From Quadrisphaera sp. RL12-1S (GTDB taxonomy: Bacteria > Actinomycetota > Actinomycetes > Actinomycetales > Quadrisphaeraceae), in contig NZ_JACNME010000001.1 of assembly GCF_014270065.1 (NCBI RefSeq), forward strand, positions 620,001 to 684,000: DNA of 64,000 bases, in the 5' to 3' direction. The number at the start of each line of letters is the position of its first letter. Within the stretch, counting starts at the first letter, position 1. A model generated the notes under the pieces. That model was not told the DNA's origin. It searched no databases and was given only the letters and a program-made list of their open reading frames with translations. Both the position numbers and the translations under genes were made by a program. Below are positions 1 through 64,000 of the stretch, piece by piece.

Positions 1-1022
1 GTGCCAGGGTCCGACAGGCCCCCGGGCACGTAGGCCATCGCCACCGGGTGGCCCAGGGTCGGGGACGGCGAGCCGCTGGTCACGGTGCCCACCGCGGTCC
101 CGGTCTCCGGGTCGAGCACCTGCTGGCCGGCCCGGGGTGAGCGCTTGCCGGAGGTGGTCAGCCCCACGAGGACCTCGGCGGGGCCGTCGTCCCGGCGCCG
201 CCGCAGGGCCTCCTCCCCGACGAAGCCGTCGGGCTTGCCGAAGACCACCACGCGGCCCAGGCCCGCCTCGAACGGCGTGGTGGAGCGCGTCAGCTCGTGC
301 CCGTACAGGGGCATGCCGGCCTCGAGGCGCAGGGTGTCCCGGCAGGAGAGTCCCGCGGGCACCAGTCCCACCGGCTCCCCCGCGGCCGTCGCCGCTCGCC
401 AGACGTCCTCGGCGGCGTCCGGGCGGCAGTACACCTCGAAACCGTCCTCGCCGGTGTACCCGGTGCGGGCCAGCAGCACCTCGTGGCCGGCCGCGCGGGC
501 CCGGGCGATCGAGTAGTACTTCAGGGACGCCACGTCGGCGTCGCTGACGGCGGCGACCACCTCGGCCGCACGCGGACCCTGCACCGCCACCAGCGCCCAC
601 TCCGTGGACGCGTCGTGCACGGCGGCGTCGAAGCCCTGCGCGCGGGCGGTGAGCTCCGCCGCCACCTCGTCGCTGTTCGAGGCGTTGGCGACGACGAGGT
701 AGGAGTCCTCGGCGAGCCGGTAGACGACCAGGTCGTCGATGGTGCCGCCGTCCTGCGCGCAGATCATCGAGTAGCGCGCCCCCCCGACCCGGATCGCGGA
801 CGGCCGCCCGACCAGCGCGCGGTCCAGGGCCCGGGCCGCCTCGGGGCCGCGCACCTCGACCTCGCCCATGTGGCTGAGGTCGAACAGCCCCGCGGCGGTG
901 CGGACGGCGTGGTGCTCCGCCGTCTCCGAGCCGTAGCGGACCGGCATGGCCCAGCCGGCGAAGTCGACGAGCTTGGCGCCGAGCTCGCGGTGCAGCTCGG
1001 CGAGGGGGGTCTGCTTCGACAT
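1..1022 (-). CDS. gcvT: Aminomethyltransferase (glycine cleavage T protein), 3' end missing
   Basis: T protein of the glycine cleavage system, which transfers the methylene group from the H-protein aminomethyl arm to tetrahydrofolate and releases ammonia. The reading frame starts at ATG 1022 (MSKQTPLAELHRELGAK) and runs open to the window edge, so about 340 N-terminal residues are present and the end lies outside. The N-terminal FAGW-MPVRYG and FDLSHMGE blocks, then the SMICAQDGG-IDDL block, are typical of GcvT. An AGGAA ribosome-binding site sits 7-8 bases before the start. It lies 56 bp downstream of the gamma-Glu-GABA hydrolase gene on the same strand, so it may be read with the amine cluster; the P protein gene is 5.6 kb away on the other strand. 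Confidence 0.93.
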   Translation of the reverse strand, partial: MSKQTPLAELHRELGAKLVDFAGWAMPVRYGSETAEHHAVRTAAGLFDLSHMGEVEVRGPEAARALDRALVGRPSAIRVGGARYSMICAQDGGTIDDLVVYRLAEDSYLVVANASNSDEVAAELTARAQGFDAAVHDASTEWALVAVQGPRAAEVVAAVSDADVASLKYYSIARARAAGHEVLLARTGYTGEDGFEVYCRPDAAEDVWRAATAAGEPVGLVPAGLSCRDTLRLEAGMPLYGHELTRSTTPFEAGLGRVVVFGKPDGFVGEEALRRRRDDGPAEVLVGLTTSGKRSPRAGQQVLDPETGTAVGTVTSGSPSPTLGHPVAMAYVPGGLSDPG

Positions 1023-1078
1023 CGTGGGTTCCTCACTGTCGGGACGGGCGGGCGTGGGTGGCGCGCTGGCGCCGCCGG

Positions 1079-1795
1079 TCAGCCCGGGTGGGCGGCTGCC
1101 GCGACGAGCCCGCGGAACAGGCCCGCGTCGGCCACCACCTCGGGGTGCCACTGCACGCCGAGGTGAAACCGGCCGCTCTCGCGGCGCTCGATGGCCTCCA
1201 GGGTGCCGTCCGGGGCCCAGCCGACCGCCGCGTACCCCGGGTGGGAGCGCACCGCCTGGTGGTGGTGGCAGCGGACCTCCACCCGGGGGCCCACCAGCTC
1301 CTCGAGCTGGCTGCCGGGGCCGGTGCTGACCTCCACCACGCCGAAGCCGTCCCCGCCCGGGTCGTGGCCGTCGTGCTCCACGACGTCGGGCAGGTGCTGC
1401 TCCAGGGCGCCGCCGGCGTGCACGGCCATCACCTGCATGCCGCGGCAGACGCCCAGCACCGGCAGCGAGCGCTCCTCGGCGGCGTCCAGCAGCGCCATCT
1501 CCCAGGCGTCGCGGTCCGCCCGGGGGCGGCCGGTCCGCGGGTGGGGCTCCTGCCCGTACGCCGCCGGGGCCACGTCGGCGCCGCCAGCGATGACGAGGGC
1601 GTCGAGCCGGGCCACCACCTCCCGGGCCGCCTCCGCGTGGGGCTCCACCGGCGGCAGGAGCACCGGCAGGCCACCGGCGGCGCGGACGGCCTCGGCGTAG
1701 CTGCTGGGCAGCAGGTCGGCCTTCTGGTCCCACACCCCCCAGGAGGCCTGCTCCCGGTAGGTGCTGATGCCCACCAGCGGGCGCGCGGGGGCCAC
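1079..1795 (-). CDS. puuD: Gamma-glutamyl-gamma-aminobutyrate hydrolase family protein (PuuD-like class I glutamine amidotransferase)
   Basis: A 238-residue peptidase C26/class I GATase-fold protein. The nucleophile elbow LGVCRGMQ (Cys near residue 116) and the QWHPE segment near residue 215 give the Cys-His-Glu triad; the N-terminal LVGISTYRE and the GGADVAP block match PuuD-type hydrolases rather than synthetase-coupled amidotransferases. The GTG start lies one base beyond the stop codon of the upstream SDR gene, so translation is probably coupled. In a cluster with a glutamine-synthetase-like ligase and an aldehyde dehydrogenase, the likely job is release of glutamate from gamma-glutamyl-GABA (or a related gamma-glutamyl acid) at the end of the pathway. 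Exact substrate is inferred. Confidence 0.85.
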   Translation of the reverse strand: MAPARPLVGISTYREQASWGVWDQKADLLPSSYAEAVRAAGGLPVLLPPVEPHAEAAREVVARLDALVIAGGADVAPAAYGQEPHPRTGRPRADRDAWEMALLDAAEERSLPVLGVCRGMQVMAVHAGGALEQHLPDVVEHDGHDPGGDGFGVVEVSTGPGSQLEELVGPRVEVRCHHHQAVRSHPGYAAVGWAPDGTLEAIERRESGRFHLGVQWHPEVVADAGLFRGLVAAAAHPG

Positions 1796-1796
1796 C

Positions 1797-2576
1797 TCAG
1801 ACCGGCGTCACGTAGGCGGCGGAGATGCCGCCGTCGACGAGGAAGGTGGAGGCGGTGATGAAGCTCGCGTCGTCGGAGGCGAGGAAGAGGACGGCGCTCG
1901 CCAGCTCCTCCGGCTCGGCGAAGCGGCCCATGGGCACGTGCACGAGGCGGCGGGCGGCGCGCTCGGCGTCCTTGGCGAACAGCTCCTTGAGCAGCGGCGT
2001 GTTCACCGGGCCGGGGCACAGGGCGTTGACGCGCACGCCCTCCCGGGCGAACTGCACGCCCAGCTCGCGGGTCATGCTCAGCACGCCGCCCTTGGACGCG
2101 GAGTAGGAGATCTGGCTCGTGGCCGCCCCCATCACCGCCACGAACGAGGCGGTGTTGATGATCGAGCCGCTCTTCTGCTCGATCATGTACGGCAGCGCCG
2201 CCTTGCAGCACAGGTACACGCTGGTGAGGTTCACCTCCTGCACGCGCCGCCAGGCGTCGAGCTCGGTGGTGAGGATGGAGTCGTCGTCGGGCGGGCTGAT
2301 GCCCGCGTTGTTGAACGCGACGTCCACCGAGCCGAAGCGGTCCTTGGCGGTGGCGAAGAGCGCGTCCACCTGGTCCTTGTCGGTCACGTCGACGTGCACG
2401 TAGGCCGCCGTGGCGTCGCCGCCGAGCTCGGCGACGACCGCGGGGCCGCGCACGTCGTCGATGTCGCCGATGACGACCCTCGCGCCCTCGGAGGCGAAGC
2501 GGCGCACGGTCGCCAGGCCGATGCCCGAGCACCCACCGGTGACGACGGCGACCTTGCCGTCAAGACGTCCTGCCAT
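1797..2576 (-). CDS. Short-chain dehydrogenase/reductase (classical SDR)
   Basis: A 259-residue classical SDR. The Rossmann glycine motif TGGCSGIG is at residues 13-20, the NNAG motif follows mid-protein, and the catalytic Tyr-Lys pair is in YSASKGG near residue 158. The start chosen is ATG 2576 (MAGRLDGKVAVVTGG), which has an AGGACC ribosome-binding site; an in-frame upstream extension exists but has no family similarity. It sits between the aldehyde dehydrogenase and the PuuD-like hydrolase in the amine cluster. It may oxidise or reduce a hydroxylated or aldehyde intermediate, possibly replacing a step that enterobacteria do with the flavoenzyme PuuB. Substrate cannot be read from the sequence. 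Confidence 0.88.
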   Translation of the reverse strand: MAGRLDGKVAVVTGGCSGIGLATVRRFASEGARVVIGDIDDVRGPAVVAELGGDATAAYVHVDVTDKDQVDALFATAKDRFGSVDVAFNNAGISPPDDDSILTTELDAWRRVQEVNLTSVYLCCKAALPYMIEQKSGSIINTASFVAVMGAATSQISYSASKGGVLSMTRELGVQFAREGVRVNALCPGPVNTPLLKELFAKDAERAARRLVHVPMGRFAEPEELASAVLFLASDDASFITASTFLVDGGISAAYVTPV

Positions 2577-2625
2577 GGTCCTGGTCCTCTCGATCTGCTG
2601 CTGGGGCGGGGTGGGAGCGGTGCGG

Positions 2626-4026
2626 TCAGTCGGTGCTGATGAAGACGTTCTTCTCCTCGGTGAACGCCTCGGGCGCGTCCGGCCCGAGCTCGCGGCCCAG
2701 GCCGGACTGCTTGTAGCCGCCGAAGGGCGTCCAGTAGCGGACCGAGGAGTGGGAGTTGACGGAGAGGTTGCCGGCCTCCACGCCACGGGCCACGCGCAGC
2801 GCCCTGCCGACGTCCCGGGTGAAGATCGACCCGGACAGCCCGTACTCGGAGTCGTTGGCCTTGGCGACGGCGTCGGCCTCGTCGTCGAACGGCATCACCG
2901 CGACCACCGGGCCGAAGACCTCCTCGCGCCACACGGGCGCGCGGGTGTCGTCGGTGAGCACCACGGTCGGAGGCATCCAGAAGCCCGGCAGGTCGGGCGC
3001 GGAGCCGGTGAAGGCGACGTCGGCGCCGTCCACGTAGCGCTGCACCGCGTCGCGCTGCCGGGCGGAGATGAGCGGGCCCATCTCCGCCTCGGGGTCCAGG
3101 CCCGGGTGCGCCACGCGCAGCCCCTTGACCGCGGACTCGAACAGGCCCAGGAAGCGCTCGTGCACCGAGCGCTCCACGAGGATCCGGGACCGGGCGCAGC
3201 AGTCCTGCCCGGCGTTGTCGAACACCGCGTAGGGCGCGGTGGCTGCGGCCCGCTCGAGGTCGGAGTCGGCGAAGACGATGTTGGCGCTCTTGCCGCCCAA
3301 CTCCAGCGTCACCGGCTTGACCTGGTCGGCGCAGCCGGCCATGACCCGCTTGCCCACCCCGGTGGACCCGGTGAAGACGACCTTGCGCACCTGCGGGTGG
3401 GTGACGAAGCGCTCGCCGACCACCGAGCCCGCCCCCGGCAGCACCGTGAAGACGCCCTCGGGCAGGCCCGCCTCGCGGCCCAGCTCGGCGAGCCGCACGG
3501 CGGTCAGCGGGGTGAGCTCGGCGGGCTTGAGCACCACGGTGCAGCCGGCGGCGAGCGCCGGGGCGAAGCCCCACGCCGCGATCGGCATGGGGAAGTTCCA
3601 GGGGACGATGATCCCCACCACGCCCACCGGCTCGCGGAAGGTCACGTCCACGCCGCCGGGCACGGGGATCTGGCGGCCGAACAGCCGCTCGGGAGCCGCC
3701 GCGTAGTAGTCCAGGCAGTCGCGGACGTTGCCGGCCTCCCAGCGCGCGTTGCCCAGCGTGTGGCCGCTGTTGCGCACCTCCAGCGCCGCCAGCTCCTCCA
3801 CGTGGTCGTCCACGAGCCGGGCGAACCCGCGCAGCAGGCGGGCCCGGTCCGCGGGGGTCACGTCACGCCAGGCGGGGAAGGCCGCGGCCGCCGCGGCGAT
3901 CGCGGCGTCGGTCTCCTCCAGCGAGGCGAGGTGCACGTCGGTGACGGGCTCGGCCGTGGCCGGGTCCAGGACCGTGTGCGTGGTCTTGGCGGGGGTGCTC
4001 ACAGGGGTCGTCACTGGGGTCTCCAC
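2626..4026 (-). CDS. NAD(P)-dependent aldehyde dehydrogenase, probably gamma-glutamyl-aminobutyraldehyde dehydrogenase
   Basis: A 466-residue ALDH-superfamily enzyme. It shows the nucleotide-binding VPWNFP motif, the FTGSTGVGK motif, the general-base glutamate in ELGGKSANIVF (near residue 241) and the catalytic cysteine in NAGQDCCARSR (near residue 275). Length is normal for the family. The start is uncertain: the first in-frame GTG is at 4026, but GTG 4014 is better placed behind a GGAGA ribosome-binding site. It lies downstream of the gamma-glutamyl ligase-like gene and upstream of the SDR, which fits oxidation of a gamma-glutamylated aminoaldehyde to the acid in polyamine breakdown; that substrate is inferred from context. 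Confidence 0.88.
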   Translation of the reverse strand: METPVTTPVSTPAKTTHTVLDPATAEPVTDVHLASLEETDAAIAAAAAAFPAWRDVTPADRARLLRGFARLVDDHVEELAALEVRNSGHTLGNARWEAGNVRDCLDYYAAAPERLFGRQIPVPGGVDVTFREPVGVVGIIVPWNFPMPIAAWGFAPALAAGCTVVLKPAELTPLTAVRLAELGREAGLPEGVFTVLPGAGSVVGERFVTHPQVRKVVFTGSTGVGKRVMAGCADQVKPVTLELGGKSANIVFADSDLERAAATAPYAVFDNAGQDCCARSRILVERSVHERFLGLFESAVKGLRVAHPGLDPEAEMGPLISARQRDAVQRYVDGADVAFTGSAPDLPGFWMPPTVVLTDDTRAPVWREEVFGPVVAVMPFDDEADAVAKANDSEYGLSGSIFTRDVGRALRVARGVEAGNLSVNSHSSVRYWTPFGGYKQSGLGRELGPDAPEAFTEEKNVFISTD

Positions 4027-4081
4027 GGGGTGGTGGCGGGAGGGGGAGCGGGGACGGCGGAGGGGCTGGCCAGGAGCCCGC

Positions 4082-5455
4082 TCACATGCGCTCGAAGCTG
4101 CGCCGGCGCTCCCAGTCGGTCACCGCGGACTCGAACGCCGTGAGCTCGACGTCAGCGGCGTTGGTGTAGTGGTCGACGACGGCGTCGCCGAAGGCCGCAC
4201 GCGCCACCGCGGAGGACGCGAAGGCGTCCCGGGCCTCGCGCAGCGTGCGGGGGACCCTCGGCTTCCCGGAGGCGTACGCGTTGCCCGCGGTGGGGGCCTC
4301 GAGCTCGAGGCCCTGCTCGACGCCGTGCAGGCCACCGGCCAGCATGGCGGCGAGCGCCAGGTAGGGGTTGACGTCGCCGCCGGGCACGCGGTTCTCCATC
4401 CGGGCGCCGGCGCCGCGGCCCACCAGCCGCACGGCGCAGGTGCGGTTGTCCTCGCCCCAGGCGATGGCGGTGGGGGCGAAGGACCCGTCGGCGAACCGCT
4501 TGTAGGAGTTGACGTTGGGCGCGTAGAGCAGCGTGAAGTCGCGCAGGGTGGCCAGGACGCCGGCCACGAAGGAGTCGTAGAGCGCGGTGCGCCGCCCGCC
4601 GTGGGCGCCGTCCCCGGCCTCCCAGAAGACGGTGCTGCCGTCGGTGCCGCGCAGCGACAGGTGCACGTGGCAGGAGTTGCCCTCCCGCGCGTCGTACTTG
4701 GCCATGAAGGTGAGCGCCTTGCCGTGCTGGGCGGCGACCTCCTTGGCCACCGTCTTGTAGACGGCGTGGTTGTCAGCGGTGACGACGACGTCGTTGAAGA
4801 GGAAGCCGATCTCGTGCTGGCCGAGGTTGCACTCGCCCTTGGCGCACTCGACGTCGAGCCCCGCCCCGTAGACCGTGTTGCGGATGTCGCGCAGGAGCGG
4901 CTCCACGCGGGAGGTGCCCAGCACCGAGTAGTCGATGTTGTACTGGTTGGCCGGGGTGAGACCGCGGTAGTCGGCGCGGTGGGCGGCCTCGTAGGTGTCG
5001 TCGAAGAGGATGAACTCCAGCTCGGTGCCGGCCAGCGCCCGGTAGCCGAGGTCCGCGGCCCGCTGGACCTGCTGGGACAGGATGCTGCGCGGGCTCTGCT
5101 CGACCGGGCGGCCGTCGGGCCAGGCCAGGTCGCACTGGACCATCGCGGTGGCGGGCAGGTGGGGCAGCAGGCGGATCGTGTCGGTGTCGAGCACGAACTC
5201 CATGTCGCCGTAGCCGCGCTCCCAGGAGGTGATGGCGTAGCCGTCGACGGTGTTCATGTCGATGTCCACCCCGAGCAGGTAGTTGCACCCCTCGGTGCCG
5301 TGACCCAGCACGTGGTCGCGGAAGTAGGCGGCGTGGAACCGCTTGCCCTGCAGGCGCCCCTGCATGTCGGTGAAGGCGACGACGACGGTGTCGATCTCGC
5401 CGGAGGCGATGCGCGACGTGAGGTCGTCGACGCTGAGGTGCCGGTCGTTGCGCAC
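4082..5455 (-). CDS. Glutamine-synthetase-like enzyme, probable gamma-glutamylpolyamine/monoamine synthetase
   Basis: A 457-residue GSII-type protein in the GlnA3/GlnA4/PuuA branch rather than a housekeeping glutamine synthetase. The ATP-site NSYKRF motif is near residue 317 and ENRVPGGDVNPY near residue 353; GNSCHVHLSL holds metal/ATP-binding residues. Several positions of true GlnA are changed, and the adenylylation-loop tyrosine region of GlnA1 is not evident. These enzymes join glutamate to the amino group of polyamines or ethanolamine with ATP. The GTG start has an AGGGAGA ribosome-binding site. The neighbouring FadR-type regulator, aldehyde dehydrogenase and gamma-Glu hydrolase support a catabolic gamma-glutamylation role. 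Confidence 0.87.
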   Translation of the reverse strand: MRNDRHLSVDDLTSRIASGEIDTVVVAFTDMQGRLQGKRFHAAYFRDHVLGHGTEGCNYLLGVDIDMNTVDGYAITSWERGYGDMEFVLDTDTIRLLPHLPATAMVQCDLAWPDGRPVEQSPRSILSQQVQRAADLGYRALAGTELEFILFDDTYEAAHRADYRGLTPANQYNIDYSVLGTSRVEPLLRDIRNTVYGAGLDVECAKGECNLGQHEIGFLFNDVVVTADNHAVYKTVAKEVAAQHGKALTFMAKYDAREGNSCHVHLSLRGTDGSTVFWEAGDGAHGGRRTALYDSFVAGVLATLRDFTLLYAPNVNSYKRFADGSFAPTAIAWGEDNRTCAVRLVGRGAGARMENRVPGGDVNPYLALAAMLAGGLHGVEQGLELEAPTAGNAYASGKPRVPRTLREARDAFASSAVARAAFGDAVVDHYTNAADVELTAFESAVTDWERRRSFERM

Positions 5456-5500
5456 AGACGTCTCCCTTGACGTGGGGGGGGTGGGCGGAGCGGGGGCGGG

Positions 5501-6277
5501 TCAGAACAGCAGGCCGCGCAGGAGCGCGGCGGTGTCGTCGCAGTGCGCCTCCATGAGGCGGCGGGCCCGGGAGCCCTCGCCGTCGAGGACGGCGGCGCAG
5601 ATGCCGGCGTGCTGGGCGTCGGAGTGGTCGATGTTGGTGCCGAGCACCGGGATGGCGCTGAGCATCTCGTGCACCCCGGCCTGGACCGAGGTCACCGCCT
5701 CCACCACGGACGGGGAGCCGGTGATGGCGGCGATCGTCAGGTGGAAGCGCGAGTCGGCCTGCCGGTGGGCGGCCGGTGCGCTCGCGGCGGCGACGGCCTC
5801 GTGGGCCTGCACCAGCCGCTGGCGCTGGGTCTGGGTGAGGTCCCGGCTGGCGGCGAGCTCCGCCGCGCCGGGCTCGACGATGCGGCGGAAGTCGAGCACG
5901 TCCAGCCAGGCGCTGCGGCGCGCGGCCACCTGGGCGGGGGCGCCCCGGCGGGGGACGGTCGGACGCAGCCGCACCACGGTCCCTCCGCCCCGGCCGCGCT
6001 TGGTCTCGACCACGCCAGCGGTCCGCAGGGCGGCGATGGCCTCCCGCAGGGTGGCGCGCGAGACGCCCATCCGCTCCGCGAGCTCGCGCTCGGCGGGCAG
6101 GACGGTGTCCCGGGGGTAGACCCCGAGGCGGATGGCGGTGCCCAGCTGCTCGACGCACGCCTCGAAGGCGTGCTGGCCGCGCACGGGGCGCAGCACGACG
6201 GCGCCGAGGTCGGTGCCGTCCTCCGGCGCCGACCCCGCGACGTCGCCACCGGTGGTCACGAGGAGGAGTCTGCACAC
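5501..6277 (-). CDS. GntR-family transcriptional regulator, FadR/FCD subgroup
   Basis: About 258 residues. The N-terminal winged helix-turn-helix reads LPAERELAERMGVSRATLREA, followed by a ligand-binding FCD domain rich in alanine helices with the conserved RxDxxFH-type segment (RQADSRFHLTIAAITG). The first gene of the leftward amine cluster, so probably its pathway repressor responding to a substrate or intermediate. The start is ambiguous: TTG 6295 is the longest frame, but GTG 6277 has a GGGGGA ribosome-binding site at good spacing and is preferred. An imperfect palindrome (6301-6313) lies just upstream. Confidence 0.88.
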   Translation of the reverse strand: MCRLLLVTTGGDVAGSAPEDGTDLGAVVLRPVRGQHAFEACVEQLGTAIRLGVYPRDTVLPAERELAERMGVSRATLREAIAALRTAGVVETKRGRGGGTVVRLRPTVPRRGAPAQVAARRSAWLDVLDFRRIVEPGAAELAASRDLTQTQRQRLVQAHEAVAAASAPAAHRQADSRFHLTIAAITGSPSVVEAVTSVQAGVHEMLSAIPVLGTNIDHSDAQHAGICAAVLDGEGSRARRLMEAHCDDTAALLRGLLF

Positions 6278-6300
6278 GCCGTCCCCCGTCGTCAATGGCC

Positions 6301-6313
6301 TGGCTTCAAACCA
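6301..6313. promoter_or_regulatory. Candidate operator of the FadR-type regulator
   Basis: The 13-mer TGGCTTCAAACCA is an imperfect palindrome (5 of 6 arm pairs) with TGG/CCA ends, similar in form to GntR/FadR operators (TGGT-N-ACCA). It stands in an AT-richer patch immediately upstream of the regulator gene, where an autoregulatory site would be expected. Assignment is by position and symmetry only. Confidence 0.45.
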
Positions 6314-6407
6314 TTTTAGGCGGGGTCCGGCAGGCTCGTGGCCTGCGGTGACGACCCCTCCGACCCGCCCTCGGACCTGGACCTCCGCACGATCTCGGCC
6401 GAGGAAC

Positions 6408-6436
6408 TTCCCACGACGCCCACCGCGGGCTACCGT
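6408..6436 (+). promoter_or_regulatory. Possible sigma-70-type promoter for the glycine riboswitch-gcvP transcript
   Basis: TTCCCA (6408-6413) and TACCGT (6431-6436) are separated by 17 bases and would start transcription about 10 bases before the riboswitch. The match to consensus is weak, as is common in GC-rich actinomycetes. Confidence 0.3.
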
Positions 6437-6453
6437 GGTCGGAGCCGTTCATC

Positions 6454-6545
6454 CCGCGCGGGAGAGCCCTGACAGCGACACGTCGCCGAGCAGGGCGCCG
6501 AAGGGGCAACCCTCCCCGGAACCTCTCAGGCACAAGGACCGCGTG
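6454..6545 (+). ncRNA. Glycine riboswitch (gcvT element) upstream of gcvP
   Basis: The aptamer core is clear: GGGAGAG-C at 6460-6467, GCGCCGAAGGGGCAA around 6495-6509, CCCCGGAA, then CTCTCAGGCACAAGGACC ending near 6540. The P1 arms CGCG...CGCG enclose it. In the family, glycine binding turns on glycine-cleavage genes. Only one full aptamer is seen; the following 60 bases hold a CTCAG...CTGAG hairpin (about 6555-6583) and a GGGGGAGGCACCG segment that could be a degenerate second aptamer or the expression platform that controls access to the gcvP ribosome-binding site (GGGAG at 6610). Confidence 0.92.
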
Positions 6546-6619
6546 GGCGAGGCGACTCAGGAGCTCACCGGCGGGCGACTGAGGGGGAGGCACCGCTGCG
6601 CAGCACCCGGGAGCCCCTC

Positions 6620-9532
<2,913 letters not shown>

Positions 9533-9550
9533 CCCGCTCCGACGCGGCGC

Positions 9551-9606
9551 CCCCGCCCCGTCCCTGCTCGCACTGCCAGCGGCACGTGCGAGGAGGGGCG
9601 GGGCGG
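9551..9606. terminator. Bidirectional hairpin terminator between gcvP and the PAP2 gene
   Basis: Arms at 9551-9573 and 9586-9606 pair over about 20 bases (CCGTCCCTGCTCGCAC against GTGCGAGGAGGGGCGG) with a 12-base loop. It sits between two convergent genes. No U-tract, as usual in GC-rich actinomycetes. Confidence 0.75.
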
Positions 9607-9635
9607 CGGGGGGACGACGACGAGCGGGGCGGCCG

Positions 9636-10406
9636 TCAGCCGGGCTCGGAGACGAGGTCGACGCGGTCCGCGTCCGCGGCGCGCTCGCGCGCCGGCTGGC
9701 GCGCGACCAGCGCCCGCCACGAGAGCGCGGCCAGCCCGCCGCCGGCCACCACGTCGAGCAGCCAGTGGTTGCCGGTGGCCAGCACGACGACCGCGGTGAC
9801 GGCCGGGTAGGCCAGCACCAGCAGGCGCAGCCAGCGGCGCCGCACCACCAGCACCAGCGCGAGGGAGCTCCACAGGGCCCACCCGACGTGCATCGACGGC
9901 ATCGCCGCGAGCTGGTCCACGCCGCTGGTGCCGATCGGCGGGGACGCGGACCACCACCCCGTGCCCGCGGTGTCCGAGACCACGTCGACGTACCCCGGCA
10001 GCAGCCGGGGCGGGGCGGTGGGCAGGAGGAAGTACCCCACCAGGGCCGCGGCGGTGGTGGCGAAGAACGCGTTGCGCACCGCCCGGTAGCGCTCGGGCAG
10101 CCGCCAGTACGCCAGCGCGAGCACCGCGGGCGTGACCGTGTAGTGCAGCGCGGAGTACCAGGCGGAGGAGAGCACCGACAGCAGCGGTGAGGCCGCGGTC
10201 GCCCGGTCGAGCAGCAGCTCGGGCGCCAGGCCCACCGACTGCTCCAGCGCCAGCAGCGTCCGGGCGTGGGCGTAGGCCCCGGAGACGTCGTCCCCCGCGA
10301 GGCGCTGGACCGACTCGTAGGCCAGCAGGAAGGCGACCACCAGCAGCGCCTCGACCCACAGCGCGGGTCGTCGGCCCCGCCGGGCGGCGCGGGGCGGCTC
10401 AGTCAC
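9636..10406 (-). CDS. PAP2-superfamily membrane phosphatase/phosphotransferase
   Basis: A 256-residue integral membrane protein with about six hydrophobic segments. The C-terminal half has the PAP2 signature spread as PTAPPR, MPSMHVGWA and ATGNHWLLDVVAGG, giving the SxxH and the last histidine-aspartate catalytic residues. This matches the inositolphosphotransferase Aur1/Ipt1-like branch that works on lipid phosphates at the membrane. The GTG start overlaps the stop of the upstream ATPase-like gene by 8 bases, so translation is coupled. Probable role in phosphoinositide or other lipid metabolism; substrate not readable. Confidence 0.82.
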   Translation of the reverse strand: MTEPPRAARRGRRPALWVEALLVVAFLLAYESVQRLAGDDVSGAYAHARTLLALEQSVGLAPELLLDRATAASPLLSVLSSAWYSALHYTVTPAVLALAYWRLPERYRAVRNAFFATTAAALVGYFLLPTAPPRLLPGYVDVVSDTAGTGWWSASPPIGTSGVDQLAAMPSMHVGWALWSSLALVLVVRRRWLRLLVLAYPAVTAVVVLATGNHWLLDVVAGGGLAALSWRALVARQPARERAADADRVDLVSEPG

Positions 10407-11418
10407 GGGTCGCAGCGATGACCTCGTCGAGGTAGGCGCGGCGCACTGCGCGCTGCAGGGGGGAGGGCCGGGAGACGCTGAGCAGCGTCCCGTCGAGCTC
10501 GGTCAGCCGCTCGGCGGCCTCCACGGCGTCCCGGTAGGCCTGCGCCCGCTCCGCCGTGCCGGGCGGCAGCTGGAGCACCACGGCCACCCGCTCCTCCCCG
10601 GCCGCGACGGCGCGGCTCACCTGGTGGCGCACCTGCCGCCGCACGTCGTCGAAGTCCCGCGCCGCCCGGTCGAGGCGGCGGGCGACCTCCAGGCCCGCGG
10701 CCGAGACCCTCGCGGGGTCCCCCGCGCTCGGCTCGGCAGCGTCGGCAGCGTCGGCAGCGTCGGCACCGTCGGCACCGTCGGCACGGGCCAGGAGCACCAG
10801 CTGCAGCTCGCGCAGGACGTCGTCCATGTGCTCCTTGGTCGACAGCAGGTCGGCGGCGTCGATGAGCGGCAGCACCACCTCCCGCGTGGAGCCGGCGGCG
10901 GGCCCCGGGACCACCAGCTCCCGGGAGGGGTCGTCGGAGCCGACCTCGTCGCTCCAGGCGGCGAGCAGCTGCTCCACGCTGAGGTCCGCCACGTCGGGGA
11001 CGGGGTCGCTGGCGGGGTGCTCGTCGATCTCGAACCAGACGCTCTTGCCCGCCCCCCGGGATGGCCCGGCCCCCCACCGGGCCACGAGCCGCTCCACCAG
11101 CGCGAGGCCCCGGCCGCTCATCGCGGAGGCGCTGGGGGCCACCAGCACGGGCATGGTGGTCGACGCGTCGCGGACGCTGACGCGCACCCCCGCGTCGATC
11201 CGCTGGACGACGACGTCGAAGGCGCTGCGGGCGTGCAGGACGGCGTTCGACGCCAGCTCCGAGACCACGAGGCCGGCGTCGTCGGCGACCGGTGCGAGCC
11301 CGCTGGAGGAGAGCACGTCCACGACGAAGCGCCGCGCGGCGCGGACCGAGGCCACCTCCGGCGGGTACGACGTGGTGGCCAGCGAGCTGCGCACCGCCGG
11401 CAGGTCTTGCGTGGACAC
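10399..11418 (-). CDS. Serine-kinase-type ATP-binding regulator (anti-sigma/HATPase_c_2) with C-terminal helical extension
   Basis: About 339 residues from GTG 11418. Residues 1-150 form an RsbW/SpoIIAB-like GHKL ATPase: the N-box VSELASNAVLHA, a DAS-type G1 box, and GRGLALVERLVARWG as G2. The C-terminal half is a charged helical region with two long helices (DEVGSDD..., then RLDRAARDFDDVRRQVRHQVSRAV), separated by an Asp-Gly-Ala/Asp-Ala-Ala low-complexity linker encoded by 9 bp repeats. Such proteins usually sequester a sigma factor or an STAS antagonist. The longer in-frame extension upstream to 11667 runs into metI antisense and is not believed. It is coupled to the PAP2 gene downstream. 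Confidence 0.75.
   Translation of the reverse strand: MSTQDLPAVRSSLATTSYPPEVASVRAARRFVVDVLSSSGLAPVADDAGLVVSELASNAVLHARSAFDVVVQRIDAGVRVSVRDASTTMPVLVAPSASAMSGRGLALVERLVARWGAGPSRGAGKSVWFEIDEHPASDPVPDVADLSVEQLLAAWSDEVGSDDPSRELVVPGPAAGSTREVVLPLIDAADLLSTKEHMDDVLRELQLVLLARADGADGADAADAADAAEPSAGDPARVSAAGLEVARRLDRAARDFDDVRRQVRHQVSRAVAAGEERVAVVLQLPPGTAERAQAYRDAVEAAERLTELDGTLLSVSRPSPLQRAVRRAYLDEVIAATRD
10733..10788. repeat. 9 bp tandem repeat (GCGTCGGCA and GTCGGCACC variants), about six copies
   Basis: Back-to-back copies of GTCGGCA-GC/CC units inside the ATPase-like gene. They encode the DGADGADAADAADAA linker and remain in frame, so copy-number change would only alter linker length. Confidence 0.8.
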
Positions 11419-11515
11419 CGCTCGCCCGTCCACAGGTCTCCGCTCTCGAGCCCGGCCGTCAGCGTGCTCGGCGGCCGGCTCCGAGGGTAGGCGACGCGGC
11501 GGGGTCCGCGTGCGC

Positions 11516-12184
11516 TCAGCGGCGCATGACGGCGCGCGCCAGCCGGTTGCCGAGGAGCTGCCCCAGCACGACGATCGCGACGATGGCCACCAGGGCGGCG
11601 TAGACGATGCCCCAGTCGTACTGCTGCGAGCCGTAGGAGATCGCATAGTCCCCCAAGCCGCCGCCACCGACGAGACCGGCCTGGGCCGACATGTCGACGA
11701 TCCCCACGAAGATGAAGGTGTAGCCCAGGACCAGCGGCCCGAGGCCCTCCCGGACCACCACGCCGAAGAGGATCGCGCTGCGCGAGGCCCCCATCGAGCG
11801 CGCCGCCTCCACGACGCCCGGGTCCACGCCCACGAGCGACTGCTCGACGATCCGCGCGACGGCGAAGCCCGCGGCCAGCGCGATGGCGAAGGTCACGGCG
11901 CCCGTGCCCAGCGTCGTGCCGACCACGAGCCGCTGCAGCGGTCCGACGGCCAGCAGGAAGATGACGAAGGGGATGGGCCTGATGATGTTGACCAGGAGGC
12001 CGATGACGGCGAAGACGAGGCGGTTGCTGAAGAGGTTGCCGGGGCGGGTGGCGTACAGCGCCACCCCGAGCACCAGCCCGACGACCCCCGACACGGCCAT
12101 GGCCACGCTGACGATGAGCAGCGTCTGCCCGATGGCCCTGACGTAGACGTCCGTGCTGTCGAGGAAGCCCGCGAAGAAGTCCAC
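11516..12184 (-). CDS. metI: Methionine ABC transporter permease
   Basis: A 222-residue MetI-type permease with five to six membrane segments and the EAA loop around EAARSMGASRSAILFGVVVREGLGPL, which docks on the ATPase. The GTG start lies one base after the metN stop (12186), giving tight coupling. Ends the metQ-metN-metI transcript, which begins behind a SAM-sensing riboswitch. Imports methionine (D or L, possibly its sulfoxides). Confidence 0.93.
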   Translation of the reverse strand: MDFFAGFLDSTDVYVRAIGQTLLIVSVAMAVSGVVGLVLGVALYATRPGNLFSNRLVFAVIGLLVNIIRPIPFVIFLLAVGPLQRLVVGTTLGTGAVTFAIALAAGFAVARIVEQSLVGVDPGVVEAARSMGASRSAILFGVVVREGLGPLVLGYTFIFVGIVDMSAQAGLVGGGGLGDYAISYGSQQYDWGIVYAALVAIVAIVVLGQLLGNRLARAVMRR

Positions 12185-12185
12185 C

Positions 12186-13262
12186 TCAGTCCTCCTCGTC
12201 CACGACGACGTCGCGCCCGCGCAGCGCGGCCAGGGCCCGCCGCACGGCGTCGTCGTCGCCCGTCAGCTCGTAGGTGAGGGAGCCGGCGCGGCGCTCGCGC
12301 ACCTCACCGACCCCGCCGAAGACCAGCTCCGCGACCACGCCGGCGTCGCGGAACGCGCCGTCGACCAGCTGCTGCAGGCCGGGACGGTCCGTGATGCGCA
12401 CGGTGACGAGCCGACCGGGGTGGTGCTCGCGCAGCCGGGCGAGGGCCTCGCGCGAGGGCCGGTCGTGGGTGGCGGAGCGCACGAAGCGCTGCGCGGCAGG
12501 GGTCTTCGGGGCGGTGAAGACGTCGTAGACGTCCCCCACCTCCACCACGCGACCGCCCTCCATGACCGCCACCCGGTCGGCCACGCGGCGCACGGCCTCC
12601 ATCTCGTGCGTGATGAGCACGATGGTCACGCCCAGCTCGGTGTTCACCCGCCGCAGCAGGGTGAGCACCTCCTCGGTGGTCTCCGGGTCCAGGGCGCTGG
12701 TGGCCTCGTCGGCCAGGAGCAGCGGCGGGCTGGTGGCCAGCGCCCTGGCGATGCCCACGCGCTGCTTCTGCCCTCCGGAGAGCTGCTCGGGGTGCGCGTG
12801 CGCGCGCTCGAGCAGCCCGACGAAGTCGAGCAGCTCGGCAGTGCGCCTCTCGCGCTCGGCCTTGGCGACCCCGGCCACCTTCAGCGGGTACGCCACGTTG
12901 CCGGCCACGGTGCGCGAGCTCAGCAGGTTGAACTGCTGGAAGATCATCCCGATGCCGGCGCGGGCTGCGCGCAGCTCCTTCTCGCCCAGGCGCGTGAGGT
13001 CCTGGCCCGCCACGCGCACGCTGCCGGAGGTCGGCTGCTCCAGGGCGTTGACCAGGCGCACGAGCGTGGACTTGCCGGCGCCGGAGTAGCCGATGACGGC
13101 GAGCACCTCCCCGCGCGCGACGGTGAGGCTGACGCCGTCGACGGCGGTGACGGTGCTGCCGCCGCGGTCGAAGCGCTTGGTGACGCCCTCGAGCTCGACG
13201 AGGGCGTCACCGGAGATCCGGGACCCGGAGGGTGCCGGCGAGGCGGTGGACGAGGCGGACAC
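12186..13262 (-). CDS. metN: Methionine ABC transporter ATP-binding protein
   Basis: A 358-residue ABC ATPase with Walker A GYSGAGKST (residues 58-66), signature LSGGQKQR and Walker B LLLADEATSALD in the first 240 residues, then a C-terminal NIL regulatory domain (the stretch after RPSREALARLREHHPGRLVTV) that in MetN binds methionine and inhibits transport when the cell is replete. An about 18-residue Ser/Pro/Ala-rich leader precedes the usual start of the domain. GTG start; only two bases separate it from the metQ stop. Confidence 0.95.
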   Translation of the reverse strand: MSASSTASPAPSGSRISGDALVELEGVTKRFDRGGSTVTAVDGVSLTVARGEVLAVIGYSGAGKSTLVRLVNALEQPTSGSVRVAGQDLTRLGEKELRAARAGIGMIFQQFNLLSSRTVAGNVAYPLKVAGVAKAERERRTAELLDFVGLLERAHAHPEQLSGGQKQRVGIARALATSPPLLLADEATSALDPETTEEVLTLLRRVNTELGVTIVLITHEMEAVRRVADRVAVMEGGRVVEVGDVYDVFTAPKTPAAQRFVRSATHDRPSREALARLREHHPGRLVTVRITDRPGLQQLVDGAFRDAGVVAELVFGGVGEVRERRAGSLTYELTGDDDAVRRALAALRGRDVVVDEED

Positions 13263-13264
13263 GG

Positions 13265-14269
13265 TCAGCCGGCGGCCTTCGCGGCCTTCGCGTCCTGCTC
13301 GACCTTGGCGAGGTCGGCCTGGAGGTCGGCCGCGGACTTGTCGACGACGACGGCGCTGGGGTAGTCCTTGGCGAACACGGCCTGGACGGCCGGGTCGTGC
13401 CAGAGCTTCGCGAGCGCCAGGTAGGTCTTGTCGTCCTTGTCGGCGGCACGCGTCACGAAGACGTTGACGTAGGGCGCCGCGGCGGCCGAGGCCGGGTCGT
13501 CGGCGACGATGATCTGGGCCTGCGTGAGACCGGCCTTGACGGCGTAGTTGTTGTTGACCACGGCGGCGGCGGCGGAGCCGCTCTGGAGCGCTCCGGCGGT
13601 CTGGTCGGCGGACACCGGCGTCACCTTGACCTTCGAGCTGGTGATGTCGTCGGTGGTGGAGAACGCCGAGCCGCCGCCCTCGAGCTGCACCAGACCGGCC
13701 TGCTGGAGCAGGAGCAGGGCGCGGGCCTCGTTGATGGCGTCGTTGGGGATGGCCACCACGGCGTCGGCGGGCAGGGAGGCCGCGTCCTTGACGGACGTGG
13801 AGTACAGCGGCAGCGGGTAGACGGCGGTGGCGCCGATGGGCTCGAGGTCGTCACCGGAGGTGACGTCGTAGTTGGCCAGGTACTGGATGTGCTGGAACTG
13901 GTTGAGGTCGGTCTCGCCCTGGACCAGCGCCGGGTTGGGCAGGCTGTAGTCCGAGAAGTTGACCAGGTCCACCGTGACGCCCAGCTGGCTCTTCGCCAGC
14001 TCGGTGTAGGTCTTCCAGTACGGCAGGGAGCTGTCGGAGACGCCGATCTTCACCTCGGGCTTGTAGCCCTGGCTGGAGGCGGTGCCGCTGGCGGCGGCAG
14101 CGCCGCCGCCACCACCGCTGCGGCTGCCCAGCAGCCACGCGCCGCCGCCGACCACCACGAGGAGCAGGACGACGGCCACGACGACCGCGACCACCGGCAC
14201 GCTGCGCTTCGGCTTGGGGGGCAGGACGGGGCCGCCGCTGGGCGTGGCGCTGGGGTCGGTGCTGGACAT
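13265..14269 (-). CDS. metQ: Methionine-binding protein with an N-terminal membrane anchor instead of a lipobox
   Basis: About 334 residues from ATG 14269 (MSSTDPSATPSGGPVLPPKPKRS), which has a GGGAG ribosome-binding site. Residues 24-48 form a single hydrophobic segment (VPVVAVVVAVVLLLVVVGG) followed by a Ser/Gly/Ala-rich spacer; no cysteine is present there, so the protein is not a lipoprotein, unlike most MetQ. From KPEVKIGVSDS onward it is a normal NlpA/MetQ solute-binding domain (FSDYSLPNPALVQGETDLNQFQH). It feeds MetNI. The longer frame to 14350 lacks support. Confidence 0.9.
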   Translation of the reverse strand: MSSTDPSATPSGGPVLPPKPKRSVPVVAVVVAVVLLLVVVGGGAWLLGSRSGGGGGAAAASGTASSQGYKPEVKIGVSDSSLPYWKTYTELAKSQLGVTVDLVNFSDYSLPNPALVQGETDLNQFQHIQYLANYDVTSGDDLEPIGATAVYPLPLYSTSVKDAASLPADAVVAIPNDAINEARALLLLQQAGLVQLEGGGSAFSTTDDITSSKVKVTPVSADQTAGALQSGSAAAAVVNNNYAVKAGLTQAQIIVADDPASAAAAPYVNVFVTRAADKDDKTYLALAKLWHDPAVQAVFAKDYPSAVVVDKSAADLQADLAKVEQDAKAAKAAG

Positions 14270-14383
14270 GGTCGCTCCCGGGACTCGTGCGGGGGTGGGT
14301 GTCGCGAGCGGGCGCGGCGGGACGGAGGTGGCGGTCAGCGGCGCCGGCACAGCGCGGGCGGTGGCACGACAGCTCCTCGGAGG

Positions 14384-14498
14384 TGGTCCGCTCTTGCCGT
14401 GCAGGGCTGCACGACCGGGTCGTCACCTGGAGCACCCCGCCGCGGAGGAGGGTTGCCGGACAGCCAGCCAGGGCTTGTCGCTGTCACTCGTGACCTGA
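14384..14498 (-). ncRNA. SAM-IV riboswitch controlling metQNI
   Basis: Read leftward, the core begins GGTCACGAGTGACAGCGAC at 14495, continues with GCTGGCTGTCCGGCAACCC (the SAM-binding loop and internal loop), then GGGGTGCTCCAGGTGACGACC closing P1 near 14418. The 3' extension with a CGTGCAGCCCTGCACGG hairpin fits the extra pseudoknotted domain of SAM-IV. It precedes metQ by about 115 bases. SAM binding is expected to switch off methionine uptake. Family assignment rests on recalled consensus; SAM-I/IV variants are similar. Confidence 0.88.
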
Positions 14499-14726
14499 GG
14501 ACGACGGTACGAAGGGCGTCCAGCCGCCGTCAAACCGGGGGCTGGTTCTGTGACCTCTCCGTGACCGGCGGCGCAGCGCTGGCAGCGCGAGAAGCCCTCA
14601 CCCTCACGGGGCCGGCGCGTCATGGGCAGAGCCCTCTCGCCGGCCGCGGCGCCGACCGACACCCCAGGACCGGCACCGCTGCAGCAGGCGCGGCGGTGAC
14701 CGGTCCAGGACCCCCGGGGAGGGACC

Positions 14727-15671
14727 ATGACCACGCTGGTCGATCACGGCGCCGCGCTGTCGGTGCAGCTGTCGTCTGGGGAGGGCGCCCTGTGGGCGCG
14801 CTGCGCGGACTTCACCCTCGGCGGGCTCGCCGCCGACGCCGGGGCCAGCTTCGAGATGTGGGGCGTCGCGCGGGTCGTGGCGGGCGGGTGGACCGCGCTC
14901 GCCGGCAGCGGCGACGTCGTCGCGGCGGTGGGCACCGAGCACCCCTGGCAGGACACGCTGTGCGCCTCCCTGCAGCGGGGCCCCGAGGCGGCCCTCGCCG
15001 GGGACCTGCGCCGGCGCCGCGACCCCGAGCTGCGCGCCAAGGCCGAGCGCTTGGGCGTGCGCGCCTACGTCGGCGCGCCGCTGCTCGACGGGGGCCGGGT
15101 GGTCGGCAGCCTGTGCGGCTGGTCCCGCACGCCCGCCACCGACGACGACGCGCTGCGGGCGCGCGTCACCCGCAACGCCGCCTTCCTCGGCACCACCCTG
15201 GGCCGGGAGCTGCACCGCACGGGCCAGGAGCGCGAGCAGGACTGGGCCTCCCGCCCCGCCAGCCGCGACCACCTGACCCGCCTGCCCGACCGCCGCTCGT
15301 GGGGGGCGCTCCTGCAGCGCGAGGACGACCGGGCCCGCGGCCTCGCCGAGCCCGCCGCGGTGACCGTGGTGGACGTCGGCACGGTGAGCTCCACCCGGGC
15401 GCTGCGGCGCCTCGCGGGCGCGCTGGCCGAGGCCGCGGGGCCCGCCGGGGTGGTGGCCCGCACCGGGGCGCGCCAGTTCGGCGTCCTGTCCACCAGCGCC
15501 GGCGAGCAGGGGCCGCTGGCGGTCTCGGCGCGGGTGGTCGAGCAGCTCCGCACCGCCGCCCCGCAGGTGCGGGCCGGCAGCGCGGTCCGCCACGGCCAGG
15601 CGGCGCTGGCGGACGTGTGGGTGGCCGCCGAGGACGACCTGCTGTCCGCGCGGCACCGGGACGCCCGGTGA
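14727..15671 (+). CDS. GAF-domain protein with degenerate GGDEF-like C-terminus
   Basis: A 314-residue soluble protein. Residues 20-170 look like a GAF sensor domain (ARVVAGGWTALAGSG..., then VRAYVGAPLLDGGRVVGSLCGWSRTP). Then SRDHLTRLPDRRSWGALL recalls the N-terminal D-LT-LPNR helix of GGDEF domains, but the catalytic loop is replaced by ARTGARQFGVL, so cyclic-di-GMP synthesis is very unlikely. The ATG has a strong GGGGAGGG ribosome-binding site. It is the first gene of the exosortase operon and overlaps it by 4 bases (GTGA); it may sense or regulate that system, which is inference. Confidence 0.7.
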   Translation: MTTLVDHGAALSVQLSSGEGALWARCADFTLGGLAADAGASFEMWGVARVVAGGWTALAGSGDVVAAVGTEHPWQDTLCASLQRGPEAALAGDLRRRRDPELRAKAERLGVRAYVGAPLLDGGRVVGSLCGWSRTPATDDDALRARVTRNAAFLGTTLGRELHRTGQEREQDWASRPASRDHLTRLPDRRSWGALLQREDDRARGLAEPAAVTVVDVGTVSSTRALRRLAGALAEAAGPAGVVARTGARQFGVLSTSAGEQGPLAVSARVVEQLRTAAPQVRAGSAVRHGQAALADVWVAAEDDLLSARHRDAR

Positions 15672-16243
15672 GCACCCCCACCGCGGCCGAGCCCGGTCCG
15701 CTGGCGGACCTCGCCCCGGACCCCGACCTCGACCTCGGCCTGGCACGCCCCGCCGTCGCCGTCGCGGCGCTCGCGGCCGTCGCCGCCGTGGTGGGCGGCG
15801 GCGGCTGGCTGCGGCTCGCGGAGGCCAGCGCCTCCGCGCTCGTGGCGCGCGCCGTGGGCACCCACGACGTGCAGCGCGTCGGCACGGCCGTGACGTTCGA
15901 CCTGGACGGCCGCGCCGTCGGCTACAGCATCACCCTGGGCTGCACCGTCGCGTTCCTCCTGGTGCCGTTCCTGCTGGCGGCCGGCGCCGTGCTCACGCTC
16001 CAGCGCGCCTCCGCGCCCCGCACGCTGACCGCCCTCGCCGTCGCCGTCGCCGTCGTCGCCCTCACCAACCAGGTGCGGCTGCTGGTCATCCTGACCGGGA
16101 TCCGCGCGCTCGGGCTGGAGCGCGGCTACTCCGCCACGCACGTGCTGGTCGGCACCACGATCAGCACCGTCGGCGTGGTGAGCGCCGCTCTGCTCTTCCT
16201 GGCCCTGGTCACCCGCGGCGCCCGGGGCGTGCGCCGTGGATGA
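15668..16243 (+). CDS. Small exosortase/archaeosortase-family transpeptidase (Xrt-like)
   Basis: A 191-residue polytopic membrane protein of four or five segments. It carries the layout of the exosortase active site: Cys92 in GCTVAF, Arg137 in TNQVRLLVILTGIRAL (with Asn134) and His158 in YSATHVLVGTTIS. Exosortases cut a C-terminal tripartite signal on secreted proteins and anchor them on the outer surface. The GTG start overlaps the previous stop (GTGA) and the gene overlaps the next by 8 bases. It is followed by a glycosyltransferase and a secreted protein with a C-terminal hydrophobic-Arg-Arg tail, its probable substrate. Family call is from motif pattern and neighbourhood; no LPXTG sortase is nearby. 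Confidence 0.78.
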   Translation: MSTPTAAEPGPLADLAPDPDLDLGLARPAVAVAALAAVAAVVGGGGWLRLAEASASALVARAVGTHDVQRVGTAVTFDLDGRAVGYSITLGCTVAFLLVPFLLAAGAVLTLQRASAPRTLTALAVAVAVVALTNQVRLLVILTGIRALGLERGYSATHVLVGTTISTVGVVSAALLFLALVTRGARGVRRG

Positions 16244-17690
16244 CCCCCGCTCCTGGCTCGCGCTCCTCAACACCGCCGCGTTCCTGCTGTGCGTGGCCTT
16301 CCTCGCCTACGTCGGGCTCATCACCCACCGCTTCGCGCGGCGGGGCACCCACCTCCCCGCGGCGCGCGCCGACCACGCCTTCCACCTCGTGGTCCCCTGC
16401 CTGGACGAGGAGGACGTGGTCACCGGCACCGTCGAGCACCTCGTGACGACCTTCCCCGACGCGGTCGTGTGGTGCGTCGACGACGCCTCCGCCGACGCCA
16501 CCGGGGAGCTGCTCGCCCAGCTCGCCCGCACCCACCCCCGGGTCCGCGTGGTCACCCGGCGCCTCCCCGAGGCTCGCCAGGGCAAGGGCGCCGCGCTCAA
16601 CGCCGCGTGGCGCGCCATCGACGCCTCGCTCGGCGCCGGCGCGGACCGGACGCGCGTGGTGGTGGGGGTGGTGGACGCGGATGCCCGCCTCGACCGCTCG
16701 TGCCTGGCCACCGTGTGCGGCCCCACGCTCTTCGGTGACCCCTCCGTCTCGGCGGTGCAGGTGCTGGTGCGCGTGGTCGAGGACGTCGACGCGCTGACGA
16801 GCACCTGCCCGCTGCGCCTGGTGACCGCCCGCGCGCCCGGCGACGACCCGCTGCTGGTGCAGCTGCAGGACCTGGAGTTCTCGGGCCCCATCGCGGCCAT
16901 GCAGACCCTGCGCCGCACCACCGGCAGCGTGGGCATGGGCGGCAACGGCCAGTTCACGCGGCTGTCAGCGCTGGACCGGATCGCCGCCGAGCACGACGTG
17001 CCCTGGCACGGCTCCCTGCTGGAGGACTTCGAGCTGGGACTGCACGTGCTGCTCACCGGCGGGCGCACCGAGTACTGCGGTGACGCGTTCGTGGCCCAGA
17101 CCGGGCTGCGGACCGTCAAGCCGCTGCTGCGCCAGCGCAGCCGGTGGGCCCAGGGCGGGATGCAGTGCGCCAGGTACTGGTGGCAGGTGGTCACCTCGCC
17201 GCACGTCCCGCTGACCGCGGCGCTCGAGATCACCTACTACCTGTCGGTGCCGTGGACCCAGCTGGTCGGCGCCCTGGTGTTCCCCGCGGCGATCGCCGTG
17301 GACGTGCACTACGCGCTGGCCACGGCCGGAGGACCCGCCGGCTGGTGGCTCAGCGGCGCCTGGGGGCTGCTGCCGCTGGCCGTCCTCTTCGGCCTCGTGC
17401 CGCACGTCATGTGGGGCCCGCTGTACCGGGAGGCCACCGGCGGGCACGTCACGCGGCGCCGCGCGGCGCTGCTCTCGGTGGCCAACGCGGCGTACGCCTA
17501 CCTGCTGCAGGTGGCCGTGTGGTGGGCCTTCTGGCGCACCCTGCGCGGGCGCACCGACTGGAAGAAGACGGCGCGGCGCACCGGGCCGCCCGCCGCACCG
17601 GTGGCGCCCGCGGCGAGGACAGCCCTCCCCCGCCCCCGGACCCCCGAGAGCACCGAGAGCACCGAGAGCACGGCAGGAGGCCAGCGATGA
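16236..17690 (+). CDS. Membrane-bound processive family 2 glycosyltransferase
   Basis: A 484-residue enzyme of cellulose-synthase/hyaluronan-synthase type. One N-terminal membrane helix, then a GT-A domain with VVPCLDEED, WCVDDASAD and VVDADAR (DxD, metal/UDP-sugar binding), LEDFELG with the catalytic base, and QRSRWAQGG (QxxRW, processivity). Three to four C-terminal membrane helices follow (residues about 325-440). The tail holds an EST-EST-EST repeat encoded by 9 bp tandem units at 17647-17672. Start GTG 16236 overlaps the exosortase gene by 8 bases. It may build the glycan carried by, or co-displayed with, the adjacent sorted protein. Confidence 0.88.
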   Translation: MDDPRSWLALLNTAAFLLCVAFLAYVGLITHRFARRGTHLPAARADHAFHLVVPCLDEEDVVTGTVEHLVTTFPDAVVWCVDDASADATGELLAQLARTHPRVRVVTRRLPEARQGKGAALNAAWRAIDASLGAGADRTRVVVGVVDADARLDRSCLATVCGPTLFGDPSVSAVQVLVRVVEDVDALTSTCPLRLVTARAPGDDPLLVQLQDLEFSGPIAAMQTLRRTTGSVGMGGNGQFTRLSALDRIAAEHDVPWHGSLLEDFELGLHVLLTGGRTEYCGDAFVAQTGLRTVKPLLRQRSRWAQGGMQCARYWWQVVTSPHVPLTAALEITYYLSVPWTQLVGALVFPAAIAVDVHYALATAGGPAGWWLSGAWGLLPLAVLFGLVPHVMWGPLYREATGGHVTRRRAALLSVANAAYAYLLQVAVWWAFWRTLRGRTDWKKTARRTGPPAAPVAPAARTALPRPRTPESTESTESTAGGQR

Positions 17691-18511
17691 GCACCACCGG
17701 CTGGAGGAGGACGACGGCGGGGACCGCACTGCTGGCCGCTGCCCTGGTGGCGGTGCCGGTGGGCGCGGCCCGGGCCGACACGTCCACCGCCTCCGCGAGC
17801 CCGCTGTCGGTGACCACGGCGGTGGGGGCGACCGTCTCCGCGGCGTCGGCGTCCGCGTCCAGCGACGGCACCTCCGACGACCGGGGAAGCGTTCCCGCCG
17901 GCGTGCTGGGCGGGCAGGGCGTGGTCACGGCCGGGGTGGCCGTGGCCGACGTGCGCGCCTTCGCCACCGGCCTGTCCGGGTCCTGCGCGGGGCTGGTCGG
18001 CAGCGGAGGCTCCGTGGTGGTCGGCCCGGGCGGTGCGTGCGCGGTGAGCGCCGGGAGCGGCGGCGTGCGGGTCGCCCTGACCTCGACGCTGGTGCTGACC
18101 GCCGACGCGATCGTCTCCAGCTGCACCGCCAGCAGCACCGGCACGTCCACCACGAGGACGACCGTGGTCGGCGGCCAGCTCACCGGCCCCCTCGGCGCGA
18201 CCGCCGCCGTGGGCGCCGGCACCAGCGGCACCCTGCTCGGGCTGGTCTCCGTCAGCACCGGCTCCACCGGCACCCAGGCGACGGCCGGACCGGTGTCCAC
18301 GACCGCGCTGCAGCTGGGCCTGCTCTCGGGCACCACCGCGGTGCGCGTGGGGGCCGTCACGTGCGGCCGCAACGCGGTCGTCGTCCCGACCCCCGCGGTG
18401 CCCGCGGAGGGGCTGCCCATCGCCCTGGCCGGTGGTGCCGTCGTCGCGGGGGCCGTCCGCCGGGCCCTGCGCCAGGCGCGGACCGCCCCGACCCCCGGAG
18501 GACCCGCGTGA
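17687..18511 (+). CDS. Secreted surface protein, probable exosortase cargo (choice-of-anchor-P-like)
   Basis: A 274-residue protein very rich in Ser/Thr/Gly/Ala/Val. N-terminal signal peptide (WRRTTAGTALLAAALVAVPVGAARA, cut near residue 30). The middle is a beta-rich repetitive domain with three Cys-containing stretches (GSCAGLVG, GACAVSAG, SSCTAS) and ends TALQLGLLSGTTAVRVGAVTCG. The C-terminus has a Pro-rich linker (VVVPTPAVPAEG), a 15-residue hydrophobic stretch (LPIALAGGAVVAGAV) and basic RRALRQAR, i.e. a tripartite sorting-type tail without LPXTG. ATGA overlap with the glycosyltransferase gene and GTGA overlap with the next gene. Proposed substrate of the neighbouring exosortase; this is inferred from the tail and gene order. 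Confidence 0.72.
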   Translation: MSTTGWRRTTAGTALLAAALVAVPVGAARADTSTASASPLSVTTAVGATVSAASASASSDGTSDDRGSVPAGVLGGQGVVTAGVAVADVRAFATGLSGSCAGLVGSGGSVVVGPGGACAVSAGSGGVRVALTSTLVLTADAIVSSCTASSTGTSTTRTTVVGGQLTGPLGATAAVGAGTSGTLLGLVSVSTGSTGTQATAGPVSTTALQLGLLSGTTAVRVGAVTCGRNAVVVPTPAVPAEGLPIALAGGAVVAGAVRRALRQARTAPTPGGPA

Positions 18512-19695
18512 CCCCGCAGACCGTCGCCGTCGTCATGGGCACCCGACCGGAGATCATCAAGATGGCGCCGGTGGTCCACGAGCTCACCGCCCGCGGTGCG
18601 CGGGCCCGGACCCTGCTCACGGGCCAGCACTACGACAGGGCCCTCGCCGGCTCGTTCGTGGAGGCCTGCGGGCTCACCGACGTCGCGGCGCCCGCCGCCG
18701 AGCTGGCCGGGCTCGCCCGCGGGGAGCAGGTGGCCGCGATGGTCGTGGGCCTGAGCGCCCAGCTGCGCGAGCTCGCGCCCTCCGCCGTCCTGGTCCAGGG
18801 AGACACCAACAGCGCCAACGCCGGGGCCCAGGCCGCGCACTACCTGGGGCTGCCGGTCGTGCACGTGGAGGCCGGGCTGCGCTCCGGCGACCGCGGGATG
18901 CCCGAGGAGGTCAACCGCCTGCTCATCGGTGCCCTCGCCGACGTCCACTGCGCCCCCACCGCCGCCAGCGCCGCGAACCTGCTGCGAGCCGGCGCCGACC
19001 CGCACGCGGTGCACGTGACCGGCAACCCGGTGGTGGAGGCGGTGCGCGCCTCGCTGCGCGCTCCTGACGGCCCGGCGGCGGCCCAGGAGGTGCTGCGCCG
19101 GGCGGGGCTCGAGCACCACGACGTCGTGCTGGCGACCGTGCACCGCGCGGAGAACACCGACGACCCGGCCGCCCTGGCCGCGCTGCTCGCCGCGCTGGGA
19201 GACCTGCCGGCGCCCGTGGTGCTGCCCGCCCACCCCCGCACCTCCGCGCGGATCACCGCGTGGGGCGTCCCGGTGCCCGCGTCGGTGCACCTGGTCGAGC
19301 CCGTCGACCACGCGGCGTTCCTGGCGCTGGCCGAGCGGGCGGTGCTCGTGGTGTCGGACTCCGGCGGCCTCCAGGAGGAGGTGACCGTGCTGCGCCGGCC
19401 CATGGTGGTGGTGCGCTCCACCACCGAGCGCCCGGAGAGCGTGGACGCCGGGTTCTGCCGCCTGTCCAGCCCCGCCGGCGTCGCCCGGGCCGCGGCCGAG
19501 CTGCTGCGGCCGGAGCACCTCGCCCGGCTGGCCACCGCCCCGAGCCCGTACGGCGACGGGCGGGCGAGCGAGCGCATCGCCGACCTCGCGCTGGGCACCA
19601 CCGGTCCGCTCGCCGGCCCGCTGCGCCCCTTCGAGGAGCTGCTCCTCGCAGCGGGTGGCCGCCCCGGCGGTGCGGAGCAGCCGCAGCGCCGCTGA
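18508..19695 (+). CDS. wecB: UDP-N-acetylglucosamine 2-epimerase (non-hydrolysing)
   Basis: A 395-residue GT-B-fold epimerase making UDP-ManNAc from UDP-GlcNAc. Diagnostic blocks: MGTRPEIIKMAPV at the N-terminus, QGDTNSA, HVEAGLRSGDRGMPEEVNR, TVHRAENTD and VSDSGGLQEEV (active-site and UDP-binding residues). GTG start within a GTGA overlap with the cargo gene; last gene of the five-gene operon, followed at once by a perfect hairpin. Placement beside a processive glycosyltransferase suggests that ManNAc or a derivative is used in the operon's glycan. Confidence 0.93.
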   Translation: MTPQTVAVVMGTRPEIIKMAPVVHELTARGARARTLLTGQHYDRALAGSFVEACGLTDVAAPAAELAGLARGEQVAAMVVGLSAQLRELAPSAVLVQGDTNSANAGAQAAHYLGLPVVHVEAGLRSGDRGMPEEVNRLLIGALADVHCAPTAASAANLLRAGADPHAVHVTGNPVVEAVRASLRAPDGPAAAQEVLRRAGLEHHDVVLATVHRAENTDDPAALAALLAALGDLPAPVVLPAHPRTSARITAWGVPVPASVHLVEPVDHAAFLALAERAVLVVSDSGGLQEEVTVLRRPMVVVRSTTERPESVDAGFCRLSSPAGVARAAAELLRPEHLARLATAPSPYGDGRASERIADLALGTTGPLAGPLRPFEELLLAAGGRPGGAEQPQRR

Positions 19696-19722
19696 CGCCG
19701 TCCCCGCGTCCCCGCCCCGCGC

Positions 19723-19758
19723 ACGAGGGCCGCCCGGCACCCGCCGGGCGGCCCTCGT
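19723..19758 (+). terminator. Terminator of the exosortase operon
   Basis: A perfect 16 bp stem with a 4-base loop (arms ACGAGGGCCGCCCGGC and its complement) begins 27 bases after the epimerase stop. Confidence 0.85.
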
Positions 19759-19845
19759 CGTCGTCCTCCTGCTCCCCTCGCCCCTCCTGGTCGTACGAGC
19801 CCCAGAGGGTGCGGACGGACGGGGGGAGGAGGGTGGGGACGACGA

Positions 19846-19879
19846 CGAGGGCCGCTCCCCGGGCGGGGAGCGGCCCTCG
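19846..19879 (-). terminator. Terminator of the GAF-chemoreceptor gene
   Basis: A perfect 15 bp stem with loop GGGC (arms CGAGGGCCGCTCCCC and its complement) lies 17 bases beyond the stop of the leftward gene. Its lower stem shares CGAGGGCCG with the terminator at 19723, so the convergent genes each have their own hairpin. Confidence 0.85.
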
Positions 19880-19896
19880 CGGTCCGTCGCCGCGCG

Positions 19897-21453
19897 TCAG
19901 CGGGAGGCGCCACCCCGGAAGGCGCTGGCCATGGCCGCCTGCTCGGCGAGCACGTCGGCCGTGCGCGCCTGGACCGCGTCCAGCTGCCCGATCGTCGCCG
20001 CGGCAGCGGTGACGCCCTGCGCCACGGTCGTCGACGAGCGCTGGATGTCGCCGATGCGCTGCGCCACCTCCTCGGTGGCCTGGGCGGTGGCCCGCGCCAG
20101 CTCCTTGACCTCGCCCGCCACCACCGCGAAGCCGCGACCGGACTCCCCTGCGCGCGCGGCCTCGATGGTGGCGTTGAGGGCCAGGAGGTTGGTCTGCGCG
20201 GCGATCGAGGAGATCACCTTGATGATGTCGCCGATCGCGGCGGACGCCGCGCTCAGCGCCTGCACCTCCACCTCCACCGCGCGGGCCTGCGCCGCACCCG
20301 CCTCTCCCACCCGGGTGGCGTCGTCGGACGCCGTCCGCAGCCGCGCCACGGTGTCGAAGAGCGCGCCGGCGGCGCGCACGTCGTCCTCGGAGCGCTGCAG
20401 CGACTCCAGGCGCTGCGTCACCAGCTCCGCCACCTGCCGCAGCGCCGCGGCGCGCGAGTCGGACAGGGCGGTGGTGACGGTGGTGAAGAAGTCCATCGTG
20501 CCGACCACCTCACCGCCCACGAGCACCGGGAAGCACACCCCGGACCTCACACCCGCGCGCTGGGCGGCCGGGGCGCGCACGCAGTCCGTGAGCTCGCCGA
20601 GGTCCTCCACGGCCACGAGGTCCCGGGCGCGCCAGGCGCGGCCCGACAGCCCGACGCCCTCGGCGAAGGAGGCGGCCAGGGTGACGCGCCGGAACTCCTC
20701 CCCCGCCGACCCCGACTCCTGGGCGAAGCGCAGCTCGCGGGAGACGGGGTCCATGGCCCAGAAGGACCCGTAGGCCCAGCCGAACGCCGTGCGCACCGAG
20801 TCCAGGGCGCAGCTGAGCACGCGCTCGCGGGTGCCGGCGGCGTTGACCTGGGTGACGACCGTGGTGACGGCCTCGCGGTCCTGCAGCACCTGCGCCGTGG
20901 CCCGGCGGGCCCTGACGGCGCTGACCACGTGGGCCGCGATGCGGGAGATGGTGGCCCACTTGTCCTCGCGGCCGTCGAAGAACGGCAGCGGCACGGTGCC
21001 GCGCAGCTCGTGGAGGGCGGTCGTGCGGCCGTCCTCGACGACCGGGAGCAGCGCCCCCTCCGGCGCACCGGCGCGCGCGAACGCCTCGCAGCGCTGGGCG
21101 GCGAGGCTGGTGCCGGCAGCCAGCGGCAGCCGCACGGGGTGCGTCACCGCCATGACGCGCAGGTGCTCAGGCCCCGCGAAGGAGGAGGCCCGCAGCCCCA
21201 GCGCGGCAGCGCCCTGGACCCTCGGCACCAGCGGGCCGCTGACCGAGCGCAGCACGAACTCGCCCGTCGCGTCGGGCATCCACACGGCGGCGAAGGTGCA
21301 GCCGAGCCTCTCTGCCAGGACCAGCGAGATGCGGCGCTGCACCTCCAGCTCGTCACCCACCGGCGCCTCCAGCGCGGTGAGCACCGCTTCCAGCGCCTCC
21401 ACGTCCTGCGGCTGCGGCACGGCCACCGCCGTCGCCCCCCGTCGTCCCCACAC
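19897..21453 (-). CDS. Cytosolic methyl-accepting chemotaxis-like signal transducer with two GAF domains
   Basis: About 518 residues from GTG 21453, which has a GGGGAGA ribosome-binding site (a longer frame to 21546 is less likely). Two GAF-type domains (residues roughly 20-170 and 190-340) precede an MCP signalling coiled coil whose hairpin tip reads [38 protein letters not shown]. There is no transmembrane helix or HAMP domain, so it senses in the cytosol. The signalling coil is shorter than in classical receptors. No che genes are in the window; it may serve motility or a non-chemotactic output. Confidence 0.88.
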
Positions 21454-21612
21454 GTCCGTCTCCCCTCGACGCCCCGGGCGCGGGCGCGGCCCGGGTGCTC
21501 GTCCCATCGGGTGCTCGGGGCCCGTCGTCGACGGTCGTCCGGACACGAGTCATGGGCAGTCGGCTGCGGACGGCCCCGGGGGGTGACCCCCGCGGCGCAG
21601 TGGCAGCCTCGG

Positions 21613-22848
21613 GTGGTGGCCGCACCGCTGACCCCGCCCAGCCCGGGACCCAGCCCGGAGCCCAGCCCCTCTCGGCGCGCCCTCGCCGTGGAGCCCTTCC
21701 ACGCGATGGCCTTCGCCGCCCGGGCCGCCGAGCTGCGGGCGCAGGGCCACCGCGTGGTGGCGCTCAGCCTCGGCGAGCCCGACGAGGGCGCTCCGCCCGC
21801 CGTGCTGGAGGCCCTGCACGCGGTGACCGACGGGCGGCCGCTGCCGTACACGCCGGCGCTGGGCCTGCCGGAGCTGCGCGGCGCGATCGCCCAGCGCTAC
21901 CGCGAGCGCCACGGGGTGGACCTCGACCCGCGCCGGGTGGTGGTGACCTCCGGCGCCTCGGCCGCGCTGGTGCTGGTCACCGCGCTCGTGGTCGACCCCG
22001 GGGACGACGTCCTCATGGCCGACCCGTCCTACCCGTGCAACCGGCAGATCGTCAGGGCGCTCGGCGGGCGCGCGGTGGAGGTGGCCACCACGCCCGCCAC
22101 CCGCTACCAGCTGTCCGCGGCCGCCGTGGAGGCCGCGTGGACGCCGGCGACCCGGGCGGTGCTCGTGGCCACCCCGTCCAACCCGACGGGCACCACGGTG
22201 CCGCAGGCGGAGCTGGAGGCGGTGTGCCGGCTGGCGCGCGAGCGCGGCGCCTGGCGGGTGGTGGACGAGATCTACCTCGACCTGGCCGACCCGGTGGACG
22301 GCGCCCCGCCGCGCAGCGCGCTGGCCCTGGACGACGACGCCGTGGTCATCGGCAGCTTCTCCAAGCACACCGGCATGACGGGGTGGCGGCTCGGCTGGTG
22401 CGTGGTCCCCGAGCGCGCCGTGGAGGCCGTGGAGCGGATGGCCTCCAACTTCTTCATCTGCGCCTCCGCGCCGGCGCAGCACGCCGCCCTGGCGGCCTTC
22501 ACGCCGGCGTCGCTGGAGCTGGTGGAGCGGCGCCGGCTCGACCTGCTCCAGCGCCGGGCGCTGGTGCTGGAGGGCCTCGCTGCCGCGGGGCTGGAGGTGC
22601 CGGTGCCCCCGGACGGCGCCTTCTACGCCTACGTGGACGTGTCGGGCACCGGCCTGGGGGCCTGGGAGCTGTGCGAGCGGCTGCTGGCCGAGGAGCACGT
22701 GGCGCTGACCCCCGGGCGCGACTTCGGTGCCACCACCGCCGACACGCACGTGCGCCTGTCCTACGCGGCCTCCCGTGAGGAGCTGGCGGAGGGCCTGGCC
22801 CGCCTGCAGCGCTTCACCGCGCGGCTGCGGTCGTCGTCGTCGTCCTGA
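21613..22848 (+). CDS. Class I/II PLP-dependent aminotransferase
   Basis: About 411 residues, fold type I. Conserved features: LGEPDEG, YTPALGLPELR, SNPTGT with the cofactor Asn, VVDEIYLDL with the PLP-ring Asp, and the Schiff-base lysine in GSFSKHTGMTGWRLGW; the C-terminal RLSYAAS includes the substrate carboxylate Arg. Typical of aspartate/alanine or aromatic aminotransferases of subgroup I-gamma. The start is uncertain: GTG 21613 gives a Pro/Ser-rich leader of about 18 residues. It is divergent from the chemoreceptor-like gene, with a 159 bp gap. Substrate not determinable. Confidence 0.88.
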   Translation: MVAAPLTPPSPGPSPEPSPSRRALAVEPFHAMAFAARAAELRAQGHRVVALSLGEPDEGAPPAVLEALHAVTDGRPLPYTPALGLPELRGAIAQRYRERHGVDLDPRRVVVTSGASAALVLVTALVVDPGDDVLMADPSYPCNRQIVRALGGRAVEVATTPATRYQLSAAAVEAAWTPATRAVLVATPSNPTGTTVPQAELEAVCRLARERGAWRVVDEIYLDLADPVDGAPPRSALALDDDAVVIGSFSKHTGMTGWRLGWCVVPERAVEAVERMASNFFICASAPAQHAALAAFTPASLELVERRRLDLLQRRALVLEGLAAAGLEVPVPPDGAFYAYVDVSGTGLGAWELCERLLAEEHVALTPGRDFGATTADTHVRLSYAASREELAEGLARLQRFTARLRSSSSS

Positions 22849-22871
22849 TCCAGCGGGCCGGGTCGGGTGCG

Positions 22872-23870
22872 TCAGGGGCAGGGGGTGGAGCCCAGCGCGG
22901 CGTCGGAGAGCACGGCCGCGCCGCCCAGGCCGGTGACGTCCTGCACGCTGAGGTCGGTGAAGGCCCTGGCGGTGGCGGACGGCAGGCAGTCGCGGCGGGT
23001 GAGCAGCAGCGGGGCGCCCAGCGCGGCGCCCGCCAGGGCGTCGGGGAACCCCTCCCCGCTGGCCAGCAGCGGCGAGGGCACCGTCTCCCAGGTGTCGCGC
23101 GCGACGGCTGCGGCCGTCGCGTACCTGTCGTCCCCGGAGAGCCGCACCACCACCGTGCCGGGCAGCAGCGCGCGCAGCTGCTGCTGGACGTCGGGGGTCA
23201 CCACGGCGGGGCCCCCCACGAGCGTGATGCGCGCCGGCGCCAGCGCGGTGAGCACCTCCCGCGTGGCCGCGGGCAGGGTGCCGCGCTCGGTGAGGAGCAG
23301 CGGGGAGCCGAGCGCTGCTCCCGCCGACCCGGCCGCGAGGGCGTCGGGGAAGTCCTGACCGGACGCCAGCACCACCTCCGAGGCGCTGGGGAACGCGGTG
23401 GTGGCCACCGCGGCCGCGGTCTCGTAGCGGTCGGCCCCCTGCACGCGCTGGACACCCCCGGAGGCCAGCGGCGCCAGCTGGCGCACCACGTCGTCCCCGA
23501 CGGCGGAGGAGCCGCCCACCACGTGCACCACCGCGGGGGAGAGCCGCTCCAGCTCGGTGCGGACGACGGCGGGCAGCGGACCCGGCGGCACGGTGAGCAC
23601 CGGTCCGCCGAGCTGCGCGGCCAGCGGCGCGGCGGCGAGGGCGTCGGGGAAGCGCGCGCCGCTCACCACCACCACGTCGTGGGCGCCCTTCGGGAAGGCC
23701 TCCCGGGAGACCGCCGCGGCGGTGGCGTACCGGTCGGCGCCCCACCACCGCACCGCCGTGGTGGCGGCCTGCGCCGGGGGCGGGACGACCACGGAGGCGG
23801 CGAGCGCACCGAGGGTCACCGTGCAGGCCACCGCGGCAGCGGCGGCCCGCCGCACCACAGCCGCGCCCAC
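22872..23870 (-). CDS. Secreted protein with cell-wall-binding repeats (CW_binding_2)
   Basis: About 332 residues from GTG 23870. A signal peptide (VVRRAAAAAVACTVTLGALAASVVVPPPAQA) precedes three tandem CW_binding_2-type repeats of about 95 residues, each starting with a GADRYATAAAV / GADRYETAAAV / GDDRYATAAAV motif and containing ASGxxFPDALAxxxxxxxxxxPLLLT and VxxVGGxxAV blocks. These repeats bind polymeric wall components in other Gram-positives. No catalytic domain is attached, so a wall-associated structural or display protein is likely. Its start overlaps nothing; it ends 23 bases from the convergent aminotransferase gene. Confidence 0.88.
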   Translation of the reverse strand: MGAAVVRRAAAAAVACTVTLGALAASVVVPPPAQAATTAVRWWGADRYATAAAVSREAFPKGAHDVVVVSGARFPDALAAAPLAAQLGGPVLTVPPGPLPAVVRTELERLSPAVVHVVGGSSAVGDDVVRQLAPLASGGVQRVQGADRYETAAAVATTAFPSASEVVLASGQDFPDALAAGSAGAALGSPLLLTERGTLPAATREVLTALAPARITLVGGPAVVTPDVQQQLRALLPGTVVVRLSGDDRYATAAAVARDTWETVPSPLLASGEGFPDALAGAALGAPLLLTRRDCLPSATARAFTDLSVQDVTGLGGAAVLSDAALGSTPCP

Positions 23871-23967
23871 CCGTCCACCGTGGCACAGGGCCCGGGTCGC
23901 GGGCGTCGGGACGCGCCGGGGCGGGGGTGGCTGTGCGGGGCGGCGGGCGGTGGGCCAGCATGGCCGG

Positions 23968-24273
23968 GTGCCCGCTGACGAGACGCCCCGGCCAGCGGGC
24001 ATGGCGCTCGACCCCGACGACGCGAGCCGGCTGGTGCTGCGGGGAGACATCGACGTCTACGCGGTGGCCGGGCACCGCCTCGCCCCCGAGCAGCTGGCCG
24101 GCGTGCGCGTGGTGGACCTGCACGCGGTCGACTTCGTCGACTCGGCCGGGCTCGGCTTCCTCATCGGCCTGTCGCGGCAGGTGCGCCCGCACCGGCTGCG
24201 CCTGGAGGGCCTGCACGGCACGGCGCGGCAGATGCTCGTGGTGATGGGCGCCCACCACGTGCTCGACCTCTGA
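23968..24273 (+). CDS. STAS-domain protein (anti-sigma factor antagonist-like)
   Basis: A 101-residue single-domain protein. The block VVDLHAVDFVDSAGLGFLIGL holds the typical phosphorylatable serine (Ser59) of SpoIIAA/RsbV-type STAS domains. It is the kind of partner used by GHKL ATPase switches such as the one at 10399-11418, though that gene is 13 kb away. GTG start is the best of several possible ones. Stands alone between two leftward genes. Confidence 0.78.
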   Translation: MPADETPRPAGMALDPDDASRLVLRGDIDVYAVAGHRLAPEQLAGVRVVDLHAVDFVDSAGLGFLIGLSRQVRPHRLRLEGLHGTARQMLVVMGAHHVLDL

Positions 24274-24307
24274 CGTCCTCCGCGGGGAGGAGCGCGGCGG
24301 CGGCCCC

Positions 24308-25426
24308 TCAGACGCTGACGGCGGCGGCGTCGCGGTAGTGCTCGAGCAGCTGCTCGCACAGGGCGCTCCACGTGCGCCCGCGGGTGCGCTCGCGGGCTGC
24401 CTCCCCCAGTGCGCGGCGCTTGGCGGCGTCGCCGGCGAGGTCGGCGACGTGAGCGCGCAGACCGGCGAGGTCTCCGGGCGCGTAGAGCCAGCCGGTCCGG
24501 CTGGGGTCCACGAGGTCGCGCAGGCCGCCCGCCGCGGGCGCCACCACGGGCACCCCGCTGGCCAGCGCCTCCTGCGCCGCCTGGCAGAACGTCTCGTGCT
24601 CCCCGGTGTGGACGAACACGTCGAGGCTGGCGACGGCGGCCGCGAGGCGCTCCCCCGACAGCTGGCCGAGGAACGCCGCCCCGGGCAGCTGGGCCTGCAG
24701 GCGTGGCCGGGAGGGTCCGTCCCCCACCACCACGAGCCGCGTGCCGGGGACCCCCGACAGGACGGCGAGGTCCTCCAGCCGCTTCTCCGGCGCGACGCGC
24801 CCCACGTAGCCCACCAGCACCTCGCCGTGCGGGGCCAGCTGCGCGCGCAGCGCCGGGTCGCGGCGGGCGGGGTCGAAGAGGTCGTCCACGCCGCGGGCCC
24901 ACACGCGGGTGCGGGGGATGCCCCGCGACCGCAGCTGCTCGGCGACGGTGGCGGTGGGGGCCAGCGTCAGCTCGGCGCGGCGGTGGATGGCCTCCACGCG
25001 CCACCACGCGGCCTCCTGGGCGGTGTGCACCCTGGCCGTGAGGGGGTACCGGCTGGCGAATCCGGCCACGTCCGTCTGGAAGACCGCCACCACGGGCAGG
25101 CCGAGCCCGTTGGCGGCGCGGGCGGCGGTGCCTCCCAGGCCGAAGGGCGAGGCGAGGTGGACGACGTCGGGGGCGAAGGCCGCCAGCACCGCGCGCAGCC
25201 GCGTGGCCGACGGCAGCGGGACGCGCACCTCGGTGTAGCCGGGCAGCCCGAGCGAGGGGACGTCCACCACCATCGCGCCGTGCACGCTGCGCGGGGCTCC
25301 GGGGCTGGCGCAGACGACGAGGGCGGAGTGGCCCTCGCGCTCGAGGTGCTCCAGCACCCGCAGCACGGAGCGCACCACGCCGTTCATCGCCGGCAGGAAC
25401 GAGTCGGTGACGATCGCGACCCTCAC
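24308..25426 (-). CDS. Family 4 (GT-B) glycosyltransferase, mannosyltransferase-like
   Basis: About 372 residues from GTG 25426 (VRVAIVTDSFLPAMNGVVRSV). The N-terminal G-N-G-V segment, the central GYVGRVAPEKRLE and VVVGDGPSR blocks, and HETFCQAAQEALASGVPVVAPAAGGLRDLV (the EX7E-type motif) are those of retaining GT4 enzymes such as PimB/MgtA-like alpha-mannosyltransferases. Sugar and acceptor are not readable. A longer frame starting at 25513 adds an unlikely basic leader. Divergent from the PacL-like gene. Confidence 0.87.
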   Translation of the reverse strand: MRVAIVTDSFLPAMNGVVRSVLRVLEHLEREGHSALVVCASPGAPRSVHGAMVVDVPSLGLPGYTEVRVPLPSATRLRAVLAAFAPDVVHLASPFGLGGTAARAANGLGLPVVAVFQTDVAGFASRYPLTARVHTAQEAAWWRVEAIHRRAELTLAPTATVAEQLRSRGIPRTRVWARGVDDLFDPARRDPALRAQLAPHGEVLVGYVGRVAPEKRLEDLAVLSGVPGTRLVVVGDGPSRPRLQAQLPGAAFLGQLSGERLAAAVASLDVFVHTGEHETFCQAAQEALASGVPVVAPAAGGLRDLVDPSRTGWLYAPGDLAGLRAHVADLAGDAAKRRALGEAARERTRGRTWSALCEQLLEHYRDAAAVSV

Positions 25427-25605
25427 GCGGCCCACTGTCGGCGGCCTCGCCGTCCGGCGGGTCATCCGCGGGTGTCCAGCGGCCGACGCCCCGGTGACCA
25501 TCGGGCGCGGCATGGGGGATCATGGACCCGGTGATCGCGCTTCCGTGAGAGCGGTTATCGTCCTTGCCCGTTGCTCCGTCGAGAGACCCCCACCAGGAGG
25601 CCCCC

Positions 25606-25890
25606 GTGGTCGCTGTCGTCGCTCCCCTCGGTCGGCTCCTGCTGACCGCCGCCGCTTCCGCCGGCATCGTCAAGGCCCTGTCCGACGGCCGCGGGGGCAC
25701 GGCGCTGCGCCGCAGCGCGGTCGGCACGGCCAAGCTGGGCATCCGCGCCGGCCGCGCCGCGGAGGTGGGCGTGGAGAAGCTGCGCCTGGCCACCGGAGAC
25801 GTGGTCGCCCAGGCCCACGCCGAGCTCGGTGAGGCCGCGCCCGTGCCGCGCACCCCCGCGGCGGGCCACGACCACGACCACGACCACTGA
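25606..25890 (+). CDS. PacL-like (DUF1490) metal-binding membrane protein
   Basis: A 94-residue protein with start GTG 25606 behind an ideal AGGAGG. An N-terminal hydrophobic helix (VVAPLGRLLLTAAASAGIVKAL) is followed by an alanine-rich amphipathic region and a C-terminal HDHDHDH tail. This is the layout of mycobacterial PacL proteins: small partners of P1B-type efflux ATPases that bind Zn/Cd/Cu through an Asp/His tail and cluster the pump in the membrane. It lies 10 bases upstream of a CtpC-like ATPase gene, exactly as pacL1-ctpC. Divergence within the family is high, so the name rests on architecture and position. Confidence 0.8.
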   Translation: MVAVVAPLGRLLLTAAASAGIVKALSDGRGGTALRRSAVGTAKLGIRAGRAAEVGVEKLRLATGDVVAQAHAELGEAAPVPRTPAAGHDHDHDH

Positions 25891-25900
25891 GCCGCCCGGC

Positions 25901-28150
25901 ATGACCGGAGACCGGGTCGTCGACGTCCGGGTGGTCGCCGACGCCGGCGGTCGCGTCCGGCTGCAGGCGGACTGGCTGCGCGGCCAGGCGGCCCGCGCGG
26001 TGGCCGCCGAGGACGCCGTGGACGACCTCGACGGCGTGCACCTCGTGCGCGCCCACCCCGTCACCGGCGCCGTCGTCGTCCACTGCGACCGAGACCGGAC
26101 CACCCTGCAGGCGCTGCGCGCCGCCGTCGCCTCGGCCGCCCGGGTCGACGCCGGGGCGGTCGCCTCGCGCACGCCGCGCTCCGCCGACGTCGGCAACGGC
26201 GAGGTCGCGCGGATCATCGTGGGCGGCGTGGCCCTGGCGCTGCTCGGCCTGCGCAGGTACGCCTTCGGCAGGCCGCCGCTGCTCGGTCCGGCCTCCCGGA
26301 CCGTCGCCACCGGTGTGACGATCTTCTCCGGCTACCCGTTCCTGCGGGGCGCGCTGCGGTCCATCGGCTCCGGCAAGGGCCTCGGCACCGACGTCCTCGT
26401 CACCGCCGCCACCGTCGCGAGCCTCCTGCTGCGCGAGAACGTCGTCGCCCTGACCGTGCTGTGGCTGCTCAACATCGGCGAGTACCTGCAGGACCTCACG
26501 CTGCGGCGCACCCGTCGCGCCATCGCCGACCTGCTCACCGGCGCCCAGACCGAGGCGTGGGTGCAGCGCGAGGTGACCGAGACCGTCAGCACGGCCGGGG
26601 GCCCGCGGACGGTCCGCAGCACCGTCGAGGTGAAGGTGCCGCTGGAGGAGCTGCGCGTCGGCGACCTCGTCGTCGCCCACGACCAGTCGACCCTCGCCGT
26701 CGACGGCGAGGTCGTCGAGGGCGAGGCGGTGGTGGACCAGGCCGCCCTGACCGGCGAGAACCTCCCGGTGCAGCGCACCGTCGGAGACGCTGTGCTCGCC
26801 GGCAGCGTGGTGCTGCGGGGACGGCTCGTGGTCCGCGCCACGGCCACCGGCTCCGACACCGCCGTGGGCCGCATCATCGCCCGGGTCGAGGACGCCCAGG
26901 CCGACCGCGCGCCCGTGCAGACCGTCGGTGACGCGTTCAGCCGCCGCTTCGTGCCCGCGTCCTTCGCGCTGGCGCTCGGTGTGCTCGTGGTGACGCGGGA
27001 CGTCCGCCGCGCCATGACCATGCTCCTCATCGCCTGCCCCTGCGCGGTCGGGCTGGCCACGCCGACGGCCATCAGCGCGGCCATCGGCAACGGCGCCCGC
27101 CGGGGCATCCTCATGAAGGGCGGCTCCCACCTGGAGGCCGCCGGCCGCGTCGACGCGTTCGTCTTCGACAAGACCGGCACCCTCACCGTGGGCCGCCCCG
27201 TGGTCACCAACGTCCTGTCCTTCCGCGAGGACTGGACCCCCGAGCAGGTGCTCGTCGAGGCCGCCAACTCCGAGGTGCACTCCAAGCACCCGCTGGCCCA
27301 GGCGGTCATCAGGGCGGGCGAGGAGCGCCACCTCGTCATCCCCACCCACGACGAGTGCGAGGCGATCCTCGGCCTGGGCATGCGGGTGATGGCGAGCGGG
27401 CGCGTGCTGCTGGTCGGCAGCCCCGGGCTCATGGACCGCGAGGGCGTCGAGGTGGACGCGCGCGCCCGCGACTGGGTGGACCGGCTGCAGGCGCAGGCGG
27501 AGACGCCGCTCCTGCTCGCCGTCGACGGCGTCCTCACCGGCCTGGTGAGCCTGCGCGACCAGGTGCGCCCCGAGGCCCGCGAGGTGCTCGACGCGCTGCG
27601 CGCCTCCGGTGTGCGGCGCATCGTCATGCTCACCGGCGACCACCCCGCCACCGCCGCCGCCGTGGCGGCGGAGCTGGGGATCACCGAGTTCCGCTCCCAG
27701 GTCATGCCCGAGGAGAAGCAGGACGTCGTGCGCGAGCTCCAGGCGGCCGGGCACGTCGTCGCCGTCGTCGGGGACGGCACCAACGACGCCCCCGCGCTGG
27801 CCCTGGCCGACCTCGGCATCGCCATGGGCCTGTCCGGCACCGACGTCGCGGTGGAGACCGCCGACGTCGCACTGGTCGGCGACGACCTGCGCCGGCTCCT
27901 GCACCTGCGCGACCTCGGCGACCGCACGCTGCGCCTCATCCGCCAGAACTACGGGGCCTCGATCGCCGTCAACGGCGTGGGACTGGCGCTCGGCGCGGCG
28001 GGTGCGCTGTCACCGGTGCTGGCGGCCGTGGCCCACAACGCCTCGTCGGTGTTCGTGGCGGTGAACTCGGCGCGCCTCGTGCGCTACCGGCTGGACGCCC
28101 CCGCGTCCGCGAAGCCGGACGCCGGGGTGAGGTCGGCCTCGACGTCCTGA
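25901..28150 (+). CDS. ctpC: P1B-type heavy-metal-transporting ATPase, CtpC-like
   Basis: A 749-residue pump. The N-terminal 80 residues resemble a heavy-metal-associated domain that lacks the usual CxxC. The transmembrane ion-binding motif CPC is at residues 378-380 (IACPCAVGLATPTA), phosphorylation site DKTGTLT at Asp423, TGEN in the actuator loop, HP-type segment in SKHPLAQA, and GDGTNDAPALA in the hinge. The C-terminal membrane pair includes NYGASIAVNG and HNASSVFVAVNSARL. With the PacL-like partner upstream, a zinc/manganese/cadmium exporter is likely. Its last 67 bases are overlapped antisense by the recombinase gene. Confidence 0.93.
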   Translation: MTGDRVVDVRVVADAGGRVRLQADWLRGQAARAVAAEDAVDDLDGVHLVRAHPVTGAVVVHCDRDRTTLQALRAAVASAARVDAGAVASRTPRSADVGNGEVARIIVGGVALALLGLRRYAFGRPPLLGPASRTVATGVTIFSGYPFLRGALRSIGSGKGLGTDVLVTAATVASLLLRENVVALTVLWLLNIGEYLQDLTLRRTRRAIADLLTGAQTEAWVQREVTETVSTAGGPRTVRSTVEVKVPLEELRVGDLVVAHDQSTLAVDGEVVEGEAVVDQAALTGENLPVQRTVGDAVLAGSVVLRGRLVVRATATGSDTAVGRIIARVEDAQADRAPVQTVGDAFSRRFVPASFALALGVLVVTRDVRRAMTMLLIACPCAVGLATPTAISAAIGNGARRGILMKGGSHLEAAGRVDAFVFDKTGTLTVGRPVVTNVLSFREDWTPEQVLVEAANSEVHSKHPLAQAVIRAGEERHLVIPTHDECEAILGLGMRVMASGRVLLVGSPGLMDREGVEVDARARDWVDRLQAQAETPLLLAVDGVLTGLVSLRDQVRPEAREVLDALRASGVRRIVMLTGDHPATAAAVAAELGITEFRSQVMPEEKQDVVRELQAAGHVVAVVGDGTNDAPALALADLGIAMGLSGTDVAVETADVALVGDDLRRLLHLRDLGDRTLRLIRQNYGASIAVNGVGLALGAAGALSPVLAAVAHNASSVFVAVNSARLVRYRLDAPASAKPDAGVRSASTS

Positions 28151-29382
28151 CCCTGCTGCTGGTCCTGCGCCGGCGCCTCGGCGTGGCGCTGGCGCGGGAT
28201 GAGGGCGGCCGGGACCACCGCGGGCACCGCTCCGGTGGTGTGCACCCCTCCCGCGCGCAGGCGGGAGGTGCCGAGCAGGCGCGCCACCTCGGCGGGGTCC
28301 GTGCCGGCGTCCAGCAGGCGCTGGGCGCGGGTGGCGCGCAGCGCGTGGGACGTGACGTCGGGCAGGCCGGCGGCGTCGAAGAGAGCGCGCAGGCGCCGGG
28401 TGGTGGCGGCCGGGTCGGCGGCGGTGCCCCGGGAGGTGGGGAAGACCAGTGCGGCCTCGCCGACGTCGGCGCTGGGCCGCTGGCGGCGCGCCCGCAGCAG
28501 CGCCGCGAGGGAGTCGGTGACGGGGACGACGCGGACGTCGGAGGTGCGGCGCACCTCCGTGGAGCGGCCCGAGGCCCTGTCGAGGCGCGCGGCGACGCGC
28601 ACGTGGGCCGCCCCCTCGGTGACGTCGACGTCGGCCCAGCGCAGCGCCAGGGCCTCCCCGAGGCGGGCGCCGGTCCCCAGGAGCACGGCCACCAGGTCGG
28701 CCAGCCCGTGGCGCACCGCGTCGGCGTCCGCCGCGGCCACCACCAGCAGGTGCGCGGCCTCCGCGACCGTCAGCACCGGTGCGGCGGCCGGCGCCGCGGT
28801 GACGGGCAGCTCCACCCCCTGCAGCGGGTCGGCGTCGAGCACGCCCTTGGCCAGCGCCACGTCCACGACGCCGCGCAGGCAGTTGCGCGCCGTGCGCGCC
28901 GCCGCCGGACCGGAGCGGTCCGCCACCTCGGCGAGCCAGCGCTCGGCCACGGAGGCGGACAGGTGCCGCACCTTGAGCATCCCCAGCCGCGGCACCAGGT
29001 GCGCCACCACGGAGCGGCGGTACAGGTCCCGGGTGCCCGGGCGGGCGCCGGTGGCGGCGAGCACGTCCAGCCACGTGGCGGCGGTGTCGGCGACCGTGGT
29101 GACGCGGTCGTCCGCGGCCGCCGCCGCGGCCGCCTCGGCGCGGGCGCGCCGGGCCAGGTTGTCGGCCAGCGCCGCCTCGGCGTCGCGCTGCGTCGCGCCG
29201 GTGGCGCGCACCTGGCGGGACTCGCCGTCCGCACCGCTGACGCGGCAGCGGGCGACCCACCGGCTGCGCCCCATGCCGTGCGCGCTCGCGGCGCGCACCC
29301 ACCTCCCGGTGAGCGGGTCGAGGGTCTCGACGTGCGTGCTCACCTGGCCTGCGGCCCCTGTCGCCAGGGCGGGTCGTCCCAC
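28084..29382 (-). pseudogene. Degenerate tyrosine recombinase (phage integrase family) lacking the catalytic tyrosine
   Basis: A 432-codon open frame with an intact integrase layout: an AP2-like arm-binding region, a SAM-like core-binding domain (ATWLDVLAATGARPGTRDLYRR) and a catalytic domain containing the first arginine (GTGARLGEALAL) and the H-x-x-R box (SHALRATRAQRLL). The box where LGHS...HY is normal reads LGTS...HT: the second histidine and the nucleophilic tyrosine are replaced by threonine. The last 23 codons are antisense to ctpC. So the protein, if made, could bind DNA but should not recombine. No matching att repeat or phage genes are nearby. Start GTG 29382 or 29343. Confidence 0.75.
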
Positions 29383-29474
29383 GTCGAGGACGCTAGACCG
29401 CGGGGTCGGGCGGCGTGGTGCTTTTCACCAGACGGGGTTGTGGGCGCGGGCCGCGCCCACCTCGCCGGACCGGC

Positions 29475-29870
29475 TCAGACCTCGACGACGACGCCGAACG
29501 GCAGCTCGGCCACCACCGCGTCGTTCACGGACAGCACCAGGGCGTGAGGGCCGGTGCTGCTCAGCGGCGCCACCACCGCCACCGCGAAGCACGCCGACAC
29601 CGGACCTGACGCGTCCTGCTGCTCCAGCCCGGGGCTGACCTCCCAGGCCGAGATGGTGCCGACGTCCCCCTCCGGGGTGCGCGCGGACAGCTCCAGCCAC
29701 GCGGCGGGCTCCCACCGCCCCATCCACAGCCGGCCGGCGGCCGCCAGCACCTGCTGGGCCGGCAGCCGCGGAACGGCGATGACGGTGCGGTGGGCGCCGA
29801 CGGCCGTCAGCGTGCCGTCGGCGTCGACGCGCGCGTAGTCCGCCAGCAGGGCGTAGTCGAGCTCGGCCAC
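29475..29870 (-). CDS. DUF6941-like hypothetical protein
   Basis: A 131-residue soluble protein. The N-terminal YALLADYARVDADGTLTAVGAHRTVIA pattern (LLAD-A-vD-dGkl-v-G) recalls the uncharacterised DUF6941 family. Start GTG 29870 is preceded by AGGA at 8 bases; a 310-codon upstream extension of the frame is antisense shadow. No function is known. Divergent from the 30017 gene, with a 10 bp repeat (CGTCCGGGGG, 2.6 copies at 29931-29956) between them. Confidence 0.65.
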   Translation of the reverse strand: MAELDYALLADYARVDADGTLTAVGAHRTVIAVPRLPAQQVLAAAGRLWMGRWEPAAWLELSARTPEGDVGTISAWEVSPGLEQQDASGPVSACFAVAVVAPLSSTGPHALVLSVNDAVVAELPFGVVVEV

Positions 29871-30016
29871 GGGCCCATCCTGCCCGTCGGCGGGTCGTGC
29901 GGCCCGCAGGTGCCCGGTGGCGGCCGGTGGCGTCCGGGGGCGTCCGGGGGCGTCCGACCGGGCGAGACGATCTCCTCGCAGTGGCCGAGCGGCCCCCGCA
30001 GCGCCATCATCAGCGC

Positions 30017-30574
30017 GTGGACAACGACCGGCGCTCCTCCCTGCCCCTCGTGCTGTTCGCCGGCCTGGCCGGTGCCTCCGCGTGGCTGCTGCTGCGCTCC
30101 CGGCGGTCGTCAGGAGCGGGCCAGGGCGCCGAGCGCCCCACCACCCCGATCGGGCGCGTCGGCGAGCCGGGCCCCGAGTGGACGGTCGTGCAGACGGTGG
30201 CCATCGCCCGCCCCGCCGGCGAGGTCGCCACGCACCTGCACGACCACGGAGGCCTGCCCGGCCTGACCGGTGGCCTCCAGGGCGCCGTCCTGGACCGCTT
30301 CGAGTGGGACGTCGAGGGCACCGGCCACTTCGAGGCCGAGGTGCACAGCCTGCCCGGCGCCAACCACACCGAGGTGACGCTGAGGATCGCCCCGGAGAGC
30401 ACCTCCGTGCGCAGCACCGCCGAGCACGCGGCGGCGCACCTGCCCCTCGTGGGCGGCCCCTCGCTGCGGTCGCAGGCCTCGCGCTCGCTGGCGCACCTGC
30501 AGCGCCTGCTGGAGTCCACCCAGCCGGGCAGCCCCGAGCGCGCCGCCGCGGTGGCCGAGCTCGCGCAGAGCTGA
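30017..30574 (+). CDS. Hypothetical single-pass membrane protein with SRPBCC-like domain
   Basis: About 185 residues from GTG 30017. One membrane helix (LPLVLFAGLAGASAWLLL) near residue 10-27 is followed by a soluble domain that opens WTVVQTVAIARPAGEVATHL and contains FEWDVEGTGHFEAEVHSLPGANHTEVTLRI, resembling START/polyketide-cyclase-like proteins that handle hydrophobic ligands. That likeness is weak. A helical tail rich in Ala/Arg ends it. Not recognised as a characterised gene. Confidence 0.6.
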   Translation: MDNDRRSSLPLVLFAGLAGASAWLLLRSRRSSGAGQGAERPTTPIGRVGEPGPEWTVVQTVAIARPAGEVATHLHDHGGLPGLTGGLQGAVLDRFEWDVEGTGHFEAEVHSLPGANHTEVTLRIAPESTSVRSTAEHAAAHLPLVGGPSLRSQASRSLAHLQRLLESTQPGSPERAAAVAELAQS

Positions 30575-30609
30575 CCGCCGTCGTCCTGCCGGGCCGGGCC
30601 CGGCGGGGC

Positions 30610-31077
30610 TCAGCCCCGGCGGGGTCCGCGCAGGAGCATCGCCACCAGCGCACCCAGGCCCGCGGCGACCACCAGCTCCTGGGGCATCCGCCGCGGGCTC
30701 TCGCGCTGGATGCGGGCGTGGAAGGCGTCGAGGCGGGCCGGGAACGGTGAGCGGCCGAAGAACAGCTCGCTGGGCTTGTCCAGGTCCGGGAACGCACCGC
30801 CCGCCATGCCGGCGAGGGCGGACAGCAGCACCGCGGGACGCTGGCGCCGGCTCGCGCGCGCCACGAGCGCGATGGCCGTCAGCCCCGCCAGGCCGTCGCA
30901 GACGGCGGTGACGAGGAACACCCAGCGGCGGTCGTCACCCCAGTGCGGCACCTGGTCGAGCACGAAGTGCGACACCACCCCCGTGGCGAAGGCCTGGACG
31001 GGCCGCTCCGCGAGCGGGCCTGCTCCGAGCACGGCTCCCGCCAGGACGTGGTTGGTGACCAGCACGAGGCACAGCAT
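30610..31077 (-). CDS. Small membrane protein of the metal-dependent hydrolase (YdjM-like) type
   Basis: A 155-residue protein with four hydrophobic segments. TNHVLAGAVLGA and the FATGVVSHFVLDQVPHWGDD block carry the paired His/Asp pattern seen in YdjM-like membrane hydrolases, and GGAFPDLDKP is a second one. Function of the family is unknown. Convergent with the gene ending at 30574 (35 bp apart). Confidence 0.55.
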   Translation of the reverse strand: MLCLVLVTNHVLAGAVLGAGPLAERPVQAFATGVVSHFVLDQVPHWGDDRRWVFLVTAVCDGLAGLTAIALVARASRRQRPAVLLSALAGMAGGAFPDLDKPSELFFGRSPFPARLDAFHARIQRESPRRMPQELVVAAGLGALVAMLLRGPRRG

Positions 31078-31175
31078 GCCGCGCTCCGCCCGCCCCGCGG
31101 ACGCCCGCTGCGCCGAGCGGGGTGGGGCGGCCCCGCGGAGGTGCGGGACGGCGCCGCCCGGCAGACCATCGGCGG

Positions 31176-31523
31176 GTGACGAAGCGCGCCGAGGGGCTCG
31201 ACGAGGTCTGGGACGACTGGAAGAGCGCCGTGACCATGACGGCGAAGGAGCTCGAGGAGTGGCTCGAGACCGACGAGTCCCAGGAGGTCGGGCAGAGGTC
31301 CGGGGGGTCCGGGGAGTCGACCGGGCACGCCTCGGGCCGGCGGATCGTGGAGCTGCTGCGCACGAAGAAGGACGACCTCACCGACGACGACGTCGCCCAC
31401 ATGCGCAAGGTGGTCGGCTACGTGGAGCGGCACCGGGCGCAGGGCGGTCCTGACGACGACGTCGAGCACAGCCGCTGGCGCTACTCCCTCATGAACTGGG
31501 GCCACGACCCCCTCGACGGGTGA
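31176..31523 (+). CDS. DUF3140 protein
   Basis: A 115-residue acidic protein. LDEVWDDWKSAVTMTAKELEEWLETDES, a GRRIVELLRTKKDDLTDDDVAHMRKVVGYVERH helical block and the terminal RYSLMNWGHDP motif match the DUF3140 family of small DNA-associated-looking actinobacterial proteins. It lies 7 bases upstream of the topoisomerase IB gene, suggesting a shared transcript. Molecular function unknown. Confidence 0.75.
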   Translation: MTKRAEGLDEVWDDWKSAVTMTAKELEEWLETDESQEVGQRSGGSGESTGHASGRRIVELLRTKKDDLTDDDVAHMRKVVGYVERHRAQGGPDDDVEHSRWRYSLMNWGHDPLDG

Positions 31524-31530
31524 CCGGCGC

Positions 31531-32610
31531 ATGAGCGTCGCCGTCGCCGTCGAGGTGGAGGAGCTGGAGCTCCTCACCGTCTCGCCGCAGGCCCCCGGCT
31601 GGACCCGGCGCCGCACCGGGAGCGGCTTCACCTACCTGGACGGCGCCGGGCGGCGCCTGTCCGCGGCGGACGGGGACCGCTGCCGGGCGCTCGTCATCCC
31701 GCCGGCGTGGAAGGACGTGTGGATCTGCCCGCAGCCGCAGGGCCACATCCAGGCGGTCGGCACCGACGAGGCCGGCCGGCGCCAGTACCTCTACCACCCG
31801 CAGTGGCGCCTCCAGCGCGACCGCGCCAAGTTCGAGCGGGTGCTGCAGGTGGCGGAGCGGCTGCCCGCGGCGCGCTCGCGGGCGGCGGCGGACCTGGCGC
31901 GCTCCGGGATGCCGCGCGAGCGGGCGCTGGGCTGCGCCTTCCGGCTGCTGGACCTGGGCTTCTTCCGCATCGGCGGCGAGGGGTACGTGGAGAGCGGGCA
32001 GTCCTACGGCCTGGCCACCATCGAGAAGCAGCACGTGCGCCTGGCCGACGGGGCCGTGGTGTTCGACTACACCGCCAAGCACGGCAAGCGGCGGCTGCTG
32101 CGGCTGGTGGACGCCTCGGTGCACGAGGCGGTCGGGGTGATGAAGCGGCGCCGCGGCGGCGGGGACGACCTGCTGGCGTGGAAGGACGCCGCCGGCTGGC
32201 ACGACGTCACCAGCGGCGACATCAACGAGTACGTCAAGGCCGCGTTCGGGGGCGAGGACGTCTCCGCGAAGGACTTCCGCACCTGGCACGCCACCGTGCT
32301 GGCAGCGGTGGCCCTAGCGGTCTCGACGCACGCGGCGGAGTCGCCGACGGCGCGGCAGCGGGCCGTGGCCCGGGCTGTGCGGGAGGTGTCGCAGTACCTC
32401 GGCAACACCCCGGCCGTGGCGCGGGCCTCCTACGTCGACCCGCGGGTGGTGGACCTCTTCGAGGACGGCACCACGATCGAGCCGGCGCTGGCCGACCTCG
32501 GTGAGGGCGCGGCCTTCGGAGAGCCCGGCACGCACGGTGCGGTGGAGCGGGCCGTGCTCGACCTGCTGCGCCACCCGGGCCAGGCCGCGAGCCGCGCGAA
32601 GCGGCGCTGA
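31531..32610 (+). CDS. DNA topoisomerase IB, poxvirus type
   Basis: A 359-residue type IB topoisomerase that relaxes supercoils through a 3'-phosphotyrosyl intermediate. N-terminal domain with LVIPPAWKDVWICPQPQGHIQAVGTDEAGRRQYLYHP, then the catalytic domain: first Arg in the FRLLDLGFFRIGGEGY region, Lys in the GKRRLL hairpin region, the KDFRTWHATVLAA box (second Arg and His) and catalytic Tyr301 in RASYVDPRV. Such enzymes are accessory in many actinobacteria. Follows DUF3140, and ends in a long hairpin. Confidence 0.93.
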   Translation: MSVAVAVEVEELELLTVSPQAPGWTRRRTGSGFTYLDGAGRRLSAADGDRCRALVIPPAWKDVWICPQPQGHIQAVGTDEAGRRQYLYHPQWRLQRDRAKFERVLQVAERLPAARSRAAADLARSGMPRERALGCAFRLLDLGFFRIGGEGYVESGQSYGLATIEKQHVRLADGAVVFDYTAKHGKRRLLRLVDASVHEAVGVMKRRRGGGDDLLAWKDAAGWHDVTSGDINEYVKAAFGGEDVSAKDFRTWHATVLAAVALAVSTHAAESPTARQRAVARAVREVSQYLGNTPAVARASYVDPRVVDLFEDGTTIEPALADLGEGAAFGEPGTHGAVERAVLDLLRHPGQAASRAKRR

Positions 32611-32621
32611 CCCCGTCCTTC

Positions 32622-32684
32622 CTGGCTGGCACGGGGTGGCCCTGGGCCACTCCTGCTGGACCGGGGCCACCCCGTGCCAACCAG
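32622..32684. terminator. Long inverted repeat, bidirectional terminator after topoisomerase IB
   Basis: Arms at 32622-32642 and 32663-32684 pair at 20 of 21 positions (left arm CTGGCTGGCACGGGGTGGCC). It sits between the convergent topoisomerase gene and zincin gene. Confidence 0.75.
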
Positions 32685-32726
32685 GGAGTGGAGCGGATCC
32701 ACCCAGTGGGCCGGTGAGCGGTGCCG

Positions 32727-33083
32727 TCACGCCCAGCCGAGCTCGTGGAGGCGCTCGTCGCTGATGCCGAAGTGGTGCCCGACCTCGTGGACCACGGTGA
32801 CGGCGACCTCCTCCACCACCTCCTCGCGCGTCTCGCACGCGCGCAGCGTCGGCCCGCGGAAGACGAGGATCCGGTCCGGCAGCGCGCCGGCGTCCCAGCC
32901 GGAGTCGCGCTCGGTGAGGGGGATGCCCTCGTAGAGGCCGAGGATCTCGTCCTCGCCCTCGGGCGGCTCGTCCTCGACGAGCACCACGACGTTGCTCATC
33001 ATCCGCGTGAGCTCCTCCGGCAGGGCGTCGAGGCCGTCGGCGACGGCGTCCTCGAACTCCTCCTCGCTCATCTCCACGGGCAC
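32727..33083 (-). CDS. Zincin-like metallopeptidase family protein (DUF1025-type)
   Basis: About 118 residues from GTG 33083. Residues 98-105 are HEVGHHFG, the HExxHxxG zincin zinc-binding and catalytic motif, in a short protein with the LGLYEGIPLTERD and LPDRILVFRGP blocks typical of the Zincin_1 family. These are small soluble proteins of unknown substrate, common in actinobacteria. The first in-frame ATG further upstream (33128) gives a doubtful leader. Confidence 0.85.
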   Translation of the reverse strand: MPVEMSEEEFEDAVADGLDALPEELTRMMSNVVVLVEDEPPEGEDEILGLYEGIPLTERDSGWDAGALPDRILVFRGPTLRACETREEVVEEVAVTVVHEVGHHFGISDERLHELGWA

Positions 33084-33134
33084 CGGCCCACCCTCGCACG
33101 GGTGCTGGGACCGGTGCCGCCAGAGCACTCACAC

Positions 33135-33213
33135 CGTCCCGCCGAGCATGCAGAAGTCATCGGGAACGCTCCTGGAGGCGCTTCCAGGCGAGTTCTGCAT
33201 GCTGGGCGGGACG
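33135..33213. repeat. Long inverted repeat with nested hairpin, downstream of the anti-sigma-like gene
   Basis: Arms 33135-33155 and 33193-33213 match at 20 of 21 positions; each contains GCATGCAGAA. Between them a second hairpin (CCTGGA...TCCAGG, about 33171-33188) is nested. It starts 6 bases beyond the stop of the leftward gene at 33219, so it may act as a terminator. It resembles the hairpin at 58389-58458 in its ATGCAG core. Confidence 0.65.
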
Positions 33214-33218
33214 CGGGA

Positions 33219-33851
33219 TCAGCCGAAAGCGCGGTCGTACTCCGCCTGCAGCGCCGGGTCCGCAGGCCCCGACGCCCCGCACACCGCGACGCGACCAGCT
33301 CCGGCGGCCACCAGGTACTCCCCACCGACCTCGAAGCCGAAGCCCCCGACCAGCGCGGCCGACGTCCCGTCCTGCTGCGGCGCGTCGACCACCACCCGCT
33401 CGCCCGGCTCCCCCCGGTAGACGCGCTCCACGTCGAGCACGACGCGGGTCCCGTCCACCGAGGCCACGCGTCCTGCGAAGGCGGTGTCCACCTGCGTGAG
33501 GCTGACCGCGACCCCCGGGCACGAGGCGGTGGCCGGGTCGAAGGGCTCGGCGGTCAGCGTGGTCGTCACCGGCTCGGGTTCCAGCGACCCCACCACGGGC
33601 ACGGCGACGGCGGCCACCGCGGCGGCTGCCGCCGCGACCGCCAGCGCCACCACCCACGGACGACGACGGCGAGCGCCGGCGTCCGCAGCCCGCCCGCCTC
33701 CCTCGGCGGCTCCAGCGGTCACGTCGGGGGTGGGGCGGGTGGTGCTCACGGCGGCCTCCAGCAGGTCGGCGACCCGGGCCGGGTCGGCGGGTGGGAGGCC
33801 GGCCGCGGGGTCGGCGCCGCGCAGCGCTGCGCGCAGCTCGTCGTCGTTCAC
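33219..33851 (-). CDS. Probable membrane-anchored anti-sigma-type partner of the upstream ECF sigma factor
   Basis: About 210 residues from GTG 33851. An about 70-residue N-terminal cytosolic part (DDELRAALRGADPAAGLPPADPARVADLLEAA), one transmembrane helix (PWVVALAVAAAAAAVAAVAVPVV) and an extracytosolic domain of about 115 residues with two cysteines (ATASCPGVAV, VAVCGASG). The stop of the sigma gene overlaps its start (GTGA), a classical sigma/anti-sigma arrangement. The zinc-binding ZAS motif (HxxxCxxC) is absent, so this would be a non-ZAS type; role is inferred from context. Confidence 0.68.
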   Translation of the reverse strand: MNDDELRAALRGADPAAGLPPADPARVADLLEAAVSTTRPTPDVTAGAAEGGGRAADAGARRRRPWVVALAVAAAAAAVAAVAVPVVGSLEPEPVTTTLTAEPFDPATASCPGVAVSLTQVDTAFAGRVASVDGTRVVLDVERVYRGEPGERVVVDAPQQDGTSAALVGGFGFEVGGEYLVAAGAGRVAVCGASGPADPALQAEYDRAFG

Positions 33852-34435
33852 CGTGCCTCGCCTCCTGCCCCCACCTGTCCGGCACCGGCGCCGTCCTTTC
33901 GCAGCCGGTCCAGCTCGGCGGCCAGCTCCTTCTTCGCGCGGTGCAGCCGGATGCTCACGGCGTTGGGCGTCACCCCGAGCACCACGGCGATCTGCGCGGG
34001 CGCCAGCTCCTCCCACGCCCACAGCCGCAGCACCTCCGCCGACGCCGGCCTGCTGCCCGCGAGCGACGCCAGTGCGGCCCGCACCGGGCCGGGGTCGGGG
34101 CGCGCGTCGTCGTCCCCGGTCCAGACCGCCGTGACGTCGCGCGGTGGGTCGACGACGGCGACGCGCGCCGCGAGCAGCCGCTGCCGCCGGGCGGAGCGCT
34201 CGGCGTTGGCCAGGCAGCCGCGCGCCACGCCGTAGGTCCACGGCAGCGCCTCGGGCGGCGCGGGGACGTCGTCCAGGCGTCGCCAGAGCACGAGGAGCAC
34301 GTCGGACAGGACGTCGTCGGCCAGCGCCGCGCCGGCGCGGCGGGTGAGGTAGCGCCGCACCGGCTCGAGCACGTCAGCCGCGAGCGCCTCGAAGCGGGCG
34401 CGCCGCTGGGCGTCGTCGCCTTCGTCGCCGACCAT
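33848..34435 (-). CDS. ECF-family RNA polymerase sigma factor
   Basis: A 195-residue sigma-70-family protein with start ATG 34435. Region 2: ALADDVLSDVLLVLWRRLDD and LPWTYGVARGCLANAERSARRQ. Region 4: EVLRLWAWEELAPAQIAVVLGVTPNAVSIRLHRAKKELAAEL, the -35-binding helix-turn-helix. The linker is typical in length. Transcribed leftward with a probable anti-sigma partner immediately after. Confidence 0.88.
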   Translation of the reverse strand: MVGDEGDDAQRRARFEALAADVLEPVRRYLTRRAGAALADDVLSDVLLVLWRRLDDVPAPPEALPWTYGVARGCLANAERSARRQRLLAARVAVVDPPRDVTAVWTGDDDARPDPGPVRAALASLAGSRPASAEVLRLWAWEELAPAQIAVVLGVTPNAVSIRLHRAKKELAAELDRLRKDGAGAGQVGAGGEAR

Positions 34436-34488
34436 GGACCCCACCCTGGTCCATGTCCAGCACCCAGGCGGTCCTTTCACCGCCGCCG

Positions 34489-34512
34489 GTGCGCACGACG
34501 CCCATGATCACG
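34489..34512. repeat. Recurrent intergenic element with TGATCATGGGCGT core (single copy)
   Basis: The segment reads GTGCGCACGACGCCCATGAT-CACG, i.e. the complement of the motif found in tandem at 46850-46911 and 47937-47998. It lies just downstream of the GH3 gene and upstream of the sigma gene. Confidence 0.8.
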
Positions 34513-34526
34513 CTCGGGAAGGGGGG

Positions 34527-36842
34527 TCAGGCGTTCGCGCGGGTGGCGATCTCGGCCAGCTCGTCCTCGGTGGCGGGAAAGCCGGGGAAGCGCGCCATCC
34601 GGACCAGCGGGATCGCGCGGAACATCTCGCCGTGCGTCGGGTCGTCGACCATGCCGGCGAAACCGCCACCGGAGCGCTCCAACACCGCCCGCAGCGCCGG
34701 CCCCGCCACGGGGTGGCCGAGCCAGGTGGAGATCTCGTCGTCGACGGCCACCGGCAGGGTGAGGTCCTCGCCGTCCACCTGCACGGTCTCGCGCAGCCTC
34801 ACGTCGCGCGAGGACGCTCCCACCCGCACCTCGAACGCACCGCCCTCCACCACCCAGCGCCGCTGCACCGGGCTCCAGTACGACAGCGCCCGGGCGTCCA
34901 GCTCGAACGCCACCGTCCGCGACTGCCCCGGCTCCAGCTCGACGCGCGCGAAGGCCTTCAGCTCGGAGTCCGGGCGGGCCACCGACGCCTCCGGGTCGGC
35001 CACGTAGGCCTGCACCACCTCGGCGGCGGCGTGGCGGCCGGTGTTGGTCACCGTCAGCGTGACGCTCAGCCCGGCGTCCGCGCCGGAGCCCGTGACCTCC
35101 ACCGACAGGTCTGCGTGCTCGAACGTCGTGTAGGTCAGCCCGTGCCCGAAGGGGAAGGACACGGGTGCCTCGCGCGTGTCGTACCAGCGGTAGCCGATGA
35201 AGACGCCCTCGCCGTACCGGACCACGCCACCCTCCCCGGGGAAGCCGGTGAACGCCGGGGTGTCCTCCAGGCGCAGCGGGAGCGTCTCGGCGAGCTTCCC
35301 GCTCGGGCTGACGACGCCCAGCAGCAGGTCGGCGACCGCAGAGCCACCCGCCTGCCCCAGCAGCCAGCCCTCGAGCAGCGCCGGCACGCGGTCGGCCCAC
35401 GGGTGCAGCCTCACCGCGGAGCCGTTGGAGAGCACGACGACGACGCTCTCGTTCACCGCGAGCACGGCGTCCAGCAGCGCGAGCTGCTCGGCGGGCAGGT
35501 CGAGGTGGGTCCTGTCGAAGCCCTCCGACTCGTAGGAGCCGGGCAGCCCCAGGAACACCAGGACGACGTCGGCCGCGCGCGCAGCGGCCACGGCCTCCTC
35601 GGTGAGGTCTGCCGCGGAGAGGCCGGCGACGGGCGAGCCCTCCAGCGGGTACCCGGCAGCGAAGCGCACGTCGGTGCCGGCCAGGCCCGCGCGCAGGGCG
35701 GTGAGCGCGTCGTCGAGCTGCGTGGGCACCACCTGGGAGCTGCCGGCGCCCTGGTAGCGCGGCGTGCGGGCCATCTCCCCGACGACGGCGACGACACCGG
35801 GGCCCGTCAGGTCCAGCGGCAGCAGCGGCTTCCCGCCGCGGGCGGAGACGGGGTCGTTCCTCAGGAGCACGGCGCTGCGCTGCGCGGCCTCGCGGGCGAG
35901 GGCGTGGTGCGCTGCGGCGTCGTAGGCTCGGGGTTCGGCGAGGCCCGGCTGCGCCTTGGCCACGAGCTCCAGCACGCGGCGCGCGGCGCGGTCGACGTCC
36001 TCCTCGGACAGGCGGCCCTCGCGCACGGCGGCGAGCACCTTCGCGGTGGACGCCCCGGACGACGACGGCATCTCCAGGTCCAGCCCGGCGGCCACGCCGG
36101 TGGGGCGGTCGTCGACGGCACCCCAGTCGGAGACCACCAGCCCCTCGAACCCCCACTCCTCGCGCAGCACCTGCGTCAGCAGCCACGGGTCCTGGCTGGC
36201 GTAGACGCCGTTGACGCGGTTGTAGGAGCACATGACCGTCCACGGCTGGGCGGTGCGGACCACGCGCTCGAAGGCGGTGAGGTAGACCTCGCGGAGGGTC
36301 CGCTCGTCCACCTCGGCGGAGACGCTCATGCGGTGCGTCTCCTGGTTGTTGGCGGCGAAGTGCTTCAGCGAGGTGCCCACGCCCTGGGACTGCACGCCGC
36401 GCACGAGGGCGGCGGCGAGGTCTCCGGCGAGCACCGGGTCTTCGGAGAAGTACTCGAAGTTGCGACCGCACAGCGGGGTGCGCTTCATGTTGACCCCGGG
36501 GCCGAGCAGGACGGCGACGCCCTCGGCGCGGCACTCCTCGCCCAGGGCGGTGCCCACGCGGTGAAGGAGGTCGACGTCCCAGGACGACGCCAGCCCGGCG
36601 GCCGGGGGGAAGCAGGTGGCGGGCACGGACCCGCCCAGGCCGAGGTGGTCGCCGTCGGCCGGCTGCTTGCGCAGCCCGTGCGGACCGTCGGTGACCATGA
36701 CGGCGGGCACCCCACGTCCGGACAGGCCCTGGGTGTGCCAGAAGTCGGAACCGTCGAGCAGGGACGCTCGCTCCTCGAGGGTGAGGGAGGCGAGGACGGT
36801 CTCGACGTCGAGGGCGGCCGAACCAGCGTCGGTGGTGGTCAT
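34527..36842 (-). CDS. Glycoside hydrolase family 3 (beta-glucosidase-like)
   Basis: A 771-residue GH3 enzyme with the usual three-part architecture: a TIM-barrel domain with the nucleophile in VVSDWGAVDD (Asp near 239), KHFAANNQETHR and the MCSYNRVNG block; a beta-sandwich with FLGLPGSYESEGFDR; and a C-terminal fibronectin-III-like domain (EVVQAYVADPEASVARPDSELKAF). No signal peptide, so it acts on cytosolic sugars such as imported oligosaccharides. Divergent from a TetR regulator; the only bases between are an operator-like palindrome and a promoter which lets a leaderless transcript begin at its ATG. Confidence 0.93.
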   Translation of the reverse strand: MTTTDAGSAALDVETVLASLTLEERASLLDGSDFWHTQGLSGRGVPAVMVTDGPHGLRKQPADGDHLGLGGSVPATCFPPAAGLASSWDVDLLHRVGTALGEECRAEGVAVLLGPGVNMKRTPLCGRNFEYFSEDPVLAGDLAAALVRGVQSQGVGTSLKHFAANNQETHRMSVSAEVDERTLREVYLTAFERVVRTAQPWTVMCSYNRVNGVYASQDPWLLTQVLREEWGFEGLVVSDWGAVDDRPTGVAAGLDLEMPSSSGASTAKVLAAVREGRLSEEDVDRAARRVLELVAKAQPGLAEPRAYDAAAHHALAREAAQRSAVLLRNDPVSARGGKPLLPLDLTGPGVVAVVGEMARTPRYQGAGSSQVVPTQLDDALTALRAGLAGTDVRFAAGYPLEGSPVAGLSAADLTEEAVAAARAADVVLVFLGLPGSYESEGFDRTHLDLPAEQLALLDAVLAVNESVVVVLSNGSAVRLHPWADRVPALLEGWLLGQAGGSAVADLLLGVVSPSGKLAETLPLRLEDTPAFTGFPGEGGVVRYGEGVFIGYRWYDTREAPVSFPFGHGLTYTTFEHADLSVEVTGSGADAGLSVTLTVTNTGRHAAAEVVQAYVADPEASVARPDSELKAFARVELEPGQSRTVAFELDARALSYWSPVQRRWVVEGGAFEVRVGASSRDVRLRETVQVDGEDLTLPVAVDDEISTWLGHPVAGPALRAVLERSGGGFAGMVDDPTHGEMFRAIPLVRMARFPGFPATEDELAEIATRANA

Positions 36843-36848
36843 GCGCGG

Positions 36849-36877
36849 AGCCTACGACAAAGCCGACCGCTTGGTAA
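36849..36877 (-). promoter_or_regulatory. Promoter of the GH3 gene, probably leaderless
   Basis: TTACCA (36877-36872) and TAGGCT (36854-36849) are 17 bases apart, and the -10 box ends only 6 bases before the GH3 ATG. Transcription would begin at or next to the start codon. Confidence 0.55.
36866..36875. promoter_or_regulatory. Candidate TetR operator overlapping the GH3 -35 box
   Basis: ACCGCTTGGT has ACC...GGT dyad ends and lies on top of the -35 box for the GH3 gene, 34 bp before the TetR start. TetR-family sites of the form ACC-G-N-CGGT are common. Binding is inferred from position. Confidence 0.4.
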
Positions 36878-36908
36878 GCATGTGGGCCGTGGAGATCGAC
36901 CTGTCACC

Positions 36909-37544
36909 ATGGCGGGCGTGACCAGCACGCCCACCACCGGCCAGGAGCCGCTGCGCGGCTACGCCAAGGGCCGCCTGAGGCGCGAGGAGATCCTCGACAC
37001 CGCGCGGGCGCTCTTCGGCGAGGTCGGCTACCGCTCGGCCTCGCTGCGGGAGATCGCCGCCCGCTGCGGCATCTCCCACCCGGGCCTGCTGCACCACTTC
37101 CCCACCAAGGAGGCGCTGCTGGAGGCGGTGCTCGTGCGGCGCGACGCCGTCTCGGAGGAGCGCTTCGGCGTCATCCGGGCGCGCGGGACCGCCGCCCTGC
37201 GGGCGCTCGTGGAGATCGTCGCCGCGAACGCGGCCGAGCCCGGCGAGGTCGAGCTCTACTGCGTGCTCTCGGCGGAGTCCACCGCTCCGGACCACCCGGC
37301 CCACCGGTACTTCGCCGACCGCTACACCGCCACCCGCGCCAACCTGGAGCGGTCCCTGCGCGAGGCCGCCGAGGACGGCGACCTGCGCCCCGGCGTCGAC
37401 CCCGCGGTGCACGCGCCCGTCGTCGTCGCCGTGATGGACGGCCTGCAGGTGCAGTGGCTGCTGGACCGGGACGGCCCGACCCCCACGGACATGCCCGCCG
37501 CCCTGAGGGCACACCTCGACACCCTGCTCACGCACCCCCTCTGA
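36909..37544 (+). CDS. TetR-family transcriptional repressor
   Basis: A 211-residue protein with the N-terminal helix-turn-helix RREEILDTARALFGEVGYRSASLREIAARCGISHPGLLHHFPTKEALL. The ligand domain is diverged and holds an EVELYCVLSAESTAPDHPAHRYFADRY segment. Divergent from the GH3 gene, so it probably represses it in response to a sugar or glycoside. Start ATG 36909; GTG 36918 is an alternative. Confidence 0.9.
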   Translation: MAGVTSTPTTGQEPLRGYAKGRLRREEILDTARALFGEVGYRSASLREIAARCGISHPGLLHHFPTKEALLEAVLVRRDAVSEERFGVIRARGTAALRALVEIVAANAAEPGEVELYCVLSAESTAPDHPAHRYFADRYTATRANLERSLREAAEDGDLRPGVDPAVHAPVVVAVMDGLQVQWLLDRDGPTPTDMPAALRAHLDTLLTHPL

Positions 37545-37556
37545 CGCCCCCCACCG

Positions 37557-37605
37557 CGATCATGGGCGCCAGCCACCACGGGAGGTGGCGGACGCCCATG
37601 ACCAC
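37557..37605. terminator. Convergent hairpin with GATCATGGGCG core
   Basis: Two arms, 37557-37581 and 37585-37605, pair as GATCATGGGCGCCAGCCACC with GGTGGCGGACGCCCATGACC (two or three mismatches). It separates the convergent TetR and aldo/keto reductase genes. Confidence 0.7.
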
Positions 37606-37616
37606 GGACGGGGTGG

Positions 37617-38477
37617 TCAGGCCGCGGAGAGGCGGTTGACCTCGTCCGCGGTGAGCACCAGCTCGGAGGCCTCGGCCGAGGCGCGCGCCGTCTCCGGACG
37701 GCTGGAGCCCGGGATCGGGATGACGACGTCACCGAGGGACAGCTCCCACGAGAGGGCCACTTGCTGCGGGCTCACCCCGCGCTCGTCGGCGACCTCCTTG
37801 AACGCCGCGTGGGAGCCGCCCAGCTCCGACGCGCTGGAGATGCCGCCCAGCGGGCTCCACGGCAGGAAGGCGACACCCAGCTCGTTGCACAGCTGCAGCT
37901 CCGGCAGGGAGGAGCGGAAGGCCGGGGAGAACTGGTTCTGGACGCTCACCAGGCGCCCGCCGAGCACCTCGTTGGCCTCGCGGATCTGGGCCGGGTCGGC
38001 GTTGGAGATGCCGGCCATCTGGATGACGCCCTCGTCCAGCAGCTCCACGAGCGCGCCCACCGAGTCCGCGTACGGCACCGACGGGTCGGGGCGGTGGAAC
38101 TGGTACAGGCCGATCGCCTCCACGCCGAGCCGCTTCGCCGAGGCCTTCGCGGCCTCCTTGAGGTGCTCGGGCCGGCCGTCCTGGGTCCAGGAGCCGTCAC
38201 CGGGGCGCAGGTGCCCGCCCTTGGTGGCCACGAGCACGCCGCTCGCGTCACCGCCCCAGGAGCGCAGCGCCTCGGCGATGAGCTCCTCGTTGTGACCCAC
38301 CTCGTTGCCGTGCAGGTGGTAGGCGTCGGCGGTGTCGATGAACGTCACGCCCGCCTCGAGGGAGGCGTGGATGGTGGCGATCGACCGCTCGCGGTCCGGG
38401 CGCCCCTCGATGGACATGGGCATGCCGCCGAGGCCGATCTCCGAGACGGTGCGGTCGCCGATCGCGCGGGTCTTCAC
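37617..38477 (-). CDS. Aldo/keto reductase
   Basis: A 286-residue AKR with NADPH-dependent reductase motifs: the catalytic tetrad lies in DTADAYHLHGNEVG (Asp and Tyr), ATKGG (Lys) and YQFHRPD (His). A single-domain TIM barrel of normal length. It resembles the AKR11/YajO-type family acting on small aldehydes or quinones. Substrate unknown. Starts ATG 38477; ends convergent with the TetR gene. Confidence 0.92.
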   Translation of the reverse strand: MKTRAIGDRTVSEIGLGGMPMSIEGRPDRERSIATIHASLEAGVTFIDTADAYHLHGNEVGHNEELIAEALRSWGGDASGVLVATKGGHLRPGDGSWTQDGRPEHLKEAAKASAKRLGVEAIGLYQFHRPDPSVPYADSVGALVELLDEGVIQMAGISNADPAQIREANEVLGGRLVSVQNQFSPAFRSSLPELQLCNELGVAFLPWSPLGGISSASELGGSHAAFKEVADERGVSPQQVALSWELSLGDVVIPIPGSSRPETARASAEASELVLTADEVNRLSAA

Positions 38478-38631
38478 AGGTGCAGTCCTCCTGGTCGAGC
38501 GGGTGGTGCTGGGCGCGCCGAGGCGGCGCGCTCACCCGAGTGCCGTACCCACTCCAGACACCCGCTATGCTCATCCACGTCCTCGACGGTCAACGTCCGC
38601 GTGAGACCTAGGACGCTCGACTCGAGGGCTC

Positions 38632-38704
38632 GCCCTCATCGTCTAGTGGCCTAGGACACCGCCCTTTCACGGCGGCAGCACGGGTTCGAATCCCGTTGGG
38701 GGTA
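38632..38704 (+). tRNA. tRNA-Glu (anticodon TTC)
   Basis: Cloverleaf readable: acceptor GCCCTCA/TGGGGGT, D-arm TCTAGTGGCCTAGGA, anticodon loop CTTTCAC (TTC), T-arm GGGTTCGAATCCC. Ends TA with no encoded CCA. Confidence 0.95.
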
Positions 38705-38740
38705 CAGCACGTCCTGAGTCACCGAGGTGCGAGCCTCGAT

Positions 38741-38817
38741 GGCCCCGTAGCGCAGTTGGTTAGCGCGCCGCCCTGTCACGGCGGAGGTCGCGGGTTCAAG
38801 TCCCGTCGGGGTCGCCA
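38741..38817 (+). tRNA. tRNA-Asp (anticodon GTC)
   Basis: Acceptor GGCCCCG/CGGGGTC, D-arm AGCGCAGTTGGTTAGCG, anticodon loop CTGTCAC (GTC), T-arm GGGTTCAAGTCCC. The CCA end is encoded (38815-38817). Confidence 0.95.
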
Positions 38818-38852
38818 GCAAGACCCGAGCAGGTACCAGAGATGGCCTGCCC

Positions 38853-38928
38853 GGCCAGGTAGCTCAGTTGGTAGAGCGTCCGACTGAAAATCGGAAGGTC
38901 AGCGGTTCGACCCCGCTCCTGGCCACCA
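38853..38928 (+). tRNA. tRNA-Phe (anticodon GAA)
   Basis: Acceptor GGCCAGG/CCTGGCC, D-arm AGCTCAGTTGGTAGAGC, anticodon loop CTGAAAA (GAA), T-arm CGGTTCGACCCCG. CCA is encoded (38926-38928). Confidence 0.95.
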
Positions 38929-39088
38929 GCACCCCGAGGCCCTGACCCGCGCGGACCCCGCCGGTCAGGGCCTTCGTCGTCCGCGGTGCGCTCCGGCGGG
39001 CGGCGCCGGGTGATCGGTGCGAGCGTGTCTGGCGCCGGCAGCCCGGGAGCGACCCGTCCGGCGCCGACGAGAGGACGTGCGACACGAC

Positions 39089-39712
39089 GTGGGAAACCTG
39101 CTCGACCCCCAGCAGCTGCTGGGCTCCTTCGGGGCGGTGGGCCTGTTCGTGGTCCTCTTCGCCGAGACGGGCCTGCTCGTCGGCTTCTTCCTGCCCGGTG
39201 ACTCGCTGCTGTTCAGCGCCGGCATCCTCGCCGCGACGCCGGCCACCAGCGCCGCGCACCTGCCGCTGACGTCGGCGCTGGTCGCCGCAGCCGCCGGAGC
39301 CCTGCTGGGGGCCCAGACGGGCTACCTCATCGGGCGCCGGGCGGGGCCGCCGCTGCTGCACCGCCCCGACCGGCCGCGGGTGCGCGCCGCCGCGCTGCGC
39401 GCGCAGGGGGTGCTGGACCGCTACGGGCACCGCAAGGCGATCGTGCTGGCCCGCTTCATCCCGGTGGTCCGCACGCTCATGAACCCGCTGGCGGGCGCGG
39501 TGCACGTGCCGGCAGGGCTCTTCTCCCTCTGGCAGGTGGTGGGCGGGCTGGTGTGGTCGGTCGGGGTGATCCTGGTCGGCTACCTGCTGGGCACGCGCAT
39601 CCCCGGCATCGAGCAGTACGTGCTGCCGATCATCGCCGTCGTCGTGGTGGTCTCCCTGGTGCCCGTGGGGCTGGAGCTGCTGAAGGCCCGCAGGCGCCCG
39701 TCCGAGCGGTAG
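39089..39712 (+). CDS. DedA-family membrane protein
   Basis: About 207 residues with four or five membrane segments. The family signature is present: FVVLFAETGLLVGFFLPGDSLLFSAG near the N-terminus, GALLGAQTGYLIGRRAG, and RFIPVVRTLMNPLAGAVHVP, the conserved Arg-Phe-x-P block. DedA proteins influence lipid and proton-gradient homeostasis (undecaprenyl-phosphate or phospholipid flippase activity). The start is uncertain; GTG 39077 is closer to an AGAGGA box but too near, GTG 39089 is preferred. Confidence 0.88.
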   Translation: MGNLLDPQQLLGSFGAVGLFVVLFAETGLLVGFFLPGDSLLFSAGILAATPATSAAHLPLTSALVAAAAGALLGAQTGYLIGRRAGPPLLHRPDRPRVRAAALRAQGVLDRYGHRKAIVLARFIPVVRTLMNPLAGAVHVPAGLFSLWQVVGGLVWSVGVILVGYLLGTRIPGIEQYVLPIIAVVVVVSLVPVGLELLKARRRPSER

Positions 39713-39761
39713 GCGCGCGCGGGGCCGCCCCGCTGTCGGCGGGCGGCTGCAGGATGACGCC

Positions 39762-42158
<2,397 letters not shown>

Positions 42159-42172
42159 GGGCGCTCGTGGGC

Positions 42173-42190
42173 GCCTGAGCGCGCTCAGGC
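42173..42190. terminator. Perfect palindrome between uvrA-like gene and bldC, overlapping the bldC stop
   Basis: GCCTGAGCGCGCTCAGGC is an 18 bp perfect palindrome beginning 15 bases after the uvrA-like stop and containing the bldC stop codon. A direct repeat (GTGGGCGCCTGAG, 42147 and 42167) precedes it. Plausible terminator for both convergent genes. Confidence 0.5.
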
Positions 42191-42496
42191 GGTGGCGTCG
42201 TCCCCGGAGGTCCGGGGGGACGGCAGGGACGCCTCGGCGGGGGCCACCTGCTCCAGCAGCGCCATGACCTCGGCGGAGCGGTAGCGGCGGTGCCCGCCGA
42301 GGGTGCGGATCGAGGTGAGCTTGCCGGCCTTGGCCCAGCGCGTCACGGTCTTGGGGTCCACCCGGAAGAGGGCGGCGACCTCGGACGGCGTGAGCAGCGC
42401 CTGCGCTGCGGCGGGTGCCGTCGTCGTGGCGGGCGCGGTGGTCGCGGCGGCGTCGGTGGCGAGACCCTCGGGGGAAGAGGTCTGGATCGTCGTCAT
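42185..42496 (-). CDS. bldC: Developmental regulator BldC (MerR-like DNA-binding protein)
   Basis: About 103 residues from ATG 42496, with CAGGAGA at good spacing. The core LLTPSEVAALFRVDPKTVTRWAKAGKLTSIRTLGGHRRYRSAEVMALL is nearly identical to Streptomyces BldC, which binds DNA head-to-tail at early developmental promoters. The N-terminal 35 residues are a low-complexity Ala/Thr tail not found in the Streptomyces protein. Adjacent to DUF3073, purM and purF as in other actinomycetes. The long upstream frame (to 42931) is not translated as one protein. Confidence 0.95.
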   Translation of the reverse strand: MTTIQTSSPEGLATDAAATTAPATTTAPAAAQALLTPSEVAALFRVDPKTVTRWAKAGKLTSIRTLGGHRRYRSAEVMALLEQVAPAEASLPSPRTSGDDATA

Positions 42497-42946
42497 GGCG
42501 TCTCCTGTCGCCGGCCGGCACCGCTGCAGGGGGTGCACCGCGGACGGCGTAGGAGGATCGTCCGACATGTCCGACCCGTACCGCCATAGCCCGTTAGGAC
42601 CATCGCGCGGTGGGCCGAGGGCTACCGCGGGGTGACGGGGACGGGTCCCACCCGGACCACTCCCGCCTGGTCCCCCGAACCCCCCAGGACTGCTCGCAGC
42701 GGGCGTGCAGGGACTGTTCGGGCAGGTCGGGACAGGTCCGGCAGTGGCCGGGCAGTGGCCGGGCGGACGGCGGAGGGGCTCCGGAAGGCGACCGCGATGC
42801 GCCGTCCGGGCGTCGGACGAGCCGCGCTGGCCCCGTCCGATGCGGTCTGCGCGCTCTGAACCTGTATCGTGGCCACATCGAGAGCCGGTAGCTCCGGGGC
42901 CGCCCCATGGGCCTGCCCCGGCACGACGCATAAGGGGGTCGACGCC
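42497..42946. other. Divergent regulatory region between bldC and the DUF3073 gene
   Basis: 450 bp with no convincing gene. It holds direct repeats of CAGTGGCCGGGC (about 42741-42766) and, just before the DUF3073 gene, a plausible -10 box TATCGT (about 42865-42870) after CTGAACC. A run AAGGGGG sits 10 bases before the DUF3073 ATG. No known riboswitch was seen. Confidence 0.5.
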
Positions 42947-43150
42947 ATGGGGCGCGGCCGTCAGAAGGCCAAGCAGACGAAGGTCGCTCGGGAGCTGAAG
43001 TACTCCAGCCCGAACACCGACCTCTCCGCTCTGCAGCGAGAGCTCGGGGGCACTGCCCCGCCCGTGTGGGCGAACCGCGAGCCCTCGTCCGACAAGGACG
43101 AGGGTGACGAGTACGACCCGTACGACGACTGGGCTCCGCGCTCGCGCTGA
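42947..43150 (+). CDS. DUF3073 protein
   Basis: A 67-residue basic-then-acidic protein. MGRGRQKAKQTKVARELKYSSPNTDLSALQREL is highly conserved across actinobacteria; the tail is acidic (DKDEGDEYDPYDDW). Function unknown; its fixed position between bldC and purM suggests a housekeeping role. The ATG is preceded by AAGGGGG. Confidence 0.93.
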   Translation: MGRGRQKAKQTKVARELKYSSPNTDLSALQRELGGTAPPVWANREPSSDKDEGDEYDPYDDWAPRSR

Positions 43151-43159
43151 GCCCGGTCT

Positions 43160-43175
43160 GGGTCCTCACGGACCC
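43160..43175. terminator. Short hairpin between DUF3073 and purM
   Basis: GGGTCC-TCAC-GGACCC: 6 bp stem, 4-base loop, 10 bases after the DUF3073 stop and 16 before the purM stop (convergent). Confidence 0.55.
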
Positions 43176-43190
43176 GACCCGACCACCCGC

Positions 43191-44339
43191 TCACGCGGAG
43201 TGGTCACCCACCAGGCGCGCACCGCCACCGTCCACGCCCTTCGAGCCGCGGACGGTGGCGGTCGCGTCTTCATCGGTGTCCGACACCGCCCCCGCGACCC
43301 ACGCCCGCACGCCTCGGGAGCCCAGCTCCCGCACCGCGGCGTCCGCTGCGTCGGGGGCCACCAGCGCCAGCATGCCCACGCCCTGGTTCCAGGTGATCTC
43401 CGCGTCCTCGCGGCTCACGCGGCCGAGGTCGGCCAGCACCCGGAAGACCGGGGGCAGCGCCCACGTCGACCTGTCGACCTCGGCGTCGAGGTGGGGGGGC
43501 AGCACGCGCGCCAGGTTGGCGGCCAGGCCGCCGCCGGTGACGTGCGAGAACGCGTGCAGGCTGTCCCCCAGCGCGTCGGCCAGCCCCAGGCACGGCCGGG
43601 TGTAGAGGGCGGTCGGCTCGAGCAGCTCCTCGCCGACGGTGCGCCCCAGGTCCTCGACGTGGCGCTCGTAGCCCCAGCCGGCGTCGGCCAGCAGGCGGCG
43701 GACGAGGGAGTAGCCGTTGGAGTGCAGGCCCGAGCTGGCCATGGCCACCACCACGTCGCCCGAGCGGACGCGGTCCGGGCCGAGCAGCGCGTCGGCGTCC
43801 ACCACGCCGGTCGCGGCACCGGCCACGTCGTACTCGTCGGGGCCCAGCAGACCGGGGTGCTCCGCGGTCTCACCGCCGACGAGCGCGGCGCCGACCTCCT
43901 CGCACGCCCTCGCGATGCCACCGACCACGGCGGCGATCCGCTCGGGCACCACGCGGCCGCAGGCGATGTAGTCGGTCATGAACAGCGGGCGGGCACCGCA
44001 GACCACGAGGTCGTCCACGACCATCGCCACCAGGTCCTGCCCGACGGTCCCGTGCAGGTCCAGGGCCTGGGCGACCGCCACCTTGGTCCCCACGCCGTCG
44101 GTGCTGGTGGCCAGGAGCGGCCGCCGGTGGCCGAGCAGCGCGCTGGCGTCGAACAGGCCGGCGAAACCGCCCGCGCCGCCGAGCACCTGCGGCCCGTGGG
44201 TGCGGGCCACCGCCTCCTTCATGAGGACGACGGCGCGGTCACCGGCCTCGACGTCGACGCCGGCGGCGGCGTACGCGCCCGGCGCGGGGGACGGGGCCGC
44301 CGTCGTCGTCGTGGTGGCGGACGGGGTGGAGGTGCTCAT
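43191..44339 (-). CDS. purM: Phosphoribosylformylglycinamidine cyclo-ligase (AIR synthetase)
   Basis: A 382-residue AIRS. The N-terminal glycine-rich ATP-binding block ATSTDGVGTKVAVA, the DLVVCGARPLFMTDYIACG block, MASSGLHSNGYSLVRR and HAFSHVTGGGLAANLARVLP are diagnostic. The first 20 residues are a Thr/Ala/Pro-rich leader before YAAAGVDVEAG. Makes AIR from FGAM with ATP in purine synthesis. Follows purF on the same transcript, 78 bp later. Confidence 0.97.
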   Translation of the reverse strand: MSTSTPSATTTTTAAPSPAPGAYAAAGVDVEAGDRAVVLMKEAVARTHGPQVLGGAGGFAGLFDASALLGHRRPLLATSTDGVGTKVAVAQALDLHGTVGQDLVAMVVDDLVVCGARPLFMTDYIACGRVVPERIAAVVGGIARACEEVGAALVGGETAEHPGLLGPDEYDVAGAATGVVDADALLGPDRVRSGDVVVAMASSGLHSNGYSLVRRLLADAGWGYERHVEDLGRTVGEELLEPTALYTRPCLGLADALGDSLHAFSHVTGGGLAANLARVLPPHLDAEVDRSTWALPPVFRVLADLGRVSREDAEITWNQGVGMLALVAPDAADAAVRELGSRGVRAWVAGAVSDTDEDATATVRGSKGVDGGGARLVGDHSA

Positions 44340-44417
44340 GGCGGGGTCAGGCTCCAGGACGGGCTCGTGGGTCTGCGGTGCGGACGGCGGCGGCGGACCT
44401 GTCGGTGAGCTGTCGGC

Positions 44418-45989
44418 TCACTGCTGGGCGGCGTGCTCCGGGCGTCCGAGGTCGCCGCGGTCGATGGCGACGCCGAGGGGCACGCCCTCCCCCGGAGCGG
44501 CGGGCTCGCCCTGCGCGGGCTCGGTGCCGGCGCCCCTGGCGACCGGACGCCCCTCGTCGGGCACGCCGGCGGGGTAGCTGCCGGTGAAGCAGGCGGTGCA
44601 GAGGCGCTCGCGCGGCTGGCCGCTCGCCGCGACCATCCCGTCGAGGGAGATGTGCCCGAGGCTGTCAGCGCCCAGGCTGTGCCGGACCTCCTCCACCCCG
44701 AGGCCGGAGGCGATGAGCTCGGCGCGGGTGGCGAAGTCGATGCCGTAGAAGCACGGCCACTGCACGGGCGGGGAGGAGATGCGCACGTGCACCTCGGCGG
44801 CCCCCGCCTCGCGGAGCATCCGGACGAGGGCGCGCTGGGTGTTGCCGCGGACGATCGAGTCGTCGATGACCACGAGGCGCTTGCCGGCGATGACGTCGCG
44901 CAGCGGGTTGAGCTTGAGGCGGATGCCCAGCTGCCGGATCGTCTGGTTGGGCTGGATGAACGTGCGCCCGACGTAGGCGTTCTTCACCAGGCCCTGGCCG
45001 TAGGGGATGCCCGAGGCCTGCGCGTACCCGATGGCCGCGGGCGTGCCCGACTCCGGGGTGGGGATGACGAGGTCGGCCTCGACGGGGTGCTCGGCGGCCA
45101 GGCGCCGGCCCATCTCCACGCGCGCCTCGTGCACGCCGCGCCCGGCGATGGAGGTGTCGGGGCGGGCGAGGTAGACGTACTCGAAGACGCAGCCGCGGGG
45201 CGTGGCCTCGGCGAAGCGGGAGAACCGCAGGCCGTCGGCGTCGACGGCCACCAGCTCGCCCGGCTCCACCTCGCGGACGAAGGAGGCGCCCACGATGTCG
45301 AGGGCGGCGGTCTCGCTGGCCACCACCCACCCGCGCTCCAGCCGTCCCAGCACCAGGGGGCGCACCCCGTGCGGGTCACGGGCGGCGTACAGCGTGGTCT
45401 CGTCCATGAAGACGAGCGAGAAGGCTCCCTTGAGCTGCGGCAGCACCTCCAGGGCGGTCGCCTCGAGGGTGCGGTCGGGGTCTCCGGCCAGCAGCGCCGT
45501 CACGAGCGCGGTGTCCGTGGTGTTGCCGCGGGCGACCTCGCCGGCCTCCGGCTCGCCCCGGGCCTCGGCGCGCTCGGCCACCAGGCGGCGCAGCTGGGAG
45601 GTGTTGGTGAGGTTGCCGTTGTGGGCCAGCGCCACGGTGCCGGCGGCGGTGGCGCCGAGGGTGGGCTGCGCGTTCTCCCACCGGCTGGCGCCGGTGGTGG
45701 AGTACCGCGTGTGGCCGATCGCCACCGAGCCCTTCAGCGCCTCCAGCGACGCCTCGTCGAAGACCTGGGAGACGAGGCCCATGTCCTTGTAGACGAGGAT
45801 CTGCTCGCCACTGCTGGTGGCGATGCCGGCGCTCTCCTGGCCGCGGTGCTGCAGCGCGTAGAGGCCGAAGTAGGTGAGCCGCGCGACGTCTTCTCCCGGG
45901 GCCCAGACGCCGAAGACGCCGCAGGCGTCCTGCGGCCCCTTCTCGCCGGGGAGGACGTCGTGGCTGAGTCGACCGTCGGGGCGAGCCAC
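44418..45989 (-). CDS. purF: Amidophosphoribosyltransferase
   Basis: A 523-residue enzyme catalysing the first committed step of purine synthesis. Processed Ntn-hydrolase type: propeptide of 22 residues and catalytic Cys23 in DACGVFGVW. The glutaminase domain includes RYSTTGASRWENAQP and GNLTNTSQLR, and the PRPP site is VVIDDSIVRGNT (near residue 374). Cysteines for a 4Fe-4S cluster remain in the PCFYG and CTACFTGSYP segments, as in Bacillus-type enzymes. GTG start. An about 40-residue acidic/Pro tail is lineage-specific. Confidence 0.97.
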   Translation of the reverse strand: MARPDGRLSHDVLPGEKGPQDACGVFGVWAPGEDVARLTYFGLYALQHRGQESAGIATSSGEQILVYKDMGLVSQVFDEASLEALKGSVAIGHTRYSTTGASRWENAQPTLGATAAGTVALAHNGNLTNTSQLRRLVAERAEARGEPEAGEVARGNTTDTALVTALLAGDPDRTLEATALEVLPQLKGAFSLVFMDETTLYAARDPHGVRPLVLGRLERGWVVASETAALDIVGASFVREVEPGELVAVDADGLRFSRFAEATPRGCVFEYVYLARPDTSIAGRGVHEARVEMGRRLAAEHPVEADLVIPTPESGTPAAIGYAQASGIPYGQGLVKNAYVGRTFIQPNQTIRQLGIRLKLNPLRDVIAGKRLVVIDDSIVRGNTQRALVRMLREAGAAEVHVRISSPPVQWPCFYGIDFATRAELIASGLGVEEVRHSLGADSLGHISLDGMVAASGQPRERLCTACFTGSYPAGVPDEGRPVARGAGTEPAQGEPAAPGEGVPLGVAIDRGDLGRPEHAAQQ

Positions 45990-46015
45990 GCGACCATGCT
46001 CCCACAGAGCGGGCG

Positions 46016-46432
46016 CTACTCGGACCGGCGGGAAGCACCGTCCTGCTGACGGCCCTGCTGACGGCCCTGCTCGCGGACCTCCTGGCGCTTCTGCTGGCGC
46101 TCCAGCACAGCTCCGGCGACCACCGCCGCGACCCCGCCGACCAGCGCTCCGACGAAGCCGAAGGCCACCACCAGGTACCCCAGCGTGGAGGCGTAGCCGT
46201 ACTGGGTGGCGGGCTCGCTGAACGTCAGGCCCAGCGCCACCACCGCGCCCACGGCGACACCACCGCCGATGAAGACGCCGTACCGGGGCGAGCGGTTGAT
46301 GAGCACGCGGCGCGGCGGCTCAGGGCGGTGCAGCTGGTCGGGGTGCCCCTCGGGGTGCTGCTCGGAGTGCTGGCCAGAGTGCTGGCCGGAGCGCTGGTCC
46401 GGGCCGCCGGACCGCTCGTCGGGGGTGCTCAC
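46016..46432 (-). CDS. Small membrane protein with two transmembrane helices
   Basis: About 138 residues from GTG 46432. A His/Gln/Pro/Ser-rich N-terminal 40 residues (tandem [17 protein letters not shown] encoded by repeated CTGGCCAGAGTG-like DNA), then [22 protein letters not shown] and [27 protein letters not shown]. The cytosolic tail is a QQGRQQ repeat. Between SCP2 and purF. Similar proteins occur beside purF in other actinomycetes; function unknown. Confidence 0.72.
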
Positions 46433-46806
46433 GCGGCACCCGCCGGCGCCAGGGGGAGGAGGTCCGACAGGTCGGCCCGCGAGCCGCTGGCCCGCACCCG
46501 GCCGGCGCCGACCGCCTCGGCCCAGCGCAGGTCGCCGGTGGCCAGCGAGAGCCAGGTGGCGGCGTCGGTCTCGACCACGTTGGGGGGCGTCCCGCGGGTG
46601 TGGCGCGGGCCCTCGACGCACTGCACCACGCCGAACGGGGCCACGCGCACCTCGACGCTGTGGCCGGGGGCGCGCTCGGCGAGGTCCTCGAGCGTGGAGC
46701 GGACGGCGGTGGCCGTCGTCGTCCTGTCGGCGGCTGCGGGGTCGGACCGCCAGCGGTCCAGCGCCTCGCGGCCGGCCGCGGGGTCGGTGCGTCGGCGGGC
46801 TGGCAC
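46429..46806 (-). CDS. SCP2-like sterol-carrier family protein
   Basis: A 125-residue single-domain protein with [73 protein letters not shown], the SCP2/alkyl-sulfatase-C-like fold seen in actinobacterial proteins near purF. Binds hydrophobic ligands in the family; role here unknown. Start ATG 46806; its stop overlaps the start of the next membrane-protein gene (GTGA). Confidence 0.78.
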
Positions 46807-46849
46807 GCCCCCACTGTCTCACCGCCCGCTCGTCCCCTCACCCCGTCCC

Positions 46850-46911
46850 ACCGTGATCATGGGCGTCGTGCGCACACCCCACCGTGATCATGGGCGTTGT
46901 GCACACGACCC
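46850..46911. repeat. Two tandem 31 bp units with TGATCATGGGCGT core (left flank of AbiEi/DUF559-like gene)
   Basis: Units 46850-46880 and 46881-46911, both beginning ACCGTGATCATGGGCGT. They form, with 47937-47998, inverted repeats around the intervening gene. The outer copies match at 29 of 31 positions. Confidence 0.9.
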
Positions 46912-46922
46912 CCCGCACGCGA

Positions 46923-47855
46923 TCACCACGCACGCCGGCGGATGCGCGGAGCGAGCCCGAGCAGCTCACCGATCTCGGCCTCCAGCCGCATCGACGGCCC
47001 GAGCACGGCGCCCTTGCGGGCGGAGAGGAACCGCCAGCCGAAGTCCTGCTCGAGGCGCAGCCGCCGGAGCTCGTCGGCCGACTCCTGCTCGGGACCGTGG
47101 AACTCCTCACCGTCGTACTCGACGCCCTTCCTGACCTGGGGCCAGCCCATGTCCAGCCGGTCGGCGCCCGGACGGGGCTCGGGCACCCAGATCTGCGGCT
47201 CCGGCCGCGGGAACCCCGCGTCGACCACGCGCAGGCGCAGCCACGACTCCCCGTAGGACTCGGTGTCGGGCTCGATGTGGACGATGAGGTACCGCGCCTG
47301 GCCCACGCCGCGGTCACCGCGGAACTCCTCGATCCGCAGCAGCAGCACCTCGCGGTCGACCAGCCCCTGCCGCGCCATCCGGTCCAGCACCGCCAGCGCC
47401 ATCGGCGGGGACAGGTAGCGCGCGCAGTCCAGAGCGGTGCGCTCCGGCGTGGTGACCAAGACGCCGCCGACGTCCATCACGTCACCGTCCGGCAGCGGAG
47501 CCTCGAAGATCGAGACCCCTCGCCAGCGCGGCGTGCGGTTCGCGGCCGGCACGAGTCCCTGGACGCCGAGCGGGCTGTCGTCGCGTCCGGGGCCACGCGG
47601 GTCGACGCCGTGGATCATCGCTGCCAGACCGCGGCACGCGACGACGTGCGGCGGCAGCACGAGGGCCGCCGCACGGGCCACGGCGAGCGGGTCACCCAGC
47701 CGGACGGCTGGCACGTAGGCACCCCGCACCACCTCGACCACGTCGCCGGTCGCGACGGCGGCGGCGAGCCACCGGCGGTCGAGCCCGAGGTCCTTCAGGT
47801 CGCGGAGGGCGAAGGCGGGCAGGACGTCGACGTCGGGACGCAGGCGCGGTGGCAC
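46923..47855 (-). CDS. AbiEi-antitoxin-like / DUF559 (PD-(D/E)XK-type) protein
   Basis: About 310 residues from GTG 47855. N-terminal ALRDLKDLGLDRRWLAAAVATGDVVEVVRGAYVPA resembles the winged-helix domain of AbiEi-type antitoxins. Middle region VTTPERTALDCARYLSPPMALAVLDRMARQG. C-terminal ESWLRLRVVDAGFPRPEPQIWVPEPRPGADRLDMGWPQVRKGVEYDGEEFHG holds the Asp-Glu-x-Lys-like pattern of DUF559/Vsr-like nuclease folds (Asp in LDMGW, Glu in VEYDG). Such proteins are common singletons in actinobacteria and vary between strains. No toxin gene is adjacent. Bracketed by inverted tandem 31 bp units. Confidence 0.8.
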   Translation of the reverse strand: MPPRLRPDVDVLPAFALRDLKDLGLDRRWLAAAVATGDVVEVVRGAYVPAVRLGDPLAVARAAALVLPPHVVACRGLAAMIHGVDPRGPGRDDSPLGVQGLVPAANRTPRWRGVSIFEAPLPDGDVMDVGGVLVTTPERTALDCARYLSPPMALAVLDRMARQGLVDREVLLLRIEEFRGDRGVGQARYLIVHIEPDTESYGESWLRLRVVDAGFPRPEPQIWVPEPRPGADRLDMGWPQVRKGVEYDGEEFHGPEQESADELRRLRLEQDFGWRFLSARKGAVLGPSMRLEAEIGELLGLAPRIRRRAW

Positions 47856-47936
47856 CCCCGCAGCGTGGCCCGGATGTGGATCACCCCGCTGGCGCCATCC
47901 ACAGGAACAGGCGTTCGATGCTGGCGCACCCAACGG

Positions 47937-47998
47937 CCGTGGTGCGCACAACGCCCATGATCACGGCGGGGTGTGCGCACAACGCCCATGATCACGGA
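47937..47998. repeat. Two tandem 31 bp units with TGATCATGGGCGT core, inverted (right flank)
   Basis: Reading leftward, copies lie at 47998-47968 and 47967-47937. They are inverted relative to the units at 46850-46911 and lie between the AbiEi/DUF559-like start and the purL stop. Confidence 0.9.
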
Positions 47999-48007
47999 CG
48001 GGAGGGG

Positions 48008-50326
48008 TCAGGAGCCGAAGACCTCGGGGAGGGTCCGCGTGTGCACGGCGCGCAGCTCAGGCAGCGGCACCGAGAACAGCGGCGCGTCCGCGGCGACGTC
48101 GAGCACCGCCTCCTCGCCGTCGGCCTCCACGCCGTCGGTCACGCCGATGCGCAGGTGGGCGATCCCGCGGGCGGTGCACATGTCGGTGAAGCGCACCTCC
48201 TCCTCGCGGGGGACGGCGACGACGACGCGGCCTGCCGACTCGCTGAACAGCGCGGTGGCGGCGTCGACGCCGTCGCGCTCGCACAGCTCTCCCAGCCAGA
48301 CCCGGGCGCCGACGCCGCGGCGCAGGCAGCCCTCGACCAGCGCCTGGGACAGCCCGCCCTCGGACAGGTCGTGCGCGGCGTCGACGAGGCCGTCGCGGGA
48401 GGAGTTGACCAGCACGGACGCGAGCACCTTCTCGTGCTCGAGGTCCACGGTCGGCGGGGTGCCGCCCAGGTGTCCGTGCACCTCCCACGCCCACTCCGAC
48501 CCGGAGAGCTCCTCGCGGGTGGTGCCCAGCAGGTAGATCTGCTGGCCGGCCTCGGCCCAGCCGGACGGCGTCCGGCGGGCGACGTCGTCGAGGACGCCGA
48601 GGACGCCGACGACCGGCGTCGGGTGGATCGGCTCGCTCCCGGTCTGGTTGTAGAAGCTGACGTTGCCGCCGGTCACCGGCACGCCGAGCTCCGCGCAGGC
48701 GTCCGCGAGGCCGGTGACGGCCTCGGAGAACTGCCACATCACGCCCGGGTCCTCCGGGGAGCCGAAGTTGAGGCAGTCGGTCACGGCCAGCGGCACCGCG
48801 CCCGCGGTGGCGACGTTGCGGTAGGACTCCGCGAGCGCGAGCTGCGCACCGACCCGCGGGTCGAGGTGGGCGAAGCGGCCGTTGGCGTCCAGGGAGACGG
48901 CCACGCCGAGCCCGCTCTCCTCGTCGACGCGCACCACGCCGGCGTCGTCCGGCATGGCCAGGGCGGTGTTGCCGAGCACGTACCGGTCGTACTGGTCGGT
49001 GATCCAGGCGCGGCTGCAGAGGTTGGCGGAGCCGGCCAGCTGCAGGACCTGCCCGCGCAGCTCCTCGCCGGTGGTGGGGCGCTCCAGCGCCTCGGCCGGG
49101 TCGGCGGCGAGCACGTCCATGTCGGCGGGCCGGGCCCACGGGCGCACGTAGACGGGGCCCTCGTGGGCGACCGTGCGCGGCGGGACGTCGACGACGGTCT
49201 CGCCGTTCCAGGTGATCTGCAGGCGCCCGGTGCCGGTCACCTCGCCGATCACGGTGGCCTCGACCTCCCACTTGGAGGTGATGGCCAGGAAGGCGTCGAG
49301 GTGGTGCGGCTCGACCACGGCCATCATCCGCTCCTGCGACTCGCTCATGAGCACCTCCTCCGGGCGCAGCGAGGAGTCGCGCAGCGGCACCGCGTCGAGG
49401 CGGACGGCCATGCCGCCGTCGCCCGCGGAGGCGAGCTCGGAGGTGGCGCACGAGAGACCGGCCCCGCCGAGGTCCTGGATGCCGGCCACCACGCCGGCGT
49501 GGAACAGCTCGAGGCAGCACTCGATGAGCAGCTTCTCGGCGAACGGGTCGCCCACCTGCACGGCGGGGCGCTTGGCGGGGCCGCCGTCGCCGGGGGTGCC
49601 GTCGAACGTCTCCGAGGCCAGCACCGAGACGCCGCCGATGCCGTCACCTCCGGTGCGGGAGCCGAAGAGCACCACGAGGTTGCCCTCGCCGGTGGCGTTG
49701 GCCAGGTGGATGTCCTCGTGGCGCATGGTGCCCACGCACAGCGCGTTGACCAGCGGGTTGCCCTGGTAGACCGGGTCGAAGATGACCTCGCCGCCGACGT
49801 TGGGCAGGCCCAGGCAGTTGCCGTACCCGCCCACCCCGGCGACGACGCCGGGCACCACGCGGGCGGTGTCGGGGTGGTCGAGGGCGCCGAAGCGCAGCGA
49901 GTCCATGACGGCCACTGGGCGCGCGCCCATGGCGAGGATGTCGCGGACGATGCCGCCGACGCCCGTGGCGGCGCCCTGGTGGGGCTCGACGTAGCTGGGG
50001 TGGTTGTGGCTCTCGACCTTGAACGTCACCGCCCAGCCGTCGCCGATGTCCACGACGCCGGCGTTCTCCCCGATGCCCACGAGCAGCTTCTCGCGCATCG
50101 CGTCGGTGGTCTTGACGCCGAACTGGCGCAGGTGCGTCTTGGAGGACTTGTAGGAGCAGTGCTCGCTCCACATGACCGAGTACATCGCCAGCTCGCACGC
50201 GGTGGGACGGCGCCCGAGGATCGTGCAGATCCGCTCGAACTCGTCGTCCTTGAGCCCGAGCTCGCCGTAGGGCAGCTCGTGGTCGGGCGTCGCTGCGGCG
50301 TGGTCCACGGTGTCGAGCAGGCTCAC
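48008..50326 (-). CDS. purL: Phosphoribosylformylglycinamidine synthase, large subunit
   Basis: A 772-residue small-type PurL that needs PurQ and PurS as partners. Diagnostic blocks: [47 protein letters not shown] (ATP site), [29 protein letters not shown] and the AIR-synthetase-like C-terminal MVAVVEPHH and [14 protein letters not shown]. Makes FGAM from FGAR, ATP and ammonia. Start ATG 50326 ([11 protein letters not shown]). Confidence 0.97.
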
Positions 50327-50341
50327 GTGCCCAGAGCGTAG

Positions 50342-50376
50342 TGACCTGCACGGACACCTCCGAACCCCGCAGGTCA
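50342..50376. other. Hairpin-forming dyad upstream of purL / downstream of the sigma gene
   Basis: TGACCTGC (50342-50349) and GCAGGTCA (50369-50376) form an 8 bp perfect stem with a 19-base loop. It lies 15 bp before the purL start and 54 bp after the leftward sigma gene, so could be a terminator for it or a purine-related regulatory site. Confidence 0.45.
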
Positions 50377-50429
50377 GGAGGACGACGACGACGCCGCTGC
50401 GGCCGCCGGTGCTGCCTCGCTCGACGGGG

Positions 50430-50990
50430 TCAGCCCTCCGAGCGGCTCACCGACCCGTCGGTGAGGACGCCGTCGCGCCGCAGCGCCGCCAGCCCGCGGG
50501 CGGCGCTGCTGCGGACGGTGGCCTGCGCCATGCCCAGCAGGTCGGCGATCTCGGCGTCGGGCAGCTGCTCGTAGTAGCGCAGCACGAGCACGGCCCGGTG
50601 CCGCGGCGGCAGGCGGCGCAGGGCCGTGAGCAGGGCGTCGCGGTCACCGCGCTGCGCTGCGCCGTCGTCCACGCCGCCGGCCACCGGCTCGGGCAGCTCC
50701 TCAGGCTCGGTGGTGCGCTCCCGCCGCGTGGAGGCGCGCCGCCAGAAGCTCATCGCCTGGTTGACGAGCATCCGGTTGACGTAGGCCGCGGGGTCGGCGG
50801 CTGCGCTGACCTTCTCCCAGCTGACCAGGGCCTTGGCGAGCACCTCCTGCACGAGGTCCTCCGCGTCGGCCTCGGAGCGCACCAGTCCGCGGGCCATGGA
50901 CAGCAGCGGGCCGCTGCGGGTGGCCACGAGGTCCTCGAAGCCCCACGCCTGGGAGGTGCGGGGCCGGCGCAGCAGCGTGGCGATGCTCAC
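50430..50990 (-). CDS. SigE-type ECF RNA polymerase sigma factor
   Basis: About 186 residues from GTG 50990. Region 2: [44 protein letters not shown] and [17 protein letters not shown]. Region 4: [49 protein letters not shown]. This matches the actinobacterial SigE70/SACE family. Start overlaps the stop of the preceding membrane-protein gene (GTGA). Confidence 0.9.
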
Positions 50991-52102
50991 GGCGCCCCCG
51001 CCGACGGCAGCGGCGCGGCGAAGGACGCGCCGCCGCCGGTGGCGCGCGCCACCGCCGTGCGGACGGCGGGGGCGAGGGCGGCGTAGGCGGCCTGGGCCGA
51101 GGCGGCGTCGGACGTCGCGTCGACCTGGACGAGCTCGCTGCCCAGCGCCACCAGCACCCTCAGCGTCGGTGCGCCCTGCCCCGAGGTCGAGGCCAGGACG
51201 AGGGCCCGACCGCCGTCGGGGGTCACGCCGGCGGCGTCGAGCGCCGTGGTGGGCCCGGTGCCCTCCAGCCCCCGGCCCGAGCAGCTGGCCAGGTCGGCGC
51301 GGACCGCCTCGACAGCGCCCGACGCCTGCGAGGGGTCGCCGACGACGGCGACGCGCTCGACCACGCCGGGCGGCTCCGCCGCCGACGCCGACGGCGCAGC
51401 GTTGAGGTCGACCCGCCACAGCTGCAGCGCCTCCACGGACCCAGCGTTCCCGTCGACGCACGCCCCGAGCGTCAGCCTGGGGTTGGACTCCGACTCCGAC
51501 GGGGGCTCGGGCGCGGGTGCTGACTCCCGGACGGGGACGGCGAAGGCGCCGATGAGGTCCGCGGCGGTGAGCATCGACGCCTCGCTGAGCGTCGGGACCC
51601 CCGCCGCGGCCGAGTTCGCCGTGCCGGAGCGGTCGGTGGTGCCGTCCTGGAACGTCGTCGTCCCGCCGTCCGCAGCGCTCGCGCTGGCGGCGGGCGCTGC
51701 ACCGCCCGAACCGCCCGAGTCCCCGCCCTCGGCGCTCGACGCCGCCGAGCCACCGGCGGAGCTGCCGCCCAACGCCCCCAGCGACAGGTTGAGGCCGGGC
51801 AGCACGAGGCTCCCGACGAAGACCGCGACGGCGGCGGCCGCCGCGGTCCCGCCGAGCACCGCCGCCTGGCGGCGCCGCTGGAGCTGGCCGGCCCGGCGCT
51901 CCACCGCGGACAGCAGCGCCGACGGCCGGCCCGGCCGCGCCCGTCCCGCTGCGCTCGTCGTCGTCCCCGTCCTGCTGCCGCCGGAGGACGGCGGCGAGCC
52001 GAGGTCGCCGAGGGCGGCGCGGAAGGCCCGGACGACGTCGCCGTCGGGGCCCTCGTCGGGTTCCCCTCCGGTGCGCCCGGTCAGGTCGGTCGGTCGGTCC
52101 AC
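50987..52102 (-). CDS. Membrane protein preceding the ECF sigma factor, possible anti-sigma-like or regulated exported protein
   Basis: A 371-residue protein. Residues 1-80 are cytosolic (DVVRAFRAALGDLG..., basic RRAGQLQRRRQ), then one membrane helix (AAVLGGTAAAAAVAVFVGSLVLPG) and a large Ser/Gly/Ala-rich extracytosolic region with two cysteines (GACVDGNAG, ASCSGRG) and a conserved-looking SASAAEPPGVVERVAVVGDPSQAS block. It is unusual that the membrane gene precedes the sigma gene, the reverse of the 33 kb pair. Coupled by a 4-base overlap. Function not determined. Confidence 0.6.
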   Translation of the reverse strand: MDRPTDLTGRTGGEPDEGPDGDVVRAFRAALGDLGSPPSSGGSRTGTTTSAAGRARPGRPSALLSAVERRAGQLQRRRQAAVLGGTAAAAAVAVFVGSLVLPGLNLSLGALGGSSAGGSAASSAEGGDSGGSGGAAPAASASAADGGTTTFQDGTTDRSGTANSAAAGVPTLSEASMLTAADLIGAFAVPVRESAPAPEPPSESESNPRLTLGACVDGNAGSVEALQLWRVDLNAAPSASAAEPPGVVERVAVVGDPSQASGAVEAVRADLASCSGRGLEGTGPTTALDAAGVTPDGGRALVLASTSGQGAPTLRVLVALGSELVQVDATSDAASAQAAYAALAPAVRTAVARATGGGASFAAPLPSAGAP

Positions 52103-52166
52103 GGCTCTAGGACGCCGCCGCCGCCGCTGGCGTGGCAGCGGGGCGGGTGCTCACCCGGACGGGCGC

Positions 52167-52868
52167 TCAGGCGCTCGCGAGCGCCTGGAGCACCGAGGTG
52201 AAGAAGCCCAGGCCGTCGGTGCCGTCGCCGCTGGCGCCGCCCCGGTGCTCGGTGGGCCCGTAGCCGGCCTCGGTGGCGTGCTCGGGGTGCGGCATGAGGC
52301 CCACCACTCGCCCGGAGGCGTCGCGGACCCCGGCGATGTCGCGCTGCGAGCCGTTGGGGTTGCCGCCCAGGTAGCGGAAGACCACGCGGCCCTCGCCCTC
52401 GAGCTCGTCGAGGGTGCGCTGGTCGGCGTTGTAACCGCCCTCGCCGTTCTTCAGCGGGACGACGATCTCCTGGCCCTGCTCGTACGCCGAGGTCCACGCG
52501 GTGGAGGCGTCCTCGACGCGCAGGCGCTGGTCGCGGCAGACGAAGGTGCGCACGTCGTTGCGGACCAGCGCGCCCGGGAGCAGCCCGGCCTCGCAGAGCA
52601 CCTGGAACCCGTTGCAGATGCCGAGGACGGGCATGCCGCCACGCGCCGCCTCGACCACGGAGCCCATGACGGGCGCGATGCTCGCGATGGCGCCGGCGCG
52701 CAGGTAGTCGCCGTAGGAGAAGCCGCCCGGCAGGACGACGGCGTCGACACCGCGCAGGTCGGCGACGGCGTGCCACAGCGAGACCGCCTCACCGCCGCCG
52801 CGGACGACGGCGCGCGAGGCGTCGCGGTCGTCCAGGGAGCCCGGGAAGGTGACGACGCCGATCTTCAC
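52167..52868 (-). CDS. purQ: Phosphoribosylformylglycinamidine synthase, glutaminase subunit
   Basis: A 233-residue class I glutamine amidotransferase. Nucleophile Cys85 in VLGICNGFQ, with the His-Glu pair in GLMPHPEHA. Provides ammonia to PurL. GTG start overlaps the purS stop (GTGA). The usual neighbour purL is separated by the sigma/membrane-protein pair. Confidence 0.97.
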
Positions 52869-53140
52869 GCGGAGGCTCCGGCGGGGACCTCGGCGTCGGC
52901 GTCGACCACGGAGACGACGTCCTCGATGACGGGGTTGGCGAGGAGCTGCTCGGCGGCCTTGCGGGCCTGCGCGAGGACCTCCGGCGTCACCGGCCCCTCG
53001 ACCACCAGCTCGAACCGCTTGCCCTGCCGCACGTCCACGAACCCGGCCAGGCCGAGGCGCGGCAGCGCAGCCGCCACGGCCTTCCCCTGGGGGTCGAGGA
53101 TCTCGGGCTTCGGCATCACCTGGACCAGCACGCGTCCCAC
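52865..53140 (-). CDS. purS: Phosphoribosylformylglycinamidine synthase subunit PurS
   Basis: A 91-residue small subunit that bridges PurQ and Pur[43 protein letters not shown] is highly conserved. Start GTG 53140 begins [11 protein letters not shown]; the long in-frame upstream extension is antisense to the neighbouring genes. Divergent from the MBL-fold gene. Confidence 0.95.
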
Positions 53141-53194
53141 GGGTGAGCAGCCTAGAGGGTCGCGGCGGGTGCTCCGTCGGTCCACGATGCAGGC

Positions 53195-53863
53195 ATGCGC
53201 ATCTCGCACCTCGGACACGCCTGCCTGCTCGTGGAGGCCGCCGGCACGCGCGTGCTGGTGGACCCCGGCACGTTCTCCGCGGGGTGGGAGGAGCTGGACG
53301 GCCTCGACGCCGTGCTGGTCACCCACGCCCACCCCGACCACGTGGACGTCGAGAAGCTCCCGGCGCTGCTGGAGGGCAACGACGGCGCGCTGCTGCGCGC
53401 CGAGCCCGAGACGGCCGCGTCCCTGGAGGGCTCCCGGCTGGGGGCGGACGGGGACGTGGACCTGGCGGCCTTCCACCCGGGTGAGGCGCTGCAGCTCGGG
53501 GCGCTGACCGTGCGCGCCGTCGGCGGGCAGCACGCGCTCATCCACCCGGACGTGCCGCGGGTGGGCAACACCGGCCTGGTCCTCAGCGCCCCCGGCGAGC
53601 CGGTGCTGTTCGTGCCCGGCGACGCCTACGACACCACCCCCGAGGGGGTCGACGTGCTGGCGCTGCCGCTCAACGCGCCGTGGGCGACGTCGGCGATGAC
53701 CGTCGACTTCCTGCGCGCGGTCGCGCCCACCACGGCGGCGGTGCCAGTGCACGACGCGCTGCTGTCGGCGACGGGCCGCAAGGGCTACCTGGCCAACATC
53801 GGCCGCCTGTGCTCCGACGTCGACATCCGCGACGACGGCGGCCGGGGCGTCCACGAGTTCTGA
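53195..53863 (+). CDS. MBL-fold metallo-hydrolase
   Basis: A 222-residue metallo-beta-lactamase-fold protein. [16 protein letters not shown] is the zinc-binding HxHxDH motif, with further ligands around [18 protein letters not shown] and [11 protein letters not shown]. The UlaG/L-ascorbate lactonase-like branch fits. Cytosolic; substrate unknown. Start ATG 53195, divergent from purS. Confidence 0.85.
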
Positions 53864-53864
53864 T

Positions 53865-53898
53865 CCCCACCCCCTCGTGATCATGGGCGAGGGTGGGG
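53865..53898. terminator. Hairpin terminator with TGATCATGGGCG loop
   Basis: CCCCACCC..CTCG (53865-53877) pairs with CGAGGGTGGGG (53888-53898), with a 2-base bulge; the loop carries TGATCATGGG. It fills the 35 bp gap between two convergent genes. Confidence 0.75.
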
Positions 53899-55401
53899 TC
53901 AGAGGCCGTAGGACTCCAGCAGGCGCAGCCAGACCTCGCTGATCGTCGGGTAGGAGGGCACGGCGTGCCAGAGGCGCTCCAGCGGCACCTCCCCGACCAC
54001 CGCGACGGTCGCCGAGTGCAGCAGCTCGGCGGTGTCCTGCCCGACGAAGGTCACCCCGACCACCACGCGGCGGTCCTCGTCGACCACCATCCGCGCCCAG
54101 CCGGTGTACCCGTCGGCGTGCAGCGCCGAGCCCGCCACGGCGAGGTCGAGGTCCACCACGCGCGTGCGCAGCCCCGCATCCTCGGCCTGGGCGGCGGTGA
54201 GGCCCACCGACGTCACCTCGGGGTCGGTGAAGGTCACCTGCGTGACGGCGCGCTGCTGGGCGGTGGTGGCGTGCGCGCCCCAGGCGCCGTCGCGCACCTG
54301 CTCGCCCTTCGCCCGGGCGGCGATGACGTCCCCGACGGCGCGGGCCGCGTACTTGCCCATGTGCGTCAGCGGCGCGTCGCCGGTGACGTCCCCGGCGCCG
54401 TACAGCCACGGCTCGGAGCCCTGCTCCAGGCCCGTGGCGGCGCCGGTGGTGTCGACGGCGAGGGCGGCGTCGGTGGGCAGCCCCACGGTGTCGAGCCCCA
54501 CGTCGCCCACCGCCGGACGGCGGCCGGTGGCGACGAGCAGCTCGTCGGCGGTGAGGGACGTGCCGTCGGCCAGCACCAGCGTCACCGGCCCTGAGTCCCC
54601 GTCGCGGCTCACGGAGGAGGCCCGGGCGTGCAGCCGCACGTCCACGCCGTCCTCGCGGAGCGCGTCCGCCACCAGCTCGCCGGCCTTCGCCTCGGACTTC
54701 GCGAGCAGCGTCGAGGACGCCACGAGCGTGACCCGCGACCCGAGCCGGGCGAAGGCCTGGGCCAGCTCGCAGCCCACCACGCCGGCACCGAGCACCAGCA
54801 GGCTGGCGGGCACCTCGGTGGCGCTGGTGGCCTCCCGGCTGCCCCAGCGGGGGGTGTCCTGGAGCCCGTCCACCGGCGGCAGGGACGGCGTCGAGCCGGT
54901 GGCGACGACCACGGCGCGGCGGGCGGTGATCGTCGTCGTCGAGCCGTCCGGGGCCGTCACCTCGACGCGCTTCTCCCCCGCGAGGCGGCCGTGGCCGCGG
55001 ACCGCGGTGATGTCGGCGCCGGCGGCCCACTCCACCTGCGAGCCGTCGTCCCACCCCGAGGTGAAGGAGTCGCGGCGGGCCAGCACGGCGGCGACGTCGA
55101 CGTCGCCGGCCACCGCCTCCTTCGCCCCCGGCAGGCGGCGCGCCGCGGCGAGCGCCTGCGTCGGGCGGATGAGCGCCTTGGACGGCATGCACGCCCAGTA
55201 GGAGCACTCCCCGCCGAGCAGCTCGGACTCGACGAGGACGGCGCTCAGCCCGCCGCGTACGGCGCGGGCGGCGGCGTTCTCCCCGACCGGGCCGCCGCCG
55301 ATGACGACGACGTCGGCCTCAGGGACGTCGGCGGCCGCCGTCGTCCCCTCGTCGGAGGGGTGCAGGTCGTGGGTGTGCGAGGGCGTGGGCACGCCTCCCA
55401 C
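53899..55401 (-). CDS. Pyridine nucleotide-disulphide oxidoreductase (mercuric reductase/lipoamide dehydrogenase-like)
   Basis: A 500-residue FAD enzyme. FAD-binding VVVIGGGPVGENAAARAV near residue 30, redox-active disulfide in GGECSYWACMPSKALI (CxxxxC), NAD-binding LLVLGAGVVGCELAQAFARLG, GDVTGDAPLTHMGKYAA and the dimerisation domain with HSATVAVVGEVP...LWHAVPSYPTISE. No N-terminal metal-binding domain, so it is of the soluble-pyridine-transhydrogenase/dihydrolipoamide-dehydrogenase-related group. Substrate not clear. About 20 bp after purC. Confidence 0.9.
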   Translation of the reverse strand: MGGVPTPSHTHDLHPSDEGTTAAADVPEADVVVIGGGPVGENAAARAVRGGLSAVLVESELLGGECSYWACMPSKALIRPTQALAAARRLPGAKEAVAGDVDVAAVLARRDSFTSGWDDGSQVEWAAGADITAVRGHGRLAGEKRVEVTAPDGSTTTITARRAVVVATGSTPSLPPVDGLQDTPRWGSREATSATEVPASLLVLGAGVVGCELAQAFARLGSRVTLVASSTLLAKSEAKAGELVADALREDGVDVRLHARASSVSRDGDSGPVTLVLADGTSLTADELLVATGRRPAVGDVGLDTVGLPTDAALAVDTTGAATGLEQGSEPWLYGAGDVTGDAPLTHMGKYAARAVGDVIAARAKGEQVRDGAWGAHATTAQQRAVTQVTFTDPEVTSVGLTAAQAEDAGLRTRVVDLDLAVAGSALHADGYTGWARMVVDEDRRVVVGVTFVGQDTAELLHSATVAVVGEVPLERLWHAVPSYPTISEVWLRLLESYGL

Positions 55402-55419
55402 GGTGCCTGATGGTCGCGA

Positions 55420-56361
55420 CTACTGCCAGCGGCGCCCGGTGAGCCGCTCGTACGCCTCGACGTAGCGGGCGCGGGTGCGCTCGACCACCTCGTCCGGCAG
55501 CGCCGGGGGCGGCTCGGCGGAGGTGCGCGACCACCCGGACGCGGGCGAGGTCAGCCAGTCCCTGACGTACTGCTTGTCGAAGCTGGGCTGGGCGCGACCG
55601 GGCTGCCACCCGTCGGCGGGCCAGAAGCGGGAGGAGTCGGGGGTGAGCAGCTCGTCCCCCAGGACCAGGGAGGCGGGGTCGGCCGGGTCGCCGTCCGGGT
55701 CCAGGCCGAACTCCACCTTGGTGTCGGCCAGCAGCACGCCGCGCTCGGCGGCCACGGCGGCGCCGCGGCTGTACAGCTCCACCGTCACGTCGCGCAGCTG
55801 CGCCCCGCGCTCGGCGCCCACGAGCGCCGCGACACCCGCCTCGTCGACCGGCTCGTCGTGCAGGCCCACCGCCGCCTTGGTGGTGGGGGTGAACAGGGGG
55901 CTGCGCAGCCGGTCGCCGTCGTCGAGGCCCGGCGGCAGCTCGACGCCGGCGAGCGAGCCGGTGGCCCGGTACTCCGCCAGCCCGGAGCCGGTGAGGTACC
56001 CGCGGGCGATGCACTCCACCGGGAGCATGTCGAGGCGCCGCGCCACCGTGGCCCGGCCCGCGAACCGCGCCGGGACGCCGTGCTCGGGGCCGGCGCCCAC
56101 CACGTGGTGGCGCACCAGGCCCCAGCCCTCCAGCTGCTCGAACCACCACAGGCTCAGCGCGGTCAGCAGCGCGCCCTTGTCGGGAATGGGCGTGGCCAGC
56201 ACGTGGTCGTAGGCGCTGATGCGGTCGCTGGCGACGAGCAGCAGCAGCGACGGGTCGTCGGTGGAGGTGTAGAGCTGGCGCACCTTGCCGGCGTGCAGCG
56301 GTCGCCAGCCCGGCACCTCGGGCTGCGGGTCGGGTGCGGCGTCGCCGGGGAGCGTGGTCAC
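55420..56361 (-). CDS. purC: Phosphoribosylaminoimidazole-succinocarboxamide synthase
   Basis: A 313-residue SAICAR synthetase. GKVRQLYTS, VASDRISAYDHVLATPIPDKG, EVECIARGYLTGSGLAEYRATG-type block (here MLPVECIARGYLTGSG) and VLLADTKVEFGLD, LTPDSSRFWPADGWQPG are diagnostic. Uses ATP to join CAIR and aspartate. GTG start overlaps the stop of the upstream membrane-protein gene (GTGA), so it depends translationally on two accessory genes. Confidence 0.97.
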   Translation of the reverse strand: MTTLPGDAAPDPQPEVPGWRPLHAGKVRQLYTSTDDPSLLLLVASDRISAYDHVLATPIPDKGALLTALSLWWFEQLEGWGLVRHHVVGAGPEHGVPARFAGRATVARRLDMLPVECIARGYLTGSGLAEYRATGSLAGVELPPGLDDGDRLRSPLFTPTTKAAVGLHDEPVDEAGVAALVGAERGAQLRDVTVELYSRGAAVAAERGVLLADTKVEFGLDPDGDPADPASLVLGDELLTPDSSRFWPADGWQPGRAQPSFDKQYVRDWLTSPASGWSRTSAEPPPALPDEVVERTRARYVEAYERLTGRRWQ

Positions 56362-57467
56362 CCGTCAAACCCTGGCAGGGGCGTCCCGCTCAGCGGCGCG
56401 GGGGTGGGCAGACCGCGGACGGCGTCCGCCGCCCAGCGCACCGCCAGGTCGGCCTGGTCCACGCTGAGCAGGGGCACCGACGCGGGGGTGCCGGCCGCGC
56501 CGACGGCCGTCGAGGCGACGGAGAACGTCCACCGCTGCTCCACCACCAGGACCGCCTGGTGGATGGTGACCACCCGGGCGGGCGCACCGCCCCCCTGCTC
56601 GCCCGGTGCGCTGAGCAGCCGCTCCCAGGACCGCAGCGCCACCGCCTGCTGCTCCCCGGACGGGCTGGTGACGGTGCGCACCGTGCAGGCGGGCACCGCC
56701 GAGCCGTCGTGGCCGTCGGGCACCGCGACCGCCCCGGCGACGGCGCACGGGTCGGTGACCTCCGGCGTCGTCAGCGGCGTGGTGATGCGCCAGGCGACCG
56801 TGGAGACCGGCGCGCTGCCCACCGCCAGGCCCACCACCTGCGTCCCCGCCACCGCCGGCACGGTCACCGCGGTGCCGGGGACGACCTCGCCGCCGTCGCC
56901 GTCGTCGCTGGCGGTGGGCTGGGCCGTCCGCTGGGAGTCCAGCAGCCGGGGCTCGCCGTCCCCCGTGCGCTGCGCGGTGGTGCGGACCGTCCGGGTGGTG
57001 GCGGTGGACCAGTCCAGGTCGGGCAGCCGCGGCGCGGCGCCGGCGAGAGCCTTGGCCATGACCTGCTGCTGGAAGGCGAGGTCCTCCGGGAGCAGCAGGA
57101 GCGCGTCGAGCTCGTGGCGGGCGTGGTCGGCGGAGCGGCGCTGCTCCTCCCGCCAGGCGGCCGACTGCGCGTCGGCCCTCGCCGCCTGGGCGGCGTTCTG
57201 GGCGGCGGCCAGGAGCTGCTCGCGCTGCTGCTCGTGCCGGACGAGGGACAGGGCGACGACGACGACGGCCGCGCTGGCGGCAGCGGCCAGCAGGAGGCGC
57301 CGGCGGCGACCGCGGGGTTTCGTCCCGGGGACGACGGGTCCGACCGCGTCCCGCTCGTCGTCGAGGTCGTCGTCGAGGTCGTCGTCGAGGTCGTCGTCGA
57401 GGTCGCGGTCGAGGTCGGAGCTGTCGTCGAGGTGGACGGTGCCGCGTCGCGAGCCCGGGCGGCTCAT
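56358..57467 (-). CDS. Hypothetical membrane protein A of a coupled pair upstream of purC
   Basis: A 369-residue protein. Acidic N-terminus with DLDDDLDDDLDDDLDD low-complexity repeat, a GRRRRLLLAAAASAAVVVVALSLV membrane helix (about residues 52-76), a coiled coil (QREQLLAAAQNAAQAARADAQSAAWREEQRR) and an extracytosolic domain with RTVRTTAQRTGDG, VVGLAVGSAPVSTVAWRITTPLT and AVPACTVRTVTSPSGEQQ. Same layout as the next gene. No known family recognised. Confidence 0.6.
   Translation of the reverse strand: MSRPGSRRGTVHLDDSSDLDRDLDDDLDDDLDDDLDDERDAVGPVVPGTKPRGRRRRLLLAAAASAAVVVVALSLVRHEQQREQLLAAAQNAAQAARADAQSAAWREEQRRSADHARHELDALLLLPEDLAFQQQVMAKALAGAAPRLPDLDWSTATTRTVRTTAQRTGDGEPRLLDSQRTAQPTASDDGDGGEVVPGTAVTVPAVAGTQVVGLAVGSAPVSTVAWRITTPLTTPEVTDPCAVAGAVAVPDGHDGSAVPACTVRTVTSPSGEQQAVALRSWERLLSAPGEQGGGAPARVVTIHQAVLVVEQRWTFSVASTAVGAAGTPASVPLLSVDQADLAVRWAADAVRGLPTPAPLSGTPLPGFDG
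57357..57408. repeat. 12 bp tandem repeat (TCGTCGTCGAGG), about four copies
   Basis: In-frame tandem repeat inside the preceding membrane-protein gene; encodes the DLDD repeat in the N-terminal acidic tail. Confidence 0.8.
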
Positions 57468-58318
57468 GACGAGCCCGTCGAGGTCAGGAGGGCCGCGGCG
57501 GCGGCGCCGAGGGCCGGGCCGTCGAGCGGCAGCGGTGCGCCCCCGGTGCTCCAGACGGCCACCGAGGCCGCGCGACCGCCGCTGACCAGCACCACTTCCC
57601 GCACCTGCTTCGCCCCGGTACCGGTGCCGGAGCTGCCCTCGCGCGCGGCCGTGCCCCGGGCGCCCGCGGCCAGGACGCGGCAGGCGAGCGCGGCGTCACC
57701 GCCGTCCTCCCAGCTCCAGTCGGTGATCCGCACGGCGGGGACCTGGCAGGGGGTCTTCCCGCTGCTCTCGGGGAGCCCGGTGATGAGCCGGTAGCCGATG
57801 CGCTGCCCCGCTGACACCGCTGACACCGCTGACGTGCCCGGGGCCTGGGGCCAGACGCCCACGACCTGCAGGTCGAGCGGGTCGTCGGCGCGGGCGGCCT
57901 GCGGCCCGAGGTCGGCGGGCCCCCACACGGGACCGCCGTCGGTGGCCGGGGGACCGGCGGTGGACTCCGGACCTGCCTCGGGGCCGGTGGAGGTCGGGAG
58001 CGGGGTGGGGGTCACGGCGGCGGTGACGGCCCGGCTGGCGGACCTGACCTGCCACAGCCGCTGCTCGAGGGCGTTCGCGCGCGCCCGGCCCTCGTCCCAG
58101 CGCTGCTCCTGCGCGGCGGCCGCGGCGGCGGCGCGCTGCGCGGCGACGGCGGAGCGGTGCTGCCACGCGCCCGCGGCCACCGACCCCACCACGACGAGCA
58201 CGGCGACCAGGGCAGCGGTGCGGGCGCGGACCCGGCGGCGGGGACCCCGGGGCGGTCCGGGCTCGTCGTCGGCCGCGGACAGGTCGACGAGCTCGACCTC
58301 GCCTGCGCTGGCGGCCAC
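57464..58318 (-). CDS. Hypothetical membrane protein B of the coupled pair upstream of purC
   Basis: A 284-residue protein with the same order of parts as protein A: an acidic start (EVELVDLSAADDEPG), basic RRRVRART, one membrane helix (AALVAVLVVVGSVAAGAW), an alanine-rich coiled coil (QRAAAAAAAQEQRWDEGRARANALEQRLW) and an extracytosolic domain (IGYRLITGLPESSGKTPCQVPAVRITDWSWEDG). Its stop overlaps the start of protein A by 4 bases. The two are probably paralogous in architecture, but the domains differ. Unknown function. Confidence 0.6.
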   Translation of the reverse strand: MAASAGEVELVDLSAADDEPGPPRGPRRRVRARTAALVAVLVVVGSVAAGAWQHRSAVAAQRAAAAAAAQEQRWDEGRARANALEQRLWQVRSASRAVTAAVTPTPLPTSTGPEAGPESTAGPPATDGGPVWGPADLGPQAARADDPLDLQVVGVWPQAPGTSAVSAVSAGQRIGYRLITGLPESSGKTPCQVPAVRITDWSWEDGGDAALACRVLAAGARGTAAREGSSGTGTGAKQVREVVLVSGGRAASVAVWSTGGAPLPLDGPALGAAAAALLTSTGSS

Positions 58319-58388
58319 AGCGCATCATCACCCCGCGGCGGTCCGTCCTGCTACCGCGGTGCTCTCCCGACCCCAGCGGCCACCATCC

Positions 58389-58458
58389 ACGATCATGCAG
58401 CTGAGCGCCACGACCTCCGCGGCGAGAGCTGCGACGTGACGCTCAGGCGCATGATCGT
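58389..58458. repeat. Inverted repeat with GATCATGC core downstream of purD
   Basis: Arms 58389-58407 (ACGATCATGCAGCTGAGCG) and 58440-58458 pair at 17 of 19 positions, with a 32-base loop. It lies 42 bp beyond the purD stop and 71 bp upstream of the next gene, consistent with a terminator. Confidence 0.65.
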
Positions 58459-58499
58459 CGGGAGGGCTGCGTCGGTCCTGCCGGCGCGGCGGGCCGGCG

Positions 58500-59798
58500 T
58501 CAGCCGACGGTCAGGGCGCCCTCGGCAGCGGCGGCGGCGATGTCGGTGCGCCACTGGCCGCCCTCGAGCGAGACGCCCTGCAGCCGGTCGTAGGCGGCGG
58601 TGCGCGCTGCGGCGAGGTCGGCGCCGGAGCCGACCACCGACAGCACCCGGCCACCGGCCGAGACCAGCTGGCCGCCGGCGTCGAGCGCGGTGCCCGCGTG
58701 GAGCACCCAGGCGGCCTCACCGGAGGTCCCCGCCTCCGCCCCGGTCAGCGCGCCCCCCGTCCTCGCGGACACCGGGTACCCGGGCGCGGCCAGGACGACG
58801 ACGACGGCGGCGCCGCGCGACCAGCGCAGCGGGCCGACGTCGGCGAGGTGCTCGGCCAGCCGACCCGTGGCGCAGGCCCGGAGCAGCGCACCCAGCGGCG
58901 TGCGCAGCCGCGCGAGCACGACCTGGGTCTCGGGGTCCCCGAAGCGGGCGTTGAACTCCACCACGCGCACGCCGCGGGACGTCAGGGCGAGCCCGCAGTA
59001 CAGAACGCCGGCGAACGGGGTGCCGCGGCGGCGCATCTCGTCGACGACGGGCTGCGCGACCCGCTCCACCACCTCCTCGACGAGGCCCTCCGGGGCCCAG
59101 GGCAGCGGCGAGTAGGCGCCCATGCCGCCGGTGTTGGGGCCCTCGTCACCGTCGAGGGCGCGCTTGAAGTCCTGCGCGGGGGCCAGCGGCACCACCGTGG
59201 TGCCGTCGGAGAGCACGAACAGGGACACCTCGGGCCCGTCGAGGAAGTCCTCGACCACCACCTGCGCGCCGTCGCGGGACAGGCAGGCCGCGGCGTGCTC
59301 GAGGGCCTCCTCGCGCGAGGACGTCACGACGACGCCCTTGCCAGCCGCCAGGCCGTCGTCCTTGACCACGTGCGGGGCGCCGAACAGGTCCAGCGCCTCG
59401 GCGACCTCCTCCACGGTCGTGCAGACCCGGGCCATGGCCGTGGGGACACCCGCGGCGGCCATCACCTGCTTGGCGAAGGCCTTGCTGCCCTCGAGCTCCG
59501 CGGCGTCGGCCGACGGCCCGAAGCAGGCGATCCCGGCGGCGCGGACGGCGTCGGCGACGCCCGCCACGAGCGGCGCCTCAGGGCCGACGACGACGAGGTC
59601 CACGCCCAGCTCCTGGGCCAGCGCGGTGACGGCGTCGCCGTCGCACGGGTCCACCGGGAGGCAGCCGAGCACGCCGGGCTCCGCGGCCGGGCCGGGCCCG
59701 CCGGGGGCCACCCAGACGGCGGTGACGGCCTCGTCGGAGGCCAGGGACCGGGCCAGGGCGTGCTCGCGCGCGCCCGAGCCGATGACGAGGACCTTCAC
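58500..59798 (-). CDS. purD: Phosphoribosylamine-glycine ligase (GAR synthetase)
   Basis: A 432-residue ATP-grasp enzyme. N-terminal [17 protein letters not shown], the ATP-grasp core with [23 protein letters not shown] and [19 protein letters not shown] (metal/ATP-binding Glu and Asn). Start GTG 59798 begins VKVLVIGSG; it overlaps the aminotransferase stop (GTGA). The long upstream extension of this frame is antisense shadow. Confidence 0.97.
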
Positions 59799-61231
59799 GA
59801 GCCGAACGCCTCGCCGAGGGCGGCGTCGAGCTGGGCCAGGCCCCAGCGGGCCTCGTCGTCGCTGGTCGTGCAGGGGGGCACCACGTGGGTGCGGTTGCCG
59901 TTGACGAACGGCAGGAGGCCGCGGGACAGGCACGCCTTCGTGAACGCGGCCATCGGGGCGTTGGCCGCCCCGGTGGCGCCGGCGGGCACCACGGGCTCGC
60001 GGGTCTCCCGGCTCTTCACCAGCTCCACGGCCCAGAACACGCCGGTGCCGCGGACCTCGCCGACGACGTCGTGCCGGTCGGCGATCTCGCGCAGCGCGGG
60101 GCCGATGACGTCCTCGCCGAGGTGGTGGGCGTGCTCCACCAGGCGCTCGTCCTCCATGGCGCGGATGGTCGCCACGGACGCGGCGCACGCCAGGGGGTGG
60201 CCGGAGTAGGTCAGGCCGCCGGGGAAGGCGCGCTCGTCGAAGGTGGCGGCGACCTCGTCGGACAGCACCACGGCACCCAGCGGGACGTAGCCGGAGTTGA
60301 CGCCCTTGGCGATGGTCACGAGGTCGGGGTCGATGCGCTCGCCGTCACCGTGCACGTCGTACCCGAACCACGTGCCCGTGCGCCCGAAGCCGGCCATGAC
60401 CTCGTCGAGCACGAGCACGATGCCGTGGCGACGGGTGATCTCCCGCACCCCGGCGAGGTAGCCCGGCGGCGGGACCATGATCCCCGCGGTACCCGGCACG
60501 GACTCCAGGACGAGCGCCGCGATGGTGCTCGGCCCCTCGAGGGCGATGACCTGCTCGAGGTGCTCCAGCGCCCGCTGGCACTCCTCCGCCTCGGTGGTGG
60601 AGTGGAACACCGACCGGTACAGGTACGGGCCGAAGAAGTGGACGACCCCCTCCGCGCCGGAGTCGTTCGCCCAGCGCCGCGGGTCCCCGGTGAGGTGGAT
60701 CGCCGTCTGGGTGTTGCCGTGGTAGCTGCGGTAGCGGGCCAGCACCTTGCGGCGCCCGGTGTGCTGGCGGGCCGCGCGCACGGCGTTCTCGTTGGCCTCG
60801 GCACCGCCGGTGGTGAAGAACACCTTGTTCAGGCGGCTGCCCGGCAGGTGGGAGGTGATGAGGCGCGCGGCCTCGCCGCGCACGTCGACGGCGTGCTGCG
60901 GGGCCACGGTGGCGAGCCTCGCTGCCTGCTCGCCGATCGCCGCGACCACCTTCGGGTGCCCGTGCCCGACGTTGGTGAACACCAGCTGGCTGGAGAAGTC
61001 GAGCAGCGGCCGGCCCTCGGCGTCGTACACCCAGGAGCCCTCGGCGCCGGTGACGACCATCGGCGAGATGAGCTTCTGCGCCGACCACGAGTGGAAGACG
61101 TGCGCGCTGTCGAGCTCGCGGGTGCGGGCGACGGCGGCGGCGTCCACCGGGCGCGACGGCGGGACGACGCTCGCCGCCGACGAGCCGGTCCCGCCCGTCG
61201 GCGCCGGGGTGGTGACGGCGGTGCTCGGCAT
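59795..61231 (-). CDS. Class III PLP-dependent aminotransferase (omega-transaminase-like)
   Basis: A 478-residue aminotransferase. Cofactor Lys in [31 protein letters not shown] with the ring-binding Asp, [18 protein letters not shown] and [17 protein letters not shown]. Large N-terminal extension is short here. Resembles taurine-pyruvate or other omega-amino acid:pyruvate aminotransferases. It is coupled to purA (5 bp upstream) and purD (4 bp overlap); a glycine-, putrescine- or GABA-linked role is possible but unproven. Confidence 0.88.
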
Positions 61232-61236
61232 CTGGC

Positions 61237-62553
<1,317 letters not shown>

Positions 62554-62674
62554 TCATTACCTCCCGAGGCTAGCGGGTGAGGAGCCCGCCGCCCGAATCC
62601 GCCGTCGGGGCCCCTGGTGCCGGTCCGGACGCAGGTCCGCTGGCAGATCCGGGGGGTGCTGCGACCCTGGCCCC

Positions 62675-63643
62675 GTGAGCAGCCACGCGCCCGACCGACC
62701 GGCGGAGGCCGTCCGCGCGGCCCTGGCGGTGGTGAACTCCGGTGCCGGGTCGGCGCGGACGCCCGCAGCGCGCGACGCCCTCGCCGTGCTGGGCGCCTCG
62801 CTGCCCCCGGGGGGTCTGGAGGTGGCGCGCACGCAGGGCCCCGAGGACCTGCGCCGGGCGCTGGCGGGGCTCGGCGGACGCCGGCTGGTGGTGCTGGGCG
62901 GCGACGGGTCCGTGCACGCGGCGATCGGCGCGCTGCACGCCCTGGGCGGGCTGCAGCGCCTGCGGTCGGTCGGGCCGGTCGGCGTGGTGCCGCTGGGCAC
63001 CGGCAACGACCTGGCCCGCAGCCTCGGGCTGCAGGTGGGCGACGCGGCGCTGGCGGCGCGGACCGCCCTGGAGGGTCGCCCCTCGCCGGTGGAGCTGGTG
63101 GAGTCGGTCGACGATCACGGGCGGACCGGCGGGGTGGTGGTCAACGCCGTCCACGCCGGCATCGGCGTCTCCGCCTCGAAGCGCGCGCAGAAGGCCAAGA
63201 AGGTGCTCAGGGCTCTGGCCTACCCCGCGGGAGCCGTGGCCGCGGGGGTCGCGGCCAGACCGTGGCACCTGCGCGTGGTGGTGGACGGCGAGGAGGTCCA
63301 CGACGGGCACGAGGGCGTGCTCCTGGTGGCGGTCAACCTCGGCAGCACGGTGGGCGGCGGCGCGCGGCTGTCACCCGCGGCCACGCCGCACGACGGCCTC
63401 GTCGACGTGGTGGTCTCGGCCGCCACGGGGCCGTTGGCCCGAGCGGGCTTCGCGGCGGCCATGGTCCGCGGCCAGCACGTCGAGCGCCGGGACACCGCCG
63501 CGCGGCGCGGCGCGGACGTGCTGGTGGAGGCCGTGGACGGCCGTCCTTTCGAGGTCAACGCCGACGGCGACCTGACGGAGCCCCGCACCCGCTGGCGCTG
63601 GCGCTGCGTGGGTGACGCCTGGCAGGTGCTCGTACCCCGCTGA
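62675..63643 (+). CDS. Diacylglycerol kinase catalytic domain protein (lipid kinase)
   Basis: A 322-residue DAGK_cat-family enzyme. VVNSGAGSAR at the N-terminus, LVVLGGDGSVHAAI as the nucleotide-binding GGDG motif and VPLGTGNDLARSLGL, then FNADGDLTEP near the end. It probably phosphorylates diacylglycerol or another lipid alcohol. Start GTG 62675 lies 148 bp from the divergent purA gene. Domain order and length are normal. Confidence 0.88.
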   Translation: MSSHAPDRPAEAVRAALAVVNSGAGSARTPAARDALAVLGASLPPGGLEVARTQGPEDLRRALAGLGGRRLVVLGGDGSVHAAIGALHALGGLQRLRSVGPVGVVPLGTGNDLARSLGLQVGDAALAARTALEGRPSPVELVESVDDHGRTGGVVVNAVHAGIGVSASKRAQKAKKVLRALAYPAGAVAAGVAARPWHLRVVVDGEEVHDGHEGVLLVAVNLGSTVGGGARLSPAATPHDGLVDVVVSAATGPLARAGFAAAMVRGQHVERRDTAARRGADVLVEAVDGRPFEVNADGDLTEPRTRWRWRCVGDAWQVLVPR

Positions 63644-63669
63644 GCGGCAGCGGGTCGCGGGCCAGCGGG

Positions 63670-64000
63670 TCAGGCGAGCCGCTCGGCCAGCTCCCGCCCG
63701 AGGTCGCGCCCTGAGCGCCAGGCCTGCTCCACGCGCGGCTTGCCGCTGGGCGTGGCCGCCCACGCGTCGCCGCAGACGCCGAGGAGCCCGCCAGCCACGG
63801 CGGTGAGGAGGTGCGGCCCGTCGTGCACCTGCGTCGGCGCCGCGAACGACCACCGGTGGGACGCGGCCGACCGCGGCGGCGGCACCTCGCCCGCGGGCAC
63901 GCCCAGGAGGTGCGGCAGGCGCGCGAGCACGGGCGCGACGAGGGACTCGGGGTCTCCGAGGGCCCCGCGCGCGGCGTCGGCGGTGGTGTGGGCCACGAGC
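63670..64000 (-). CDS. FAD-dependent amine-oxidoreductase-like protein (renalase type), C-terminal part only
   Basis: The last 110 residues of a leftward gene that enters from beyond the right edge. LLGVCGDAWAATPSGKPRVEQAWRSGRDLGRELAERL is the C-terminal FAD-closing GDA-W...GKPRVE-A--SG motif of renalase-like flavoproteins. HRWSFAAPTQ precedes it. The N-terminal Rossmann domain and the start codon are outside the window. Confidence 0.8.
   Translation of the reverse strand, partial: LVAHTTADAARGALGDPESLVAPVLARLPHLLGVPAGEVPPPRSAASHRWSFAAPTQVHDGPHLLTAVAGGLLGVCGDAWAATPSGKPRVEQAWRSGRDLGRELAERLA

Follow-up and report, generated by a model that had tools for sequence, protein, structure and literature searches.

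A five-gene unit of Quadrisphaera sp. RL12-1S encoding a small exosortase, a probable single substrate, a glycosyltransferase and a UDP-GlcNAc 2-epimerase

A five-gene unit was identified at positions 14727-19695 (+ strand) of a 64,000-nucleotide stretch of the Quadrisphaera sp. RL12-1S genome (the window). It probably forms a one-substrate sorting module, in which a GT2 glycosyltransferase and a WecB-type epimerase make the acceptor or a partner glycan of the sorted protein. As judged by family models, the unit appears best read as a divergent variant of the exosortase P/CoaP/XrtP-associated glycosyltransferase set of NCBIfam. The gene content and order were established: a GAF and degenerate GGDEF protein (314 aa, 14727-15671), a small exosortase (Xrt, 191 aa, 15668-16243, 4-base overlap with the preceding gene), a membrane GT2 (484 aa, 16236-17690, 8-base overlap), a secreted cargo protein (274 aa, 17687-18511, 4-base overlap) and the epimerase (395 aa, 18508-19695, 4-base overlap), all on the + strand, and the one-direction arrangement with overlaps of 4 or 8 bases described by an earlier, sequence-only reading was reproduced. 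The same overlaps were found in the same-genus locus L016, and the dN/dS of the five genes against their copies there (80-91% identical) was 0.14-0.34, therefore all five genes are real and constrained. No further polysaccharide genes were found inside the unit. An empty-site search located the flanking MCP gene in genome G101 (70%), where its other neighbours were unlike the window genes.

The 191 aa protein belongs to the exosortase/archaeosortase family. In the HMM search that had been proposed as a check, it matched the NCBIfam signature TIGR04178 with 29.9 bits (cut-off 23). All 12 members of Xrt set A1 also matched this model (E up to 1), and 13 Xrt relatives scanned singly scored 23.7-39.7 bits. 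The scores against the named families lay far below their cut-offs, with 69.4 bits for exosortase P (NF012139, cut-off 200), 60.3 for exosortase R (NF012138, 150) and 58.9 for exosortase S (NF033767, 145). Cys, Arg and His are a conserved residue set with a role in the exosortase/archaeosortase superfamily. In the window protein, they correspond to Cys92, the proposed nucleophile (codon 15941-15943, + strand), Arg137 (16076-16078, +) and His158 (16139-16141, +), which were invariant in 12/12 and 14/14 aligned sequences, the two alignments overlapping and both including the window Xrt. The AlphaFold2 model had a mean pLDDT of 86, and its predicted helix order could place the three residues at the outer membrane face. 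The exosortase identity was thus borne out by the signature, the invariant residues and a compatible helix order. The length, which the sequence-only reading had considered small for such a protease, proved ordinary, because the NCBIfam models of XrtP, XrtR and XrtS have 155-160 positions.

The cargo protein carries the features expected of a substrate. By inspection, a signal peptide was located at 17687-17776 (+), with a hydrophobic stretch at residues 10-28 and cleavage at A-R-A|D. The C-terminal tail at 18386-18508 (+) reads VPTPAVPAEG, a hydrophobic segment and Arg-Arg, with a helix predicted at residues 243-265 at low to moderate confidence. No LPXTG-type sortase motif was present in the tail, and PTPAVPAEG stands where PEP-CTERM proteins have Pro-Glu-Pro ahead of the helix, so that the description of a Pro/hydrophobic/Arg-Arg tail different from classical PEP-CTERM was correct. 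Across 19 distinct homologues of the cargo, counting that of the window, P239 was kept in 19, P234 in 18, and P236 and G242 in 15; the motif was not uniform, as P236 and G242 were lacking in four loci of family f14 (L020-L023). The tail profile retrieved one clear protein from the genome (E 1.3e-16; next 0.62), in agreement with the single cargo proposed earlier. The cargo is rich in Ser/Thr and had no NCBIfam or Pfam match, including the choice-of-anchor P models NF040603 (cut-off 27) and NF053845 (CoaP_CTERM, cut-off 35) at E up to 1. Its homologues L022, L036, L088 and L089 passed NF040603, and L088 also passed NF053845; L039, with a score of 23, remained below the NF040603 cut-off, while L034, L035 and L040 matched choice-of-anchor G alone, below its cut-off.

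The third gene was confirmed as a GT2 by the motifs D82-D83, D147-A-D149, E263-D264 and Q300-R-S-R-W304 (DD, DxD, ED, QxxRW). The D,D,ED,QxxRW motif set is that of processive synthases. The protein scored 474.2 bits against the XrtP-associated glycosyltransferase NF053846 over positions 3-438 of 440 (cut-off 520), 71 bits, under cut-off, against a PgaC-like model, and just 11 bits against the XrtG-associated model TIGR03111. In a plasmid search, four distant GT2 matches and no Xrt relative were found among the plasmids searched; a relative on a plasmid of L. fermentum (37% across one third of the query) lay near wecB with no annotated exosortase, and one on a Furfurilactobacillus plasmid had neither annotated nearby. 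The fifth gene passed the WecB model TIGR00236 with 288 bits (cut-off 210), as expected of a non-hydrolysing UDP-GlcNAc 2-epimerase, and this call of the sequence-only reading was upheld. It was the sole PF02350 gene found in the genome, in which a search for a PF03808 WecG/TagA-type transferase found none.

The first gene had been taken for a GAF/GGDEF-like regulator. Both domains scored just above their Pfam cut-offs (GAF, 24.7 bits against 22.4; GGDEF, 23.9 against 23.8), and the NCBIfam GGDEF score of 20.9 bits was under the cut-off of 37.4. The domain assignment thus held, but the GGDEF motif is degenerate: the window protein reads GARQF in place of the GG(D/E)EF of active diguanylate cyclases, and Arg replaces the acidic residue in 18/18 aligned homologues. 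Therefore, the protein appears unlikely from its sequence to be an active diguanylate cyclase. One Xrt clade had this gene in each of its 14 loci, and it was not found in the 22 other loci scanned.

The distribution of the unit was determined from at least 28 Xrt matches (14 + 9 + 5 loci or genomes, among the matches listed) outside the window. Three of them were dropped as unconfirmed by the Xrt profile, namely G182 (L028, a 4-kb contig, first-look E-value 7.7e-4), G066 (L029, 9.9e-4) and G108 (L105, 2.2e-4), and none of the components of the unit was found in these three stretches. The remaining 25, including L106-L111, formed with the window a set of 26 distinct Xrt-found loci, in which the GT2 was adjacent to Xrt in 26/26 and a WecB-type epimerase occurred in the stretch in 22/26; the stretches of L106, L107, L109 and L110 end at contig ends. 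L030, L031 and L032, second copies of L016, L018 and L017, were counted once, and L033-L042, found via the GT2, were excluded from this adjacency test. In the wider clade of 36 distinct loci, the GT2 adjoined Xrt in 36/36 and the epimerase was near in 31/36. In the other five loci (L027, L035, L090, L108 and L111), the stretch contained Xrt and GT2 and lacked an epimerase; a nearby WecB is therefore not a strict requirement. The search for the same five-gene order elsewhere, as had been suggested, yielded 13 distinct loci from three families, window included. In L024, L093 and L094 a different tail-bearing protein adjoined, and Xrt, GT2 and WecB still stood together.

An association of WecB with Xrt was also found at the genome level. 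In family f1, WecB was present in 4/4 Xrt-bearing and 1/9 Xrt-lacking genomes (Fisher p 0.007, related genomes counted as independent and Xrt detected among the matches listed); the exception, G157, had WecB and no detected Xrt. Two same-genus genomes without a detected exosortase also lacked WecB and the specific GT2. Elsewhere the epimerase was not unique to the unit: Xrt-bearing genomes carried 2-3 copies (four f14 genomes) or 2 (G129), and WecB was present in 6/11 Xrt-lacking genomes scanned from other families of the order. Outside the core group many epimerases were more distant (about 200-260 bits versus over 500). The link to ManNAc proposed earlier thus gained the association of WecB with Xrt and GT2, and the ManNAc-containing glycan itself is kept as a proposal because WecB was not near in the five loci above and its product is predicted.

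Co-occurrence of the tail with Xrt was likewise established. A cargo-domain match was found in at least 20 genomes of the class among the matches listed, with at most 7-8 candidates scored per genome; Xrt was found in 3 and not detected in 17, the latter including G346, G502 and G408, whose matches resemble chance. With tail types assigned by eye, the Pro-motif/helix/basic tail was present in 3/3 genomes with Xrt and 0/17 without detected Xrt (p 0.0009, related genomes counted as independent). In family f36, the cargo domain was tail-less in 5 Xrt-lacking genomes and tailed in 1 Xrt-bearing genome. Cargo homologues without a neighbouring Xrt-like gene, which the sequence-only reading had named as evidence against its proposal, do exist in those 17 genomes, but none has the tail type of the window.

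We infer the cleavage, transpeptidation, acceptor, sugar and regulation as follows. The signal peptide would export the cargo and the C-terminal helix would hold it in the membrane. Xrt, with Cys92, Arg137 and His158 near the outer membrane face, would cut at the Pro-rich motif ahead of the helix and join the new C terminus to the acceptor. WecB would make UDP-ManNAc, and the GT2 would build the acceptor, or a cargo-associated surface glycan, from a HexNAc sugar nucleotide, so that the cell surface would finally carry the cargo attached to a glycan or glycolipid. For the GAF/degenerate-GGDEF protein, the probable role is that of a sensor without catalytic activity, which would tune the unit. 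A more specific form, in which a single-membrane Gram-positive Xrt transfers one dedicated protein onto an operon-made ManNAc glycolipid drawing on the only UDP-ManNAc source of the cell, is put forward tentatively.

Alternatively, the GT2 and WecB might make a separate ManNAc/GlcNAc exopolysaccharide, with an unrelated lipid serving as the acceptor to which Xrt attaches the cargo; this we consider rather unlikely. The processive-synthase motifs of the GT2 and the five loci with no WecB nearby are consistent with it. The genes would then be co-regulated since the cargo binds the polymer, as has been proposed for PEP-CTERM proteins, which the available text of PMC12188702 describes as stabilising surface EPS. 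The adjacency of GT2 in 26/26 Xrt-found loci, and a unit devoid of other polysaccharide genes, argue against this alternative. O-glycosylation of the Ser/Thr-rich cargo by the GT2 and WecB, with Xrt merely anchoring it, would suit the composition of the cargo and is improbable, given that the GT2 resembles lipid or polymer synthases (the PgaC-like score) and that Xrt, GT2 and WecB remain grouped in loci that have another tail-bearing neighbour. That the Xrt homologue is no protease and the cargo an ordinary C-terminally anchored membrane protein is highly improbable: the activity is predicted and the XrtP, XrtR and XrtS scores are under cut-off, but the Cys, Arg and His are shared by 14/14 aligned sequences, the pre-helix Pro kept in 19/19 is needless for a plain anchor, and the tail is missing where Xrt was not found.

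The sorting module proposed here resembles several known systems. A related triad is already catalogued in NCBIfam under the names exosortase P, CoaP and XrtP-associated glycosyltransferase (NF012139, NF040603, NF053845, NF053846), and likewise has a small exosortase (model of 159 positions) and an adjoining GT2 of the same family; the window cargo is distantly homologous to choice-of-anchor P via its relatives. However, the window Xrt is far below the exosortase P cut-off and the GT2 slightly below its own, the cargo and tail are unrecognised by NF040603 and NF053845, and the unit adds WecB and the GAF/degenerate-GGDEF gene to the triad as known here from NCBIfam models. The exosortase G/Firmicu-CTERM system of Lactiplantibacillus, also Gram-positive, has one CTERM protein, one exosortase and two XrtG-associated glycosyltransferases, with no WecB listed in the available text (PMC12854382), in contrast to the one GT2 and WecB of the window. 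PEP-CTERM/EpsH systems share a short motif, helix and basic tail and an exosortase tied to polysaccharide genes (PMC12188702, available text), whereas the window unit has no PEP motif, one clear substrate and five genes rather than an EPS cluster. The exosortase superfamily also includes archaeosortase A, found with PssA/PssD in Haloferax. According to the available text of PMC7157517, pssA and pssD are lipid-acceptor genes thought to make archaetidylethanolamine, and the archaeosortase A gene of Methanosarcina adjoins pssA; the partner genes in the window are sugar genes. In the type IX system, as given in the available text of PMC7468200, cargo C termini are amide-linked to amino-sugar "linking sugars" and PorU is implicated as the sortase. 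In the open-licence literature searched, nothing was found for exosortase with actinobacteria and sorting signal, off-topic titles alone for exosortase with glycosyltransferase and UDP-N-acetylglucosamine 2-epimerase, and, among the matches listed, no related paper on XrtP as an exosortase and none by title on choice-of-anchor proteins with XrtP; within that scope, the Quadrisphaera unit is undescribed.

These results point to an actinobacterial exosortase group that falls outside P, R and S, the three families named by NCBIfam. With one protease, one glycosyltransferase, one substrate and the only epimerase found in the genome, the unit offers a simple setting for finding the acceptor. If transfer onto an operon-made ManNAc glycolipid holds true, it would be a minimal sorting kit with its own "linking sugar".

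Five genes were arranged on the forward strand at 14727-19695 with successive overlaps of 4, 8, 4 and 4 bases, and the coordinates, overlaps and family assignments bore out the same-strand overlapping unit described in the sequence-only reading. By NCBIfam and Pfam, the genes encoded, in order, a GAF protein with a weak GGDEF match, a small exosortase (Xrt), a glycosyltransferase of family GT2, an exported protein that matched no family (the cargo) and a WecB epimerase. Compared with the copies in the same-genus locus L016 (80-91% identical), dN/dS was 0.14-0.34 for all five genes, which indicated purifying selection on each of them. The order regulator-Xrt-GT2-cargo-WecB was complete in 13 loci (the window, L016-L023, L033, L034, L041 and L042), with two GAF genes in L033, L034, L041 and L042. 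Upstream, window positions 11516-14269 held, by reading, metNIQ-like transporter genes at the place where three same-genus loci hold a protein of 917-936 residues, divergent from the unit and assigned to LuxR/AAA by Pfam in L016 (11035-13809).

The 191-residue second protein passed the model search for the proposed exosortase identity, with 29.9 bits against the exosortase/archaeosortase signature TIGR04178 (cut-off 23), and scored under the cut-offs of the named families exosortase P (69 of 200 bits), R (60 of 150) and S (59 of 145). Of the 14 Xrts that were scanned one at a time, none passed these cut-offs, the nearest approach being that of L027 for S (134 of 145 bits), so the sampled group is, on profile scores, outside, though near, the three named families. 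The XrtP cut-off was passed in none of 345 class genomes, with a weaker match in 10. Cys92, Arg137 and His158 were invariant in all 14 aligned Xrt sequences. The AlphaFold2 model (mean pLDDT 86) contained helices at 27-43, 45-63, 94-111, 116-148 and 150-187 and a three-stranded part at 66-87; Cys92 was located at a helix start, Arg137 in the following helix, 11 residues short of its end, and His158 8 residues into the last, a predicted helix order that would allow the three residues to sit at the outer face. The prevalence of Xrt was low, with 14 of 248 order genomes by single-sequence search and at least 17 of 396 genomes by profile. Genome G176 carried two cassettes (L019 and L021); in the tree, the Xrt of L019 clustered with Geodermatophilaceae (97/92) and the other with its own family, a split that suggests horizontal transfer.

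Every one of the 14 loci in one Xrt clade (support 94/97) contained the GAF/GGDEF gene, which was absent from the 22 other loci; the tree was built without the six loci added later, which the count covers. As read from the alignment, the acidic position of GG(D/E)EF was occupied by Arg in all 18 sequences, with Gln (15), Arg (2) or His (1) at the next position, and the product resembles a GAF protein whose cyclase domain is inactive. An EAL+GGDEF protein adjoined the unit in two loci of family f14 (L020:3914-5773 and L022:3193-6063), from which c-di-GMP control may be guessed as a hint; a CHASE histidine kinase was found on the other side of the cassette in L023 (11077-12924).

On inspection, a signal peptide was recognised in the cargo, whose domain was predicted to be beta-rich (mean pLDDT 77). 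Among 19 distinct homologues, cysteines 100, 118, 146 and 226 were conserved in all, as was P239 in the tail, followed by P234 (18), P236 and G242 (15 each); the four f14 loci L020-L023 differed in the Pro motif, which read ALPGPA(L/A)P. Behind the Pro motif came a helix and then basic residues. The window cargo had no NCBIfam match. Choice-of-anchor P (NF040603) was passed by the homologues of L022, L036, L088 and L089, and CoaP_CTERM (NF053845) by the L088 tail; the L039 homologue was under the choice-of-anchor P cut-off, and those of L034, L035 and L040 matched only choice-of-anchor G, under its cut-off. Given the homologues that passed, the window cargo is, as judged by homology, distantly related to the choice-of-anchor P proteins already catalogued. 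With the tail profile A7, the cargo was the sole clear match in its own genome (E 1.3e-16; runner-up 0.62). At L092:10759-13098, three tandem small proteins behind Xrt and GT2 had similar IP-x-V-A-P-A-V-A/helix/basic tails, possibly a multi-substrate version. In three distant loci (L089:3051-3389, L039:9736-9927 and L094:8442-8648), the gene for Xrt or GT2 was adjoined by small proteins that combine a helix with LPFTG/LPVTG/LAATG-like motifs.

Cargo profile matches were obtained in at least 20 of 345 class genomes. The sequence-only reading had named cargo homologues without a neighbouring Xrt as evidence against its sorting system; such homologues exist in 17 of the 20 genomes, yet none of them bore the Pro-motif/helix/basic tail, which was present in all three genomes with Xrt (G000, G498 and G534). 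The Fisher p of 0.0009 is just a guide, because tail types were assigned by eye and the genomes are interrelated. In family f36, the cargo domain stopped right behind the last cysteine in five genomes, and the sixth, G534, had both Xrt and tail; a PTxVxAG-like tail occurred in seven f45 genomes, LPXTG-type tails in two genomes and apparent chance matches in three. The f45 frames (L054, L055, L057-L060 and L063; 445-480 residues, no Xrt detected) combined a cargo-type domain, the PTxVxAG-like motif, a hydrophobic stretch and a basic end, possibly another sorting signal.

Component profiles were run on 34 stretches and 9 further ones (L029 in both sets), and 36 distinct loci were kept after removal of duplicates and of three stretches without confirmed Xrt. 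GT2 adjoined Xrt in 36 of 36 loci, of which 10 had been found via GT2 itself, and in all 26 found via Xrt (window included). A WecB-type epimerase lay within the stretch in 31 of the 36 loci (22 of the 26) and was absent from the stretches of L027, L035, L090, L108 and L111, two of these being among the six added loci. In L024, L093 and L094, outside the full-order group, the tail-bearing neighbour was of other types, with Xrt, GT2 and WecB still together. The window WecB was the sole PF02350 gene found in its genome, where PF03808 (WecG/TagA-type transferase) had no match; that family was present in 2 of 12 genomes searched. In family f1, WecB was found in 4 of 4 Xrt-bearing versus 1 of 9 Xrt-lacking genomes (p 0.007), and the same-genus Xrt-lacking genomes G087 and G101 also lacked the module's GT2 (best 46-47 bits versus 474), so that, within this genus, the module and UDP-ManNAc synthesis seem to occur together. 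Further WecB copies occurred in G129 (a second) and in four f14 genomes (2-3 each), and WecB was present in 6 of 11 Xrt-lacking genomes from other families of the order; the Xrt-WecB link is an association, not a general rule. A GT2 relative was also seen near wecB on an L. fermentum plasmid (L103), where an exosortase is not annotated.

In the excerpts of the papers considered, exosortases and archaeosortases are thought to be transpeptidases acting on tripartite tails (PMC11980579), and for ArtA the acceptor lipid is indicated by neighbouring pssA/pssD (PMC7157517). By analogy, WecB and GT2 would most likely be genes for an acceptor or partner glycan. The unit is best read as a one-substrate sorting module, with GT2 and WecB probably making that glycan, a reading in which we have reasonable though limited confidence. 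Alternatively, GT2 and WecB may produce a distinct polysaccharide to which the cargo binds. The more specific form of the sorting module, in which the exosortase would put one dedicated surface protein on a ManNAc-containing glycolipid made by its own operon from the cell's sole UDP-ManNAc source, is tentative and rather doubtful. The initial interpretation was largely right, its gene-unit observation standing in full and part of the remainder being provisional. Systems of the same kind are already catalogued in NCBIfam as XrtP, CoaP and the XrtP-associated glycosyltransferase, compared with which the window unit is a divergent variant that also includes WecB and a partner protein whose GGDEF is degenerate; XrtG, from a partial account, is a Firmicutes parallel. 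The chief interest of the unit is that it makes the exosortase acceptor question testable in a minimal setting.
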